The notes below the pieces were generated by a model that did no database searches, was not told the origin of the DNA, and was given only the letters and a program-made list of their open reading frames with translations. From assembly GCF_001267885.1 (NCBI RefSeq), contig NZ_CP012382.1, forward strand, positions 372,001 through 436,000: a stretch of DNA of 64,000 nucleotides. Reading direction: 5' to 3'. Shown piece by piece: positions 1 through 64,000 of this stretch; the stretch's first letter is position 1; each line of letters starts with the position of its first letter. The stretch comes from Streptomyces ambofaciens ATCC 23877 (GTDB taxonomy: Bacteria; Actinomycetota; Actinomycetes; Streptomycetales; Streptomycetaceae). Both the position numbers and the translations under genes were made by a program.

Positions 1-682
1 CGGCGCCCAGCGCGGCGGTCCGCGCGTCGACGCCGTCCGCCTCGGTGTCGGGCGGACCGAACATCAGGGCCACGGCCGGCAGCCACCACCGGTTCACCGC
101 GTCCTGCGCCATCTCCTTCTGCTCGGGGGTCCCTTCGCAGAGCGCGCGCATCAGGTCGTAGCCCTGCCGTACGTGGAAGGCCTCCTCCTGGCAGACGCGG
201 CGCATGGCGCGGGCGTACGGTCCGTACGAGGTGCGGCACAGGGGCGCCTGGTTGATGACGGCGGCGCCGTCCGTCAGCCAGGCGATGGCGCCGGTGTCGG
301 CCCAGGTGAGCGCGGGGTGGTTGAAGGTGGCGGAGGCGCGCTGCCGGCCGCGGTGCAGGGCGTCCAGCAGGTCGGCCCGGTCCACGCCGAGGGTCTCGGC
401 GGCGGAGTACAGGTACAGGCCGTGGCCGGCCTCGTCCTGGACCTTCGCGATGAGCACCGACTTGCGCCGCAGGGACGGGGCACGGGTGAGCCAGGCGCCC
501 TCCGGCTGCATGCCGATGATCTCGGAGTGGGCGTGCTGGGCGATCTGGCGGACGAGCATGCGGCGGTATCCGTCGGGCATCCAGTCGCGCGGTTCGATCG
601 TCCCGCCGTCGGCGACGAGCGCCTCGAAGCGCGCGAGCGCCTCCTGGTCGTCCGCGGTACCGGCGAGGGTCGGCGCGCTCAT
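1..682 (-). CDS. antH: AntH, PaaA-like oxygenase catalytic subunit (3' part cut by the window edge)
   Basis: Reading the minus strand from ATG at 680-682 gives an open frame that runs off position 1. The protein begins [16 protein letters not shown] and carries two diiron ligand signatures, one around [12 protein letters not shown] and one around [13 protein letters not shown], as in PaaA of the phenylacetyl-CoA epoxidase. In a phenylacetate catabolon PaaA would sit with paaBCDE and paaK. Here it lies divergent from an acyl carrier protein and acyl ligase and next to an antimycin NRPS/PKS, so it is read as AntH, the catalytic subunit of the AntHIJKL oxygenase that turns the carrier-bound anthranilate into 3-aminosalicylate (known for the antimycin pathway). 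The remaining subunits should lie left of the window. The family call is firm; the antH assignment rests on context. Confidence 0.88.
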
Positions 683-1015
683 CGGGCGCCGCCCGCGTGT
701 CCGGCGCCGGCGGCCGTGGTGGCGCGGCGCGTCGGGCCCCGCCCCGGGGCCCGGCCCCGTACCGGCTGCCTGGGCACTCGCATCACTCCTTCGCCTCGTG
801 ACCGCCCGCGTCCGACCGAAGGGCCGGGCGGAACGGATCGTTTCGTTGCGGTAAGAGGCCGGGCGGGCGGCCCGGCTATCCCCGTGACGCGAGGTTCGGG
901 CGCGTGACAAAGCTCACGGGTCGGCCCGGGGAGTGGAACGGCGCCGTGTCCGCCTCTTGAGGGGGTGTCATTCGAGAACCGCGGCGGCCGGCACGCCGAG
1001 GCGAAAGGGGAAACC
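683..1015. promoter_or_regulatory. Divergent promoter region antH / antG
   Basis: This 333-bp gap separates the divergent starts of antH (682, minus) and antG (1016, plus) and shows no credible gene. In studied antimycin clusters the antGF and antHIJKLMNO operons are transcribed by the cluster ECF sigma factor AntA. ECF-like GGAAC motifs are visible at 830-834 and 935-939 on the plus strand, but I could not pair either with a convincing -10 element at 16-17 bp, so no promoter is assigned. The antG ribosome site is the purine run AAAGGGGAAA just before 1016. Confidence 0.5.
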
Positions 1016-1300
1016 ATGAGCACCATCAGGGAGTTGCTGGTCGAACTCACGGGCACGGCCGAGTACGCCGACCAGATCGGGGACGACGTCGACCTGGCCG
1101 CCAGCGGCATCGATTCCGGGGACCTCGTGCGCCTCGTGCTGCTGGTCGAGCAGCGGCTCGGCGTGGAGATCACCGCCGAGGACATGGAGGGGCTGCACAC
1201 GATCGCCGACTACGAGCGCTTCGTGGCCGAGCACGCCCCCGCCGGGACGCGTGGCACGGCAGGTGTCGGCGGTGCCGCCGGTGCGAGCGGCGGTGCGTGA
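1016..1300 (+). CDS. antG: AntG, free-standing acyl carrier protein
   Basis: A 94-residue carrier protein starting MSTIRELLVELTG. The phosphopantetheine attachment serine is in GIDSGDLVRL, where the usual DSL is DSG, followed by the typical helix LVLLVEQRLGVEI. An alanine/glycine-rich tail follows the domain. ATG at 1016 is preceded by AAAGGGGAAACC. It overlaps antF by one base (TGATG), indicating a co-translated antG-antF-antQ operon. In antimycin biosynthesis this protein carries the anthranilate/3-formamidosalicylate starter through the AntH-L oxygenase and presents it to the first condensation domain of AntC. An in-frame upstream extension exists but lacks a ribosome site. Confidence 0.9.
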   Translation: MSTIRELLVELTGTAEYADQIGDDVDLAASGIDSGDLVRLVLLVEQRLGVEITAEDMEGLHTIADYERFVAEHAPAGTRGTAGVGGAAGASGGA

Positions 1301-2784
1301 TGTGGCTGACACAGCTGTTGGAGCGCAACCGGCAGTGTCGGCCCGGCCGGACCGCGCTGGTGGACGAGGAACGCAGCGTCACCTGGGCCGAGTTCCACGA
1401 CCGCACCCTGGAACTGGCGCGCGGGCTGGCCGAACTGGGCATCGAGCGGGGTGACCGGGTCGCCGTACTCTCCAAGGACCGGATCGAGGTCCTGGAGAGC
1501 TACTTCGCGCTCGCCCGCCTCGGGGCACTGTTCGTGCCGCTCAACCACAGCCTGGCCGAGCCCGAGGTCGCCGGGATCGTCGAGCGCGTGGGGGCGGTGG
1601 CCGTCATCGGTGAGTCGGACCTGCTGGACCGGCATCCCGAACTGCCGTCCTCGGTGCGGATCAGGCTGGCCCTCGACAAACCCTCCTTCACGGCGCTGGG
1701 CACCCTGGCCGCCGACCGGGACCTGCCGGACGTCGCCGACACCGACCCCATCGCCGTGCTGCACACCTCGGCGACCACCGGACAGGCCAAGGGCGTCACC
1801 GTCGACGGCGGGTCGTTCCGGGCGATCGCCCTCGGCTGGCTCGTGATGGCCCGGCCCACCGACGACATCGTCATGGTCAACTGCTGCCCGCTGTACCACG
1901 GCAGCATGGTCGTGTCCCTGACCTATCTGGCGGCCGGCGCGACGGTCGTGCTGATGCCCGGCTTCACCCCGCAGCGGGCGCTGACCGCGGTGGAGCGGCA
2001 CGGCGCCACCCACATGTGGCTGGTGCCGCAGATGCTGCGCTTCATGCTCCAGGCCAAGGCGTCCCGGCGCGCCGACCTGTCCAGTCTGCGGGAGGTCCTG
2101 TACGGCGCCGCGCCGATGCCGCTCGACGTGTACGCCGAGGCGGTCGAACGGCTGGGCTGCGGCTTCCGCCAGGTGTACGGCATGACCGAGGTGGGCGGCC
2201 CGTTCGTCACCCTCGGCCCCGACGAACACCCCGCCCCCGGGGACGTCGCCGCCCGCATTCCGTGCGGACGCGTCGTGCCCGGCATGTCGGCCCGCGCGGT
2301 GGACGGGGGCGGCCGGGAACTTCCGCCCGGTGAGATCGGCGAGATCGTGGTGCGCGGACCGGGTGTCATGCAGGGCTACTGGAACGACCCGGAGGCCACC
2401 CGGGAGATCACGGCCGACGGCTGGATCAGGACGGGCGACCTCGGCTTCATGGACGACGAGGGGCGCATCAGCCTGGTGGACCGTACGAAGGACGTCATCA
2501 TCCGGGCGGGCCAGAACGTCTACCCCTCGGAGATCGAGCGCGCCCTGATGTCCCACCCGGCGGTCCGGGACGCGGCGGTCGTCGGCATGCCCGACGAGGA
2601 CTACGGCGAGGTGCCGCTGGCGTACGTCGTCCCGGAGCCGGACGCGGAGCTGGGAACGGCGGCCCTCCTCGCGCATGTCGCGGGGCTCCTCGCGCCCTAC
2701 AAGCGTCCGCGGCGGGTGGAGTTCATCGAGCAGGTGCCGCGCAACCCCGCCGGCAAGATCATCAAAAAGTTGCTGCGGGTGTGA
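1300..2784 (+). CDS. antF: AntF, acyl-CoA/acyl-ACP ligase for the aryl starter unit
   Basis: A 494-residue member of the ANL adenylating enzymes. Seen motifs: phosphate loop LHTSATTGQAKGVTV, the A5 motif VYGMTEVGGP, A7/A8 GWIRTGDLGF and DRTKDVIIRAGQNVYPSEIE, and the catalytic lysine in NPAGKIIKK. In the antimycin pathway it activates anthranilate and loads it on AntG. The start is ATG 1300, sharing one base with the antG stop; GTG 1297 is also possible. It overlaps antQ by four bases. Full length for a free-standing ligase; no C-terminal carrier domain. The assignment to antF comes from the order antG-antF next to antH and antE. Confidence 0.9.
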   Translation: MWLTQLLERNRQCRPGRTALVDEERSVTWAEFHDRTLELARGLAELGIERGDRVAVLSKDRIEVLESYFALARLGALFVPLNHSLAEPEVAGIVERVGAVAVIGESDLLDRHPELPSSVRIRLALDKPSFTALGTLAADRDLPDVADTDPIAVLHTSATTGQAKGVTVDGGSFRAIALGWLVMARPTDDIVMVNCCPLYHGSMVVSLTYLAAGATVVLMPGFTPQRALTAVERHGATHMWLVPQMLRFMLQAKASRRADLSSLREVLYGAAPMPLDVYAEAVERLGCGFRQVYGMTEVGGPFVTLGPDEHPAPGDVAARIPCGRVVPGMSARAVDGGGRELPPGEIGEIVVRGPGVMQGYWNDPEATREITADGWIRTGDLGFMDDEGRISLVDRTKDVIIRAGQNVYPSEIERALMSHPAVRDAAVVGMPDEDYGEVPLAYVVPEPDAELGTAALLAHVAGLLAPYKRPRRVEFIEQVPRNPAGKIIKKLLRV

Positions 2785-3944
2785 GCGGCGGCGGTCACCC
2801 GGCGGCGGAACGTGAACTGTCCGAACTGCGTCCGCTGCTGGCCGCCGCCGGGCTCGGTCTGGGTGTCGCGGCCGTCTCGGAGCCCTGTCCGGAACCGGCG
2901 GGGCCTGCCGAGGCGGCCGCGGCGGCGTCGATGCCAGCGCGCCGCCGGCTGGAGTTCCTGGCGGGCCGTCGGGCCGCCCGGCGGGCGCTGCGCGCGGTGG
3001 GTCTGGACTGCGGCGAGATACCCCGCTCGGGGCGGTTGCCGGTGTTCCCGCCCGGCCGGGCGGCGTCGATCTCGCACAGCGCCGGCGTCGCCGTCGCCGT
3101 GGCCCGCCCGCCGGGGGCCGCCGTGCCGCTCGGCTGCGACCTGGAACTGCGGCCCCTCCCCCGCGCGGCGGCACGGCTGGTGCTGCGGGCCGACGAGGAG
3201 GAGCTCCTCGGCCAGGAGGAGCAGGAGGGGCTGTCTCGCTTCCCCGCCCGGCCGGCGGGCACGGCCTGGTCGGTCACCGCACTGTTCTCCGCGAAGGAGG
3301 CCGCGTGGAAGGCCTTGGCCGTGCCCGGAGGCGAGCGCCTGACCGTGCCCGGGGGCGGCCGTCCGGCCGTGATGGAGGGCGGGGGCCTGGTCGTGCCGGT
3401 AGGTGGGCGCCAGGCCGGGCCCGTGAACATACGCCAGGTCGGGTCCGTGAACGGGCACCAGGCCGGGCGGGTCGACGGGCAACAGGCCGAGCCGACCGAC
3501 GAGCATCAAGCCGGGCCGACCGACGAGCATCAGACCGGGCCTCTGAACGGCCACCAGACCGGACCGGTCGACGGGCGCCGGGCCGGGCCTCTGAACGGCC
3601 GCCAGGCCGGGCCGGTCGACGAGCAGAAGGCCGGGCCGGTCGACGAGCTACAGGCCCGGCCTCCGCACGAGCGCCAGGCGAGACCCGGCTGCGAGCACCC
3701 GGCCGCCGCACCGCACAACGGCCGGCGCCGGCAGGGGCCCAGGGGCCGGCACCGAACGGTCCCCGAGGGACAGCCTCCGCCCTGGTCGGCGGGGAGCCTG
3801 CGGGATCTGCGCGTGTGCCCGTCGGGAGACGCCCTGCTCGTGCGCCTGCGCGCGGACCCCGCCCACGCCGTGCGGGTGCGGGTGGTCCGCGTCGGGGCCG
3901 GGGTGTTCAGCTACGTCCTCGGCCGCGCGGGCACCCACGACTGA
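2781..3944 (+). CDS. antQ: AntQ, Sfp/EntD-type phosphopantetheinyl transferase with a tandem-repeat insertion
   Basis: GTG at 2781 overlaps the antF stop (GTGA). The 387-residue product has PPTase motifs: SISHSAG near residue 97, the Mg-binding GCDLE near 118-122, and the LFSAKEAAWKAL motif at 168-179. Typical enzymes are about 220-250 residues. Here about 155 residues separate the KEA motif from the C-terminal strands (WSAGSLRDLRV onward, 335-387). Residues 209-306 of that insert are an array of about 12 eight-residue units of the GRQAGPVD type. The enzyme should convert apo carrier domains of AntG, AntC and AntD to holo forms; its presence defines an antQ-containing antimycin cluster. The core motifs are intact, so activity is plausible, but the effect of the insert is unknown. 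Confidence 0.88.
   Translation: MSGGGHPAAERELSELRPLLAAAGLGLGVAAVSEPCPEPAGPAEAAAAASMPARRRLEFLAGRRAARRALRAVGLDCGEIPRSGRLPVFPPGRAASISHSAGVAVAVARPPGAAVPLGCDLELRPLPRAAARLVLRADEEELLGQEEQEGLSRFPARPAGTAWSVTALFSAKEAAWKALAVPGGERLTVPGGGRPAVMEGGGLVVPVGGRQAGPVNIRQVGSVNGHQAGRVDGQQAEPTDEHQAGPTDEHQTGPLNGHQTGPVDGRRAGPLNGRQAGPVDEQKAGPVDELQARPPHERQARPGCEHPAAAPHNGRRRQGPRGRHRTVPEGQPPPWSAGSLRDLRVCPSGDALLVRLRADPAHAVRVRVVRVGAGVFSYVLGRAGTHD
3405..3698 (+). repeat. 24-bp tandem repeat array inside antQ (about 12 copies)
   Basis: The array encodes degenerate 8-residue units: GRQAGPVN, IRQVGSVN, GHQAGRVD, GQQAEPTD, EHQAGPTD, EHQTGPLN, GHQTGPVD, GRRAGPLN, GRQAGPVD, EQKAGPVD, ELQARPPH, ERQARPGC. The period is exactly 24 bp, so the reading frame is preserved. 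It falls between the catalytic core and the last strands of the PPTase. This type of in-frame minisatellite usually varies in copy number between strains. Confidence 0.9.
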
Positions 3945-3993
3945 GCACGGGCTGCCGCCCCGGCGCATCGCACCGGGGGGGCAGCCCGCCGTG
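3945..3993. terminator. Bidirectional terminator between antQ and the antitoxin-like gene
   Basis: The left arm GCACGGGCTGCCGCCCC (3945-3961) pairs with GGGGGGCAGC...CCGTGC (to 3993) across a short loop with one bulge. It lies between convergent genes and can serve both strands. Confidence 0.7.
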
Positions 3994-3998
3994 CCTGG

Positions 3999-4193
3999 TC
4001 AGCGGCCCGCAGGACCGCCGTCACGGTAGGAGCGCCGCGCGGCGTCGGCGGCCTTGTCGGTCTGGGCGTCGTACTTGCCACCCGTGCGCTGGTCGACCGT
4101 TCGCTCGGCCCCCGCGACGCCCTTGTCGGCCTGGTCGGGGTGGCCCTTGGCCATCTGCTTGGCCTTGGTCATCATCTCGCCCAGCTTGCCCAT
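3999..4193 (-). CDS. MT0933/Rv0909-like small antitoxin-family protein
   Basis: A 64-residue basic/acidic protein, MGKLGEMMTKAKQMAKGHPD..., rich in K, D and A with no hydrophobic segment. The MxKxxxxAKxMAKxHPDQADKG pattern resembles the MT0933-like antitoxin family of actinobacteria. ATG 4193 has a clear GGGAGG site a few bases upstream. No RelE/ParE-like toxin gene is adjacent. It sits 98 bp downstream of antE on the same strand and could be read through from antCDE. It has no known role in antimycin formation and is probably a bystander or a free-standing stress-related protein of the CsbD-like size class. Confidence 0.65.
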   Translation of the reverse strand: MGKLGEMMTKAKQMAKGHPDQADKGVAGAERTVDQRTGGKYDAQTDKAADAARRSYRDGGPAGR

Positions 4194-4291
4194 GGGGTAC
4201 CTCCCGGGATCGTGCGTGTGTCGTTCCCGGCCGCAGGTACCCCTCGGGCGGTGTGCGAATCACCCCGTCCGGTGCGCCGCCACAGCGGACC

Positions 4292-5521
4292 TCACATCCG
4301 GTCCCCGACTCGCGCCGCCATGTTCCCGGCCGGGTGCCGGTTGTCGTGGATGAGCTGGTGCGCGAGGCCGATCTCGTCGAAGTCGAAGGTCCGGGACAGG
4401 CAGGGATCGATGATGCCCTGGTCGATGAGCCGGGTGACCTCACGTGCCTCCCGGGCGGTGGCGACGTGCGACCCCTGGAGGCGCTTCTGCCGCATCCACA
4501 GGAAGCGCAGGTCGACGTCGCCGTTGTAGCCGGTGGTGCCGCCGCACAGGACGACCATGCCGCCGTTGTCGCACAGGTACAGGGAGGTGGGGACGGTGTC
4601 GGCGCCGGAGTGCTCCAGCACGATGCGCGGGCCGCGCCGCTCGCCGAGCACGTCCCACAGGCGCCGGCCGAAGGCGCGGGCGCCCGAGAGCCAGCGGCCC
4701 ATCGCCTCCTCGTCCGAGGTGTCCGGCAGCCGTCCCCAGTGATCGAAGTCCCGCCGGTCGATCCAGCCCTCGGCGCCCAGCTTGAGGCAGAACTCGCCGC
4801 GTTCCTCGCTGGAGACGACCGCGACGGGGATGCCGCCGACGTGTCGGACGAGCTGGATGGCGATGCAGCCCAGACCGCCGGCGCCGCCCCAGATCAGCAC
4901 CGGGTCGCCGGGGCGCACCGTGTGCGGGGGCCAGCCGAAGAGCTGACGGTAGGCGGTGGCGGCGGTCGCCATGTAGCAGGCCGCCTCCGCCCAGGAGAGC
5001 CGGGCGGGCTTCGGGTGGCACATGTAGTCGTCGACGACCGCGAACTGGGCGAAGGAGCCGTAGTTCTCCTCGTAGCCCCACACCCGCTGGCCGGCGGACC
5101 AGGTGGGGTCCGCTCCGAGGCGGACGTCCTCGGCCCTCTCGTCCCAGCGGTTGGCGAGGACCACGACCTCGTCGCCGAGCCGCACCCCGCGCACGTCCTC
5201 GCCGACCGCCCACACGATCCCGGAGAGGTCGGAGCCGCCGATGTGGAAGTCCTCGGTGGCGCCCGCCTTCTGCCGGGCGGCGATCACGTCGAGCGGCGAA
5301 CCGAGGGCCGCCCAGACGTTGTTGTAGTTGATCCCGGCGGCCATCACCTTCACCAGGACCTGTCCGCGGCCCACGGGCGGCACGTCGACCACCTCGGTCC
5401 GGAAGGCGTCGACGGGCTGTCCGTAACGCTCGCGACGGATGAGCGAGGCGTACATCTTCCGCGGGACGGTGCCCATGTCGGGCGCATCGCCGAGTTCGTA
5501 GAGGTCTTGGGTCGCTCTCAC
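4292..5521 (-). CDS. antE: AntE, crotonyl-CoA carboxylase/reductase homologue
   Basis: A zinc-independent medium-chain reductase of about 409 residues. Typical CCR features are visible: the N-terminal DLYELGDAPDMGTVPRKMYA stretch, GINYNNVWAALGSP, and the NADPH site GGAGGLGCIAIQL. It reductively carboxylates 2-enoyl-CoAs to alkylmalonyl-CoAs, giving the variable C7 alkyl extender units that AntD incorporates. The start GTG 5521 is chosen because GAGGAGA lies 5-11 bases upstream; the frame stays open to GTG 5560, which would overlap antD. It lies 22 bp after antD and forms the last gene of the antCDE operon. Confidence 0.93.
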   Translation of the reverse strand: MRATQDLYELGDAPDMGTVPRKMYASLIRRERYGQPVDAFRTEVVDVPPVGRGQVLVKVMAAGINYNNVWAALGSPLDVIAARQKAGATEDFHIGGSDLSGIVWAVGEDVRGVRLGDEVVVLANRWDERAEDVRLGADPTWSAGQRVWGYEENYGSFAQFAVVDDYMCHPKPARLSWAEAACYMATAATAYRQLFGWPPHTVRPGDPVLIWGGAGGLGCIAIQLVRHVGGIPVAVVSSEERGEFCLKLGAEGWIDRRDFDHWGRLPDTSDEEAMGRWLSGARAFGRRLWDVLGERRGPRIVLEHSGADTVPTSLYLCDNGGMVVLCGGTTGYNGDVDLRFLWMRQKRLQGSHVATAREAREVTRLIDQGIIDPCLSRTFDFDEIGLAHQLIHDNRHPAGNMAARVGDRM

Positions 5522-5543
5522 GCTGGCTCTCCTCAACGCGGGT

Positions 5544-9444
<3,901 letters not shown>

Positions 9445-9452
<8 letters not shown>

Positions 9453-12400
9453 GTCCGCGGTCCTTCCCGTGCCGGGCGGTGCGGCGAGCGCGGGCGGCGC
9501 GCTGCCGCTGTGCCTGCTCCCTGGCGCGGTCGAGGCCGTCGGCCGCGTCCCGGGGCGGCTGTTCGGCCGCCGCCGTGGGAGCGGCGCCGGCGGCCGACAG
9601 GTGGCGGGCCAGGTCGCGCACGGTGGGGTGCGCGAAGAGGTCGACGACCGACAGGTCGGTGCCGAAGGCGCGGTTGACGGCGCTCTGGGCGGTGACGAGG
9701 AGCAGGGAGTTCCCGCCGAGGTCGAAGAAGTTGTCGTCCCGGCCCACCCGGTCGTGGCCCAGCACGCCGCGCCACACCTGCGCGAGCCGGTGCTCCAGCT
9801 TCCGCAGGTCGTCCTCGGCTTCCGCCCTGTCCGTGGCGGGGGTGGCGCCCGCCGAGCGCAGCGTCCAGGCGTCGGACAGTCCGCCCGTCCGGGCGGTGTC
9901 GGCCGCCGCGTGGTAGAGGGCGCCCAGGTCGGTGCCGTCCTCCAGGCCGACGCGCGCGGCCAGGCGGCGCACCTGGCGGGCGGGGGCGTCGACGTGGCTG
10001 CGGACCCAGGGGGCGGTGCGGTCCGCGCCGATCAGCAGGTGGGGCTCGTCCAGGGTGCGGGCCAGGTCGAAGGAGCGCAGCGCGGCGGGGGTGTCGAGCA
10101 GCCGGTAGCCGCGGGCCTCGGTGAGCGCGGTGAGCCGGTAGCCGCGGCTCATGCCGCGCTCGCGCCACATGCTCCAGGCCAGGGACTGGGCCGGCAGGCC
10201 GAGCGCCCGGCGGTGCAGGGCGAGGGCGTCGAGGCAGGCGTTGGCGGCGGCGTAGGCGGCGTTCAGGGCGCCGCCGAAGAAGCCGTTCACCGAGGAGAAG
10301 GTGACGAAGGAGCCGACGGGGTGGTCGGCGGTGATCCGGTGCAGCGTCCACGCGCCGCGCACCTTCGCCTCCAGCGCCCGGCGCCAGGTCGCGGCGTCCA
10401 GCTCGCTCACCGGGCGTTCCACGAGCGTCCCGGCCAGGTGCAGCACCGAGGACAGGGGCACGCCCCACCTCTCGGCGGCGGCCTCCACGGCGGCCCGCAC
10501 CTGCCGCTCGTCGGTGACGTCGGCACGGGCGTAGCGCACCTCGCCCAGCTCGCGCAGGCGCGGGAGGGCGTCGCCCTCGGGGTCCGGGGTGCGGCCGACG
10601 ATGAGCAGGCGGGTACCGGGTGTGCGCAGCAGATGCGCGGCCACCTCGACGCCGACACCGCCCAGTCCCCCGGTGAGGAGGGTGAAGCCGTCGTGCGCGG
10701 GCGGCTCGGCGCGGGCCGGGGTGGCGGGCAGGGGGGCGAGGCGGCGTACATGGCGGTGTCCGTCGCGGTACGCCACCTCCGCGCCGTCCGTGGTGACGGT
10801 CGCCTCGGCCAGGACGACGGGCAGCGGGTCCTCGGCGGCGTCCGGAGCGAGGTCGAGGTGGGTGCCGCGCAGCCGGCCGAACTCCTCGCCCAGCGACTTC
10901 AGCAGTGCGCCCGCCGCGGCGTGGCCGGGCGAGGGGAGTTCACCGGGGCGCACGGCCTGCGCGCCCGCCGTCACGTACAGCAGGTCGACGGGGTGGGGTC
11001 GGCCCGGGCAGGCCGCGAGGGCGCGGGCGAACGCGAGCAGGTCCTCCGCACCGGCCGTGTCGTGCGGCTCCGTCTCGGGGTCGCCGGCGCGCCGCAGGCC
11101 GCCGAGGTGCAGTACGGCGTCGACGGGCGGCCGGTCGCGCTCCACCTGCCCGAGCAGCGCCGTGTAGTCACTCACCTCGCCGGGCCGCACCCGGTAGTGG
11201 GCGGCGTCGAGCCGTGCGAAGTCCGTGCCCGCGCCGACCACCGTGCACAGGCCGCCGTCCTTGCGCAGCGCGTCGGCGAGCCGCTGGACCAACAGGGCCC
11301 GGGGCTCCGGAAGGTCGCCGTTCGCCAGGACGAGGGTGTGCCGGCCGGGGTGGGCCGGACGGGCGTCGGGGCGTTCCGCCCGCTGCCACACCGGCCGCAG
11401 GAACCAGTCGGGGACGGTGGTATCGGTGCCCAGCAACAGTTGGGTCCGGCGGACCTCCTCGTCGAAGTCGCCCGCCTCGAACGCCTTGCGCAGCTTGGTG
11501 CGCTGGATCTTGCCTATCTCGGTCTTCGGTACGGCGTCCGGGGCGACCGGGATCAGGTGGGCCGGGCTGACGCCGATCTCCCGGGCCACCTTCCCGGTGA
11601 TCTCGCGCAGGGCGCCGGCGGTGACGTCCTGCACGGGATGGAAGAAGAGGGCCAGTTCGTCGGTGGGCGAGGACGGGTCGGTGCGCACCGCGACCGCCGC
11701 GGTGAAGCTGTTCTCCACCCACGGCAGTTCCTCGACGCACGCCTCGATCTCGTGGCTGTAGTGGTTGACGCCGTTGACGATGATGACGTCCTTGGCCCGG
11801 CCGGTGATGTACAGCTCGCCGTCGCTCAGGTACGCCAGGTCGCCGGTGTCGAACCAGCCGTCCTCGGTGAAGGCCTCCGCGTTGGCGGCCGGGTTGTCGT
11901 GGTAACCGCCGGTCACGGACGTGCCGCGGACCTGGAAGCGGCCCGCCTCGCCCTCGTCGAGGACCGTGCCCTGTTCGTCGACGATCCGCATGGCGAATCC
12001 CGGGTAGGGCAGGCCGCAGCTCACGAAGGTGCCCTCGCCGTCGCGGGGTTCGGCGGGCAGGACGGCGTCGGTGACGACGGAGCAGGTCTCGGACATGCCC
12101 CAGCCGGGGTGCATCACGTCCTGCGGCAGGCCGAACGGCTTCAGCGCGCGCAGGAAGCGGCGGGCGGCCGAGGCCACGACGACCTCGCCGGCGTTCATCA
12201 CCAGCCGCATCGGGGAGAGGTCCCAGTCGCGGTCCGCGAACCGGTCGGACTGCTCGGCGAGGAGGCCGAAGGCGAAGTTGGGCGCCCAGGTGACAGTGAC
12301 CCGGTACCGGTCGGCGAGGTCCATCCAGCGCGGCGGGTCCTGCAGGATCCAGGAGGTGGGGGCGTGGATCTGCCGGCAGCCGAGGTAGACGTCCCGCAGG

Positions 12401-15400
12401 TGGAACATCACCACGCCGGTGACGTGGTCGAGCGGGATCCAGTTGAGGGAGACGTCGTCCGCGCCGAGCCGGTTCGTCTGCTCGGTGGCGGCCGAGCGGG
12501 TCAGCACGTTGCGGTGGGTGAGCCGCACCGCCTTGGGCAGGCCGGTGCTGCCGGACGTCATCAGCATCAGGATGAGGTCGTCCGGTCGGGCGGGGTGCCA
12601 GTCGTGGTCCTCGGGCGCCTCGCGCAGGGCGTCGGCGGTGGTGAGCCGCAGCCCGGGCCAGTCCTGCCGGGCCGCGAGGGCACGCAGCCCGGCCTCGCGG
12701 CCCGCGGAGCACACGATCCAGGGCCGGCCGAGCATCCGCCAGATGCCCTCCAGCTTGGTCAGCGCCGCCGAGGGGGTGTCGTAGGAGGCGGGGACGGTGA
12801 GCGGGACGGCGACGAAGCCGCCGAGGACGCAGCCCCACAGGACGGCGAGGAAGTCCTCGGTGGCGTCGCACTGGAGGATGACCTGGTCCCCGGGGCGCAG
12901 GCCCGCCCGGCGCAGCCCGGCGAGGACGCGGGAGGCCTCGGGGATCAGGGCCGCGTAGCTGCGCCGGTGCTCGCTGCCGTCGGCGTGGACGTGGACGATG
13001 TCGCCCCGGCCCCGTTCGGCGGCGCGGCGCAGGGCCTCGGCCCAGCTCGGCACGGAGGGTTCGCGGAGGGCGGGGCCCTCGCTGAGCGCCGGGACGGCCG
13101 ACGCGCGGCCGGTGCGGCCGGCGGCGGGGGCGGGTGCCGCGGTGCGGACGGGCAGGCCGGTGTGGCGGCGGTCCGGTTCCTCGGGCGTGTTCTCCACCGT
13201 CACCTCGGCGGTGGTGACGCCGGGCAGGGCGGCCAGCCGGTCCCGCCAGGTCCGGGCGGCGGTACGGTCGACGGCGGGCAGGGCTTCGAGGGCCGCGGTG
13301 TCGACGGTGCCGTCCCCGGTGCGGGGCAGCGTGTTGACGGCGGTCACGCGAACGGTGTCGTGGCCCGCGCGGTCCAGGGCGTCCTCGACGCGTTCGGTGG
13401 CGTCCGCCCGCCCTGGCACCACGTAGAGCCGCGGTGGGGCACCGTCGGTGCCGGGCAGGGCGTGGGCGTCGCGGACGCCGGACACGCGGAGGGCGGCGGC
13501 CTCCAGTTCCGCGGGGTCGGCCGCTGCCGGGGCGGAGGTGCGCTCGGGGAGCGCGGGGAGGTGTCCGACGCGCACGCCGGGGTCGGTGCTCACCGTGCGC
13601 AGGACCTCGCGCAGGGCGCGGGCGAACGCCTCGGCGGTGTCGGCGTCGTACAGGTCGGTGGCGTACTCGACGTGCAGGGTCAGGCCGTCGGGGGTGCCGT
13701 CGGCGGTGTGGCGTTCCACAACGTCCACGAACAGGTCGAACTTGGCGGTGCCGGTGGCGGTGGGCCGCAACTCGGCTCGGTGGCCGTCCATGTCGAGGAC
13801 GGCCGGTTCGTTGTTCTGGAGGGCCAGCATGACCTGGAACAGGGGGTGCCGGCCGGGCGCGCGGGTCGGGTTGAGCGCGTCTACCAGACGGTCGAAGGGC
13901 AGGTCCTGGTGGTCCAGGGCGGCCAGGTCGGCGCTGCGGACGCGGGTCAGCAGGTCCCGGAAGGCGGGGTCGCCGGAGGTGTCGGCCCGTAGGACCAGGG
14001 TGTTGGTGATCAGGCCGATCAGGGGGTCGAGGCCGGGTTCGGTGCGGCCGGCGACCGGGGTGCCGAGGACGATGTCCTCGCCGGCGCCGCAGCGGGTGAG
14101 CAGGGCGCTGACCGCGGCGTGCAGCACCATGAAGAGGCTGGTGCCCGCGCGGTCGGCGAGGCGCACCAGGGCGCGGTGCAGGTCGGCGCCGACCACGGTC
14201 TCGACGTGTGCGCCACCGCCCGGGGCGGCGGGGCGGGGCCGGTCGCCGGGCAGGGTGCACTCCTCGGCCAGGCCGTCCAGGGCCGTGCGCCAGTGCGCGG
14301 TGAGCCGTTCCAGCCGTCCGGGGCCTTCCGGTTCGGGGGTCAGCAGGGCGCGCTGCCACAACGCGTAGTCGGCGTACTGGACCGGCAGCGGCGCCCAGTC
14401 GGGCGCCCGGCCGGCGCGGCGGGCGGCGTAGGCGGTGCTCAGGTCGTCGGCGAAGGGGCGCAGCGACCAGCCGTCGGCGGCGCTGTGGTGCAGGACGAAC
14501 AGCAGGGTGGAGCCCAGGAGCCAGACGGCGAGGGGGCTTTCGGCGGTCAGGTCGAAGCGGTGCCTGGCCGCGGCGCTGATGTGGGCGGCGGTCTCCGTGG
14601 CGGGGCAGTCGACCCGGTGCAGCGCCGGACGCAGCTCGCCCGGCGCCAGGACGCGCTGGTGGGGGACGCCGTCGTGCTCGGCGATCACCGTCCGCAGGAT
14701 CTCGTGCCGGTCGGCCAGATCGCCGAGGGCAGCCTGGAGGGCCCGGGGGTCGGGGGCGGTGTCCAGGGTGACGAGGAGCGGGATGTTGTAGGTGGCGGCT
14801 CGGCCGTCGAGCCGGTTGAGGAACCACATGCCTTCCTGGGCGAAGGACAGCGGCACCCGCTGCGGGCGTACGGCGTCGCCGAGGACGGGCCGGGGCAGGG
14901 CGCCGCCGGTGTGTGCGGTGAGCCGCCGGGCGAGGGCGGCCGGGGTGGGCGTCTCGAACAGCGCGGTGATGGGGATCTCGGCACCCGTGTCGTGCCGCAG
15001 GCGGGCCAGCAGACGGGTGGCGAGGAGGGAGTCGCCGCCGAGGTCGAAGAAGTTCACGTCGGTGCCGACGGTCTCCCGGGGCAGTTTCAGTACGTCCTCG
15101 AACAGGGCGCACACCACGGCCTCTTCGGGCGTCCCGGGGCGGTTCCCGGAGGCGGCGGCGGTGAAGTCGGGGGCGGGCAGGGCCCGGACGTCGAGTTTGC
15201 CGTTCGCGGTCAGCGGCAGCGCGTCCACCGGGACGCAGACGGCCGGGACCATGTGCTCGGGCAGGTGGGCGGCGGTGTGGGCGCGCAGTTCGGCGGGGCT
15301 CACCGGCGCGGCGCCGGAGGCGACGGTGTAGGCGACGAGGTGCTGGGCGCCGTTGTCGGCGCGGCGGGCCACGACGGCGGCACGTGTCACGCCGGGGTGG

Positions 15401-18066
15401 GAGGCGAGGACGGCCTCGATCTCGCCGGGCTCGACCCGGAACCCGCGCAGCTGTATCTGGGCGTCGGCACGGCCGAGGTAGTCGAGGGTGCCGTCGGGCC
15501 GGCGCCGGGCCAGGTCGCCCGAGCGGTACATGCGGGTGCCGGGCGGTCCGTAGGGGTCGTCGAGGAAGCGGTCGGCGGTCAGGTCGGGCCGGTCGAGGTA
15601 TCCGGCGGCGACCCCGGCGCCGGAGACGTACATCTCGCCGGTCGCCCCGGGCGGCACGGGGCGGCCGGCGTCGTCCAGCAGATGGACGCGCAGGTCGGCG
15701 AGGGGGGTGCCGATGACGCTGCCGCGGCGCGGGTCGTCCAGGTCGGCGCGGGTGAGGCGGTGGTGGGTGACGTGCACGGTGGTTTCCGTGATGCCGTACA
15801 TGTTCACCAGCACCGGGCGGTCCAGGCCGTGCCGGTCGGCCCAGGGGCGCAGACGCGCCGGGCGCAGGGCCTCTCCGCCGAGGACGACGTAGCGCAACGC
15901 CCCGGCGTCTCCGCCCCGTTCGGCGTCGGCGTCGACGAGTTGCTCGAACGCGGACGGCGTCTGGTTGAGGACGGTCACGCCCTCGCGGTGCAGCAGCTCC
16001 AGGACCTCGCGCGGCGAGCGACTGACGGCGTACGGGACGACGACGACCCGGCCGCCGTGCAGCAGGGCGCCCCAGATCTCCCAGACGGAGAAGTCGAAGG
16101 CGTAGGAGTGGAACAGCGTCCACACGTCGTCGGCGCCGAAGGAGAAGTGTTCGGCGGCCGAGGCGAAGAGCCGGACGACGTTGGCGTGCGGGACGGGCAC
16201 GCCCTTGGGGCGGCCGGTGGAACCGGAGGTGTGGATGATGTACGCGATGTCGGACGGGCGCACCGGTCCCCGACGGTCGGCGTCGGTGAGGTCGGCGGCG
16301 CCACGCCGGGCGAGGTCCGCCGCGACCTCCTCGTCGTCCAGGCGGACCACGGGGAGCGCGTCCCCGGCGAGGTGGGCGTGGGCGCGCTCGGTGACGAGGA
16401 GGACGGGGGCGGCGTCCTCGACGACCAGCCGCAGCCGTTCGGCCGGGTGGCCGGGGTCCAGGGGGAGGTAGGCGGCGCCGGTCTTGAGGACGGCCAGCAG
16501 GGCGGGCAGCAGCCGTGTCCCCCGCTCCAGGGCCAGCGCCACCACCCGGCCGGGGCCCGCCCCGCGTTCGGCCAGCAACCGCGCGAGCCGGTTGGCCTCG
16601 GCGTTGAGTTCCGCGTACGTGAGCCGTTCGTCCCCGCAGGTGACGGCGGAGCGCTCGGGTCCGGCCGCCGCCCGCTCCTCGAACAGCTCGGTGAGCGTCC
16701 GCTCGACGGCATGCGTGTGCACGGGGGTGTCGCGGGGGTGCTCGCCCGGCAGCAGGACGTCCAGGTCGCCCAGCGGGTCCGTCGGATCGGCCGCGGTCAG
16801 GCGGCGCAGCACCGTGACGAACCGGTCCCGGTGCAGGGCCAGTTCGTCCTCCTGGTACAGGGCGGGGTTGGCGTCGAAGGCCAGCCACAGTCCCCCGGAC
16901 CGGCCGCCGGGGCGCACCGTGATCTGCAGGTCGTCGACGGCTCCGCCGGACAGGTGGTGCCAGGTGGTGGGGTGTCCGCCGAAGTGCGGCGCCTCGTCGA
17001 ACGGGACGATGTTCAGCACCGGCCCGTACAGTCGGCGCCCGGTGCCCATCAGCCCCAGGTCGCGGCGGAGGAACTCACCCCGGTAGCGCTGGTGGCGGCG
17101 CAGGGCCGCCAGTTCCTCGGCGACGGCCCGGGCCAGTTCCGCGACGGAGGTGCCGGGGGCGGCGGCCACACGCAGCGGGAGGATGTCGGAGGCGGTGCCG
17201 GGGGTGCGCAGGGCGGCGCTGCCGGCGCGGCTCATGGTGGCCAGGCCGAGTACGAGGTCACGGGCGCCGGTCATCCGGTGCAGATAGGCGACGGTGGCCG
17301 CGGTCAGCAGTTCGGTGCGCCGGACGCCGAGGCGGGCCGCGGCGGCGTCGAGGGCGTCGGCCTCGGCGGGCGACAGCGTGGCGGCGCGGCGCAGGAAGGG
17401 CGCGGCGGGGGCGGCCGTACGGGAGGTGAGGCGGGCGGGCTCCGGCAGGCCGGCCAGGTGGCGTGCCCAGTGGTCGCGGTCGCGGGTGTACGCCTCGGAG
17501 GCGCGGTAGGCCGCCTCCTGCTCCTGGAGCCTGCTCACCGGCGCGAACCCGCACGGGTCCGGTGCGCGGCCCTCGGCCAGCGCGTTGTACGTCTCGGCCA
17601 GGCGCCGTCCGAGCAGCTTGTAGCTGTAGCCGTCGAGCAGGAGGTGATGGGCTCTCAGCAGCCACAGGAAGCGGTCGGGGGCCAGGGTCAGCAGGGTGTG
17701 CGCGAACAACGGGCCCTTCTCGACGTCCACGGGTGCCGCGAGGTCGGCGCGGACGTGGGCCCAGGCGGCGGCCTCGGGGTCCTGGGCGTCGCTGACGTCG
17801 ACCCGGTGCAGGGGCCAGGCGTCCGCGTCGGGAGCGGTGCGGCAGCGGGGGCCTTCGTCGGTGTCGCCGAACCGCAGGGCGAAGGTGTCCGCCTCGCCGA
17901 CGGTGCGTCGCAGCGCGGTCTCGAACAGGCCGGTGTCGAGGGGACCGTGGATCTCCACCGCCTCCGCGGTGTTGTACGCGGCGCTGTCCGGCGCGAGCCG
18001 CCCGGCGTACCAGAGGCCCTCCTGGGCTCCGGACAGCGGTCGACGTTCGTCCTCCTGGAGTGACAT
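9445..18066 (-). CDS. antC: AntC, NRPS C-A(Thr)-T-C-A-KR-T
   Basis: A 2873-residue synthetase. C1: HHLLLDG near residue 140. A1: HTSGSTGRPKG near 617; aligned to the PheA pocket, the specificity residues read D-F-W-N-V-G-M-V-H, close to the threonine code DFWNIGMVHK. T1: LGGDSLL near 1010. C2: HHSAADG near 1195. A2: MTSGSTGLPK near 1837, divergent from amino-acid A domains, matching the pyruvate-activating domain of AntC. KR: TGGLGGVG near 2465 and YAAANACLDAL near 2610, reducing the keto acid to lactate. T2: LGGNSLL near 2785. The start is ATG 18066, with GAGGG upstream; the open frame continues 61 codons but lacks start support. First gene of antCDE, divergent from antB. Confidence 0.96.
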
Positions 18067-18314
18067 AGCACAACCCTCACGTGGCAAGCCGTAACTGTCC
18101 CGGACGGCGAAGGCCCGGCCGGATCGGACGTGTGCGGCCACCGCTCCCCGCCGCGCTCGCGCTCGTGCACGGGTCGGGCCGGCCCAGTGGGCGGGACGGG
18201 AGGCCGCACGCCGAGGGCGGGGGGATCGCGTCACCCGGCCCCGGTTCACGGCACATCACGGTGCGGCAGCGAGTCCGGGCGGGTCAAGCGGGACCGGGCC
18301 CGTGCGGCGCCGCT

Positions 18315-18330
18315 TCAGGGGTTTCCCTGG
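18315..18330 (+). promoter_or_regulatory. PAS-LuxR box 1 (TCAGGGGTTTCCCTGG)
   Basis: The 16-mer fits the PimM/FscRI-family consensus CTVGGGAWWTCCCBAG at 12 of 16 positions, including the GGG-WWT-CCC core; it is a near-perfect inverted repeat. It lies about 220 bp from the antB start and 250 bp from antC. Confidence 0.6.
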
Positions 18331-18369
18331 AGAACGGGGGGCCGGGGAGTGCGGGCGCCGGTGCAACTT

Positions 18370-18385
18370 CTAGGGAAATCACGCG
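18370..18385 (+). promoter_or_regulatory. PAS-LuxR box 2, left half intact
   Basis: CTAGGGAAATC (18370-18380) matches the first 11 positions of CTVGGGAWWTCCCBAG exactly; the right half is degenerate (ACGCG). It is 55 bp from box 1, about five helical turns, and about 150 bp upstream of antB. Confidence 0.55.
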
Positions 18386-18534
18386 ACTTCCCTCCCGACC
18401 GCGTTCGCGGCTGGATTCGGCCGCGATCCGCCGTGCACTCTCGAAGGGCCCCACCCCGGCGGACCGCCGGCGGCGGCAGGCCGACTCCGGGCCGTGGAAC
18501 CCCCGACATGAACGACGGAAAGAAGGCTGACGGC

Positions 18535-19878
18535 ATGCACCGTGCGCTGTGTCCGGTCGAGACGCTCTACGTGGGTCAGAGAAGCAGAGCCGTCCTGTCC
18601 TGCAGCCTGCGCGGACCCGTGGACGCCGCGGCGCTGGCGGCCGCTTTCGACGCCCTGACGAGCACCCACCCGACGCTGCGGTCCCGCATCGAGCAGGTCG
18701 GCACGGACCACGTGCTGCGCCTCCTGGCCGAGGACGAGCGGCCCCGCCTGACCGTCCGCACCGGCGACGAGGAGGAGGCCTACGCGGCGGAGCTGAACCG
18801 GCCCCTGCCGGTCGGCGGTCCGCTGAGCCGCGCCGTCCTGGTCAGCGCGCCCGACGGTGAGAGCCACCTGTTCGTGCTGGTGGTGGACCACACCGTCACG
18901 GACGGGCACAGCAGCATCGCCCTGCACAACGCGCTGTGGGACCGTTACCGCGCACTGGTCGACGGCGAACACACCGACGGGACGGCCGAGGCGGGTCTCC
19001 CGTCCTGGCCCCAGCCCGTCAGCCGGCTGCTGCCCGCGGCCGACGAGGCCGACACGGCGAAGTACCTCGACGGCCGTCTGGAGGAGACGCGCCGGCACCC
19101 GGTCGCGCTGGTGCCGTACGACACCGCCGCCGAAGGCGGGGCCGACGCGGCCGGACACATCGAGGTCCGCCGGCTGACCCTGGACGCGGACCTCACCTCG
19201 CGCCTGCGCGCAACGGCACGCGCCTGCGGCGTGTCCGTGCACGCGCTGGTCGCCGCGTCGCTGCTGGCCGCGGCCCGCCGGCGGCTGGACGGCCACGGCC
19301 CCCGCGAACTCGGCTGCCTCTCCCCCGTCGACCTGCGCTCCCGCCTGTCCCCGCCGCTGCCGGCCTCCGCGATGGTGCCCGCGGTCACCACGCACCTCCA
19401 GACCCTGGCGGTCTCCGAGACCTCCGAGCCCCTGGAGCTGGCCCGTGCCGTGCACGCCCGGCTGAGCGACTTCCTCGCGCGGGGCCACCACTTCCACGAG
19501 GTGCGCATCACGCCGGAGATCCCTCGCCACCCGGCCCTGCAGATGGCCACCGTGATCGCCACCAACATGGGTGTCGTCCCCGGCCCGCGACTGCCAAGCG
19601 GCCTGCGGGCGGTCGACGTGCGGCTGGTGCCGGCCCGTGAGCACTACTTCCCCCGGGCGGGGCGCAGCCCCGTGATGGCGTGCGTGGTCTCCTTCGAAGG
19701 GCGGTTGTCCATCGAGTTCCCGCACTCCACCGCCTGTTTCAGCCCGTCGTTCATGCGGGCGTTCCGCGACGACGTGCGCGCGGGCCTGCTCCGCTTCACG
19801 ACCGCGGTCGCGACCGCGACCGCGACCGCGCCGGAGCCGCAGCCCGAGCCGCAGCCGGCGCGTGCCGTCTCCGGCTGA
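18535..19878 (+). CDS. antB: AntB, acyltransferase for the C8 acyloxy group
   Basis: A 447-residue condensation-domain/PapA-type acyltransferase. The active-site motif is VVDHTVTDGHS (HxxxDG with D replacing the first H). In antimycin biosynthesis AntB transfers diverse acyl-CoAs to the C8 hydroxyl of the dilactone core, which creates much of the congener variety. The start ATG 18535 follows AAGAAGG at good spacing; ATG 18508 in the same frame is a second candidate with a poorer site. The C-terminus ends in a low-complexity run of alternating A/T (ATATATA) and E-P-Q, probably disordered. antA follows 79 bp downstream. Confidence 0.9.
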   Translation: MHRALCPVETLYVGQRSRAVLSCSLRGPVDAAALAAAFDALTSTHPTLRSRIEQVGTDHVLRLLAEDERPRLTVRTGDEEEAYAAELNRPLPVGGPLSRAVLVSAPDGESHLFVLVVDHTVTDGHSSIALHNALWDRYRALVDGEHTDGTAEAGLPSWPQPVSRLLPAADEADTAKYLDGRLEETRRHPVALVPYDTAAEGGADAAGHIEVRRLTLDADLTSRLRATARACGVSVHALVAASLLAAARRRLDGHGPRELGCLSPVDLRSRLSPPLPASAMVPAVTTHLQTLAVSETSEPLELARAVHARLSDFLARGHHFHEVRITPEIPRHPALQMATVIATNMGVVPGPRLPSGLRAVDVRLVPAREHYFPRAGRSPVMACVVSFEGRLSIEFPHSTACFSPSFMRAFRDDVRAGLLRFTTAVATATATAPEPQPEPQPARAVSG

Positions 19879-19957
19879 AGCACGCCCCCTCCCCGCTCAC
19901 GCACACGCACCCCGTCCGCCCGGCTGCCGTAAGTGCCGTAAGGAGCCTCTGCCCGAC

Positions 19958-20476
19958 ATGTCCACCGTCAGCGAACTCCCCTCTCCCCTGATGCTGCTCC
20001 CCCGAGCCCAGGCGGGCGACGAGCAGGCGATGAACCGCTTGCTGACCGGCATCACGCCCTACGTCGCACGCATCTGCCGGTCCATCACCCATGACGACGG
20101 GGCCGACGCCACGCAGGAGGCGCTGCTCGCCATCTACCGCGGCCTGGGGTCCCTGCGCGAACCGGCCGCCTTCTACGGCTGGGTGCGCTCGGTGACGGTC
20201 CGCGAGGCCGTCCGTACCGCCAAGCGCTACGGCGAGGAGCGGAGCTGCTCCGAGCTGGAGTCGCGGCAGGAGGCGAATCCCCTGGACGCGGTGCACATCA
20301 GCGACGTGCTGGAGCGGTTGTCCCAGGCGCACCGGCAGGTCCTCACCCTGCGCGCCTACGGACTCAACGAGGAGGAGATGGCCGAGGTGCTCGCCCTGCC
20401 CGTGGGCACGGTCCGCTCCCGTCTCTTCCGTGCCCGCCGACGGTTCCAGGAGGCATGGCTGCCCTCGGCGGCGTGA
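19958..20476 (+). CDS. antA: AntA, cluster-situated ECF sigma factor
   Basis: A 172-residue ECF sigma factor: region 2 (DEQAMNRLLTGITPYVARICRSITHDDGADATQEALLAIYRGL) and region 4 (SQAHRQVLTLRAYGLNEEEMAEVLALPVGTVRSRLFRARRRF). No anti-sigma gene is adjacent, fitting the orphan sigma-AntA that drives antGF and antHIJKLMNO. The protein ends in Ala-Ala (LPSAA), the feature reported as a ClpXP recognition signal for sigma-AntA. AAGGAG lies 13 bp before ATG 19958, rather far, so translation may be modest. It is co-directional with antB and followed by a strong terminator. Confidence 0.93.
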   Translation: MSTVSELPSPLMLLPRAQAGDEQAMNRLLTGITPYVARICRSITHDDGADATQEALLAIYRGLGSLREPAAFYGWVRSVTVREAVRTAKRYGEERSCSELESRQEANPLDAVHISDVLERLSQAHRQVLTLRAYGLNEEEMAEVLALPVGTVRSRLFRARRRFQEAWLPSAA

Positions 20477-20516
20477 GGCAGGCGGCTGCCGCCGCCACGG
20501 CTGGTCCTGTACGCAA

Positions 20517-20551
20517 AACGGCCGTGGCGGTGTGTCACCGCCACGGCCGTT
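20517..20551. terminator. Bidirectional terminator between antA and the PAS-LuxR gene
   Basis: A perfect 16-bp stem AACGGCCGTGGCGGTG (20517-20532) with its complement at 20536-20551 and a 3-nt loop, between convergent genes. It marks the right boundary of antBA transcription. Confidence 0.8.
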
Positions 20552-20582
20552 CCGCCCGGAGTTCAGGGGGGCCGCGGCCCTG

Positions 20583-21338
20583 CTACTTCACGCGTTCGGG
20601 CAGAACGCGTGGGGGCCACTGGCCGGGGGCGAACATCCCGAGCGCGTGTGCCCGCGCCACCAGGGCGGGGCGGTTGGGCGCCTCGAACCTCCGCAGCATC
20701 TGCCCGACGCGGTACTCGATCCCCTGACGGCTCAGATAGAGACGGGAGGCCAACTGCGCGGTGGACTCGCCGCGCGCGACACCTTCGAGAACCTGCGCGT
20801 CGAGCGCGCTGAGCACGGGCCGGCCGGCGGCCTCCGCCAGGGTGCCCTTCTGTGGTGGGCGCCTGTCCCCGGCCCGGCGCATTTCCGCCGCGCGGTGTGC
20901 CGCTCCCGCCCTGCGCAGGAGAATGACGACGCCGAAGACATCGCCCGAGGGTTTCCTGACGGCGACCCCGGTGAGTTCCGCCGGGAAATCCCGTCCGGTG
21001 CCGTCCCGGTAGGTCACCGTTTCCGTGAATCGCCGGCAGCGCCCCGAGGAGAGGAAGGTGAACTGTTCCCGCAGCCTTGCGGGAACGGGAGAACGGAGAA
21101 GGTCGAGAAGTCGGCGCCCGCGTATCTCGTCGGCACTCAAGCCGAATTGGCGGGCGAATTCCGGTTCCGCGGCCGTGACGACCGGGTCCCCCGGGGAGAC
21201 GTGGGCCGTCCAGGCGTCCGCCGAGGCGGCGCCGCGGTGCGCACCGCCTCCTGTCGGGACGCGATGGGCGGGGGCAGCCGGAGCGGCGGCATTCCTCTGC
21301 TGGCCGGGTGAGGCGTCGGAGAAACTCGTGGTCGCCAC
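20583..21338 (-). CDS. PAS-LuxR transcriptional activator (FscRI/PimM family)
   Basis: The 251-residue product has an N-terminal PAS fold (about 45-150: ...FGLSADEIRGRRLLDLL... to ...FGVVILLRRA) and a C-terminal LuxR helix-turn-helix (LSALDAQVLEGVARGESTAQLASRLYLSRQGIEYRV). This two-domain layout and the LYLSRQGIEY helix are typical of FscRI, PimM and AmphRIV, activators best known from polyene macrolide clusters. In S. albus, FscRI from the candicidin cluster activates antBA and antCDE. Here a member lies directly beside antA. GTG 21338 has AGGAAGAAGGA upstream. The first 40 residues are low-complexity and the true start could be slightly downstream. Confidence 0.88.
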   Translation of the reverse strand: MATTSFSDASPGQQRNAAAPAAPAHRVPTGGGAHRGAASADAWTAHVSPGDPVVTAAEPEFARQFGLSADEIRGRRLLDLLRSPVPARLREQFTFLSSGRCRRFTETVTYRDGTGRDFPAELTGVAVRKPSGDVFGVVILLRRAGAAHRAAEMRRAGDRRPPQKGTLAEAAGRPVLSALDAQVLEGVARGESTAQLASRLYLSRQGIEYRVGQMLRRFEAPNRPALVARAHALGMFAPGQWPPRVLPERVK

Positions 21339-22069
21339 GAACGTACCGTCCTTCTTCCTGCGCGTGGGGGCTGGGAAGGGTTGCGAGCGCGGAGCGGGCC
21401 ACCGGCGCTGTGCCTGGGTGTCGGCGAGCGCCGGGTGACGGCACGAACCACCTCGTCGGTGGCCGGGCCGGGTGTTCCGCGCCGCTCGGGCGGGCCGACG
21501 GCGGGCGTCGGCCTCCCGAGAGTCATCAGGGTGAGCGGAACGGACGGCGCCGAGGCGGCCGGCGTCCGGATACCGGGGATAACGTTGTCATGGCCACTGA
21601 TTCTCGTTGTCCGATCCCGACGCCGGAAGGCCGCCGGGCGGACCGGCCGACCGTACGGCAGGCCTGCGGGAGAAGCCCCGCCGGGAACCGTGCAACACGA
21701 GGAACCTCCACGAGACGAAGTGGGCATCGCATCAGGAGCGGTTTAGAGAGTAGGGGTCGACAACTCCTGTGACAAGGGTTTGCCAGGTGACCTCGGTCAT
21801 CCGCCAACTCCTTTTAAAGCGGGCGGCTTTCGGGCAGTGTGAACCCCCGATACAAACCCTTCGGCGAAGACGGACGCGGCTACGGAATTCGGCGGTCGGC
21901 CCACCTTCAGCAGCGTGCCCGTGCCATCCGCCGTCCGTGGCGCGTCACCCGCTCCCGTGCCCGACCGGGCAGGCCCATCCGGGAAATGCCGTCCCCGCGG
22001 CGCCGGCGCCGGTGAACGGGGTCCGTACCGCGTGGACCTGCCGTACTCGCTGCGGCCTAGATTGTGCGC
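21339..22069. other. Intergenic region, 731 bp, with one short ORF
   Basis: Between the PAS-LuxR gene and the next plus-strand gene. Apart from the short minus-strand ORF listed below I see no coding signature. The longer ORFs here have no ribosome sites and arginine/proline-rich shadow translations. It could hold a long leader for the PAS-LuxR gene. Confidence 0.5.
21732..21800 (-). CDS. Possible 22-residue leader peptide or short ORF
   Basis: On the minus strand, AAAAGGAG stands 8 bp before ATG 21800, the best ribosome site in the region. The ORF encodes 22 residues beginning MTEVTWQTLVTG and ending SLNRS, then TGA (followed by ATG as TGATG). It precedes the PAS-LuxR gene by about 390 bp on the same strand. 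No peptide-modifying enzyme or transporter is near, so a ribosomal natural product is unlikely. A regulatory uORF or an unannotated short protein are the options. Confidence 0.4.
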   Translation of the reverse strand: MTEVTWQTLVTGVVDPYSLNRS

Positions 22070-22498
22070 ATGACCCAGTTCAAGGACTTCAACTTCAAGC
22101 TCGTCGTCGTCGAGCAGCTCATGTACGTCGACGAGAAGCTCACCCCTCCGTTCCGGCTCGCCGATCTGCTGCGGGAGCGCGGCCTCGGCGGCGACCCCTG
22201 GGAGTACGCCCACCGGCACAGCCTGGACCACAAGGTCGTGCCCGAGGCGCGCGCCTTCTTCGAGTCGCTGGAGATCGGCGACGAACTCCTGGCGGGAGTC
22301 GAGGAGTTGTGCATGGACGGTGGGAACGAGGTCTACCAGGAGTGCGCTCCCGTGTGGGACGGCGAGGACGACCTGTTCGACATCTCCTCGCTAGAGGACC
22401 TCACCCTTCTTCCGAATCTCCGGCGGGTCCTCGGTTCCGAGTTCCTGGGCCCGGAACTCCAGGAGGAGCTGCGCGGCCGCGGCATCGCCGCCGACTGA
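22070..22498 (+). CDS. Conserved hypothetical acidic protein
   Basis: A 142-residue cytoplasmic protein, MTQFKDFNFKLVVVEQLMYVDEKL..., strongly acidic, with no signal peptide or membrane span. The FKDFNFKLVVV start followed by a cluster of acidic residues around EECAPVWDGEDDLFDISS is reminiscent of actinobacterial families paired with immunity-like or DUF proteins, but I do not recognise a defined function. ATG 22070 is chosen; GTG 22064 is two codons upstream. No operon partner. Confidence 0.7.
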   Translation: MTQFKDFNFKLVVVEQLMYVDEKLTPPFRLADLLRERGLGGDPWEYAHRHSLDHKVVPEARAFFESLEIGDELLAGVEELCMDGGNEVYQECAPVWDGEDDLFDISSLEDLTLLPNLRRVLGSEFLGPELQEELRGRGIAAD

Positions 22499-22604
22499 CA
22501 CCTCGGGACGGCTCCCGGAAGGGCGGGCCGCGTCCTCGTCCTTGGCCCGGGAGGCGGGGGTGAGTCGTCGTGCGGCCCGAGCGCACATCGGCGTCCGAGG
22601 CCGC

Positions 22605-23567
22605 TCAGCCCTTGGCAGCCAGGGTGTCCTGGGAGACCTGCCACAGCAGGGCCGCCGCCTCGGGGTCCAGGGCGTGGTCCGCGACGCCGGTACGCGCACT
22701 CAGCCGGCCGCGGACGGCTTCGTCGCAGTCCTCGAAGTAGCGGCCACTGACCCCCTCCAGCAGCGGTGAGGCGGCGAGCAGGACGGAGGTCGCCGCGCCT
22801 TGCTCCGGCGTCTTCCACTTCAGTTCCGCGCCGCCCGGCGCCTGGGCGCGCAGCCGGGCGAGTTCCTCGTCGGAGACATGGCGCTGGAGGTTGGTGCGGA
22901 TTCCGCCGGGCATCAGCGCGTTGACGGTGATGCCGTCCGCCGCCCAGCGCTTGGCCGCTTCGACCGCGAACAGGACGTTGGCGGTCTTCGACTGGCCGTA
23001 CGCCGACCATGGCTCATAGGCGCGCCGCCGGAAGTGGATGTCCTCGAAGACGACCCCGGAACGGTGGTGGGCGCTGGAGCTGACGGCCACGACGCGGGCG
23101 CCGCCGTCCCTGGCCAGGGCCGGGTGCAGGCCGAGGGCCAGCGCGAAGTGCCCGAAGTGGTTGGTGGCGAACTGGAGCTCCCAGCCTTCCGGCGTGCGCA
23201 GTTCCGGTGAGGCCATCACACCGGCGTTGTTGACCAGGATGTGCAGGGGCCCGTCCCACGCCGAGACGAACGCGGCGACCGAGTCCTGGTCGGCCAGATC
23301 CAGATGCGCGACCCGCACGTCCTCGTTGCCGGTCGTGGCGGTGATGTGCTGGGACGTGCGCGCACCGGCGTCGACGTCCCTGACAGCGAGGGTCACCTGC
23401 GCGCCGGCCGAGGCGAGGGCGCGGGCGGTCTCGACGCCGATGCCGGAGGCGCCACCGGTGACGACGGCGCGGCGGCCGGTCAGGTCGACACCCGAGACGA
23501 CCTCGGCGGCGGTGGTCTCCGCGCCGAAGGGGGTGGTGAGGCGTGGGGTGGGAGCGCTGGCGTTCAT
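22605..23567 (-). CDS. SDR-family oxidoreductase (protochlorophyllide/retinol-dehydrogenase-like)
   Basis: A 320-residue short-chain dehydrogenase. Seen: TGGASGIG cofactor loop near residues 37-44, NNAGVM, catalytic SSSAHH and the YGQSK active-site tetrad. The 40-residue insertion around FEDIHFRRRAYEPWSAYGQSK places it among the extended classical SDRs often annotated as oxidoreductases of lipid or xenobiotic ketones; the substrate is unknown. ATG 23567 was chosen by family alignment. It is divergent from a TetR gene with shared operators and is probably its target. Confidence 0.88.
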   Translation of the reverse strand: MNASAPTPRLTTPFGAETTAAEVVSGVDLTGRRAVVTGGASGIGVETARALASAGAQVTLAVRDVDAGARTSQHITATTGNEDVRVAHLDLADQDSVAAFVSAWDGPLHILVNNAGVMASPELRTPEGWELQFATNHFGHFALALGLHPALARDGGARVVAVSSSAHHRSGVVFEDIHFRRRAYEPWSAYGQSKTANVLFAVEAAKRWAADGITVNALMPGGIRTNLQRHVSDEELARLRAQAPGGAELKWKTPEQGAATSVLLAASPLLEGVSGRYFEDCDEAVRGRLSARTGVADHALDPEAAALLWQVSQDTLAAKG

Positions 23568-23636
23568 GGTCGTTCCCGTCTGGCCAGAGGCATGAGCTCG
23601 GGGTGCGGAGGCGGCCGCGGCCGATAGGGTAGGAAC

Positions 23637-23685
23637 CGGAGGAGGCTCCGCATAATGCGAGATCAAACGGAGGAGGCTCCGTTTG
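23637..23685. promoter_or_regulatory. Two palindromic operators for the divergent SDR/TetR pair
   Basis: Site A (23637-23650) and site B (23668-23681) both read CGGAGGAGGCTCCG. Site B is extended to CAAACGGAG-N4-CTCCGTTTG (23664-23685). The two are 31 bp apart, three helical turns, on one face of the DNA. They lie in the 136-bp gap between the divergent starts, with CATAAT (23650-23655) as a possible -10 for the TetR gene. Confidence 0.7.
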
Positions 23686-23703
23686 CAACAGGAGGAGGAC
23701 CAG

Positions 23704-24318
23704 GTGACCGCCCCCGCCCCCCGGCCGCTGCGCGCCGACGCGCGCCGCAACCGCGACCGACTGATCGAGGTGGCCGCGCGCGCCTTCGCCCAGGACGGGC
23801 CGGACGTGACCCTCGACGCGATCGCCAAGGAAGCGGGAGTGGGCATCGGCACGCTCTACCGCCACTTCGCCACCCGCGAGGAGCTCGTCGAGGCGGCCTA
23901 CCGCAGCGAACTCGCCACGCTCTGCGACTCCGCCTCGGAACTTCTGGAGGCCGGACCACCGGACGCCGCCCTGCGCGCCTGGATGGACGGCTTCGTCCGC
24001 TACATGACCACCAAACGCGGGATGTCCGACGCGCTGCGCGCCCTCATCGCGACCGGGGGTGATCCGTTCTCCCGCAGCCGGACCATGCTCACCGGCGCGA
24101 TCACGGAGCTGTTCCGGGCCGGCACGGCAGCGGGCCTGCTGCGCGCGGACATCGAACCGGAAGACGTGCTCTTCAGCCTCAGCGGCCTGTCCCTCGCCGC
24201 CACGACCCCCGAGCACCACGCGCGGATGGCACGCCTCCTGGACCTCCTGATGGACGGGCTCCGCTACCAGGCCCCCTCCGGCAGCCGCGCGCCCGATGCG
24301 GACACACCGGCCGTCTGA
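23704..24318 (+). CDS. TetR-family repressor
   Basis: 204 residues. The N-terminal HTH reads ARNRDRLIEVAARAFAQDGPDVTLDAIAKEAGVGIGTLYRHFATREELV, the classic TetR DNA-binding domain; the C-terminal half is a ligand-binding helical domain. GTG 23704 has GGAGGAGG upstream; an in-frame TTG 23683 lies inside operator B and is unlikely. It probably represses itself and the divergent SDR gene through the two operators in the gap. Confidence 0.9.
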   Translation: MTAPAPRPLRADARRNRDRLIEVAARAFAQDGPDVTLDAIAKEAGVGIGTLYRHFATREELVEAAYRSELATLCDSASELLEAGPPDAALRAWMDGFVRYMTTKRGMSDALRALIATGGDPFSRSRTMLTGAITELFRAGTAAGLLRADIEPEDVLFSLSGLSLAATTPEHHARMARLLDLLMDGLRYQAPSGSRAPDADTPAV

Positions 24319-24482
24319 CCTCCGGCACGGCGGAGGCGCACGCGTGAGAACCCCCGGAGCGATGCCGCCTCGGGGACGTGGCGCAGGCGGCCGGGCGCGT
24401 TCGTCGGGCCGGGAGCCCGCCGGGTTCCTATGCTCGAAGAAGAACGGTCATCCGCACCGTGCCGACGAGGGAGGCGGATTCC

Positions 24483-25313
24483 ATGACCGCAACGGCGGAC
24501 GCGCGTGAGGCCGACCGCGCGCTCAAGGCGAAGCACCGGACGATGTGGGCGCTCGGCGACTACCCTGCGGTCGCCACGCGTGTCGTGTCGGCTCTCGGCC
24601 CCGCACTGGTGGAGGCCTGCGCGATCAAGGACGGGGACCGGGTGCTGGACATCGCCGCCGGATCGGGGAACGCCTCGATCCCCGCCGCCCTGGCCGGCGG
24701 CGACGTGGTGGCCTCCGACCTCACTCCCGAGCTGCTGGCCGTGGGACGCGGGGAGGCGGAGGCGCGCGGCGCGGCACTGCGCTGGCAGGAGGCGGACGCC
24801 GAGGCGCTGCCGTTCGAGGACGGTGCCTTCGACACCGTGATGTCCTGCGTGGGGGTCATGTTCGCCCCGCACCACCAGGCCGCCGCCGACGAACTGGTAC
24901 GGGTCTGCCGGCCCGGCGGCACGATCGGGCTGCTGAGCTGGACCCCCGAGGGATTCATCGGGCAGATGTTCGCCGTCATGAAGCCGTACGCACCGCCCCC
25001 TCCCCCGGGAACCCAGCCGCCACCGCTGTGGGGGCAGGAGGAGCACGTACGAGCCCTGCTCGGCGAGCGTGTCACCGACGTCGTGGCACACCGACGGAAG
25101 ATCAGCGTGGACACGTTCAGCGAGCCGGAGGAATTCCGGGAGTTCTTCAAGACGGCTTACGGACCGACGATCACCGTCTACCGCAACATCGCCGACGACC
25201 CCGAGCGGACCGCCGCCCTGGACGCGGCCCTCGCCGACCTGGCGGGCGGCGCGCTGCGGGACGGGGCCATCGAAGCGGAGTACCTGCTGCTCACCGCCCG
25301 CCGGAGCGGCTAG
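24483..25313 (+). CDS. Class I SAM-dependent methyltransferase
   Basis: A 276-residue Methyltransf_11/25-type enzyme. SAM site: VLDIAAGSGNASIPAA near residue 55, followed by acidic DLTPELL and the post-II motif DTVMSCVGVMFAPH. A proline-rich run (PYAPPPPPGTQPPP) sits in the substrate half. ATG 24483 follows GGGAGGCGG. It stands alone behind the TetR gene; the substrate is not predictable. A terminator hairpin follows at 25411. Confidence 0.88.
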   Translation: MTATADAREADRALKAKHRTMWALGDYPAVATRVVSALGPALVEACAIKDGDRVLDIAAGSGNASIPAALAGGDVVASDLTPELLAVGRGEAEARGAALRWQEADAEALPFEDGAFDTVMSCVGVMFAPHHQAAADELVRVCRPGGTIGLLSWTPEGFIGQMFAVMKPYAPPPPPGTQPPPLWGQEEHVRALLGERVTDVVAHRRKISVDTFSEPEEFREFFKTAYGPTITVYRNIADDPERTAALDAALADLAGGALRDGAIEAEYLLLTARRSG

Positions 25314-25410
25314 GCGGATTCGTTCGCGTGGATTCGCCCACCGTCGGGCCGAAGGCGGGCAGGGCCTGCACACGCTCCGCCCGGCCCGCACGCGGGGCAG
25401 CACAGCGGAG

Positions 25411-25443
25411 AGCTCCCGAAGGCCGGTGATGCCTTCGGGAGCT
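25411..25443. terminator. Rho-independent-type hairpin
   Basis: A perfect 13-bp stem AGCTCCCGAAGGC / GCCTTCGGGAGCT with a 7-nt loop between the convergent methyltransferase and FG-GAP genes. No U-tract, as is common in Streptomyces. Confidence 0.75.
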
Positions 25444-25490
25444 CCCCGTCGTCAATGGGCCTGAGCCCACCGCTCGTCACCTGTCAGCGA

Positions 25491-27689
25491 TCAGCGCGCC
25501 TGCGCGCCGAAGCGGGTGCCGACGGAGGGGAAGCCGCCGGTGCCGGGCTTGTACGTGGTCACCGCGGCGACCGTGCCGCCGTTGACGGTGTTGGACATCG
25601 GCAGGGCGTACAGGGCGCCGAGTCCGGGGCCGTAGGGCATGCCGACGTACAGCTTGGTCCCGGTGTAGTGCATGTTGCGGCCCAGGTACTGGTTGGCGCC
25701 CGGGGTGCCGGGGATGCCGTCGCCGTCGCCGGCCTCGATCCAGCGGTCGTTGGCACCGGCCGCCGCGACGAGCGAGAAGGTGTGGACGGCACCGGCATGG
25801 TCGGCCGTGCCGAGGGCCTCACCCGGGGCGCCGACCGCCAGACGCATGGTCGAGGTGGTGCCGACCGCGCGGGGCGCGGTGTTGACGGCGGTCAGGGTCT
25901 CGCCCATCCGGTCGCCGGTCTCGGACGTGCCGGAGACGTCGTCCTCCGCGGTGCCCTGCTTGAGCTCACGCAGCTCGTCCCAGACACCGGCGGCGGTGAC
26001 CCGGCCCACGACGACACGGCCGGAGTCGGCACGGTTCTCGGTGCCCACCACCACCGCCTCGCCGGGCGAACCGATCGCCAGGATCGAGTCGGTGGCCGTG
26101 GCGGCTCCGGAGGGCCGGTACTCGGTCAGGCTGAGGGACCAGCCGAAGTCGTCGTTCGCCTCGGCACCGCCGGAAACCTTCTCGAGGTCCTGGTCCAGGC
26201 CGAACAGCGGCTTGGGGTGACCGTCGGCGTGCAGCGTGTGGCTGAAGACGCCCACGTTGCCCGCGGCGTTGTCGCCGCCGATGTTCTCGTTGGGCGCGCC
26301 GATGGCGATGTGGTTGGCGTCGGCCGCGACCGAGGCGCCGAAGCCGTCGTTCGCCTCGGCGCTACCAGGTGCATCGGCCTTGTCCTGGTGGATCGCGACG
26401 TTGACGGAGCCCCGCAGGTAGAAGGCCGACCCGGCCTTCGCGAGGGTGCCGAGCGACTCGCCGGGCACGCCGATCACGAGGTAGGGCTCACCGGTGACGG
26501 TGGTGCCGGCGGCGATCGCGTCGCCCATCCGGTCGCCCGTCTCGTTGCCCGACGCCTTGATCGCGCCGGCTCCGGCCTCCTGCTCGAAGTGGGTGTTCTT
26601 CGCCGCGCCGGTACCCAGGCCGCCGGCCGCGCCGTACAGCACGTCGACGAAGCCCGCGTCGGCGACGGTGCCGACGTCCTCCAACGTGGTGCCGACGACG
26701 AGGTCGGTGTAACCGTCCTCGTTGTAGTCGACGGTGTCGATCGCGTCGCCGAACGAGTCGCCCTGCTCGGCATCGCCGGCGACCCAGTCGAGGTCCTGGT
26801 TGATCTCCGCGATGCCCTTGCCGCCACCGTAGGAGATGCGGACCAGACCGGCGTTGGTCTTGCCGCCGACGGTGCCCGCCGGGTCGGCGATCGCGATGTC
26901 CTCGACGCCGTCACCGTTGAAGTCGGTGATGCGGGTGGCCCCGACCTTGGAGCTCACCCAGGAGGCCAGGTCGTCGACGCGTGCGATGACGCCCGCGGTA
27001 CTCGTCTGCGAAGCGTCGATGCCGTAGCAGCCGCCCTGCGCTGAGCGGGAGGTGAGGCCCGTGAGCTTGCCTGCGCTGATCACCGGACCGCCGGTGTCGC
27101 CCATGCACGCGGCGGCGCCGTCCTTGCCGGTCACATTCGCCGACGTGGCGGCGGTGGAGTCGACGGTGTAGGTGCCGGTGTGCAGCTTCAGGGGCGCCCA
27201 CTCGGTCTTCGTGCGGCCGTACCCGGTGAAGGTCAGCTCCGCACCGGCCGAGGGCGCGGCGCTCGCGAGGGCGATGGGCGTCACGTTGGTGACGGGCCGG
27301 TTCAGCCGGGCGAGCACCACATCGCGGTCGGTGCGCGGCACGAGCTCGACGACCCGGCGCTCGGCGCCCTGGGTGCCGGCCAGGTCGGCCCGGCCGATCA
27401 CGGCGGTGGTCTTCTTCTGCGGGGCGCCGGCCGGGACCGCGAGCGAGGTGGCGGGGTCGGCGGCGAAGCAACTGGCCGCGGTCAGGAGCCACTCGGTGTC
27501 CACGAGAACGGCGGAGCAGCCGCGGTCGTGTTCGCCGATGATCACCTGGGCGGTGGCGGCGTACGTGGTGGCCGAGTCGGCGACCGGAGTGCCGGTGACG
27601 GCGGACGCGGGCACCGCGCACAGCGCGAGCGACCCGGCGGCCAGGACCGCGCCGATCGCGGCCGGACGGAGACGTCTGGGGGAATGCAT
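25491..27689 (-). CDS. Secreted FG-GAP beta-propeller protein with a degenerate trypsin-like domain
   Basis: 732 residues from ATG 27689 (GAGG upstream). Signal peptide: MHSPRRLRPAAIGAVLAAGSLALCAVPASA. A chymotrypsin-like domain follows (about 35-240), but the His site reads LLTAASC instead of TAAHC and the Ser site reads MGDTGGP instead of GDSGGP; the Asp region (DRDVVLARL) is kept. From about 250 to the end there are FG-GAP/integrin-alpha-like repeats with DFNGDGVEDIAI, DYNEDGYTDLVV and repeated IGxPGE segments, forming a predicted seven-blade propeller. Two of three catalytic residues are altered, so it is probably a binding protein, not a protease. GTG 27710 is an alternative start. Confidence 0.88.
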   Translation of the reverse strand: MHSPRRLRPAAIGAVLAAGSLALCAVPASAVTGTPVADSATTYAATAQVIIGEHDRGCSAVLVDTEWLLTAASCFAADPATSLAVPAGAPQKKTTAVIGRADLAGTQGAERRVVELVPRTDRDVVLARLNRPVTNVTPIALASAAPSAGAELTFTGYGRTKTEWAPLKLHTGTYTVDSTAATSANVTGKDGAAACMGDTGGPVISAGKLTGLTSRSAQGGCYGIDASQTSTAGVIARVDDLASWVSSKVGATRITDFNGDGVEDIAIADPAGTVGGKTNAGLVRISYGGGKGIAEINQDLDWVAGDAEQGDSFGDAIDTVDYNEDGYTDLVVGTTLEDVGTVADAGFVDVLYGAAGGLGTGAAKNTHFEQEAGAGAIKASGNETGDRMGDAIAAGTTVTGEPYLVIGVPGESLGTLAKAGSAFYLRGSVNVAIHQDKADAPGSAEANDGFGASVAADANHIAIGAPNENIGGDNAAGNVGVFSHTLHADGHPKPLFGLDQDLEKVSGGAEANDDFGWSLSLTEYRPSGAATATDSILAIGSPGEAVVVGTENRADSGRVVVGRVTAAGVWDELRELKQGTAEDDVSGTSETGDRMGETLTAVNTAPRAVGTTSTMRLAVGAPGEALGTADHAGAVHTFSLVAAAGANDRWIEAGDGDGIPGTPGANQYLGRNMHYTGTKLYVGMPYGPGLGALYALPMSNTVNGGTVAAVTTYKPGTGGFPSVGTRFGAQAR

Positions 27690-27723
27690 GGAAGTGGTGA
27701 CCTCAATCACAAGGCGGCGCAGG

Positions 27724-28221
27724 CTACTTGGTGGTGCGGATCTCGACCAGGACGTGCTCCCGGCCGTCGACGGACTCGCCGACGCCCTCCCAGGTGTCTG
27801 CGGGGATGTCGTACTCGACGCGGTCGTCCTCGGCGGTCATCTCCAGGTGGGTGTTGCCGGAGTCGTCGGTCCGCACCCCGTGCACCGACTCGAGCTGCAG
27901 GGTCAGGAAGCCCTCTTCGCCGGTGACCTTGAAGCACACGTCCTCCCGGTCGCGGGCGAGGAACCTCAGGAGGTTGTCCTCGCTCGCGCAGTCGGCGAGC
28001 ACGATGCGACCGTCGCCGCGCTTGAGGAGGATGCCCTGTTCGGCCAGGATCTTGTCGGCCTGCGGGTAGTTGTAGTCCTCCACCGCGTATCCGGGCGCCG
28101 CGTCGGCGGCAAGTCCGGTGGCGGCGTCGGAGGGCTGGCCCCCGGCCATCACGGCCCATGCCAGGGCACCGGCGGCGGCCGCGGTGCCCAGAATGCGCGC
28201 CAGTGTGCTGCGTGGCTTCAT
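27724..28221 (-). CDS. Small secreted protein of unknown function
   Basis: 165 residues with an N-terminal signal (MKPRSTLARILGTAAAAGALAWAVMAGG...DAA). The mature part has two cysteines (ADCASED and DVCFKV) that may form a disulfide, then a beta-rich, acidic C-terminus (TWEGVGESVDGREHVLVEIRTTK). AGGA precedes ATG 28221. Its promoter region and part of the gene are duplicated at 32.5-32.9 kb. I do not recognise the family. Confidence 0.8.
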   Translation of the reverse strand: MKPRSTLARILGTAAAAGALAWAVMAGGQPSDAATGLAADAAPGYAVEDYNYPQADKILAEQGILLKRGDGRIVLADCASEDNLLRFLARDREDVCFKVTGEEGFLTLQLESVHGVRTDDSGNTHLEMTAEDDRVEYDIPADTWEGVGESVDGREHVLVEIRTTK

Positions 28222-28420
28222 CACAGTCCTAGAAGTCGTCCATCGGCAGGAGCCGACGGAGAGATTCTCCACCGCCCCCTGCGGTTCAAGTCCCTTATGG
28301 AAGCGGGGCTTGGCGGGTGCGTCCAATTCAGAAATCGGGCAGAAGTCGGGCATCCCCCGGGTGGCTGTCGTGATATGCGTCACCCGCGGGAATGGTTGTA
28401 GTGCTCTCGATAAAGAATCG
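28164..28420. repeat. Direct repeat copy A (promoter plus gene start)
   Basis: About 257 bp, 85-90% identical by eye to 32634-32890 in the same orientation. It covers the 5' end of the small secreted gene and its upstream region, including AGGCGGTTCAAGTCCCTT-type segments and the Crp-like site at 28370. Confidence 0.88.
28370..28383 (-). promoter_or_regulatory. Crp-like palindrome GTGATATGCGTCAC
   Basis: Matches the S. coelicolor Crp consensus GTG-N6-GNCAC exactly and the E. coli-style TGTGA-N6-TCACA closely. It lies about 150 bp upstream of the secreted protein gene (28221, minus). The repeat copy at 32840 keeps the same palindrome with different inner bases. Confidence 0.5.
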
Positions 28421-28488
28421 GCATCCAATCTCTCGGGGATTCGCTCGCTCGGTGAGCGATACCGGCTGTCTGGACCGGGTAAGCCGAC

Positions 28489-28522
28489 GGCCGGGCCACG
28501 GAAATGATTCCGTGGCCCGGCC
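28489..28522 (-). terminator. Terminator after the ALF-lipoprotein operon
   Basis: Perfect 15-bp stem GGCCGGGCCACGGAA (28489-28503) / 28508-28522 with a 4-nt loop, 34 bp past the lipoprotein stop. Confidence 0.75.
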
Positions 28523-28555
28523 GCCACCGGCGGGCACGGTACCGGCAAGCGGGTT

Positions 28556-28951
28556 CTAGGACGCGTCCGCTCTGGTGAGCTTCAGGGACGGCGGCCCGCC
28601 CGGATCGGGACGGAACTCCACCGTCTCACCGCCGCTCGGGTAGAGCTGGATGCCGGAGGTCTCGCCGAGTCCACCGTCATCGACCGTCAGATAGATGAAG
28701 TCGCTGGACGCCTGGCTGTCGCGGAACTCCCAGCGGCCACGGAAATCGGCGGGACCCGAGGAACCGTCCGTCGCCACACCGGTGGCGGAGAACGTCCCGT
28801 CGGGGTCGAGGCGGAGTTCACCGCCCGTCTTGGCGTCGCGGTACACGCCGGGCAGCTCGTCCGGGTCGTCGGAACCCGTGCATCCCGAGACGAGTGCCGC
28901 GGCGGCGGCCAGCAGGGCGACGAGCCGTCTCACGCGCGTCCTCCTGCGCAT
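28556..28951 (-). CDS. Lipoprotein, translationally coupled to the ALF-repeat gene (candidate immunity protein)
   Basis: 131 residues: MRRRTRVRRLVALLAAAAALVSGC, a basic signal with lipobox LVSGC, then a beta-rich domain (GVYRDAKTGGELRLDPDGTFSATG, WEFRD, YLTVDDG) resembling lipocalin-like or SmpA-like folds. ATG 28951 shares ATGA with the stop of the large ALF gene, so both are made together. Position and lipidation are what one would expect of an immunity partner anchored outside the membrane; there is no direct evidence. Confidence 0.8.
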   Translation of the reverse strand: MRRRTRVRRLVALLAAAAALVSGCTGSDDPDELPGVYRDAKTGGELRLDPDGTFSATGVATDGSSGPADFRGRWEFRDSQASSDFIYLTVDDGGLGETSGIQLYPSGGETVEFRPDPGGPPSLKLTRADAS

Positions 28952-31900
28952 CACGGCCCCAGCGTGACGTCGAACTCGATCACCTGGGTCTTGGGAGACA
29001 GAGGCCCGGAGTCCCCCACGACCTTGTCGACGAACGAACCGACGGTGTCGCTCCACCAGTCCGTGTAGCCGATGACCGGCGGGTGCGTCGCGGACTCGAT
29101 GTCCGACTCGTTGAACGCGGTGTACCGCCACACCACGGAGCCGTCCGCGTTCTTGCGGATGGGAGTCATCCGGACGTAGTGCGAGCCCAGGAACGTGTAC
29201 GCCAGGTTTCCGGTGAGCCCGGCCGTGGAGAGTGTCCCGTAGTCCTGGAGGTACTTCCCGGCGCCGTCGAAGCCGCCCAGCTGGTAGTCGTACATGTAGG
29301 TGTGGCCCAGCTCGTAGTCCCCTCCCTGGGTGCGGGAGGCGAAGAAGGCGATGACCTCCTTCGTGAACTTGTGGTCACGGTACAGGCTGGTGAACTCGTC
29401 GCCCGGACCGAAGCACTGCGACCGGGGGCCCTTCCCGGTCAGCCAACTCCACCCCAGCTCCCACGGATTGGTGCTGTTCCCGGACTCGATGGGGTCGCCG
29501 AACGGCGTCAGACAGCTCTCGGCGCCCTCCGGAAGGCCGTTCTTGTCCGGGTCGATGGGAACGGTCGCGTTGTCCAGCGCGTTCTGGATCGCCTCGCGTA
29601 TCGCCGCCTGAATGACGAGGACCTTGGCCTCGAGCGCGGCCCGGGCGGCGGCGTTGGCGTCCTCACCCGCCGCGAGCGACGCCTTGCGGGCTGCCGTGGC
29701 CGAAGCCGCGGCATCGGCGGCGTAGTTGGCGGCGATACCGGCGGACCGGACGGCCCGGGTCGCCGCGTGGCGCGCCACGCTGCTCGCCTTGCGCGCCGCG
29801 GCGGCCGCCTGACGCGCGGTTTCCGCGGACCGTGCGGCGTCGGCCTCGGATCCCTCGGCGGCTTCGGCGTTCTTGCGTGCTTCCTCGGCGGACAGCTTGG
29901 CGTCGGCCGCGTACCCCTTGGCGCGATCGGCCCATTCGATCGCCTTGTCGGCGGCGTCGCGTGCGAGGGCCGCCGCCTCGGAGGCCCGGGCCGCGTCCTC
30001 CAGCGCTTCCTGTGCGATCTTCGCCGCGCCCGCGATCGCGGCACGGATCGCGCTGATGTGCGTGGCGTGATCGTGGTCGATCCGCGCGAACTCGTACTGC
30101 GTGGTGCCGATGAACTGGCGCAGCATGTGCGTGTCGCCCTCGAGAGCGATCTTGGCGGCCGCCTTGACGTAGGGGCCTCCGTTCGCCAGGAGCGTGGTGG
30201 CCTTCACGCGGTCGTCCTCGCGGACGGCCGTGGCACGTTCGACGTGCAGGAAGACGTGCAGGGCCTCCGCGGTGCCCTTCTCCAGCGCGGCCTCGGCCGC
30301 ACGGCGGACCGCGGGGCCGGTGGTGTCATCGGCCAGGAGCGTGGTCACCTCGACGCGGTTGTCCTCCTTGGCCGCCTCGATCGCCCCGCCCTCGAGGAAG
30401 GTCCTGATCTTCGCGGCGTCCTCGGTCTTCAAGGCCTCCACTGCCGCCAGGGCCACGTCCTTCGTCGAGATGGCCGCCGCTGCCGCGACGTTCTCGACGT
30501 TGTCCTGCTGCAGAGCGATGACGCGGTCGGCGTCGATCCAGTGGACGACGTCCTCGTCCGAGCCGGCCAGCGCGAACTCCGCGGCCTCCCGGGTCCACGT
30601 ACCCGCCCGCTCGATGAGCTGGACCGCCGCCCTGCGCCCGGCTGCCACGGCTTCCGCCGTGTTGCCGTCCCGCAGCGCCGCCTCCGCCGAGCCGATGAGC
30701 GCGAGCAGTTCCTCGGACAGGCGCGCTTCCTGCGTCCGCTCCCGGTTGAACCGTTCGAGCTGATCCGCCTCCGCGCTCGCCTCGAGCCGCGCCCGTGCGA
30801 TCGCCTCGTCGGTCTCCTCGGCCAGCCTGGCGACCTCGGCCTCACGAGCCGTCTGTTCGACCGCACGCGCCTTGTCGACGGCGTCCGCCGCCTTGTTGGC
30901 GGCCTCCACGGCCGCGTTGGCGGCTGTCGTCGAGCGGTTGGCGTAGTCGACGGCCTTACCGGCGTGGTTCGCCGCTTCCACGGCGGCCGCAGCCGCCTTC
31001 TCGGCGTGGTCGGCGGCGCTGTTGGCCGCGTCGCGGGCCGCGCGTGCGGCGGTGGCCGCCTGACCGGCCAGGGTTCGCGACCTGCTCGCGGCCTGCGTGG
31101 CCCGGGCCGCGGCGGCCTCTGCCACGGCGGCCTCCCGCTGCGCGGCGGCGGCCTGGGACTGTGCGGCACCGGAGGCCACGGCCGCGTCGGCCGACGCCCG
31201 AGCTGCGGCGGCGGCGTTGACCGCCGAGCCGGCGGCGGCCGCGCCCGCGGCATCGGCCGCGTCGGCGGCCATGGCCGCGAGGTCGGCCTTGAGAGCCACG
31301 GTGCGGACGAGCTTGACCATCGCCGTGGCGGCAGCCGCCGCCTGTCGGGCCGCGTCCGCCATCGCCGCGTCCTTGGAGGCGCCGATCGCGGCACGGTACG
31401 CACGGGCCGCCGCACGTCCGCCCGCCGCGGCCGCCGCGGCAGCGGCCTGCGCGGCCGCCACCGAGCGCTGCGCGGCGGCCTGCGCCGTCCGCGAGGCCGA
31501 CACCGCGGTCGCCGCGGCAGCGGCCGCTCCCCGGGCCGCCTGCGCCGCCTTGTTCGCCGCCCTGGCGGAGCGCTGGACGTCCTGTTCGGCGGCCTCGGCC
31601 TCGGCCTTGGCCTCCAGCGCCGCCTCCTTCGCCTTCTCGGCGGCCTTGACGGCCTGCTGGGAGAGCTCGACGGCCTCGTCGGTCTTCCGGCCGGCGCGGC
31701 GTCCCTCCGCCTCCACGGCCTTGACCAGTTGCTGGATCGTCGCCGTCTCTTCGTCACGCGCCCGGGCGATGTACTGGCCCGTCTCCAGGAACCACCGCAT
31801 CGCCCGGGGCGACCCGTCGTCCAGCGCCCGCTCCGCGTACTCCCGCACCTGCGGAGACGCCGTCACCAGGATGGAGGTCACCTGCACCCGCTCGTCCTCC

Positions 31901-32478
31901 TCCTGAGCGGTGAACTGTCCGCCACTGAGGAAGGCGCGCAACGCGAAGTCGGAAGCGGACTCCAGCGCGGCGGTCGCCTCACGCTTCACGGCACGACCAC
32001 CGTGGGCCATGACCGTGGTCACGGCCACCTCGAGGTCCTCGCGCACCGCGGTCTGGAAACCGCCCTTGAGGAAGGCCTCGACCGCCGCCGTTCCGCCGGA
32101 CAGCGCCATGCCGATACCGTCGCGCGTCGCCCTCCCCGCCGTGACCAGGGACTGCGTGAGCGTGAACCTGTTGTCCTCGGCCCGGGCCGCGGGCAGCTTC
32201 TCGTCGAGGAACGCCCTCACGTCCGCGGCACTGCCCACCAGTGCGGCGGCCGCGGCGGTGCGTACGGCACGGCCGCCCGTCCGGTACGCCCAGACCACCT
32301 TGCCGCGGTCGGTGTCCGGCAGCCCGGATCCCTCGGGCACCGAGTCGGTGCCGGCCGCGCTCGCCGCGTACGCGGGGCGGGTGAGGACCGTGCAGTTCGG
32401 CAGCGCGCAACCGGCTGCCACCCCGACGAAGGCGGCGAGCATCTGACGTCTGCTGAACTGTCGTGACCGCTGTGCCAT
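28951..32478 (-). CDS. Tat-exported ALF-repeat protein with an alanine-rich coiled coil
   Basis: 1175 residues from ATG 32478 (GGAGAAGGG upstream). N-terminus: MAQRSRQFSRRQMLAAFVGVAAGC, a twin-arginine signal ending in a lipobox-like AAGC. Residues 60-260 carry ALF repeats (e.g. AAAALVGSAADVRAFLDEKLP, ALSGGTAAVEAFLKGG, ALESASDFALRAFLSGG); a second ALF block lies near 640-830. Between and after are long Ala/Lys/Glu heptad-like helices. The last 190 residues are a distinct globular domain (from PIDPDKNGLPEGAESCLTPFGDP to IEFDVTLGP) rich in Tyr, Trp and Gly. The plan (export signal, repeats, variable C-terminus, small lipoprotein behind) resembles polymorphic toxins; the C-terminal domain is unrecognised. 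The open frame runs 65 codons upstream into a pseudogene. Confidence 0.87.
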   Translation of the reverse strand: MAQRSRQFSRRQMLAAFVGVAAGCALPNCTVLTRPAYAASAAGTDSVPEGSGLPDTDRGKVVWAYRTGGRAVRTAAAAALVGSAADVRAFLDEKLPAARAEDNRFTLTQSLVTAGRATRDGIGMALSGGTAAVEAFLKGGFQTAVREDLEVAVTTVMAHGGRAVKREATAALESASDFALRAFLSGGQFTAQEEDERVQVTSILVTASPQVREYAERALDDGSPRAMRWFLETGQYIARARDEETATIQQLVKAVEAEGRRAGRKTDEAVELSQQAVKAAEKAKEAALEAKAEAEAAEQDVQRSARAANKAAQAARGAAAAAATAVSASRTAQAAAQRSVAAAQAAAAAAAAGGRAAARAYRAAIGASKDAAMADAARQAAAAATAMVKLVRTVALKADLAAMAADAADAAGAAAAGSAVNAAAAARASADAAVASGAAQSQAAAAQREAAVAEAAAARATQAASRSRTLAGQAATAARAARDAANSAADHAEKAAAAAVEAANHAGKAVDYANRSTTAANAAVEAANKAADAVDKARAVEQTAREAEVARLAEETDEAIARARLEASAEADQLERFNRERTQEARLSEELLALIGSAEAALRDGNTAEAVAAGRRAAVQLIERAGTWTREAAEFALAGSDEDVVHWIDADRVIALQQDNVENVAAAAAISTKDVALAAVEALKTEDAAKIRTFLEGGAIEAAKEDNRVEVTTLLADDTTGPAVRRAAEAALEKGTAEALHVFLHVERATAVREDDRVKATTLLANGGPYVKAAAKIALEGDTHMLRQFIGTTQYEFARIDHDHATHISAIRAAIAGAAKIAQEALEDAARASEAAALARDAADKAIEWADRAKGYAADAKLSAEEARKNAEAAEGSEADAARSAETARQAAAAARKASSVARHAATRAVRSAGIAANYAADAAASATAARKASLAAGEDANAAARAALEAKVLVIQAAIREAIQNALDNATVPIDPDKNGLPEGAESCLTPFGDPIESGNSTNPWELGWSWLTGKGPRSQCFGPGDEFTSLYRDHKFTKEVIAFFASRTQGGDYELGHTYMYDYQLGGFDGAGKYLQDYGTLSTAGLTGNLAYTFLGSHYVRMTPIRKNADGSVVWRYTAFNESDIESATHPPVIGYTDWWSDTVGSFVDKVVGDSGPLSPKTQVIEFDVTLGP

Positions 32479-32505
32479 CACGATTCCCTTCTCCTGCGCT
32501 GATCC

Positions 32506-32696
32506 CGGCCAGGACGTGCTCCCGGCCGTCGACGGACTGTCGTAGTCGGTGGTCCGCACCCGGTGCACCGAGTCGGACTCCAGGCTCAGGAAGCACTGCG
32601 CGGCCGAGGGCAGGCCTTCACCGCCCGCGTCGGGGCACCGGCGGCGGCCGCGGTGCCCGGAACGCGCGCCCAAGTGCCGCGTGGCTTCCTCACAGT
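32506..32696 (-). pseudogene. Decayed copy of the small secreted protein gene
   Basis: Three blocks match the gene at 27724-28221 in order with internal deletions: 32506-32540 (CCAGGACGTGCTCCCGGCC), 32551-32594 (GTGCACCGA...CTCAGGAAGC) and 32634-32696 (gene start). The start codon is lost: where copy A has CAT (ATG on the minus strand), this copy has CCT. It now lies in the 5' untranslated part of the ALF gene. Confidence 0.75.
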
Positions 32697-32890
32697 CCTA
32701 GAAGTCGACAACCGACAGGAGCCGACCGGAGAAGTTCTCCACCGCCCCCTGCGGTTCAAGTCCCTTATGGAAGCGGGGCGCGGCGGGCGCGTCCAATTCA
32801 GAAATCGGGCAGAAGTCGGGCATCCCCCGGGCGGCTGTCGTGATGTGTGTCACCCGCGGAAATGGTTGTAGCGATCTCGATAAAGAATCG
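32634..32890. repeat. Direct repeat copy B upstream of the ALF gene
   Basis: Matches 28164-28420. It probably supplies the promoter of the ALF-lipoprotein operon, leaving a leader of several hundred bases. The duplicated core keeps a Crp-like site. Confidence 0.88.
32840..32853 (-). promoter_or_regulatory. Crp-like palindrome GTGATGTGTGTCAC
   Basis: GTG-N6-GNCAC match in repeat copy B, about 360 bp upstream of the ALF start. Confidence 0.5.
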
Positions 32891-32962
32891 GTTCCGGTAC
32901 CGCCCGGCACGATGACTTCGAAGACGGGGGAATGCTTGGCCGGCCCTTTTCAGCGGCAGAGT

Positions 32963-34480
32963 TCATGGTCGTGGTATCAGATCCGACATCACGTCGAACG
33001 GCAGCGAGGAATTGGCCGCTGCCGCCTCCACCACCCGCCAGTCGGCGTCATTGAGCAGTTCTTCGGTGACCGACGGTGGAAGGGCCGCATGGCCTGCCGC
33101 CACCGGCCTCGCCCGGGCGTCGGCCAGACAGGCGAGCAACGCCGGTGGCGACGCGTTGCGATGGCCGGCGATCACGCGGAGCGCCCTCGGCACCGGGGGC
33201 CCCTGCCGGGTCAGGGCCTCCAGAAGTGCCGGGGTCGCATCCGGATTGGCTGCCACCTGAGCGGCGACCCGGGCTCCGTGCCGTGCGAGCATGGCGCGCA
33301 GTCGGCCCTCCGAGAGGCCCGGGTGCGGGGCGATGGACTTGACCACCTTCGCGTCGGAGTCGGCAGCCAGCGCGTCCCGTAGGACGGGCGACAGGTCACG
33401 TCGCTGGGCCACGAGCATCCGAGCGGCCGGGTTCGGTGACGCGGCCAGCTTCTCGACCTCGTCGGGGGATGCGGAGGCGATCCGCGGCAGCAGAGTGGCG
33501 CCGATCCTGGTGGCGCGGGCCAGGTCGGTCAGTACCTCGAGCGGGACCAGTGGGTTGTGGGCGAGCCTGCGCCGCACTTCGTGGTCACGGTCGCTGGCCA
33601 GTACGCGGACCAGGGCCTCGTCGATCGCGGGATTCCCGGCGAGGTCGGCTCGGACACCGGGGTTCGGGTCCGACGCGAGCCGAGCGCACACCTTTGGCGG
33701 CAGATCGGGGCGCGCGGCGAGCGCCCAGCGCAGCAGCAGCGAGGGATGTTCCACGAAGCTCAGGACGGCCTGGGTGGGTGTGGCCGGATTCCGAAGGGCC
33801 ATCCGCTGCGTCTCGTGCGTGCTGGACTCGTGGGAGCCCGCGCAGGAGGCTCCGGACGGCAGGGCGCAGTCGGGGCGCGAGCATTGCGGATCGTGCGTGA
33901 ACGGGACCTGCTCACGTTCGCAGACAAGACACCGCTGCGCGGGAGGCAGCCCCTCGCCGGTGAGCAGCGCCGCCAGTACGGCCGGTGGCGTCGCCTCGTT
34001 GGCCGCCACGGCCCGGCGGACCTCGGCGTGCGGATGCCCGGCGAGTCGAGTGGCCGTCTCCGGTGATGTCCACGACGCCAACTCCGCGACGACCCTGACG
34101 TCCGGGTCGGTGGCCAGGATCTCCACCACGTCGGGCGGCAGGCCGGGACAGGCGGCGAGCTTCTCCCGGCGCTCGACGTCCGGGGCCTCCGCGAGGACGC
34201 GCGTCCACTCCTCGCGTCCGGCGCACTCGGCCAGCAGGGCGAGCGCGACGTCCGGTCGCGTCGCGGGATCGACGTCGTCGGCGGTCAGCAGGCCCGCGTA
34301 CGCGAGCGGCACGGCGCTTTCCTCGACGCGTGCGGCGAGGGCCACCGCTTGCGCGCGGCTGAGATCCGTCCGCTGTGCCAGCTCCACGGCGATGTCGGCG
34401 TCCGCGACCGCGATCAGCCGGTCGACCAGCTCGGACGGCAGACTCCCGTTGGCGGCCAGCCCGCACAGAACGTGATGCAC
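32963..34480 (-). CDS. Variant leucine-rich-repeat (LRV/HEAT-like) protein with a cysteine cluster
   Basis: 505 residues from GTG 34480 (AGGATGG upstream); a TTG seven codons earlier is the other candidate. Helical repeats of about 24 residues run throughout, with the pattern LAxxPxxPxxVLxxLAxDxdxxVRxxLAxNP (e.g. LAAHPGLSEGRLRAMLARHGARV, HNPLVPLEVLTDLARATR). Near residues 190-220 sits CLVCEREQVPFTHDPQCSRPDC..C, five cysteines as in the iron-sulfur or zinc module of some LRV proteins. No signal peptide. The role is unknown; a binding scaffold is likely. It is upstream of and co-directional with the ALF gene. Confidence 0.78.
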   Translation of the reverse strand: MHHVLCGLAANGSLPSELVDRLIAVADADIAVELAQRTDLSRAQAVALAARVEESAVPLAYAGLLTADDVDPATRPDVALALLAECAGREEWTRVLAEAPDVERREKLAACPGLPPDVVEILATDPDVRVVAELASWTSPETATRLAGHPHAEVRRAVAANEATPPAVLAALLTGEGLPPAQRCLVCEREQVPFTHDPQCSRPDCALPSGASCAGSHESSTHETQRMALRNPATPTQAVLSFVEHPSLLLRWALAARPDLPPKVCARLASDPNPGVRADLAGNPAIDEALVRVLASDRDHEVRRRLAHNPLVPLEVLTDLARATRIGATLLPRIASASPDEVEKLAASPNPAARMLVAQRRDLSPVLRDALAADSDAKVVKSIAPHPGLSEGRLRAMLARHGARVAAQVAANPDATPALLEALTRQGPPVPRALRVIAGHRNASPPALLACLADARARPVAAGHAALPPSVTEELLNDADWRVVEAAAANSSLPFDVMSDLIPRP

Positions 34481-34633
34481 GACGCCATCCTGCCGCAAGC
34501 GGGGCCCGATGCCGCCCGGGTTTTCGACGGATCACCATGCCGGTGCCGCCTCGCGCGTCCGTTGTCAGGTCGCGTCCGCCGTGCTCGTCGTGCGGGAGCG
34601 ATGAGTTCCGGCGGCGGATCCGGTCTGCACTGC

Positions 34634-35251
34634 ATGACGCGCATCATCGCCGACATCTCCGTCTCCCTCGACGGCTTCGTCACCGGACCCGATCCCGGCC
34701 CGGACAACGGTCTGGGCACCGGCGGCGAAGCCCTCCACCTCTGGGCGTTCTCCGGCGACCCCGACGACCGCCGGGTCCTGCGTGAGGCGACGGCCCGCTC
34801 GGGCGCCGTCGTCCTCGGGCGCCGGCTCTTCGACGTCGTGGACGGGCCGAAGGGCTGGGACGACACGTCCGGCTACGGCGCGGGCGAGGTCGGCAGACCC
34901 GCTTTCGTCGTCGTGACGAGCTCGCCACCGGAGTCGGTGCGGACGGCCGACCTCGACTGGACGTTCGTCACCACCGGTCTCCGCGACGCCGTCACCGCCG
35001 CGCGCGAGCGGGCCGAGGCTGCGGCGCGTGTGCGCGGTGAGGACCGCGACGTCATCCTCATGGGCGGCGGCGCCACGGTCGGCTCGGCACTCGAGGCCGG
35101 GCTGGTCGACGCGCTGACGCTGCACCTGGCGCCCGTCGTGCTGGGCGGCGGAACCCCGCTGTTCACCGGCGGGACGCCCCGCACGCTGGTGCAGCGGAGC
35201 GTGGTGTCGACGTCGACCGTGACGCACCTGACGTACGACGTCCTGCGGTGA
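34634..35251 (+). CDS. DHFR/RibD-like reductase family protein
   Basis: 205 residues of the RibD C-terminal/dihydrofolate reductase superfamily: MTRIIADISVSLDGFVTGPD, GAVVLGRRLFDVV, and the NADPH loop DVILMGGGATVGSALEAGLVDALTLHLAPVVLGGGTPLF. This family often catalyses unspecified NADPH reductions. ATG 34634 is chosen by alignment; ATG 34601 in frame has GGGAG close by. Its stop overlaps the following gene. Confidence 0.85.
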   Translation: MTRIIADISVSLDGFVTGPDPGPDNGLGTGGEALHLWAFSGDPDDRRVLREATARSGAVVLGRRLFDVVDGPKGWDDTSGYGAGEVGRPAFVVVTSSPPESVRTADLDWTFVTTGLRDAVTAARERAEAAARVRGEDRDVILMGGGATVGSALEAGLVDALTLHLAPVVLGGGTPLFTGGTPRTLVQRSVVSTSTVTHLTYDVLR

Positions 35252-36099
35252 CCCCAATGACCACGGTGGACGCCAACGGAATCGTGTCGGGCATCGAGTC
35301 GTTCGGTGACAGCGACGCGCCACTCGTCCTGCTCGCGGGCGCACCGACCATGCTCTCCTGGCCGGACGCGCTGTGCGAGCGCCTGGCCGCCGGCGGGCGC
35401 CGCGTGGTGCGCTACGACCTGCGCGACAGCGGGGCTTCGACGGCGACGGACCCGCAGGCGCCCCCTTACGGCCTGCGAGACCTCGCCGCCGACGCCGCGG
35501 CCCTGGCCGACACGCTCGGCGGGGGGCCCGCGCACCTCGCGGGGATCGGCGTCGGCGGGATGGTCGCCCAGGTGGCCGTACTCGACCATCCCGAGGCGTT
35601 CTCGGCCCTCACGCTGGTCGGCACCCGCGCGGTCGCCCCGGGCCCGCCCGACGACGACCTGCCCGACCATGACCGGGCGACGATGAACCGGCTGTTCGCG
35701 CGTCCGATGCCGGACTGGACCGATCGCGAGGCGGTCGCGGAGTTCGCGGCCGCCGGCGCGGCCATCCTCGGTGATGACCCCGTCACCGCGCGCACGGTCG
35801 CCGCGCGCATCTGGGACCGCACGCCCGGCACCGCACCCGCGGTCCACAGGGCGAACCAGATGGGCATGGTGTTCTCACGGCTCGACTGCACACCCCGCTG
35901 GCGCGAGCGCCTGCCCGAGATCGACGTTCCCACGCTCGTCGTCCACGGCCGCCGCGACCCGTTCTTCCCCGTGGGCAACGGCGAGGCGATCGCTCGCGAG
36001 ATTCCGGGGGCACGGCTGCTGGTCCTCCCGGAGGCCGCCACCGCGATCCCCGACGCGGCGGTCGGCGAGGTCACCGAGGTGATGCTCGGGCTCGGCTGA
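35248..36099 (+). CDS. Alpha/beta-hydrolase-fold protein lacking the nucleophile
   Basis: 283 residues, RdmC/aklanonate-esterase-like. GTG 35248 overlaps the upstream stop (GTGA); ATG 35257 is also possible. The nucleophile elbow, normally GHSMGG, reads GIGVGG, so the serine is glycine; the late histidine motif reads PEAATAI without GH. The acid site HGRRDPFFP and the oxyanion region remain. It is therefore probably non-hydrolytic, or it uses the fold for binding. Cotranslated with the DHFR-like reductase, so they may act together. Confidence 0.8.
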   Translation: MTPMTTVDANGIVSGIESFGDSDAPLVLLAGAPTMLSWPDALCERLAAGGRRVVRYDLRDSGASTATDPQAPPYGLRDLAADAAALADTLGGGPAHLAGIGVGGMVAQVAVLDHPEAFSALTLVGTRAVAPGPPDDDLPDHDRATMNRLFARPMPDWTDREAVAEFAAAGAAILGDDPVTARTVAARIWDRTPGTAPAVHRANQMGMVFSRLDCTPRWRERLPEIDVPTLVVHGRRDPFFPVGNGEAIAREIPGARLLVLPEAATAIPDAAVGEVTEVMLGLG

Positions 36100-36158
36100 A
36101 CCGGTGCGCCCCGCACGCCGCCGGGCCCTCGCGCAGGCCACCGCACGCGGGGTGGGTG

Positions 36159-37148
36159 TCAGGGCAGCGGCTTGTGCGCGAACACCCACCGGTTCCCCTC
36201 CAGCGCGTCGTTCGGCTCGGGGAGGGGGCCGCGGCCGTGCCGGTGGGTGAAGTCGAAGGGGGTGTGCACCGAGGCGGACCAGCCCTTGGCCCTCAGGTCG
36301 CCCGCGGAGTCGGGGCGCGGCCCTTTGTCGAAGAGGTCGAGCAGGTCGATGCCGATCCGCTCCCGCGTCGCCGTGTAGATCGCGCTGTCCCGGTACGCCA
36401 GCAGATCCTTCTCCAGCTTGGCCTCGAAGGCCAGCGCGCTGCCACCGGTGGTCAGCAGGTCCACCGTGTCGATGAGATACGTCTCGGCGCGGCTCGGCAG
36501 GTAGAAGAGCAGCCCCTCGGCCAGCCAGACGCTCGGCGCGGACGGGTCGAAGCCTGCGGTGGTCAGCGCGGTGACCCAGTCGGCGCGCAGGTCGACCGGT
36601 ACGGCGAGGCGCCGTACCCTCGGGACGGCCGACAGGCCGGTGAGTACCCGGTGCTTGAACGCCAGCACGCCCGCCCTGTCGATCTCGAAGAGCACGCAGT
36701 CGGGCGGCCACTCCAGCCGGAAGGCACGGGTGTCCAGCCCCGCGCCCAGCAGGACGACCTGCCGGGCGTCGCCGCTGACCGACCGGAGGAGGAAGTCGTC
36801 GAGGACCCTGGTCCGCAGGCCGAAGTACCGGGCGAACCGTCCCCACAGCGGATCGGCGTCTCCGTCCGGGACCCCGTCCAGGCGCACCGGCCAGTCCGCG
36901 CACACCGGGGCGGCGCGTGTGAAGTGCTCCGCGTAGACGTCCTGCGCCAGGCTGTCGTGGCGGTGGGTCTCGATCGTCCGGGCCGCGGCGACCAGGAGGG
37001 CGGTCAGCCCCACTCCCCCGTCCACGCCTTCCCCGTCCGTGTGCCGCGGCGCCGTGCCGGCGCTGCCTCCTCCGTCGGCCGGAGCGGGGACCGTGCGGTG
37101 CCCGTTCGTCCGGCGCGGTGAGTCCGCGGTACCGCGTGCCTCTGTCAT
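36159..37148 (-). CDS. Leucine carboxyl methyltransferase-family (Ppm1/Tcmp) SAM methyltransferase
   Basis: 329 residues. After a disordered 50-residue N-terminus rich in G, T and P, the domain shows RTRVLDDFLLRS, VVLLGAGLDTRAFRLEWP (SAM loop), FEIDRAGVLAFKHRVL, and WLAEGLLFYLPSRAETYLIDTV, typical of the LCM-like family often found in secondary-metabolite gene sets that methylate carboxylates or hydroxyls. ATG 37148 overlaps the ADH stop (ATGA). Last gene of a four-gene operon. Confidence 0.87.
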   Translation of the reverse strand: MTEARGTADSPRRTNGHRTVPAPADGGGSAGTAPRHTDGEGVDGGVGLTALLVAAARTIETHRHDSLAQDVYAEHFTRAAPVCADWPVRLDGVPDGDADPLWGRFARYFGLRTRVLDDFLLRSVSGDARQVVLLGAGLDTRAFRLEWPPDCVLFEIDRAGVLAFKHRVLTGLSAVPRVRRLAVPVDLRADWVTALTTAGFDPSAPSVWLAEGLLFYLPSRAETYLIDTVDLLTTGGSALAFEAKLEKDLLAYRDSAIYTATRERIGIDLLDLFDKGPRPDSAGDLRAKGWSASVHTPFDFTHRHGRGPLPEPNDALEGNRWVFAHKPLP

Positions 37149-38251
37149 CGGCTTCTTTCCTCCGGGAGCAGGACGGGTTTCACCACGCGGCCCGCCTCGC
37201 AGTCGCGTTCGGCCTCGTTGATGTCGGCCAGCGGGTAGGTGCGGATCAGTTGGTCGAAGGGGAAGAGACCGGCCTGCCACAGTCCGGTCAGCCGGGGTAT
37301 CAGTACTCCGGGCACGGCGTCGCCTTCGCAGATGTGGCGGATGCCGCGGCCTCGGTCCAGTGTTCCCGGTGCGAGCGGCAGGTCGGTGTGGAGTCGTGCC
37401 ACCAGGCCGAGAACGCCCCTGGGGCGAAGAGCGCGCAGCGCGTCGTTGACGAGCGGGGGCGAGGCCGTGGTGTCCAGCGCGTACTGCGCTCCCCCGTCGG
37501 TCAACCGCCGGATCCGTTCCGGCAGCCCGGTCGTCGCGGCAGACAGCGGGATCGCGCCGAACCGTTCGGCCAGGGCCAGCCGTTCGGGGAGCCGGTCGAC
37601 GGCGACGGTCAACGTGCCGGTGGCGGTGGCCGCCATCACCGCGGCCAGGCCCACCGCTCCCGCGCCGAAGACCGCGAGGGTGTCGCCGGGGCCGGCGCCG
37701 AAGCTGTTGAGGACGGCTCCGGCGCCCGTGAGGAAGCCGCAGCCGAGCGGGCCGAGCAGCTCGAGGGGCAGTGCGGTGTCGACCCGCACGGCGTTGCGCG
37801 CCGGGACCAGCGCGTACGCGGCGAACGAGGACTGGCCGAACCAGCGGGGGGCCATGGCCTCTCCGGCCGCGTCGGTGAGGTGCGGCGGATCCTCGCTGCG
37901 CCCGCCGAAGAGGTTGAGGGAGGCGAAGGAGTCGCAGTAGGCGGGAGCGGCACTGCGGCAGTTGCGGCAGTGACCGCAGGAGTCGAAACTCAGCACGACG
38001 TGGTCGCCGACGCCGATCGCGGCGTCGGGACCGCCGCCCGTGCGCACCACGACCCCGGCGCCCTCGTGGCCGAGCACCGCCGGCAGCGGGCTGCGGCCGG
38101 CCGACCGCCGGACCGCGAGATCGGTCCGGCACATTCCGCAGCCGGCGATCTCGACCAGCACCTCGCCGACGGCTGGTTCCGTGCGCAGGGTCATCTCCTC
38201 GACGGTGAAGGGGCCCTCGTACGAGCGCAGTACGGCCGCCTGGATCCTCAT
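37145..38251 (-). CDS. Zinc-dependent medium-chain alcohol dehydrogenase
   Basis: 368 residues, class III/benzyl-alcohol-dehydrogenase-like. Catalytic zinc: GCGMCRTD and GHEGAG; structural zinc: SCGHCRNCRSAAPAYC (four cysteines); cofactor loop VFGAGAVGLAAVMAA. It should oxidise a primary alcohol with NAD+. ATG 38251 overlaps the ALDH stop by four bases. In this operon it could oxidise a hydroxymethyl group made by the MfnB-like synthase pathway. Confidence 0.88.
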   Translation of the reverse strand: MRIQAAVLRSYEGPFTVEEMTLRTEPAVGEVLVEIAGCGMCRTDLAVRRSAGRSPLPAVLGHEGAGVVVRTGGGPDAAIGVGDHVVLSFDSCGHCRNCRSAAPAYCDSFASLNLFGGRSEDPPHLTDAAGEAMAPRWFGQSSFAAYALVPARNAVRVDTALPLELLGPLGCGFLTGAGAVLNSFGAGPGDTLAVFGAGAVGLAAVMAATATGTLTVAVDRLPERLALAERFGAIPLSAATTGLPERIRRLTDGGAQYALDTTASPPLVNDALRALRPRGVLGLVARLHTDLPLAPGTLDRGRGIRHICEGDAVPGVLIPRLTGLWQAGLFPFDQLIRTYPLADINEAERDCEAGRVVKPVLLPEERSR

Positions 38252-39657
38252 CCCTGTTCCCCCTGCGGGCGGTGGACGACGAACGGCCGGAGATTGCCGT
38301 ACAGCCCCCACGGTCCGCCCGCCACGCCGACACCGCTGTGGTGGGCGCCCGCGAAGGGCTGGGCGAGGGACAGTTCGGCGTGGTGGTTGATCCACGCCGT
38401 GCCGCACTCGAGCCGGTCGGCCACCGCCTCGGCCCGGTCCAGGTCGGTGCCCCAGACCGATCCGCCCAGTCCGTAGCCGGTGCCGTTGGCCGCGTCGACG
38501 GCTTCGTCGAGGCTCCGGTACGGCAGCACCGGCAGGACCGGTCCGAACTGTTCCTCGGTCACCACCGGACTGCCGGGCGGTACGTCGGTGAGGATCGTGG
38601 GAGCGAAGAAGTACCCCGGCCCGTCCAGGCGGTGGCCGCCGGCCGCCGCTCGGGCACCGGCCGCCAGCGCCTGCTGCGTGACCAGTTCGACCCTGGCCAG
38701 CTGAGGGGCGTTGTTGACCGGGCCCAGCCGGGTCGCCGGGTCGAGGCCGGCCCCGACGGTGACCGTCCTCGCGCGGTGGGCGAGGGCTTCGACGAGCTCG
38801 GCGTGGAGCCGGGCCGGTGCGTAGACGCGTTTGACGGCCATGCAGACCTGCCCGCAGTTGCGGAAGGCGGCCCAGAACAGCCGGTCCGCGATCCGGTCCA
38901 CCTCGACGTCGTCCAGCAGGACGGCGGCGTCGTTGCCGCCCAGTTCCAGGGTGACCCGGGCGAGCGAGGCCGCCGCCGCCCGGGCGACGGCGCGTCCGGT
39001 GGGCACCGAACCGGTGAAGGTGACGTGGCGGATGCGCGGGTGTGAGGCGAGGCGGGCGCCGAGGGGCTCGCGGCCGGTGACGACGGTCAGGACGTCCTCG
39101 GGCAGGACGGCGGCGAGGACGGAGCCGAGCAGCCGGGTGGCCACCGGGGTGAACGGGGAGGGCTTGAGGACCATGGTGTTGCCCGCCGCGAGCGCGGGCG
39201 CGAACTTCGCCGCCGCGAGCTGGACGGGGAAGTTCCACGGCACGATCGCTGCGACGGGTCCGAGCGTGCGCCAGCGGATCTCGCTGTGCACGGGCCGTCC
39301 GTCGGTGATGCGCCGCGTCCTGGGAGCCAGGTCCGCGAAGTAGCGCAGGCGGGCGGCCGTACGGGCGATCTCCGCGTGGGACTCGGTCAGGGGTTTGCCC
39401 TGCTCGCGGGTGACCAACCGGGCCAACTCGTCGCCGGCCGTTTCCACGGCGTCGGCGGCCCTGTGCAACGCGGCGGTGCGGGCGGCGGGATCGGCGCGCC
39501 AGCCGTGCCAGGCGCGGTGTGCCCGGTCGACCACCGTGTCCAACTCGTCCGGCTGTTGGTCGGGGGCCTCCTCGAAGGTCTCCCCCGTGGCCGGGTCGAC
39601 GACGGGGATGCGCGCTGTCGGGCTTCCGGGGAAGCGGTCTGTGGCGGTGGTCGGCAT
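38248..39657 (-). CDS. NAD(P)-dependent aldehyde dehydrogenase
   Basis: 469 residues with all ALDH motifs: PWNFPVQ, FTGSVPTGRAV, catalytic glutamate in LELGGNDA, catalytic cysteine in NCGQVCMAVKRV, and EEQFGPVLPVL. ATG 39657 begins 8 bases after the MfnB stop. The predicted job is oxidation of an aromatic or aliphatic aldehyde to acid; the 5-formyl group of the furan made next door is an obvious candidate substrate. Confidence 0.9.
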   Translation of the reverse strand: MPTTATDRFPGSPTARIPVVDPATGETFEEAPDQQPDELDTVVDRAHRAWHGWRADPAARTAALHRAADAVETAGDELARLVTREQGKPLTESHAEIARTAARLRYFADLAPRTRRITDGRPVHSEIRWRTLGPVAAIVPWNFPVQLAAAKFAPALAAGNTMVLKPSPFTPVATRLLGSVLAAVLPEDVLTVVTGREPLGARLASHPRIRHVTFTGSVPTGRAVARAAAASLARVTLELGGNDAAVLLDDVEVDRIADRLFWAAFRNCGQVCMAVKRVYAPARLHAELVEALAHRARTVTVGAGLDPATRLGPVNNAPQLARVELVTQQALAAGARAAAGGHRLDGPGYFFAPTILTDVPPGSPVVTEEQFGPVLPVLPYRSLDEAVDAANGTGYGLGGSVWGTDLDRAEAVADRLECGTAWINHHAELSLAQPFAGAHHSGVGVAGGPWGLYGNLRPFVVHRPQGEQG

Positions 39658-39664
39658 GCGATGG

Positions 39665-40423
39665 TCAGTTCGCGGCGGGGACGCCGGCGGCGTGCTTCCG
39701 GAACTGGTGGTCCATCTCCGCCCGGAAGGCGGCCACCAGGTGCGGCTGGATCCTTCCGGCGTTGCGGTCACCGCCTTCGCAGACCGCCCCGCGCACGCCC
39801 ACGATGTCCGTGCCGATGCGGGTGAGCGGACCCAGGTCGCTCCGTCCGACACTGCCCGCGAGGGCGGCGAGCAGGCCGGACGCGTGGGACAGCCGGACGA
39901 ACTCGGAACAGACGTCCGGAGGAACGTGGTCGAACAGGCGCGTCCCGTCCTTGACGGCGGTGTCCAGCATGGCCGCGTCGGCGCCCGAACGGGCGGCGAT
40001 GTCGGGCAGGGCCAGGGGGTTGACGCAGCCGATGCGGTGGGCGTCGGCGTATCCGGAGGCGACGACGAGTGCTTCGGGGCGGTGGTCCTTCACCGCCCGG
40101 ACGACCGCGCGCATGACCTCGATGCCCTGGTCGGGCGTCGTGCACCCGTAGAGGCCGACCTTGATGTACGTGGCGCCGGAGACGACCGCGCCGAGTGCCG
40201 CCTGCGCCACCGTGCCCGGCTTGTACGGGACGTCTCCCACCGTGGCGGACACGGGCTTGTCCGCCGGGACCGCGTCGCGTATCTCCCTGATGACCCAGGG
40301 GAAGTTGGCGCCGAGCGAGCCTTCGTCGGGCTTCTTGACGTCGACGATGTCGAGGTGTTCCGCCGCCTTCGCACAGTCGAGGGCCTCTTCGACACCGTCC
40401 GGGGAGATGAGAAGCAACACCAT
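39665..40423 (-). CDS. mfnB: MfnB-like (5-formylfuran-3-yl)methyl phosphate synthase
   Basis: 252 residues of the DUF556/MfnB family, which condenses two glyceraldehyde-3-phosphates to a 2,4-disubstituted furan phosphate. Seen: the [13 protein letters not shown] stretch with the first catalytic lysine near 29-30, YIKVGLYG, and [13 protein letters not shown] with the second lysine. ATG 40423 has GAAGGAG at ideal spacing. In methanogens this feeds methanofuran; a Streptomyces has no use for it, and here it leads an operon with ALDH, ADH and a methyltransferase, so a secondary furan product is likely. Confidence 0.85.
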
Positions 40424-40760
40424 GAGCTCCTTCCACCACATGTCCGCCTGACCGAGGCACAGGGGGGCGGATCAGCTGGTCCCTGTGCGGTGTGCTCATC
40501 ATTTCCGCCGCCCATGGCCGCCGGTAGAGCGTGCGGAAAGGGAACGGGGTACGGCCGGCGTGTCCAGTGCGCCGTGCACGCCGGTCCGAATCGGTTCTCC
40601 CGAGCCGCAGGCGCGTGTTTCATGCCGCAGGAGAGCCATGTTCATTCGTTCTGCTGAAGAGAACGCCTTCCCCGGAGCCCCGGAATCCACAGCCCGCAGG
40701 ATGCTGAGCGGCCGTCATGCCCGGCCGTCCCACCCGTGGTCCGACGAAAGGCGAGAGTCC
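40424..40760. other. Intergenic region between the furan operon and the EF-hand gene
   Basis: 337 bp holding the promoter of the minus-strand operon. No separate gene is seen. An ATG at 40638 with GCAGGAGAGCC upstream is in frame with the EF-hand gene and would add 41 residues; this is noted as a possible longer start. Confidence 0.5.
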
Positions 40761-41294
40761 ATGCGCGAGGAAGCGATCAACCGGGTCAAGCTCGTGTTCA
40801 CCCTGTTCGACGCCGACGGGAACGGCGTCCTGGAATCCGACGATTTCGAGCTGATGAGCAGCCGGGTCGCGGCAGCCGTCCCCGGAGCCGACGAGGCCCG
40901 GAAGCAGGCCATGCGTGCCGGGTTCACGCGCTACTGGAACACGCTGGCCAGCGAACTCGACACGGATCACGACGGTCGGATCACCTACGACGAGTATCAG
41001 GTGTGCGTCCTGTCGCCGGAGCGCTTCAGCGGAGCGATCGACGCGTTCGCGTCCGGCTTCGCGCACTTCGGCGACGTGGACGGGAGCGGTATGGTCAGCC
41101 GACCGGTGTTCGTCGGCATGCTGCGAGGGGTCGGCTTCGATCTGCCGAACATCCATGCGCTCTTCGAAGCCTTCGAGCCCGATGCGGAGGACCGGGTCCG
41201 GGTGGATCTCTGGGAGACCGAGATCAGGAACTTCTACGCCCCCGACATGGGGGGTATCCCCGCCGACCTGCTGGCACCCGCCGCCGCGGCCTGA
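40761..41294 (+). CDS. EF-hand calcium-binding protein (calerythrin-like)
   Basis: 177 residues. Three canonical loops: DADGNGVLESDD, DTDHDGRITYDE, DVDGSGMVSRPV; the fourth (EPDAEDRVRVDL) is degenerate. The helix pattern KLVFTLFDADGNG and LASELDTDHDG is that of the calerythrin/sarcoplasmic group found in Streptomyces. Predicted role: cytosolic calcium buffer or sensor. AAAGGCGAGAG precedes ATG 40761. A second protein of this type is at 57191. Confidence 0.9.
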   Translation: MREEAINRVKLVFTLFDADGNGVLESDDFELMSSRVAAAVPGADEARKQAMRAGFTRYWNTLASELDTDHDGRITYDEYQVCVLSPERFSGAIDAFASGFAHFGDVDGSGMVSRPVFVGMLRGVGFDLPNIHALFEAFEPDAEDRVRVDLWETEIRNFYAPDMGGIPADLLAPAAAA

Positions 41295-41450
41295 TCCGGC
41301 ACCCGCACCGGCCGCACGTCCGGGTCCGGCAGCGGCACGGCGGGTTCGGGTGCGGGTGGGGCGCTCCGGTCTCCGGCGCCCTCCGGAACCGCACGGCCCC
41401 GTGAAGCGGGCGGTGGCCCCGCATCCGGAGCCGGGGCCACCGCCGTACGG

Positions 41451-41654
41451 TCAGCCCCGTACGATGTTCTGCGCCTGGGGGCCCTTCTGGCCCTGTCCGA
41501 TCTCGAAGGTGACGTGTTCGCCCTCCGTCAGCTCGCGGTAGCCGCTGCCCGCGATCTCGGAGTAGTGGGCGAAGACGTCCGGGCCTCCACCATCCTGCTC
41601 GATGAAGCCGAATCCCTTCTCGGAGTTGAACCACTTGACGGTGCCGCTGGCCAT
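41451..41654 (-). CDS. Cold-shock protein (CspA family)
   Basis: 67 residues: [34 protein letters not shown]..., with RNP1 KGFGFI and RNP2 DVFAHY intact. Nucleic-acid-binding chaperone, one of several in any Streptomyces. ATG 41654; a moderately long leader precedes it. Confidence 0.95.
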
Positions 41655-41921
41655 GCTGTCGATCCTTCGTTCTACCCGGGAACAGCCCTGTGTGCGTGTT
41701 CCAGCTCCTGGCAGCAGGAGCCAGCAACTGTTGTACCCCGCGTCGGCCCGGATACCCGGCTGACGACACCCCGAGCTCGACGTGCCGCGCGTCTGGCCCC
41801 GGGCCGCGAGCCCGTCGTGCTCCGGTCGGCCGCGGGTCCGCGGCACCTCCAACGGCTCGGCCCTGGTCCGGTCGGCGGTACCGCGTCCGGCGCCGTGCCG
41901 TGCAGGCCTGCTCCGTCCCGC

Positions 41922-43187
41922 TCAGGGCAGCTCCGCCGGGGACGCGGCCGAGTCCTCGGACCGTGGCGTCTCCTTGTGTACGGAGGTGGCGCCGCGGACG
42001 CGCGCGTCCGCGGCGGGGGCCAGGAAGGCGGCCACGACGACGAAGCCCAGCACCAGCGTCATCGCCGGGCGCAGCCCGTAGTGATCCCCGAGGAACCCGA
42101 GGCCGGGCGGCCCCACCAGGAAGGCCGTGTACCCGATGGTGGCCACCAGACTGACCCGGGCGGTCGGGTCGGGACCCGAGTCGCCCGCCGCCGACATCGC
42201 CACGGGGAAGCCCAGGGACGCGCCCAGCCCCCAGAACAGGACGGCAGCCGACGCCACGACGACGTTGTCGGAGAAGATGACCAGGACCAGACCCAGGGCT
42301 CCCGAGACGGCGCTCGCGCGCATCACGGCGCCGCGGCCGAACCGCTCCAGGAAGAATTCTCCGCCGAAGCGTCCTACGGTCATCGCCGCGGCGAAGCCCA
42401 CGTAGACGAGCGAGCCGGCCGTCGCGTCCAGTCCGTGGCCGTCGACCATGAGCAGCGGCAGCCAGTCGTTCGCGGCGCCCTCGGCGAGAGCCATGGCCAG
42501 GATGATGGCCCCGATCAGCAGGAGTCTGCGGTCCTGCCACACCGCGGGCGCCGCGCCCCGCCCCGCGTCGGGGACCTGCCGCACACCGCGCCGGCCGACA
42601 CCGGAGGGGACACCACTCCACGCGTAGGGGAGGACCACCGCGGCGACCAGGGCGGCGGCGGCCAGGTGCCAGTGCACGGGAAACTCCACGGCGGTGGCGG
42701 CCATGCCCAGCAGGGCTCCGATGACCGTGCCGAGGCTGAAGCCGCCGTGCAGCAGCGGCAGGACCGCCTTGCCGGCCGCGCGCTCGACGTCGGCACCGTC
42801 CACGTTCAGCGCCACCTCCCCAGCGCCCATGCCGATGCCGAAGACGCACAGTCCCACGGCGACCAGGGGTGGTGACGGGACGGTGGCACCGGCGCCGATG
42901 ACCAGCATGCTCACGGGGATCAGGAGTGCGCCGAACCCGATGACCGGCCTGGTGCCGAACCGCGACACGAGACGGCCGGAGCACAGCAGGCCGCTCATGG
43001 AGCCCGCGGACAGACCGAAGAGGACCAGACCCATCTGCGCGGTGGACACGTCCAGCTGGTCGCGAAGGTCCGGAGTGCGCGTGATCCAGGAGGACATGGC
43101 GATGCCGGGAAGGAAGAAGAACAGGAACAAGGCCGTACGGCGTCGGTCCACAGTGCGTTCCGTCAAGAGAGAGCTCCACTGGGTCAT
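41922..43187 (-). CDS. MFS transporter (12 spans)
   Basis: 421 residues from ATG 43187; GTG 43151 is nearly as good and neither has a clear ribosome site. Hydrophobic spans repeat throughout (ALFLFFFLPGIAMSSWI, MGLVLFGLSAGSMSGLL, VAVGLCVFGIGMGAGEVALNVDG...). The conserved GVALNVDG-type stretch and GLSAGSMSG resemble YbjJ/fucose-permease-like exporters. It is divergent from a TetR gene with an operator between them, so an efflux role regulated by the TetR protein is likely. Confidence 0.88.
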   Translation of the reverse strand: MTQWSSLLTERTVDRRRTALFLFFFLPGIAMSSWITRTPDLRDQLDVSTAQMGLVLFGLSAGSMSGLLCSGRLVSRFGTRPVIGFGALLIPVSMLVIGAGATVPSPPLVAVGLCVFGIGMGAGEVALNVDGADVERAAGKAVLPLLHGGFSLGTVIGALLGMAATAVEFPVHWHLAAAALVAAVVLPYAWSGVPSGVGRRGVRQVPDAGRGAAPAVWQDRRLLLIGAIILAMALAEGAANDWLPLLMVDGHGLDATAGSLVYVGFAAAMTVGRFGGEFFLERFGRGAVMRASAVSGALGLVLVIFSDNVVVASAAVLFWGLGASLGFPVAMSAAGDSGPDPTARVSLVATIGYTAFLVGPPGLGFLGDHYGLRPAMTLVLGFVVVAAFLAPAADARVRGATSVHKETPRSEDSAASPAELP

Positions 43188-43227
43188 GAGGAGAGGGAAG
43201 CGGCAGTCACGGGCCCCGGTCCAGGTA

Positions 43228-43241
43228 TGTACAAACGTACA
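43228..43241. promoter_or_regulatory. TetR operator TGTAC-AAAC-GTACA
   Basis: A perfect 5+5 palindrome in the gap between the MFS and TetR starts, overlapping a possible minus-strand -10 (TACATA). It is AT-richer than its surroundings. Confidence 0.6.
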
Positions 43242-43288
43242 CACTACGATGGTGCCGCTGGAGACGGAAGAGAAGGACGGGCCGGGAC

Positions 43289-43870
43289 ATGGCAGGCAGC
43301 ACCCGCGGACCCAACGACCCGCGGCGGCGCGAGCGGATCCTCGCCGCCGCGCTCGACGTCGTCGCCGAGCACGGCGCCATCAAGGTGACCTATCGCAGGA
43401 TCGCCGAGGCGGCCGGAGTGCCGCTGGGCTCGCTCACCTACTACTTCGACGACATGCAGGACCTGCTCACCTCGGCGTTCACCCGCCTCGCCGACACCGT
43501 CTCCTCGCGCTACGGGGCGCTCCTGGACGCGGCCCGGACGCCCGAGGAGGCGCGGGAGGCCGTGGTGGAGATCATCAGCGGCAAGGTCTGGGGAACCGAC
43601 CGCAACCTGCTGCTGAGTTACGAGCTGTACGCCTTCGCCGCGCGTCACCCGGAGGTGCGTGAGGTCATGCGGTCGTGGATGCGGGCCAGCAGGGAGTCCC
43701 TGGCCCGGCACTTCGACCCCCTGACGGCGCGCGCCTTGGACGCGCTGGTCGAAGGCTTCTCCATTCACAACTCCGTCGACACCCGGCCCACCGACCGCGC
43801 GGAGGTGGCGGCCATCGTCGACGCCATCGCCGATCGCCGCGTGAGCGGAACCGGCGGGAACACCGGCTGA
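43289..43870 (+). CDS. TetR-family regulator of the MFS gene
   Basis: 193 residues. HTH: RERILAAALDVVAEHGAIKVTYRRIAEAAGVPLGSLTYYFDDMQDLL. ATG 43289 with GGACGGGCCGGGAC upstream. The C-terminal domain has YELYAFAARHPEVREVMRSW, similar to regulators of multidrug efflux. It should repress both directions through the TGTAC palindrome. Confidence 0.88.
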   Translation: MAGSTRGPNDPRRRERILAAALDVVAEHGAIKVTYRRIAEAAGVPLGSLTYYFDDMQDLLTSAFTRLADTVSSRYGALLDAARTPEEAREAVVEIISGKVWGTDRNLLLSYELYAFAARHPEVREVMRSWMRASRESLARHFDPLTARALDALVEGFSIHNSVDTRPTDRAEVAAIVDAIADRRVSGTGGNTG

Positions 43871-43904
43871 CAGACGACGGGCCCGGGCTGGACACTGATG
43901 ACGT

Positions 43905-46900
43905 GTGCCGGTGCGCCAGGCGCGGCGGCTGCGTGATCAGGGTCGAGGGCACGGTGGACGAGTAGCGGGGGTGGCGGGGTTGCCGGGGTCGGGTGCGCGG
44001 GGCTTGTCGCGAGGAGCGCTGATCCGGCAGCGCGCGAAGACGCGGTTCGTGGGGCGGCGCGCACAGTTGGCGTTGTTCACGGAGAACCTGTCGAAGGACC
44101 CGCTCTCGGAGGAGGATCCGGCGGAGTTCCTGTTCCATGTGCGCGGTGTGGGCGGCGTGGGCAAGTCCACGCTGCTGCGCCAGTGGCAGGAGGCGGCCAG
44201 GCGGGCGGACGCGGTGACGGCGGTGGTGGACGAGAACGACGTCCACGGGGTGCAGCAGGCCTTGATCGAACTGGCCCGGCAGCTGGCGGACCAGACGGGT
44301 CCGTGCCGGGAGTTCGACAGAGCGGTCGAGCAGTTCAGGCGTGAGCAGGCGGCGCAGGCCGAGCCGGCACCCGTGGAGGGTGAGGTGTCGATGTCGAGCC
44401 GTGTGGTGACGCAGGCCGCGCTGGGCGCGGCCTCGTTGATCCCCGGGGCCGGTGTCGTCACGGCGATGGCGAATCCGGACGCCGCGGCGCAGGGGCTGGA
44501 CCGGCTTCGGTCCGTCTCCCGGTCCCGTGCCCAGCGGCGCGGCGGCCGGGGTGACGAGGCGGGGCTGAGCCGTGCGTTCGTGGCCGAACTGGAACGCCTG
44601 TGTCGTCGGCACCGGTGGGTGGTGCTGTTCTTCGACACCTGGGAACAGAGCGCGCGGTACCTGGACGGGTGGCTGCTGAGTCTGCTGGACGAGGAGTTCG
44701 GCCCGGTCCCGGTGAACGTCATCGTCGTACTGGCGGGCCGGGACGAGCTGGTGGAGCGGGAGTGGGCGCCGCTGCGGGACCAGGTCACGGACGTGCCGTT
44801 GGAGGTCTTCACCGAGGCCGAGACCCGTTCGCTGCTGACGTCCAGGGGGGTGTCCGATCCGGGAGTGGTGGAGGCTGTGCTGCAGCTGTCCATGGGGCTG
44901 CCGCTGTTGGTGGAACTCCTCGCTCTGGCCCGTCCCCACACGGTCGAGGAGGTCGACGCGGGCGGCGACCTCGCCGACGTGGCCGTCGAGCGCTTCGTGC
45001 AGTGGATCACGGCCCCGGAGCAACGCGAGGCGGTACGGGCGGGGGCGTTGCCTCTCCAGCTGAACGAGGACGTGTTCGCGGCCGCGGCCGGGTCCGAAGC
45101 GGAGGGACTGTGGGAGTGGCTGTGCGGGCAGCCGTTCGTCAGCGGTCGCGGCGACTTCAAGCACTACCACGCCGTGGTCCGCGCCAGCATGGTCCGCCAG
45201 CAGCGGATCCATTCCCCGCAGAGCTGGGCTGCGGCACATCTGCGGCTTGCCGGCACTCATGCCGCTTGGCGTGCGACGGCCGAGGAGCGGCTCCCCGAGG
45301 CGAAACGGTGGAAGGACCCCGAATGGCGTCGGCACCGCCTGGACGAGACGTACCACCGTCTGTGCGCCCACCCGGGGACGCAGCTGACGTCCGCCCTGGA
45401 ACAGGTGGTGCGTGCTGCGGGCCAGGACACCGCCGTGCTGCGGCAGTGGATCGAGATGCTGGAACAGGCCGCACAGGACGCCGCCGACGCAGACCTGCTC
45501 ACCTGGTCGGAACGGCTTCGGAACACCCTCGCCGACGACGAGCCGGAGCTCGCCTGCCTCGCCGCGCTGCTCACGCACAGCCGTGTGGGCCCGGAAGGCA
45601 AGAGCTGGGCTCATACCTACCGCGGGAACCGCCTCTACCTCGGGGACCGGGACGAAGAGGCGCTCACCGAGTTCGACCGCGCCATCGGGTACGACGCCCG
45701 TAACGCCCACGCCTGGGGCAGCCGCGGGGAGACGCATCGCTGGCTCGGCCGCTACGACCAGGCCATCACCGACCTCACGACCGCGCTCGACATCAACCCG
45801 GGCGACGACTGGGCGCTCGCCTCCCGCGGCCAGGCGCACCTGCAGGCCGGCCGCTACGACCAGGCCGTCGCCGACCTCACCGCCGCAATCGACAGCAACC
45901 CGTCCTACGACTGGGCGCTGAGTCAACGCGGGGAAGCACACCGGCTGGCCGGCCGCTACGACCAGGCCGTCACCGACTTCACCGCCGCACTCGCCATCGA
46001 CCCCGCCTACGGCTGGGCGCTCGCCTCTCGCGGCCAGGCACACCTGCAGGCCGGCCGCTACGACCAGGCCGTCGCCGACCTCACCGCCGCACTCGACCTC
46101 AACCCCACCGATGACTGGGTCCTGGGTCAACGCGGAGCGGCGCACCGGCTGGCCGGCCGCTACGACGACGCCGTCACCGACCTCACCGCCGCACTCGACC
46201 TCGCCCCGGCATCTGCCGGGCTGCTGGGTCAACGCGGGGAAGCCCACCTGATGGCGGGCCGCTACGAGCAGGCCGTCGCCGACCTCACCGCCGCACACGA
46301 CCTCAACCCCACCGATGACTGGGTCCTGGGCCAACGCGGAGCGGCGCACCGGCTGGCCGGCCGCTACGACGACGCCGTCACCGACTTCACCGCCGCACTC
46401 GCCATCGACCCCGCCTACGACTGGGCACTCGCCTCCCGCGGTGCCGCGCACCGGCAGGCAGAGCGCTACGACCAGGCCGTCACCGACCTCACCGCCGCAC
46501 TCGCCATCGACCCAGCGAACGACTGGGCGCTGGCCCAACGCGGCGCGGCACACCGGCTGGCCGGCCGCTACGACCAGGCCGTCACCGACCTCACCGCCGC
46601 ACTCGCCATCACCCCCGCCTATCCCTGGGCACTGGCGCAACGCGGGGAATCGCACCGGCTGGCCGGCCGCTACGAGCAGGCCGTCACCGACTTCACCGCC
46701 GCACTCGACCTCAACCCCACGGACGACTGGGCGCTCGCCTCCCGAGGCCAGGCACACCAGCTGGCCGGTCGCTACGAGCAGGCCGTCACCGACTTCACCG
46801 CGGCGGTCGACATCGCTCCCACCCTCGCCTGGCCGCTCGGCATGCGGGGCAGAGCACACCGACAGGCAGGCCATTACGCGAGAGCACGAGCGGACCTGGA

Positions 46901-47246
46901 GCGGGCTGTGGCATGGGAGCCCGAGGATGTCTTCAGCAGGTTCGAGAAGCTCATGCTCGACACCGTGGAAGGACGACTCGAAGCCGGTGCGGAGCAGTGG
47001 AGCGAGCTGCTGGCGGCCCCGACAGGTTCGCTCGACGAAGTCGACGCCCGCTTCCTGGTCCTCCTCCGCGCCCTGCATCTGGAACCGCGCCTCGTGGCAG
47101 AGGCGACCGAGGCGCTGCTCGCCGCACTACTGGGACCGGGCGACGTCGCCGAGCTCCTGAACTACCTGGCTGAGCTGTCCGCAGTGGGGGGTGAAGTGGC
47201 CGACCGTGCCCGACAGTGCCGTGAGCTGATCGTCGGCACACCCTGA
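43905..47246 (+). CDS. P-loop NTPase (STAND-like) with a 13-unit TPR array
   Basis: Up to 1113 residues. P-loop GVGGVGKSTLLRQW near residue 81; Walker B-like WVVLFFDTWE near 244; then a winged-helix-like region, followed by 13 consecutive 34-residue TPRs (residues 569-1010) and a short cap. The layout (NTPase core plus long repeat sensor) is that of STAND proteins, which include phage-defence and stress sensors; no effector domain is recognisable at the N-terminus, which is short. The start is uncertain: GTG 43905 opens the frame, GTG 43971 and TTG 44004 are alternatives and none has a good ribosome site. Confidence 0.8.
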   Translation: MPVRQARRLRDQGRGHGGRVAGVAGLPGSGARGLSRGALIRQRAKTRFVGRRAQLALFTENLSKDPLSEEDPAEFLFHVRGVGGVGKSTLLRQWQEAARRADAVTAVVDENDVHGVQQALIELARQLADQTGPCREFDRAVEQFRREQAAQAEPAPVEGEVSMSSRVVTQAALGAASLIPGAGVVTAMANPDAAAQGLDRLRSVSRSRAQRRGGRGDEAGLSRAFVAELERLCRRHRWVVLFFDTWEQSARYLDGWLLSLLDEEFGPVPVNVIVVLAGRDELVEREWAPLRDQVTDVPLEVFTEAETRSLLTSRGVSDPGVVEAVLQLSMGLPLLVELLALARPHTVEEVDAGGDLADVAVERFVQWITAPEQREAVRAGALPLQLNEDVFAAAAGSEAEGLWEWLCGQPFVSGRGDFKHYHAVVRASMVRQQRIHSPQSWAAAHLRLAGTHAAWRATAEERLPEAKRWKDPEWRRHRLDETYHRLCAHPGTQLTSALEQVVRAAGQDTAVLRQWIEMLEQAAQDAADADLLTWSERLRNTLADDEPELACLAALLTHSRVGPEGKSWAHTYRGNRLYLGDRDEEALTEFDRAIGYDARNAHAWGSRGETHRWLGRYDQAITDLTTALDINPGDDWALASRGQAHLQAGRYDQAVADLTAAIDSNPSYDWALSQRGEAHRLAGRYDQAVTDFTAALAIDPAYGWALASRGQAHLQAGRYDQAVADLTAALDLNPTDDWVLGQRGAAHRLAGRYDDAVTDLTAALDLAPASAGLLGQRGEAHLMAGRYEQAVADLTAAHDLNPTDDWVLGQRGAAHRLAGRYDDAVTDFTAALAIDPAYDWALASRGAAHRQAERYDQAVTDLTAALAIDPANDWALAQRGAAHRLAGRYDQAVTDLTAALAITPAYPWALAQRGESHRLAGRYEQAVTDFTAALDLNPTDDWALASRGQAHQLAGRYEQAVTDFTAAVDIAPTLAWPLGMRGRAHRQAGHYARARADLERAVAWEPEDVFSRFEKLMLDTVEGRLEAGAEQWSELLAAPTGSLDEVDARFLVLLRALHLEPRLVAEATEALLAALLGPGDVAELLNYLAELSAVGGEVADRARQCRELIVGTP
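45609..46934 (+). repeat. 13 x 102-bp tandem repeats encoding TPRs
   Basis: Units such as ALASRGQAHLQAGRYDQAV repeat with exact 102-bp period and DNA identity high enough that segments (e.g. GCCGGCCGCTACGACCAGGC) recur almost unchanged. This implies recent unit duplication or gene conversion. Confidence 0.9.
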
Positions 47247-47452
47247 GCGGACTCCGCCGGCCGGCGGAACGCCCGGGCCCCGGGGAGGGCCGCCCGGCTC
47301 CTGCGGCGGCAGGGGAAGCAGGACCGGGCAGGGGTACGGGGGGTGGATGGGAGTGACTCGAAGGGCGGGATGTGGGAACCGTAGGAGAGACCCTGACGCA
47401 CGAGGGGGGCCGGAAGCCCGGTCGCCCGGCTCCGCACCGGAAGGTGGCCACG

Positions 47453-48070
47453 ATGGCGCATGCCGACGACGACGCCCGGCACGTCGTGCCGAACACACCG
47501 GGGACGCACACGGACGGCGTCACGCGGCGCCGTCCGCTGCGGGAGCGGCACGTCGAGGAGACGGTCCGGGTTGCGGTGCCGGTGCGGACGGCGTACAACC
47601 AGTGGACGCAGTTCAAGACCTTTCCGCGCTTCTCGGACGTGGTGCAGGGCGTCGAGCAGGTCAGGCCCACCGTGACCGTCTGGACCATCGGCTACGGACG
47701 CCTGCGCCACCGCTTCGCCATCGAGATCGTGGAGCAGGACCCCGACGCCTACCTGGCCTGGCGCGGTCTGGAGCAGCACCCCTCCCACCAGGGCGAGGTC
47801 GAGTTCAGGCCGACGGAGTCCGGCGGCACCGCGCTCACCGTCCGCATGTTCATGGAGCCCCGGGGAGCCGCGAGGATCCTCACCCGTTCTTCCGGGGCCG
47901 CCCGGCTGACCGCTCGGCTGGTCCGCGGCGAACTCATGAACTTCAAGCGGTTCATCGAGGGGCTGGGGCAGGAGGGCGGAGCCTGGCGCGGCACCATCCG
48001 CAACGGCCGCGTACAGCACGATCACCCTGAGCCGCCCAGGAGCCGCGTGGCCCAGTGGCCCGTCGGCTGA
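47453..48070 (+). CDS. SRPBCC/polyketide-cyclase-like protein
   Basis: 205 residues. The core VRTAYNQWTQFKTFPRFSDVVQGVEQVRPTVTVWTIGYGRLRHRFAIEIVEQDP... is the START-like lipid/ligand-binding fold (Polyketide_cyc2). ATG 47453 follows GGAAGG; an open frame extends to GTG 47372. It may be coupled to the downstream molybdoenzyme, 38 bp away. Ligand unknown. Confidence 0.82.
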   Translation: MAHADDDARHVVPNTPGTHTDGVTRRRPLRERHVEETVRVAVPVRTAYNQWTQFKTFPRFSDVVQGVEQVRPTVTVWTIGYGRLRHRFAIEIVEQDPDAYLAWRGLEQHPSHQGEVEFRPTESGGTALTVRMFMEPRGAARILTRSSGAARLTARLVRGELMNFKRFIEGLGQEGGAWRGTIRNGRVQHDHPEPPRSRVAQWPVG

Positions 48071-48108
48071 CCAGCGTGGCGGACACGGCGAGAGAGAAAG
48101 GCGAACCG

Positions 48109-50421
48109 ATGCAGAACCCGCCCGGTGAGGAGCCGGAGAGCACCCTCTCCGTGACGCCGCCGAAGAAGTGGGCGGCCGGGGTCCCCGCGGTCGTGCACGC
48201 GCTGGAGTACTCCCTGGAGCAGACCTCCCCGCGCAAGACCGGGGTGGACCTGCTGACCATGAACCAGGTGGGCGGGGTCGACTGCCCCGGCTGCGCGTGG
48301 GCGGACCCGGCCCCGGGCCGGCGCCACCGCAACGAGTACTGCGAGAACGGTGCCAAGCACATCAACGACGAGGCCACCACGCGCAGGGTCACCGCCGACT
48401 TCTTCCGCGCGCACAGCGTCTCCGACCTCGCCGCCCGCTCCGACATGTGGCTGAACCAGCAGGGGCGGCTCACCGAGCCGATGATCAAGCGGCCCGGCCG
48501 TGAGCACTACGAGCCCATCGGCTGGAACGACGCCCTGGGCGTCCTCGCCCGGGAGCTCCAGGAGCTGGCCTCCCCCGACGAGGCCGTCTTCTACACGTCC
48601 GGTCGCGCCAGCAACGAGGCCGCGTTCGTCCTGCAGCTCTTCGCCCGCGCCTTCGGCACCAACAACCTGCCCGACTGCAGCAACATGTGTCACGAGTCCA
48701 GCGGCTTCGCCCTGAGCGAGACCCTGGGCACCGGCAAGGGGACGGTCAGCCTCGACGACCTGCACCACGCCGACCTGATCTTCCTGGTCGGGCAGAACCC
48801 GGGCAGCAACCACCCGCGCCAGCTCTCCGCACTGGAGGAGGCCAAGCGCAACGGCGCCCGGATCGTGGCGGTCAACCCGCTGCCGGAGGCGGGTCTGCGG
48901 CGCTTCAAGAACCCGCAGAAGCCGAGCGGGGTCCTCGGGCGCGGCACCCAGATCGCCGACCGCTTCCTGCACATCAAGCCCGGCGGGGACCTCGCCCTCT
49001 TCCAGGCCCTCAACCGCCTGCTGCTGGAGGCCGAGGACGCCCGGCCCGGCACCGTCCTGGACCACGACTTCATCGACGCCCACACCTCCGGCTTCGAGAA
49101 GTTCGCCCAGCACGCCCGCACCGTCGACTGGGACGACGTGCGGACGGCGACCGGACTGACCCGCGAGGAGATCGAGAAGGTCCGCGACGAGGTCCTGCGG
49201 AGCGAACGCGTCGTCGTGTGCTGGGCGATGGGCATCACCCAGCACAAGCACGGCGTGCCCACCATCCGGGAAATCGTCAACTTCCTCCTGCTGCGCGGCA
49301 ACCTGGGGCGGGCCGGCACCGGCGCCTGCCCGGTGCGCGGCCACAGCAACGTGCAGGGCGACCGCACCATGGGCATCTGGGAACAGATGCCGGACACCTT
49401 CCTCGACGCCCTGCAGAGGGAGTTCGGCTTCGATCCGCCGCGCCCGCACGGCTTGGACTCGGTGGACTCGATCAAGGCGATGCGCGAGGGCCGCGTCAAG
49501 GTCTTCCTCGCCCTGGCGGGCAACTTCGTCCGCGCCGCTCCCGACAGCGACGTCACCGAGGAGGCGATGCGCTCGTGCCGGCTGACCGCCCACATCTCCA
49601 CCAAGCTCAACCGCTCGCACACCGTCTGCGGTGACACCGCGCTGATCCTGCCGACCCTCGGGCGCACCGAGCGTGACGTCCAGGCCGACGGTGAGCAGTT
49701 CGTCACCGTGGAGAACTCCATGAGCGAGGTGCACACCTCCCAGGGCCGTCTCGAACCGGCCTCCCCGATGCTGCTCAGCGAGGTCGCCATCCTGTGCCGG
49801 CTCGCCCGGCGGACCCTGGACGGCAAGGTGGACGTCCCCTGGGACAAGTTCGAGGGCGACTACGGCACCATCCGCGACCGCATCTCCCGCGTCGTGCCGG
49901 GCTTCCACGACTTCAACGCCCGGGTGACCCGCCCGGGGGGCTTCCAGTTGCCCAACCCGGTCAACGAGGGCGTCTTCGCCAACAAGGTCGGCAAAGCCCT
50001 GTTCACGTGCAACGAGCGCGTGGTCCCCCGGGCACCCGAGGGCCACCTGCTGCTCCAGACGCTGCGTTCGCACGACCAGTGGAACACCGTCCCCTACACC
50101 GACAACGACCGCTACCGCGGCATTCACGGCAGCCGCCGTGTCGTGCTCGTCAATCCGGCCGACCTGTCCGGACTCGGCCTCGCCCAGGGTGACCGCGTCG
50201 ACCTCGTGAGTGTCTGGACGGACGGCAGCGAGCGCCGGGCCGAGAACTTCGAGGTCGTGCCCTACCCGGCCGCCAAGGGCTCGGCCGCCGCCTACTACCC
50301 CGAGACGAACGTCCTGGTCCCGCTGGACAGCGTCGCCGACGTCAGCAACCAGCCCACGTCGAAGGGCATCGTCGTCCGCCTCGAACCCGCCCTCGACCGG
50401 GCGCGGCGCACCCCCGCGTGA
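48109..50421 (+). CDS. FdhF/YdeP-type molybdopterin oxidoreductase
   Basis: 770 residues of the formate-dehydrogenase-H/YdeP group. The N-terminal GVDCPGCAWADP replaces the usual CxxC iron-sulfur motif by CPGC; molybdopterin regions include SGRASNEAAFVLQLFARAFG, NMCHESSGFALSETLG and NFLLLRGNLGRAGTGACPVRGHSNVQGDRT; a C-terminal molybdopterin-dinucleotide domain ends near VLVPLDSVADVSNQPTSKGI. Predicted as an acid- or nitrosative-stress-linked oxidoreductase; substrate not established. ATG 48109 has AAAGGCG upstream. Confidence 0.92.
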   Translation: MQNPPGEEPESTLSVTPPKKWAAGVPAVVHALEYSLEQTSPRKTGVDLLTMNQVGGVDCPGCAWADPAPGRRHRNEYCENGAKHINDEATTRRVTADFFRAHSVSDLAARSDMWLNQQGRLTEPMIKRPGREHYEPIGWNDALGVLARELQELASPDEAVFYTSGRASNEAAFVLQLFARAFGTNNLPDCSNMCHESSGFALSETLGTGKGTVSLDDLHHADLIFLVGQNPGSNHPRQLSALEEAKRNGARIVAVNPLPEAGLRRFKNPQKPSGVLGRGTQIADRFLHIKPGGDLALFQALNRLLLEAEDARPGTVLDHDFIDAHTSGFEKFAQHARTVDWDDVRTATGLTREEIEKVRDEVLRSERVVVCWAMGITQHKHGVPTIREIVNFLLLRGNLGRAGTGACPVRGHSNVQGDRTMGIWEQMPDTFLDALQREFGFDPPRPHGLDSVDSIKAMREGRVKVFLALAGNFVRAAPDSDVTEEAMRSCRLTAHISTKLNRSHTVCGDTALILPTLGRTERDVQADGEQFVTVENSMSEVHTSQGRLEPASPMLLSEVAILCRLARRTLDGKVDVPWDKFEGDYGTIRDRISRVVPGFHDFNARVTRPGGFQLPNPVNEGVFANKVGKALFTCNERVVPRAPEGHLLLQTLRSHDQWNTVPYTDNDRYRGIHGSRRVVLVNPADLSGLGLAQGDRVDLVSVWTDGSERRAENFEVVPYPAAKGSAAAYYPETNVLVPLDSVADVSNQPTSKGIVVRLEPALDRARRTPA

Positions 50422-50499
50422 CCTGGGGAACGATCCGGACGGGGCCCGCGGCGACGGCGGGCCCCTCAGCGGCGGGTCCGGGCTCGGGCCCGGCCGCGT

Positions 50500-51663
50500 T
50501 CACCGACCGGCGGCCAGCACTGCCGCGAGGCCTTCCCGCAGGTCCTTGACGAAGTACTCGGGGACCTCCAGCGACGGGAAGTGTCCCCCGGCTTCGGGCG
50601 ACCTCCAGCGGACGATCCGCCGGTACCGCTCCCGCGCCCAGGGCCGCGGACACTTCTCGATGTCGCGGGGGTACATGCTGATCGCCGACGGGACGTCGAC
50701 CCGGAGTTCGGGGTCGAGCGACTGGTGGCTCTCGTAGTAGATGCGGGCCGACGACGCTCCGGTCCGGGTCAGCCAGTACAGGGTGACGTCGTCGAGGATC
50801 CTGTCCCTGGAGATCGTCTCGAAGGGGCTGTCCTCGGTGTCCGTCCACTCGGCGAACTTGTCGAGGATCCAGGCGAGAAGTCCGACCGGTGAGTCGACGA
50901 GCGAGTAGCCGATGGTCTGGGGTCGGGTGGCCTGCTGCTGCGCGTACGCCGCTCGGTGGCGCCAGAAATCGCGGGTGTCCTCGGCCCAGGCGCGTTCGGC
51001 CGCCGTCAGCCCGTCCGTCGTCAGTCCGGGCGGCGCCTCCGCGAAGGTGCTGTGGATGCCGAGGACATGCGCCGGGAACCTGCCGCCGAGGACCGTAGTG
51101 ATCACACCTCCCCAGTCGCCGCCGTGGGCCGCGAACCGGCTGTAGCCGAGCCGTCCCATCAGTTCCACCCAGGCGGCCGCGATCTTCTCGATCCCCCACC
51201 CGGTGGTGGCCGGCTTGTCGCTGTAGCCGAAGCCCGGCAACGAGGGGACCACGACGTGGAACGCCGGCGCGTCCGCGTCATCCGGATCCGCCAGTTCGTC
51301 CACCACGTCGGTGAATTCGGCGATACTGCCCGGCCAGCCGTGCGTCACGATCAGAGGAGTGGCGTCCGCGCGGGATGACCGGCGGTGCAGGAAATGGATA
51401 CCGACACCGTCGATGGTCGTGCGGAACTGACCGATCCGATGCAGCCGGGCCTCGAACGCCCGCCAGTCGTACCCGGTGCGCCAGTACTCCACCACGTCGG
51501 CGAGGTCGGCCAGCGGAACACCCTGTTCCCATCGGCGGGGGCCGGGCTCGGTGCGACAGACCGTCTCGGCTTCCGGCAGCCGCGCCGCGGCCAGTCGCGC
51601 ACGCAGATCGTCGAGGTCGGTGTCGGTCGCGTGGGCTTCGAATGCTTGCACGTCGCTGGGCAC
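50500..51663 (-). CDS. Epoxide hydrolase (EHN-domain family)
   Basis: 387 residues. N-terminal EHN region (WEQGVPLADLADVVEYWRTGYDWRAFEARL), oxyanion HGWPGS, nucleophile in HGGDWGG, and late histidine GGHFPSLE; the residues for microsomal-type epoxide hydrolysis are all present. It opens epoxides to diols. GTG 51663 has AGGAGG upstream. Divergent from the CGNR regulator with a four-site operator array between, and therefore probably its target. Confidence 0.92.
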   Translation of the reverse strand: MPSDVQAFEAHATDTDLDDLRARLAAARLPEAETVCRTEPGPRRWEQGVPLADLADVVEYWRTGYDWRAFEARLHRIGQFRTTIDGVGIHFLHRRSSRADATPLIVTHGWPGSIAEFTDVVDELADPDDADAPAFHVVVPSLPGFGYSDKPATTGWGIEKIAAAWVELMGRLGYSRFAAHGGDWGGVITTVLGGRFPAHVLGIHSTFAEAPPGLTTDGLTAAERAWAEDTRDFWRHRAAYAQQQATRPQTIGYSLVDSPVGLLAWILDKFAEWTDTEDSPFETISRDRILDDVTLYWLTRTGASSARIYYESHQSLDPELRVDVPSAISMYPRDIEKCPRPWARERYRRIVRWRSPEAGGHFPSLEVPEYFVKDLREGLAAVLAAGR

Positions 51664-51684
51664 GGGGCCTCCTGGTCGTCGCGG

Positions 51685-51786
51685 AACCGGCTTGGACCTG
51701 TAGCGAACCGGCTGAGGTGGTTCCAGAACCGGCTCAGACGGTTCTAACACCCTGAGCCGCAGGGCGCAACCGGCTAAGGTGGTTCC
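51685..51786. promoter_or_regulatory. Array of four AACCGGCTnAG-type operator repeats
   Basis: Sites start at 51685 (half: AACCGGCTTGGACC), 51706 (AACCGGCTGAGGTGGTT), 51727 (AACCGGCTCAGACGGTT) and 51768 (AACCGGCTAAGGTGGTT). Each full site is a 17-bp palindrome around CTnAG with arms AACC/GGTT. Spacings are 21, 21 and 41 bp, near whole helical turns. The last site touches the ATG of the CGNR gene. Confidence 0.72.
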
Positions 51787-52362
51787 ATGCATGCTCGGTT
51801 CCCTGACTTCCGTCTCGGCAAGGTGCTGGCCACCAGCTTCACGGCGACCCTGACGGAGCGGTGCGGCGACCCTGTGGAGCGGATTCCCACACCGCGGCGG
51901 CTCGTGGACTGGCTGGCGGTGAGCGGCCTCACCGTGGAGTCCTGCACCACCGCCCAGCTCGAACTCGCCCGGGAACTGAGGGAATCGATCCACGCCGCCT
52001 TGACGGCGGCCGCCGTCGGAGACCGCCTCCCCGCGCCTGCCGTCCGCGTCATCAACGACCGCAGCACTCAAGGCCGGGCCGCGGCCGTCCTGACGCCCGA
52101 GAACAAACGACAGTGGCGACTCGGCTCGGATTCCTGCGTGGAAGACGCTCTCAGCGTCGTCGCCGCCGACTCGATCAGCATCATCGCAGGCGAGCGGGAC
52201 GGAAAACTGGCCCTGTGTGCGTCACCGACCTGCCGAGCCGCCTTCTTCGACACCAGCCAGAGCCGCACTCGCAAATGGTGTGACATGAACACCTGCGGAA
52301 ACCGTCAGAAGAAGGCGCGCTTCCACGCCAACAAGAACCAGAGCGCCGGGTCGGCGAAGTAG
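51787..52362 (+). CDS. CGNR zinc-finger transcriptional regulator (ABATE domain)
   Basis: 191 residues: an N-terminal ABATE-type helical domain (ARFPDFRLGKVLATSFTATLTER) and a C-terminal zinc finger CASPTCRAAFFDTSQSRTRKWCDMNTCGNRQKKARF. ATG 51787 is immediately preceded by an operator site, so autoregulation is likely. Regulators of this family usually control a neighbouring gene; here the divergent epoxide hydrolase. Confidence 0.9.
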   Translation: MHARFPDFRLGKVLATSFTATLTERCGDPVERIPTPRRLVDWLAVSGLTVESCTTAQLELARELRESIHAALTAAAVGDRLPAPAVRVINDRSTQGRAAAVLTPENKRQWRLGSDSCVEDALSVVAADSISIIAGERDGKLALCASPTCRAAFFDTSQSRTRKWCDMNTCGNRQKKARFHANKNQSAGSAK

Positions 52363-52396
52363 TCGTTCCGAGCCCGGCGCACCGGTGATGGTGAGC

Positions 52397-54211
52397 TCAG
52401 TCGCCCTTGCCCTCCTCGGCATTACGCCAGATCTGCAGGTCGAGGGTGACGTACGAGCCGGGGTCGCTCTCGCCGGACTTGCCCCGGTAGGTGGCCACCG
52501 CGACATGGCCTGCCTTGCTGAGCACGCAGATCTCCGACCCCGTGGTGAGCTGCTGGAGGTCGATCTTCTCGGTGTAGCGCGTCTCCGTGCGGCACGTCTT
52601 CAGCGAGCCCTTCTGTGCGTTGTTCAGCAGGACGAGCTTCCCGTTGTCGGTGCCGATCGAGGCCTCGTCCAGGAAGTTGACGACGCTGAAGTAGAGATCG
52701 CCGCCACCGTAGGCCGCGTCCTCGCTCTCCACCGGCCGGGGCGGGCTGTCGGCGAGCATGAGCTGGTAGCCGTCCGTCAGGTCGATCCCCTTGTACGAGA
52801 CGGGCTGCGGGTCCGTCCTCCCCTGCCCCTCGCCCGCGCCGCCCTCACTGCCCGAACCGCCACTGCTGCTGCTCGTGGGAGTGCCGGCCCCGCTCTTCTC
52901 GTCCTTGCCGCCCCCGTCGGACAGCAGGGAGCCGATGACTCCCAGGACGACCAGCGTGCCGACGACCGACGCGGCAACGATCAGCCCCGTCCGCTTGGGC
53001 TTCCGGCGTACCGGTGGCCCGTAGGGGCCGTGGGTGACGGGTGGCGGCGTCCGGGGGCCCGGCGCGGGGGTGGGGTGCGCCGGGTAGCCGGGCGGCGGAG
53101 TGTGGTGACCTGGAGCAGGGTGTCCCGGGCGCCCGGGAGGCGGCACCGGCCCCGGGGCTCCCGGTGCGCCCGGCGGCGGGGTGGAGGGGGTGGCGATCCC
53201 GGTCGGCGCGTACGGGTCCACCGGGCCGGGTGCCGGGTTCGGCGGTGAGACCTGGGTCGGCGTCGGCGCGACGGGGGCCTGCGGGGGCGGGGTCCTGGCC
53301 GGTTCGGGCAGCCGCAGACGCTCGGTGATCGATCCGGCGACCGTCTGCGGCAGCCAGTCCTCACCCTGGCGCAGCGCGTCGGGCGACAGTGCGTGGCACA
53401 TCCCGATGATCTCGGTGAGGCTCGGCCGGCCGGCCGGGTCGCGGCTGAGGCAGCGGGTCACCAGGGGCAGCAGCTCCTCCGGGAGCCGACTGAGGTCGGG
53501 ATCCTCGTGGACGATCCGGTAGAGCACCGCGTGCGAGGAGCCTTCGCCGTAGGCGGGAGCCCCGATCGCGGCGAAGGCCGCGATCTGCCCCAGGGCGAAG
53601 ACGTCGGTGGCGGGGGTGACCGTACCGGCCGACGCCTGCTCGGGCGCCATGAACGTCGGCGTGCCCACGCTGACGCCGGTACCGGTCAGCGCGGTCGTGT
53701 CGGCCGCGCGCGCGATCCCGAAGTCGATCACGCGGGGACCGTCCGAGGCCAGGAGCACGTTGGCGGGCTTCAGATCGCGGTGCACGACCCCCGCACCGTG
53801 GATCACGTTGAGCGCCTCGGCGACCCCCACCGTCAGCAGCAGCACGCTGCGCACGGGCAGTCCACCGTGCTGGGCCACGGCGTGCGCGAGGGAGGGGCCC
53901 GGCACGTAGGCGGTGGCGAGCCACGGCTGCGGGCCGTCGGTGTCGAAGTCGATGACCGGGGCGGTGTACAGCCCCTGCACCCGCTGCGCGGCGTGGACCT
54001 CCTGTTTGAACCGTCGCCGGAACTCGGGGTCCTCGCTGAACTCGGGGCGGATCACCTTGAGCGCGAGGGGCCGGCCACCGGGCGTGTAGGAGAGGTACAC
54101 CTTGCCCATGCCTCCCGTGCCGAGGACGGCCGCCAGGCGGTAACCGCCCACGTCGACCGGGTCGCCGTCCTGGAGTGGCTTGAAAAGGTGGGCGGAAGGT
54201 GTGCTGCTCAT
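52397..54211 (-). CDS. Membrane Ser/Thr protein kinase
   Basis: 604 residues. Kinase domain at 15-270: LGTGGMGKVYLSY, ALKVIRPEF, VVHRDLKPANVLL, VIDFGIARA, and GTPTFMAPEQ. A proline-rich juxtamembrane region (280-400), one transmembrane segment (TGLIVAASVVGTLVVLGVIGSLL), then an extracellular domain of about 150 residues with Cys pair (KTCRTE and SEICVL); no PASTA repeats. ATG 54211; the long upstream extension has no start support. Confidence 0.92.
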   Translation of the reverse strand: MSSTPSAHLFKPLQDGDPVDVGGYRLAAVLGTGGMGKVYLSYTPGGRPLALKVIRPEFSEDPEFRRRFKQEVHAAQRVQGLYTAPVIDFDTDGPQPWLATAYVPGPSLAHAVAQHGGLPVRSVLLLTVGVAEALNVIHGAGVVHRDLKPANVLLASDGPRVIDFGIARAADTTALTGTGVSVGTPTFMAPEQASAGTVTPATDVFALGQIAAFAAIGAPAYGEGSSHAVLYRIVHEDPDLSRLPEELLPLVTRCLSRDPAGRPSLTEIIGMCHALSPDALRQGEDWLPQTVAGSITERLRLPEPARTPPPQAPVAPTPTQVSPPNPAPGPVDPYAPTGIATPSTPPPGAPGAPGPVPPPGRPGHPAPGHHTPPPGYPAHPTPAPGPRTPPPVTHGPYGPPVRRKPKRTGLIVAASVVGTLVVLGVIGSLLSDGGGKDEKSGAGTPTSSSSGGSGSEGGAGEGQGRTDPQPVSYKGIDLTDGYQLMLADSPPRPVESEDAAYGGGDLYFSVVNFLDEASIGTDNGKLVLLNNAQKGSLKTCRTETRYTEKIDLQQLTTGSEICVLSKAGHVAVATYRGKSGESDPGSYVTLDLQIWRNAEEGKGD

Positions 54212-54477
54212 GATGGACCATCCCCTGTTCGCCAGTCCGGCCCCTGCTGAAGCCGCGGAGCCAAGGGGGAGCGTACCGACCGCCCGTCGGCCCCCTCGAC
54301 GCATCGCACAACGGTTCCGCTACGAACCCCCCGGGCGCCTCGCTCCGCCCGCCCCCCACGGGGCCTGTCAGGGTGAGCGGGGTGCCGATGTCGACGAGGA
54401 GGAGGAGCCTGGTCCCTGGTGCCGACGACGCTGCCCGGTGCCGGCGATCACGACGACCAGCGGTGCGGACATCGCCG

Positions 54478-55011
54478 TCAGAACCGATACTGCGTCAGGT
54501 CAAGACCGAAGATCGTCAGCTCGTGGCCGTGGACCGGGTGCGATGCGACGCCTTCCGCCTCCATGCCGAGCTTGTCGACCACAGCCGCGGACGCGCTGTC
54601 ACCCGTCCTCAGCACGGCGACCACCCGGTCGAGACCGCGGTCCTGCAAGGCGAACTCCAGTGCGGCGTGGGCCGCTTCGGAGGCGTATCCCTGTCCCCAG
54701 AACGCCCGTCCCAGCCACCAGGTGATCGCGACCTGGCCGGCCACCTCGGCGGGCGCCTCGGCGACGGACAGGCCGACGGCACCCGCCAGTTCGCCGGAAC
54801 CCAGGAGCTCGACCGCGAACATCCCGAACCCCTCCTCGTCCCACTCCTCCTCCCAGCCCTCGATGTCCTCGGCGGTCTGCTCCGCCGAGCGCGGCCTGCC
54901 GTCCTCGATGTGCCGCATCACCACCGGGTCGGCATGGATCTCGGACAACGGGACGAGGTCGTCGTCCAGCCAACGGCGGAGGACAAGGCGAGGGGTGCGG
55001 ATCTCGGTCAT
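54478..55011 (-). CDS. GNAT acetyltransferase (RimJ/RimL-like)
   Basis: 177 residues: TPRLVLRRWLDDDLVPLSEIHADPVVM, then ITWWLGRAFWGQGYASEAAHAALEFA (acetyl-CoA site Q/RxxGxG/A) and a C-terminal VVDKLGMEAEGVASHPV. Probably N-acetylates a protein N-terminus or small molecule. ATG 55011. Stands alone behind the kinase gene. Confidence 0.9.
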   Translation of the reverse strand: MTEIRTPRLVLRRWLDDDLVPLSEIHADPVVMRHIEDGRPRSAEQTAEDIEGWEEEWDEEGFGMFAVELLGSGELAGAVGLSVAEAPAEVAGQVAITWWLGRAFWGQGYASEAAHAALEFALQDRGLDRVVAVLRTGDSASAAVVDKLGMEAEGVASHPVHGHELTIFGLDLTQYRF

Positions 55012-55240
55012 GCCCCTATCCTGCCGACGCGACGTTCGGATCGCGAACCGGGCAGGGGAAAGCCCCGTGCTCGGGTGGTGACACTCCGGCACGGGGCGAA
55101 CGCCGTCAGCGCGGGGAGAACGGCCGGCAAGAGGCACCCGGCCGAGGGCCGGAGGCGCCCCCGGCTGAGGGCCAGAGGCGCCGCAGCGTCCCCCGCGGCC
55201 CGTCCATGGAGGACGCCACGGAGTGCCCGGCCTGTGAGGG

Positions 55241-56539
55241 TCAGTGCTCGCAGAGGGAGAACTCCCGCTCGTAGAGCTGCTCGTTGTGTTCGTCGACGAA
55301 GAACTTGCGCTCGTGCATGAGGTGTTCGCGGTAGTCGCGGGCCTGTTCCAGCGTCATGGTCGAGGTGTCGGCCCATGGCTGCTGCGGTGGTACGTCGGAG
55401 GTCGAGACGATCGTTTCCGACGGGTCGACCAGGAAGAAGGCGAGGATCTTGCGATGCCCCGGGCGCGTGGGGTCCGCAAGGGCGAACGGGCCGACGCGGT
55501 GTTGCAGGATGTTGGGAAAGGCCAGGCAGCGACCGGCCGGGGTCGACACCGATCCCAGCACCTGGTTCAGCGGGTCCTCGTCCTCCAGGCCGTAGACCTC
55601 GCGCAGGCCGTTGTCGTCGTTCTGTTCGTAGTTCGGGTCGTCGAGCGCGGAGCGGAAACCGAGTCGGCTCTCGGTGATGTTCTCGCTGTCCCAGTAGTAG
55701 ATGCCGGTCGAGACGATCCGCTCGTTCAGCATCCCCTCGACGTGCCAGGAACCGCCGGCGTACTCGGGCTGGTCCGGGGTGAGATGAATGGTGGCGAGCT
55801 TGACGACGACCTGGAGGCGGCGACCGCGCAGGTCGACCCGGGCGGATTCGTCGGGCACCTCGGGCGGGGTGAAGGCCGGGGCGTCCGGAACGACCGGGCG
55901 GCGGTTCTCCCACCAGTCGTCCTGGGCCTCTTCCCACGCACGGAGGGCTTCGGTGTAGGCCCCGTCGTCGCTGTAGGAGGACCTGTCGGGATGCTCCGGC
56001 TCGGAGTCGTACCATCCGTAGGGATCCGCCTCGATCCGCAGGGGTCGCGGATGGCGCAGATCGGTGAGCACGTTCTCCCACAGCGGTCGCATGCGTGCGA
56101 ACAGGTCCGGCAGGACGGAGTACAGGGCGCGATGTGTCTCGGGGTGGAGGTTGTTGACGTACGAACGGAAGACGACCTCACCGTCGTCGCTGACGTCGAC
56201 GTCCGTGGGCAGCCACTGGAACCTCTCCGAGAACTCGTAGGTCGAGTAGCGGTCCGTCGGGTTCCGCCAAGCCCTCTCGGGCCCCCCGCTCACCTCTCTC
56301 ACCAGGCAGAACAGTGAGGGATGCACCAGATCGAGTACCTGGCCGCCGGATCCGGGGTGCCAGTCCCGTTCGGCTTCGGGAACCTGCTCCAGGACCCGGA
56401 CCGCTTCACGCAGCCGGGATCTGAGCTGTTCGTCGACCAGCGCGTCCGACTGCCACACCCCGTCGACGGCGGACACCTCGATGCCGGTTCGCCCGTCCCG
56501 CAGCGCGGCGTAGTGGGAGAGTTCGGCCTTCCCCGACAT
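55241..56539 (-). CDS. DUF4246-family protein (possible Fe(II)-dependent jelly-roll fold)
   Basis: 432 residues from ATG 56539. It shows the pattern YVNNLHPETHRALYSVLPDLFARM and GGSWHVEGMLNERIVSTGIYYWDSENITESRLGFRS, plus FPNILQHRVGPF. The WHVEG...QHRV arrangement could supply a His-x-Glu...His iron triad like cupin/2OG oxygenases, but that is inference from spacing only. Its start lies 31 bp from a divergent TipAS fragment. Function unknown. Confidence 0.78.
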   Translation of the reverse strand: MSGKAELSHYAALRDGRTGIEVSAVDGVWQSDALVDEQLRSRLREAVRVLEQVPEAERDWHPGSGGQVLDLVHPSLFCLVREVSGGPERAWRNPTDRYSTYEFSERFQWLPTDVDVSDDGEVVFRSYVNNLHPETHRALYSVLPDLFARMRPLWENVLTDLRHPRPLRIEADPYGWYDSEPEHPDRSSYSDDGAYTEALRAWEEAQDDWWENRRPVVPDAPAFTPPEVPDESARVDLRGRRLQVVVKLATIHLTPDQPEYAGGSWHVEGMLNERIVSTGIYYWDSENITESRLGFRSALDDPNYEQNDDNGLREVYGLEDEDPLNQVLGSVSTPAGRCLAFPNILQHRVGPFALADPTRPGHRKILAFFLVDPSETIVSTSDVPPQQPWADTSTMTLEQARDYREHLMHERKFFVDEHNEQLYEREFSLCEH

Positions 56540-56570
56540 CGCCGAGGAGGTCGGACGGCGCGCCGCCACG

Positions 56571-56867
56571 ATGAGCCAGGCCGATGCCGACGCCGCGCAC
56601 CGTGAGCGCACCGCGCAGATGGTCCGGCTGGCCGAGCTCATGGCCGCGGGTCACTCGGCCGACGCCGATCCGGTCCAGGCCGAGATCGACATCCAGTACC
56701 GGGCGCTGACGGAGCTGCGGCCGGTCCCGGCCGAGGAGTACCGGGCCGTCGGCCGCTCCGTCGTCGACAACGCGACATGGCGCGCCGCGTACGAGGCCAT
56801 CGCCCCGGGCCTCGCCGCGTACCAGCGCGACGCCATCGAGGCGTACGCCGCCGCCCGGCTGGACTGA
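56571..56867 (+). CDS. Isolated TipAS-like domain (MerR regulator remnant)
   Basis: 98 residues matching the C-terminal drug-binding half of MerR-TipAS regulators (MSQADADAAHRERTAQMVRLAELMAAG... ending APGLAAYQRDAIEAYAAARLD). No MerR DNA-binding part is present; the in-frame sequence upstream is TipAS-like for about 15 codons (EEVGRRAAT) to a stop at 56511, suggesting a deletion. Either a stand-alone ligand-binding protein or a broken regulator. Confidence 0.6.
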   Translation: MSQADADAAHRERTAQMVRLAELMAAGHSADADPVQAEIDIQYRALTELRPVPAEEYRAVGRSVVDNATWRAAYEAIAPGLAAYQRDAIEAYAAARLD

Positions 56868-57190
56868 GACAGGGTGCGGCCGCCATCGAGGGACGACGGC
56901 GATGGCGGCCGCGCCCGTCGCGTAGCGCCGACGGTGTGCGCTCCCGAGGACGGGCTGGAGTGGAGCCCGCGGCGGATGTCCTCGACCGCGGAGCGGGCCA
57001 CGCCGGACCGCACGGTGCTCGGCGGAGCACCGGGTCACCGATCCGCCGCCGGCGCTCGGTGGAAGCCGGCGCTCGGGGCATTCGACCGGCGCACGGTCTC
57101 GCCGGGGCTCCCAGGAGTGCGCGCGAGCGCTGTTAGGCAGCCGGTGCGCTTGGACAACCTCTCCTCACTTCTGGAAATGAGAGGGCTCGT
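56868..57190. other. Intergenic region before the second EF-hand gene
   Basis: 323 bp with no convincing ORF, repeat or hairpin. It must contain the EF-hand promoter. Confidence 0.5.
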
Positions 57191-57742
57191 ATGGCCAGTG
57201 AGTTCCAGCGCATCAAGCTCCACGCGATGTTCGACGCCTTCGACGTGAACGGCGACGGGTACTTGCAGGAGGAGGACTTCCATGCTCTGGCGGCCCGCTG
57301 GGGCCGTCTGTCCCGTGTCCAGGCGGATGCCGAACTGACCGAACGGGTGCGGAGCGTGATGCTGGGTTGGTGGCAGCAGCTGGCGGCGGCCGTCGACACG
57401 GACGAGGACGGCCGGATCGACATGGACGACCTCCTGGCCATGGTCGACCGGCTCGGTGCCCTGCGTGAAGCCGTCACCGCCACCGCCGACACCGTCTTCG
57501 ACGCGGTGGACGAGGACGCCGACGGCCACATCTCACGCCGTGAGCACCAACGCCTGATCGACGTGTGGCACGGCCGGGAGATCGCGGTGGGAACGACCTT
57601 CGACGTCCTCGACCGGGATGCCGACGGCCGCCTGACCCGAGCCGAGTTCGCCGAGCTGTGGGTCCAGTTCTGGATCAGTGACGACCCCACCGAGCCGGGC
57701 AACTACATGTGCGGACCGCTGACGGGCATCCCGATCGGCTGA
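57191..57742 (+). CDS. EF-hand calcium-binding protein, four loops (calerythrin-like)
   Basis: 183 residues with DVNGDGYLQEED, DTDEDGRIDMDD, DEDADGHISRRE and DRDADGRLTRAE, all canonical. ATG 57191 has GAGAGGG upstream. Same fold as the protein at 40761 but more complete; a calcium buffer or sensor. Confidence 0.93.
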   Translation: MASEFQRIKLHAMFDAFDVNGDGYLQEEDFHALAARWGRLSRVQADAELTERVRSVMLGWWQQLAAAVDTDEDGRIDMDDLLAMVDRLGALREAVTATADTVFDAVDEDADGHISRREHQRLIDVWHGREIAVGTTFDVLDRDADGRLTRAEFAELWVQFWISDDPTEPGNYMCGPLTGIPIG

Positions 57743-57868
57743 GGAGAGGGCGGCCGGGGTTCCGTCGGCGGACCGGGAGGCTCACAGGCAGCGCGAAGGC
57801 CGATCACCACGATCCCCGGCGACCGCGCTGTCGCCCTGAGCCCGGCCACCTCCACCGGACGCCACCGG

Positions 57869-58792
57869 TCAGTCCACCGTCAGGACGATCTTGCCGGTGG
57901 TGCCGCCCTGTTCGCCGATCTCGTGCGCCTTCGCGGCCTGGCCCAGCGGCAGGACCGTCTCGACGACCGGCTTCAGACCGCCGCGCTCCACGAGCGCGGC
58001 GATCTCCCGCAGGCCGTGGTGGTCCGGCTCGACCAGCATCCACGAGGCCCGCACCCCTTCCCGGGCGACGGGGACGTCGTCGGGTCCCGGCAGCGTGATC
58101 AGCCGGCCCCCGTCGCGCAACACCCGCAGGGACCGTTCGGCCGTACGGCCACCGATGCCGTCCAGCACGACGTCCACGTCGGAGACCGCGTCCTCGAACC
58201 GTACCGAGCGGTAGTCGATCACCTCGTCCGCCCCCAGCTCCCGCACCAAGGCGTGCTTGGCCGCGCTGGCCGTACCGATGACGTAGGCACCGCGCGCCTT
58301 GGCGATCTGCACCGCGAAGTGCCCGACCCCTCCGGCCGCCGCGTGGACCAGCACGCGCTCCCCCGGACGGACGTCCGCGGTGTCGACGAGCGCCTGCCAG
58401 GCGGTCAGCGCGGCGAGCGGCAGCGCCGCCGCCTCCACATGCGTCAGCCCGGCGGGCTTTCGCGCCAGGTGCCGGGCCGGCGCCACCACGTACTCGGCAT
58501 ATCCGCCGGCCTGACGCGGGAACAGCGGCATTCCGAAGACCTCGTCGCCGGGACGGAAGACGCCCACGCCCGGACCGACGGCTTCGACCGTGCCGGACAC
58601 GTCCCAGCCGACGGCCGGCTGGGTGCCCCATTCGATGAGGGCACCCGTGGCCCGGGTCTTCCAGTCCACCGGATTCACTCCGGCCGCGTGCACCCGCACC
58701 AGGACCTCGCTCAGCCCGGGCTCCGGGCGCTCGATCTCGCGCTCGCCGAGCTCCTGCGGTCCGCCCCACCGTTCCACGACCACTGCACGCAT
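57869..58792 (-). CDS. NADP-dependent quinone-oxidoreductase-like dehydrogenase
   Basis: 307 residues: MRAVVVERWGGPQELGEREI, GVNPVDWKTR, GAAGGVGHFAVQIAK (NADPH site), no zinc ligands. ATG 58792 has GGACGAGG upstream; ATG 58819 is possible. Divergent from a GlxA-type regulator which probably controls it. Confidence 0.9.
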   Translation of the reverse strand: MRAVVVERWGGPQELGEREIERPEPGLSEVLVRVHAAGVNPVDWKTRATGALIEWGTQPAVGWDVSGTVEAVGPGVGVFRPGDEVFGMPLFPRQAGGYAEYVVAPARHLARKPAGLTHVEAAALPLAALTAWQALVDTADVRPGERVLVHAAAGGVGHFAVQIAKARGAYVIGTASAAKHALVRELGADEVIDYRSVRFEDAVSDVDVVLDGIGGRTAERSLRVLRDGGRLITLPGPDDVPVAREGVRASWMLVEPDHHGLREIAALVERGGLKPVVETVLPLGQAAKAHEIGEQGGTTGKIVLTVD

Positions 58793-58919
58793 GTTCTTGG
58801 CCTCGTCCTTCGTCTCCATCGCTACGGTGCCGCCGGAGGCCCGGCGACACCCTCCACGATCGGGCTTCCCGGCCGTCCACGGTGTTGGCCCTCCGGCCAC
58901 TATGTGACAGGATCTGGCC

Positions 58920-59978
58920 ATGGCCAGCGCACAACGGACTTCGGCACGGACTTCGGCGAGGCAGGACCACGGTCGTACGGGCGGAGCCGGTCGACGGCAT
59001 CGGATCGCGGTGCTCGCCCTGCCCGGCGTCCCGCCTTTCGAGCTGGGCATCCCCTCCCGGGTCTTCGGCAGTGCGCAGGACCCCGAGGGCCGGTCTCTGT
59101 ACGAGGTGGTCGTCTGCACCGCCGACGCGGCCCCCGTCCCGAGCGACGCGGGCTTCATGATCCAGCCCGCGGCCGGACCCGAGGCGCTGGCCGAGGCGGA
59201 CACCGTCATCGTCCCGCCCACCCACGCCATGCCGGAACTGGGCCGCGGCGGCCCTCTCCCGCCCGAGGTCACCGACGCCATCGCCGGAATCCGGCCCGGC
59301 ACGCGGCTGGTGTCCATCTGTTCCGGGTCGTACGTCCTCGCCGCGGCCGGGCTGCTCGACGGCCGGCCCGCCACCACGCACTGGAACCTGACTCCCGAGT
59401 TCCGTCGGGCGTACCCCAAGGTCAAGGTCGACGAGGAGGTCCTCTTCGTCGACGACGGTGACGTGCTCACCTCCGCGGGGGTAGCTGCGGGCGTCGACCT
59501 GTGTCTGCACCTGATCCGCCGCGACCACGGAGCGGCCACGGCCAACCGGGCCGCGCGCATGTGCGTCGTACCGCCCTGGCGGGACGGCGGGCAGGCCCAG
59601 TACGTCGACCGGCCCATCCCCGACCCCACCGTCGCCGGCACCACGGCCACCCGGGCCTGGGCCCTGGAACACCTCGGCGAGCCGCTGTCCCTGGCCCAGC
59701 TCGCCGGGCACGCCCGGATGAGCCTGCGCTCCTTCACCCGCCGGTTCCGTGACGAGGTCGGCATGACCCCCGTGCAGTGGCTCACCGCTCAACGCCTGGA
59801 ACTGGCCAAGCAACTGCTGGAGACGACGGACCTGCCCATCGACCTGGTCGCCCACCGCGCCGGCTTCGGCTCCGCCAACTCCCTGCGGGCCCACATGAGA
59901 ACCACCCTCGGCGTCTCCCCCGCCGTCTACCGTCGCGCGTTCGGCGCACGCGACCTCGCCGGTCCGCCGTCACCCTGA
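58920..59978 (+). CDS. GlxA-type AraC regulator with DJ-1/PfpI-like domain
   Basis: 352 residues. N-terminal DJ-1 fold (IAVLALPGVPPFELGIPSRVF...; elbow ICSGSYVLAAAGLLDG with a serine pair near Cys), C-terminal AraC HTH (LSLAQLAGHARMSLRSFTRRFRDEVGMTPVQWLTAQRL). Predicted to sense a small molecule and regulate the divergent dehydrogenase. Confidence 0.9.
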   Translation: MASAQRTSARTSARQDHGRTGGAGRRHRIAVLALPGVPPFELGIPSRVFGSAQDPEGRSLYEVVVCTADAAPVPSDAGFMIQPAAGPEALAEADTVIVPPTHAMPELGRGGPLPPEVTDAIAGIRPGTRLVSICSGSYVLAAAGLLDGRPATTHWNLTPEFRRAYPKVKVDEEVLFVDDGDVLTSAGVAAGVDLCLHLIRRDHGAATANRAARMCVVPPWRDGGQAQYVDRPIPDPTVAGTTATRAWALEHLGEPLSLAQLAGHARMSLRSFTRRFRDEVGMTPVQWLTAQRLELAKQLLETTDLPIDLVAHRAGFGSANSLRAHMRTTLGVSPAVYRRAFGARDLAGPPSP

Positions 59979-60111
59979 ACCGGGAGCCGGCCTCCCGACC
60001 GTCCGACGCGCACACCGGACGCCCTCCTCGTCCCTGCCGTGAGCCGTCGCCGTCCCGGCCGGACATCTCGGCCGCCGTCGTGGCAAGCGGCTCGGGGGCC
60101 GCGACCGCGGC

Positions 60112-60228
60112 GTGGCCCTGCTCGCCATCGTGACCGGCTGGCTGCTGGTCCTCTGCGGCCTGTTGCTGGTGGTCGCCTATGCCGGTCTGGTGGTGGGACT
60201 CGGATTCCTGGTCGGTTCGGCGGACTGA
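60112..60228 (+). CDS. Possible tiny membrane protein
   Basis: 38 residues from GTG 60112, one hydrophobic segment (TGWLLVLCGLLLVVAYAGLVVGLGFLV). It could be a real membrane peptide; ribosome site and start are weak. Confidence 0.35.
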   Translation: MALLAIVTGWLLVLCGLLLVVAYAGLVVGLGFLVGSAD

Positions 60229-60274
60229 GCGGCGCGAGTGGCCGGGGCCGTGCCCTTCCGTCACCCTGGCGCGG

Positions 60275-60772
60275 TCAGCCGTCCACTCGGTAGGTGACGT
60301 AGTAGAAGGATCCTTCGACCTCCGACGAGGCGACCTGCGCGACGTGTCCCCGGTCCGTGTCCTGCGTGTCGATCCGCACCGTGCCGAGCGGGTCGTCGTC
60401 GTCCAGGAAGGAGTCCCTCTCCCAGAGGGTCAGCGACGTGGAGAAGTCGAACGGGAGGGCGACGGAGGGGTGTGCCACCTGGCCCTTGTTCATGTCGCGT
60501 GTCTCCCCGCCCCCGGGCCACACGGAGTTGTCCAGGCCGCTCGTGGCGTCGACGGTGAGGTAGACGCTGTCGGGGTCCGCCTGGACCTCGTCCAGCGCCT
60601 GGACGAGCCCCGGTATGGCCTGGACGGTGGCGGTGGCCGCCTGACCGGCCTCGTCGATGAAGATCTTCTCGAAGCCCGACAGGAGATTCTTCACGTGCGG
60701 CGTCAGGTGGCCGAAGTCCGTACCGGTGGCCGGCTTCAGGCACCAGAGCTCAACGATCGTCGCGGTGGGCAT
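60275..60772 (-). CDS. C2-domain-like hypothetical protein
   Basis: 165 residues. The stretch LTLWERDSFLDDDDPLGTVRID looks like a calcium-binding C2 loop followed by a strand; upstream is TATVQAIPGLVQALDEVQADPDSVYLTVD. No signal peptide. ATG 60772 has AAGGAG upstream. Co-directional with the lysozyme-like gene 34 bp upstream, likely cotranscribed. Function unknown. Confidence 0.7.
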   Translation of the reverse strand: MPTATIVELWCLKPATGTDFGHLTPHVKNLLSGFEKIFIDEAGQAATATVQAIPGLVQALDEVQADPDSVYLTVDATSGLDNSVWPGGGETRDMNKGQVAHPSVALPFDFSTSLTLWERDSFLDDDDPLGTVRIDTQDTDRGHVAQVASSEVEGSFYYVTYRVDG

Positions 60773-60806
60773 GGCGCTTCTCCTTGCTCATGAGTGTCGT
60801 CCCCGT

Positions 60807-61685
60807 TCAGACCCCGAGCGCCGTGAACCCCGATGTGGAGAGCCGCGCGCTCAGGGCGGCCAGAGCGGCCGGGTCCTCGCAGGAGCCGTTCGGGTCGAGG
60901 CCGTTGTCACCTTGGAACGCGCGGACCGCGCCCTGGGTACGCGGCCCGTCGGCGCCGTCCTGGGCCCCCGGGTCGTACCCGAGAGCGAGCAACGCGCCCT
61001 GCACGCCGAACACGTCGGACAGGTCGAGGGCGAGCCGGTCGGCAGGCAGGCCCCGGGCCTCCACGGTCCCGGCCAGCAGGAAGTGCTTCCGGTCGAGTAT
61101 GTTCCGGATCCTGATGGTTCCCTCGTCCGGGGTGAAGTGGCATTCGTCCGCGGCGCCGTTCCACTCCCGCGCCGCCACGTGGCCCTGGAGCCGGGGGAAG
61201 CGGAAGGCCGGTCCGAGCGCCCAGCACATGCTCAGCGTCGCGAGCTGTGCGTTGGCCGGCCAGGAGGCGAACCCGGCGAACTCGGGACCCCGCGCCGTGA
61301 GGAACGATTCCATCTGGTCCAGCTTGGCGAACACGTGCCGATCGATCTCCTCGTCCGACAGGTGCAGTGAGGTGAACGGCGGCTGGAAGGCCTTGTGCCC
61401 CTGGCGGGCGAGGTGCAGGTGTGCCTTCACCTTGTCCCAGTCTCGGGCGACGAGGTCCGCCGTCGCCGGGGAGCCGTCGGCGTCCAGCCACCGCAGTTCC
61501 CCCGCCGACGCCAGGGACGCGGACCGCTCCGCGGGATTCGGTGCCGAGTGGGCCGCCACCGTCTGGTCGATCTTGTTGCCGATCCCTGTGCTCACCCACC
61601 CCTTCTGGTCCAGGTACATGAAGGGGACTCGGCCCTCCAGCGGGTCGTTGAACGGGATACAATGGTCACGGACGATCTGGTGCAT
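60807..61685 (-). CDS. Lysozyme-like (T4-type) protein with C-terminal peptidoglycan-binding domain
   Basis: 292 residues. N-terminal LEGRVPFMYLDQKGWVSTGIGNKID lines up with T4 lysozyme Glu11, Asp20, Thr26 and the GIG turn. C-terminal VQGALLALGYDPGAQDGADGPRTQGAVRAFQ is a PG_binding_1 domain. No signal peptide, so it is released in another way or acts as an intracellular or cargo protein. ATG 61685 follows GGAGAGG. Confidence 0.8.
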   Translation of the reverse strand: MHQIVRDHCIPFNDPLEGRVPFMYLDQKGWVSTGIGNKIDQTVAAHSAPNPAERSASLASAGELRWLDADGSPATADLVARDWDKVKAHLHLARQGHKAFQPPFTSLHLSDEEIDRHVFAKLDQMESFLTARGPEFAGFASWPANAQLATLSMCWALGPAFRFPRLQGHVAAREWNGAADECHFTPDEGTIRIRNILDRKHFLLAGTVEARGLPADRLALDLSDVFGVQGALLALGYDPGAQDGADGPRTQGAVRAFQGDNGLDPNGSCEDPAALAALSARLSTSGFTALGV

Positions 61686-62034
61686 GGTGTCGGCCTCTCC
61701 GAGAACCGGCCGGGCGCAACCCACCGGCATACGCGGACGACGGCAGCCGACGACGCCAGGGCGCGGGAGAATCGGATGCCTCGGCCCGCTCGGGCCCGGA
61801 ACGAGTAGGCCGTAACTCCCCTTCAGGATCAGCCCGTTGCCGACCACCCGCAACTCAGGACAGACACCCTCGGCGATGGCCGACGCCGCCGGTCACACCC
61901 GTTCCACCGACGGTCACAGGGGCGGCCACGACCTTCGTCCTGGCTCGGTCCTCGCGTCGCGCGGCGCACCGGACGGTGCCACCCTGGAAGTGGTGCTGCG
62001 CGCCGCTCCGCAGCGTTCGGCAGGAGGGATGATC

Positions 62035-63210
62035 ATGTCCGCGCGCCTGATTGTCTGTTGCGACGGAACGTGGAACTTCGCGGACCAGCCGAGCAAGACG
62101 AACGTAGCCAAAGTAGCTCTCTCCGTGCGTGCCGGGTCCGCCGCCGGCAAGGAACAACGCGTCTACTACCACAGCGGAGTCGGCACCCACCGGCGTGAGC
62201 GCCTGCGCGGCGGCGCGTTCGGCGTGGGACTCTCGCAGAACATCGTGGACGCCTACCGGTTCCTCGTCGAGACGTACGAGCCCGACGACGAACTGTTCCT
62301 CTTCGGTTTCAGCCGCGGTGCCTTCACCGTCCGCAGCCTCGCCGGGCTGATACGCAACAGCGGCATCCTGCGCCGGGACCACGCCGACCGCATCCCGGAC
62401 GCCTGGGCCCTGTACCGCGACCGCATCGAGCAACCGAACGGAGCGGCCGCCACGTTGTTCCGGCGTTCCTACGCGCACGAGACGGACATCGGCTTCGTCG
62501 GGGTGTGGGACACCGTCGGCGCCCTGGGCATCCCGGCCCCGAGCACGGCATGGCTGCAGCCGGCGGCACGCCGCTTCAACCGCCGATGGGCGTTCCACAA
62601 CACCGAGCTGAGCAGTCGGATCAAGGCGGCGTTCCACGCGCTGGCCGCTGACGAGCAGCGCTCGGCGTTCCGGCCGGCGCTGTGGCACCAGCATCCCGAA
62701 GCCGCAGCGCAGGGCCAGGAGCTGAAGCAGGTCTGGTTCGCCGGGGTCCACAGTGACGTCGGTGGCGGTTACGAGGAGACCGGGCTGTCGGACATCGCCC
62801 TCCTGTGGATGGTGGACCACGCCCGCAGACACGGGCTGGAGTTCGACTCCGAAGCGCTCAGCACGACGGGGCCCCAGGTCATGCGACCTGAGGAAAGCAC
62901 CGCCTTCCGCGTACGACCGGACGGGGCGGGCCCTCTTCACGTCTCCCGTACGGGCATGTACCGATTGTCCACACCCCTGCACCGGCCACTGGGGCAGGCG
63001 GTGAACGACAACGGCGAGCCCGACGGCAACGAATTCCTGGCGGTACCCGCCAAGGAGCGGTACGACCGTGACACGGGTTACCGGCCGCCGGAGCTGGAGC
63101 GATACCTGGGCAGGCAGGATCGAGTCCGGCTGGAGCCGGTCCTGATACCGGGCGTCCTCCCGGGACTGCCGCCCATGCATCCGCTCCGGCCCGGCTCACT
63201 GTCCAAGTGA
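62035..63210 (+). CDS. DUF2235 / Tle1-like lipase-fold protein
   Basis: 391 residues: RLIVCCDGTWNFADQPSKTNVAKV, nucleophile GFSRGAFTVRSLAG, GFVGVWDTVGALG, and GVHSDVGGGY, the DUF2235 features shared with type VI phospholipase effectors of the Tle1 family. ATG 62035 with AGGAGGG upstream; ATG 62029 is possible. Divergent from the lysozyme-like gene. Confidence 0.88.
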   Translation: MSARLIVCCDGTWNFADQPSKTNVAKVALSVRAGSAAGKEQRVYYHSGVGTHRRERLRGGAFGVGLSQNIVDAYRFLVETYEPDDELFLFGFSRGAFTVRSLAGLIRNSGILRRDHADRIPDAWALYRDRIEQPNGAAATLFRRSYAHETDIGFVGVWDTVGALGIPAPSTAWLQPAARRFNRRWAFHNTELSSRIKAAFHALAADEQRSAFRPALWHQHPEAAAQGQELKQVWFAGVHSDVGGGYEETGLSDIALLWMVDHARRHGLEFDSEALSTTGPQVMRPEESTAFRVRPDGAGPLHVSRTGMYRLSTPLHRPLGQAVNDNGEPDGNEFLAVPAKERYDRDTGYRPPELERYLGRQDRVRLEPVLIPGVLPGLPPMHPLRPGSLSK

Positions 63211-63252
63211 GCACCGGCGGCACGCCGGGCCGATCACCAACGCGCCGCGAGC

Positions 63253-63324
63253 GCGCGGAAGTCCTGCGACTGCGCCCCACCGAGACCTTGGTCTCGGTGG
63301 GGCGCAGTCGCAGGACTTCCGCGC
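63253..63324. terminator. Perfect 35-bp inverted repeat (bidirectional terminator)
   Basis: Arms 63253-63287 and 63290-63324 are exact complements with a 2-nt spacer (TT). The loop core is GAGACC-TT-GGTCTC. It stands between the convergent DUF2235 and M23 genes. Confidence 0.9.
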
Positions 63325-63365
63325 AGCCGGGCCGTCTCAGCCCATGGTTACCACGTCGCCCATGG

Positions 63366-64000
63366 CTACCACGTCGGTGTCACGTCGGAGCCGAAACCGC
63401 CACCGGCCGGACGCTTCTCGAAGTGGAGGTGGGGGCCGGTGGAGTTGCCGGTGGAACCCACCTCCCCGATCTTCTGGCCGGCCCTCACCGAACCCCGCTT
63501 CACGGTCTGCTCGGAGAGGTGGCAGTACCAGTAGTCGAACCCGCCGGCACGCAGCACCAGGAAGTTGCCGAAACTCCGGTCCTGTCCACTGCGGACCATG
63601 GAACCGCTCCGCACCGCGACACACGGGGTGCCGTTCGGGGCGGCGTAGTCCGCGCCGGTGTGGTAACCGAGGCTCCAGTGCGGCCCCTTCACCCGGTAGC
63701 GCGTCGAGATGCCGTGCCCCGGTACGGGAGATGCCACGCGCCCGCCGGAGGCCGACGGTGTCGGTGAGGCCGAGGGAACACGGAGCCGGTCCCAGGAGAG
63801 CTTGCCCGGGATGCCGTCCGCATCGTCTTCACGGAGGCCGATCTTGCTCTGCCAGGCGGCGTACGATTTCTGGTCGGCTTCCGTCCACACGGGTCCCGGG
63901 CCGGTCTTGTACTTGCCGCACCCTTCCGCCACCAGCCGCTTGCCCATCGAGGCGATCACGGCACTGTGCTGCCCCTTGTGGAAGAACGTCGCTCCTGGGA
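63366..64000 (-). CDS. M23 metallopeptidase, N-terminus cut by the window edge
   Basis: From 64000 to the stop at 63366 the frame reads a conserved actinomycete module (PGATFFHKGQ..AVIASMGKRLVAEGC, VWTEADQKSYAAWQSKIG) and an M23/LytM peptidase with zinc ligands GYHTGADYAAPNG (H and D) and GPHLHFE (HxH). Peptidoglycan endopeptidase. An ATG inside the frame gives 197 residues, but the conserved module continues to the edge, so the gene starts beyond 64000. Confidence 0.88.
   Translation of the reverse strand, partial: PGATFFHKGQHSAVIASMGKRLVAEGCGKYKTGPGPVWTEADQKSYAAWQSKIGLREDDADGIPGKLSWDRLRVPSASPTPSASGGRVASPVPGHGISTRYRVKGPHWSLGYHTGADYAAPNGTPCVAVRSGSMVRSGQDRSFGNFLVLRAGGFDYWYCHLSEQTVKRGSVRAGQKIGEVGSTGNSTGPHLHFEKRPAGGGFGSDVTPTW

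Follow-up and report, generated by a model that had tools for sequence, protein, structure and literature searches.

The gene for an archaeal-type furan synthase, MfnB, heads a compact four-gene operon in Streptomyces ambofaciens ATCC 23877, and the reading we cautiously favour is that the product of this operon is the methyl ester of a 2,4-disubstituted furan carboxylic acid, with a divergently transcribed EF-hand protein as the recurrent partner of its methyltransferase. The window, that is, the whole stretch of 64,000 nucleotides that was analysed, carries the operon on the minus strand at 36159-40423 (coordinates include the stop codons), in the order mfnB, aldehyde dehydrogenase (ALDH), alcohol dehydrogenase (ADH), and LCM-type methyltransferase. 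The enzyme names, order, coordinates, and spacing given in the initial annotation are correct: a single 7-bp gap follows mfnB, and 4-bp overlaps occur at the ALDH/ADH and ADH/methyltransferase junctions. As part of the same reading, and with the same caution, we regard the four genes as one translationally coupled, mobile operon. Some plasmids carry the full cassette together with the EF-hand gene. No paper describing an mfnB/ALDH/ADH/methyltransferase operon was found in the literature searches made.

The gene set recurs in other genomes, where the unit is kept while the flanking genes differ between loci; the possibility, raised earlier, that it is conserved only in part among unrelated neighbors is not borne out. 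mfnB, ADH, and the methyltransferase occur together in all 19 relatives fetched, 18 of which also have ALDH. Among the best 80 of 267 loci, a set ranked by similarity to the window and biased to close kin, ADH is present in 80, the methyltransferase in 79 (in the 80th locus the contig stops after ADH), and an ALDH that looks complete in 74. Since some genomes belong to both sets (for instance, L035 and L094), the combined 99 loci are not 99 independent genomes. In a wider survey, mfnB was found in 96 of the 392 same-genus genomes sampled, about a quarter, and the methyltransferase lies within 6 kb of 93 of these 96 mfnB genes. The 96 exclude partial weak PF04476 matches in G494, G518, and G630 (E about 1e-7) and the second weak match of G506, and count once the mfnB gene of G626, which is in two pieces; G737, whose contig starts within ALDH, was scored as mfnB-negative, and G751 has a cassette remnant without mfnB. 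Two of the scorings took up to 8 and up to 5 candidates per genome, respectively, and the counts from these two are lower bounds.

Comparison of 20 loci, taking as conserved neighbors the families common to three or more of them, yielded five recurring gene families and no further one around the cassette. No phosphatase, exporter, receptor, PKS, NRPS, or ligase is a conserved neighbor in these loci, and at the thresholds used neither the 19 nor the 80 loci have, close to the cassette, a counterpart of the TetR gene that lies at 43289-43870 in the window. Median dN/dS values of 0.15 for mfnB, the lowest of the five, 0.22 for ALDH, 0.26 for ADH, 0.28 for the methyltransferase, and 0.36 for the EF-hand gene indicate purifying selection on the cassette genes.

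Archaeal MfnB condenses two molecules of glyceraldehyde 3-phosphate into (5-formylfuran-3-yl)methyl phosphate. The first gene of the operon (39665..40423, minus strand) encodes a 252-aa homolog of this synthase, which matches PF04476 (4HFCP_synth, E 1e-77) and scores 389.9 bits with the NCBIfam equivalog NF002573, above the cut-off of 341. Its PDB match is the methanogen enzyme MJ1099 (4rc1/4u9p, E 1.2e-79), which has the same length and is 58% identical over 229 columns. Positions D28, K30, K88, D154, and K158 align with the MJ1099 active site and are kept in 99/99 loci. In MJ1099, Lys27 forms a Schiff base, and two lysines and two aspartates are essential (PMC6604932). Nothing else in the 8.39-Mb genome of the strain matches PF04476. 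A phage origin of the gene was considered and set aside, its product having no match in 50,697 phage records. From sequence similarity we infer that the Streptomyces MfnB would make the same furan phosphate as the archaeal enzyme.

The third gene (37145..38251, minus strand) encodes a 368-aa zinc-dependent ADH of the aryl/benzyl-alcohol type with PF08240 and PF00107 domains (4.9e-20 and 9.6e-19). In the PDB it is closest to 5tnx (E 3.9e-88) and to benzyl alcohol dehydrogenase 1f8f (E 4.9e-75). Its alignment with 1f8f runs over its length, a resemblance to the XylB/XylC-type benzyl alcohol and benzaldehyde dehydrogenases; the predicted substrate of the cassette ADH and ALDH, in contrast, is of the furfuryl type, and their predicted role is in biosynthesis rather than degradation. 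Positions C41, H62, and C171, and C92/C95/C98/C106, by analogy the catalytic and structural zinc ligands, respectively, are kept in 99/99 loci, as is the gene itself.

The NAD(P)-type ALDH (38248..39657, minus strand; 469 aa; PF00171, E 1.1e-136; top PDB match 8yen, E 2.8e-118) is the dispensable member of the operon. Its catalytic residues are kept wherever they could be aligned, C272 and N142 in 93 and E238 in 92 of the 99 loci. In six of the best 80 loci the gene seemed absent under a length filter, and remnants devoid of the catalytic residues were then recovered in all six; in a further genome, L028, no ALDH was found at the locus. The more useful evidence is that both ends of the remnant share one frame in 5/5 testable cases (chance about 1 in 243, a post hoc figure for events not proven independent); the openness of the frames themselves is weak evidence, since other frames are also open in this GC-rich DNA. 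The seven ALDH-poor genomes contain 17-40 other ALDH matches each, and, cassette remnants aside, none of the matches listed exceeds 44% identity. The ALDH is expendable, so its step is either optional or covered by other cellular ALDHs; the decay of the gene speaks against the need for an acid-forming ALDH reaction.

The last gene (36159..37148, minus strand) encodes a 329-aa SAM-dependent methyltransferase of the LCM/TIGR00027 type, scoring 172.4 bits against PF04072 (E 1.2e-50, cut-off 22.3) and 242.4 bits against TIGR00027 (cut-off 93.55), with PDB matches to Rv0731c (6id6) and ML2640 (2ckd) at E about 1e-40. Carboxyl methylation is documented in the LCM family, although most PF04072 members are uncharacterized; TcmP, for instance, is a carboxyl O-methyltransferase of tetracenomycin biosynthesis. 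The cassette enzyme shares the domain family of these TcmP-like proteins, but in place of a polyketide pathway its partners are an EF-hand gene together with either a furan synthase or an Iso_dh-like enzyme. It is probably a carboxyl O-methyltransferase; O-methylation of a target other than a carboxylate is possible. The methyltransferases of furan cassettes form one clade (41/41 rows, support 100/100), as if fitted to one substrate.

Divergently from mfnB, at 40761..41294 on the plus strand, lies a gene for a putative 177-aa calcium-binding protein that matches the EF-hand Pfam models and belongs with the cassette as a fifth gene. Neither this gene nor the pairing of the methyltransferase with an EF-hand protein in the absence of the furan enzyme was noticed in the initial annotation, and no linkage of such an EF-hand gene to a methyltransferase turned up among the papers listed. 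The protein belongs to the fold family of the bacterial EF-hand proteins 3akb/3aka and calerythrin (1nya), with three recognizable loops. Positions 1 and 12 of loops 1 and 2 are kept in 57-60 aligned loci, and the final residue of loop 3 is L or V rather than E in 58 of 60. It represents an orthologous group separate from other bacterial EF-hand proteins, the other copies in its own genome being at most 32% identical.

The orthologous EF-hand gene is associated with mfnB: it was detected in 16 of 20 mfnB-positive versus 7 of 80 other genomes in a first sample, and in 72 of 96 versus 25 of 296 in the full survey (Fisher p 4e-36). In mfnB-positive genomes, 41 of 73 EF-hand genes lie within 8 kb of mfnB and 32 do not lie near it, and 24 of the 96 genomes have no ortholog at the threshold used, so that the protein is not obligatory in cis. 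Within furan cassettes the gene occupies three positions and falls into at least two well-separated clades. Among the 296 mfnB-negative genomes, 21 have both the EF-hand and methyltransferase genes, four the EF-hand gene only, two the methyltransferase only, and 269 neither; here 21 of 26 EF-hand genes have a related methyltransferase no more than 2.3 kb away, one of these 21 loci being a truncated furan cassette. The pair stands alone in six loci. In another 14 it is part of a complete second cassette that consists of the EF-hand, Iso_dh-like, isochorismatase-fold, and methyltransferase genes. Hydroxy-acids are the substrates of Iso_dh relatives, in keeping with a carboxyl substrate. In our best reading, the methyltransferase and the EF-hand protein form a wider module, to which the MfnB/ADH/ALDH genes are one of at least two attached enzyme sets. 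It is also conceivable, though we would put it forward only as a tentative idea, that these loci represent a family of calcium-linked methyl-ester signals, in which an EF-hand sensor and an LCM carboxyl methyltransferase form a portable, calcium-responsive esterification core and exchangeable acid-making sets, MfnB/ADH/ALDH for a furan acid and the Iso_dh-like enzyme with the isochorismatase-fold hydrolase for another acid, provide chemically different messages in related strains.

The region upstream of mfnB (40424..40590, minus strand), shared with the divergent EF-hand gene, is a candidate promoter or leader. In 100 upstream regions compared, it contains conserved blocks at fixed positions, about -153, -108, -80, -53, and -11, and the pattern has one exact match in its own genome. 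It is absent from the EF-hand or Iso_dh-type loci L131-L162, with the exception of L160, which holds a furan-cassette remnant. The fixed positions of the blocks raised the suspicion of a structured RNA leader. Several results speak against it: the stretch 40380-40760 had no Rfam match even with E values of up to 1 allowed, nor did the window at gathering cut-offs, RNAalifold predicted zero pairs on 56 leaders, six leaders folded singly had z-scores of 0.77, 0.61, -1.81, -0.70, 0.86, and -0.76, and two hand-drawn helices were conserved without clear compensatory change. A leader peptide is unlikely, since the frame is shifted by single-base indels.

The favoured furan ester would arise as follows. 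MfnB would condense two glyceraldehyde 3-phosphates to (5-formylfuran-3-yl)methyl phosphate. This product is a phosphate ester and none of the four genes encodes a phosphatase, so a host phosphatase would presumably release the alcohol. Judging by their families, the benzyl-alcohol-type ADH and the ALDH may then interconvert alcohol, aldehyde, and acid at both side chains, and the LCM methyltransferase may esterify the carboxylate, giving, for instance, methyl 4-(hydroxymethyl)- or 4-formyl-2-furoate or a methyl ester of furan-2,4-dicarboxylate. The EF-hand protein would serve the methyltransferase or its product. A 2,4-furan acid or ester, as proposed at the outset, remains a fair guess given the MfnB active-site residues, the nearest structures of the ADH, and the carboxyl-methylating family of the last enzyme, whereas the finding that ALDH has decayed in 6/80 loci and is absent from one more genome weakens another part of that proposal, the oxidation of both side chains.

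The furan acid could instead be a building block for a larger metabolite or cofactor made by genes elsewhere, with the methyltransferase acting on that compound or on another target. The occurrence of the methyltransferase and EF-hand pair without furan genes, or with the Iso_dh-like and isochorismatase-fold enzymes, speaks for this, since it implies that the methyltransferase may in general take substrates other than furans, but the five recurrent families include no PKS, NRPS, or ligase, and the furan-cassette methyltransferases keep to their own clade; we consider it unlikely. Slightly less likely still is a reductive role of the ADH, which would convert the MfnB aldehyde to 2,4-bis(hydroxymethyl)furan or its monophosphate, the methyltransferase forming an ether or using a minor acid and ALDH trimming side products. 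The retention of ADH in 99/99 loci, against an ALDH decayed or absent in 7/99, agrees with such a scheme; however, benzyl alcohol dehydrogenase, among the nearest solved relatives, is an oxidizing enzyme, a full-length ALDH persists in 92/99 loci under purifying selection, and the LCM family is linked to carboxyl methylation.

Pathways of aromatic degradation commonly employ an ADH and an ALDH of the XylB/XylC type, and the operon might be a catabolic or detoxifying one for aromatic aldehydes that acquired an mfnB-like aldolase of altered function. This is improbable, given an MfnB above the equivalog cut-off with its aligned active-site residues intact in every locus, the lowest dN/dS for its gene, and the loss of precisely the ALDH that such a pathway would need most. 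MfnB being the furan synthase of methanofuran biosynthesis, a remnant of the methanofuran or methylofuran cofactor pathway was also considered. In Azospirillum, indeed, mfnB (product 34% identical) adjoins DUF447 and DUF6513 genes and lies about 5 kb from genes for formylmethanofuran dehydrogenase C and formyltransferase. In Streptomyces, in contrast, mfnB is partnered by ALDH, ADH, and the methyltransferase, and no other mfn or formylmethanofuran gene occurs in the families common to at least three of 20 loci or among the scanned neighbors in the window. Moreover, among the full-length-type matches listed, MfnB is at most 34% identical to Proteobacterial plasmid copies, far from its 58% identity to MJ1099. 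On neighbors and similarity we rejected this explanation as extremely improbable. A signaling cluster like that of the methylenomycin furans (MMFs) of Streptomyces coelicolor was likewise rejected. MMFs are also small furan carboxylic acids, but they are 2-alkyl furans, proposed to be made by MmfL, MmfH, and MmfP, whereas the ring substitution predicted here is 2,4, and neither a gene for one of these three proteins, the AfsA-type butenolide synthase MmfL included, nor one for an ArpA-type receptor is a conserved neighbor in the 20 loci.

In the furan ester reading, a cofactor enzyme of archaeal type has come to serve in an apparently self-contained operon for a small molecule, and the operon predicts a specific class of compounds. 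If the chemistry holds, nature would have a way to make 2,4-furan acids, compounds that attract interest as building blocks for polymers, from glyceraldehyde 3-phosphate. Finally, the pairing of the methyltransferase with the EF-hand protein, with and without furan genes, may offer an entry to the roles of calcium-binding proteins in Streptomyces.

The furan cassette of S. ambofaciens is encoded on the minus strand and consists of mfnB (39665-40423), ALDH (38248-39657), ADH (37145-38251) and a methyltransferase gene (36159-37148), with a 7-bp gap at the mfnB/ALDH junction and a 4-bp overlap at both the ALDH/ADH and ADH/methyltransferase junctions. The gene calls in the window agree with the coordinates and spacing given in the initial annotation, and Pfam backs all four enzyme families that it named. 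MfnB also clears the curated NCBIfam equivalog, (5-formylfuran-3-yl)methyl phosphate synthase, and a whole-genome search found mfnB to be the sole gene of its kind in the 8.39-Mb genome. Downstream, the operon end is faced by an alpha/beta hydrolase gene (35248-36099, plus strand), which is not conserved with the operon and whose product is similar to macrolide esterase models (best score 157.7 bits, cut-off 420); a RibD_C-domain reductase gene (34634-35251, plus strand) lies immediately 5' of it with a 4-base overlap. Further observations by eye are a very long repetitive ORF (28951-32673, minus strand), rich in repeats of the A-x-x-x-A and F-L types, whose product looks like an ALF-repeat protein, and a gene (43905-47246, plus strand) whose large product resembles an ATPase at its start and contains a long series of TPR-like repeats.

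The mfnB gene was found in 20 of 100 genomes (own genome, relatives and class members), 13 of them from the same genus, S. ambofaciens included, and seven from one other genus of the same order. It is clustered with ADH and the methyltransferase gene in all 19 other loci and with ALDH in 18; beyond the four cassette genes and an EF-hand gene, no family is common to at least three of the 20 loci. A scan of named genomes yielded 267 relatives, and the best 80, chiefly from Streptomyces, along with some from Kitasatospora and a single Actinacidiphila, contain ADH in all cases, the methyltransferase in 79 (the missing one falls beyond a contig end) and a full-looking ALDH in 74. The four-gene set proposed initially as an operon is kept together in other actinomycetes across the 19 fetched and 80 named loci, ALDH being decayed or absent in some. 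Among 392 genomes of the same genus, 96 mfnB genes were counted after exclusion of three weak partial matches. A methyltransferase match of the cassette kind is present in all 96 mfnB-positive genomes versus 23 of 296 without mfnB; it lies within 6 kb of mfnB in 93 (on the opposite strand in five of these) and on a separate contig in the other three. At the class level, mfnB was found in six of 393 genomes, all of the same genus as S. ambofaciens. Copies of mfnB with at least 80% identity occur on 13 plasmid records of Streptomyces and Streptantibioticus, and the two records inspected carry the whole cassette and an EF-hand gene. One of these two plasmids is circular (70.7 kb) and has Tn3 transposase genes some 3 kb away from its EF-hand gene; the cassette was not found in the phage records searched. 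Since its position and neighbours vary among genomes, the furan cassette is a mobile one.

ALDH is an expendable member. It is reduced to pieces between mfnB and ADH in six of the 80 named loci (L043, L048, L098, L099, L112 and L117), with breakpoints unlike from locus to locus, and no ALDH was found between these genes in locus L028 (genome G059). In the 392-genome survey, the mfnB-methyltransferase spacing, usually 2.5-2.9 kb, is below 2.1 kb in six of 93 cases. The remnant ends share one frame in all five loci where both could be matched, as expected if the frame is retained for translational coupling to ADH. The seven ALDH-poor genomes have 17-40 other ALDH matches (26, 17, 22, 30, 40, 27 and 30); cassette remnants aside, none among the matches listed exceeds 44% identity. 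Because ALDH decays or is absent in some loci, the constant core is MfnB, ADH and the methyltransferase.

The non-coding leader and promoter of mfnB (40424-40590, minus strand) is strongly conserved, with blocks, for instance CTACCGG and GGAAATGATGAG, at fixed spacing to the start. No profile match to the leader was found in the two second-family loci tested (L022 and L031), and folding analyses supported no RNA fold. In the AbrB1/B2 study, S. coelicolor mfnB (SCO6440) is among the up-regulated genes checked by RT-qPCR (PMC7581861).

MfnB shares 58% identity with Methanocaldococcus jannaschii MJ1099 and about 34% with the Azospirillum copies, which have C1-cofactor-type genes as neighbours. 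MJ1099 is reported to convert two glyceraldehyde 3-phosphates to 4-HMF phosphate via a Schiff base at Lys27 (PMC6604932). The MfnB positions aligned to the MJ1099 active site are retained, and the zinc-ligand positions of ADH are intact, in 99 of 99 loci; the closest PDB entries to ADH are 5tnx and the benzyl alcohol dehydrogenase 1f8f. The methyltransferase is a member of PF04072/TIGR00027, a family in which TcmP carries out carboxyl methylation. All genes are under purifying selection, strongest on mfnB, by a simple Nei-Gojobori estimate with synonymous sites near saturation in many pairs.

Gene content, order and linkage of the cassette are established, as are its intact key residues. In the pathway that we propose, MfnB would form the furan, a host enzyme would dephosphorylate the product, ADH and ALDH would oxidize it, and the methyltransferase would methylate the carboxyl group, the EF-hand protein possibly acting with the methyltransferase. 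A free furan-carboxylate methyl ester is narrowly favored as the product class. No paper on an mfnB-ALDH-ADH-methyltransferase operon was found in the literature searched, which covered non-subscription papers, and published passages on SCO6438-SCO6442 describe no cluster. The component families are known, while the gene combination and the EF-hand/methyltransferase module appear to be undescribed in this literature.

The EF-hand gene (40761-41294, plus strand) adjoins mfnB and is divergent from it. Its orthologues occur in 13 of 19 fetched loci and 47 of the 80 best of 267 named ones, and in 72 of 96 mfnB-positive genomes versus 25 of the remaining 296 (Fisher p 4e-36, kinship ignored). Among 73 EF-hand genes of mfnB-positive genomes, 41 lie within 8 kb of mfnB and 32 do not. 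Three placements were seen in furan loci: upstream divergent, downstream convergent and upstream codirectional. The first two fall in separate regions of a quick tree, so the association with the furan cassette probably formed more than once. Other EF-hand proteins of S. ambofaciens are at most 32% identical to this one. Two paralogues with equal scores (65087-65557 and 8238384-8238854) are situated near opposite chromosome ends, and a second pair is located at 92941 and 8210692; these pairs probably reflect terminal inverted repeats.

The genomes scored mfnB-negative contain both EF-hand and methyltransferase genes in 21 cases, the EF-hand gene alone in four, the methyltransferase alone in two and neither in 269. 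In these genomes, 21 of 26 EF-hand genes are within 2.3 kb of the methyltransferase gene and always in its orientation; among the 21, the G737 locus is a furan cassette interrupted by a contig end. One kind of sister cassette comprises genes for an EF-hand protein, an Iso_dh-like protein, an isochorismatase-fold hydrolase and the methyltransferase (14 complete fetched loci, L131, L133 and L143-L154; a fifteenth is partly masked). In the other kind, the EF-hand gene is directly followed by the methyltransferase (six loci, one in an mfnB-positive genome). Many relatives of the Iso_dh-like protein exist in other actinobacteria. More distantly related LCM methyltransferases that have no EF-hand gene beside them are encoded in L142 (9543-10385), L134 and L162.

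In a tree of 66 methyltransferases, where bootstrap values are not fully settled, those of furan cassettes form one clade (41 rows, 100/100) nested beside the EF-hand-plus-methyltransferase forms. Judging from this nested position, the EF-hand/methyltransferase pair appears to be the older unit and the furan genes one addition to it. Relatives of Iso_dh act on hydroxy-carboxylic acids, and we infer that the furan set and the Iso_dh-like set would each supply an acid to a carboxyl methyltransferase.
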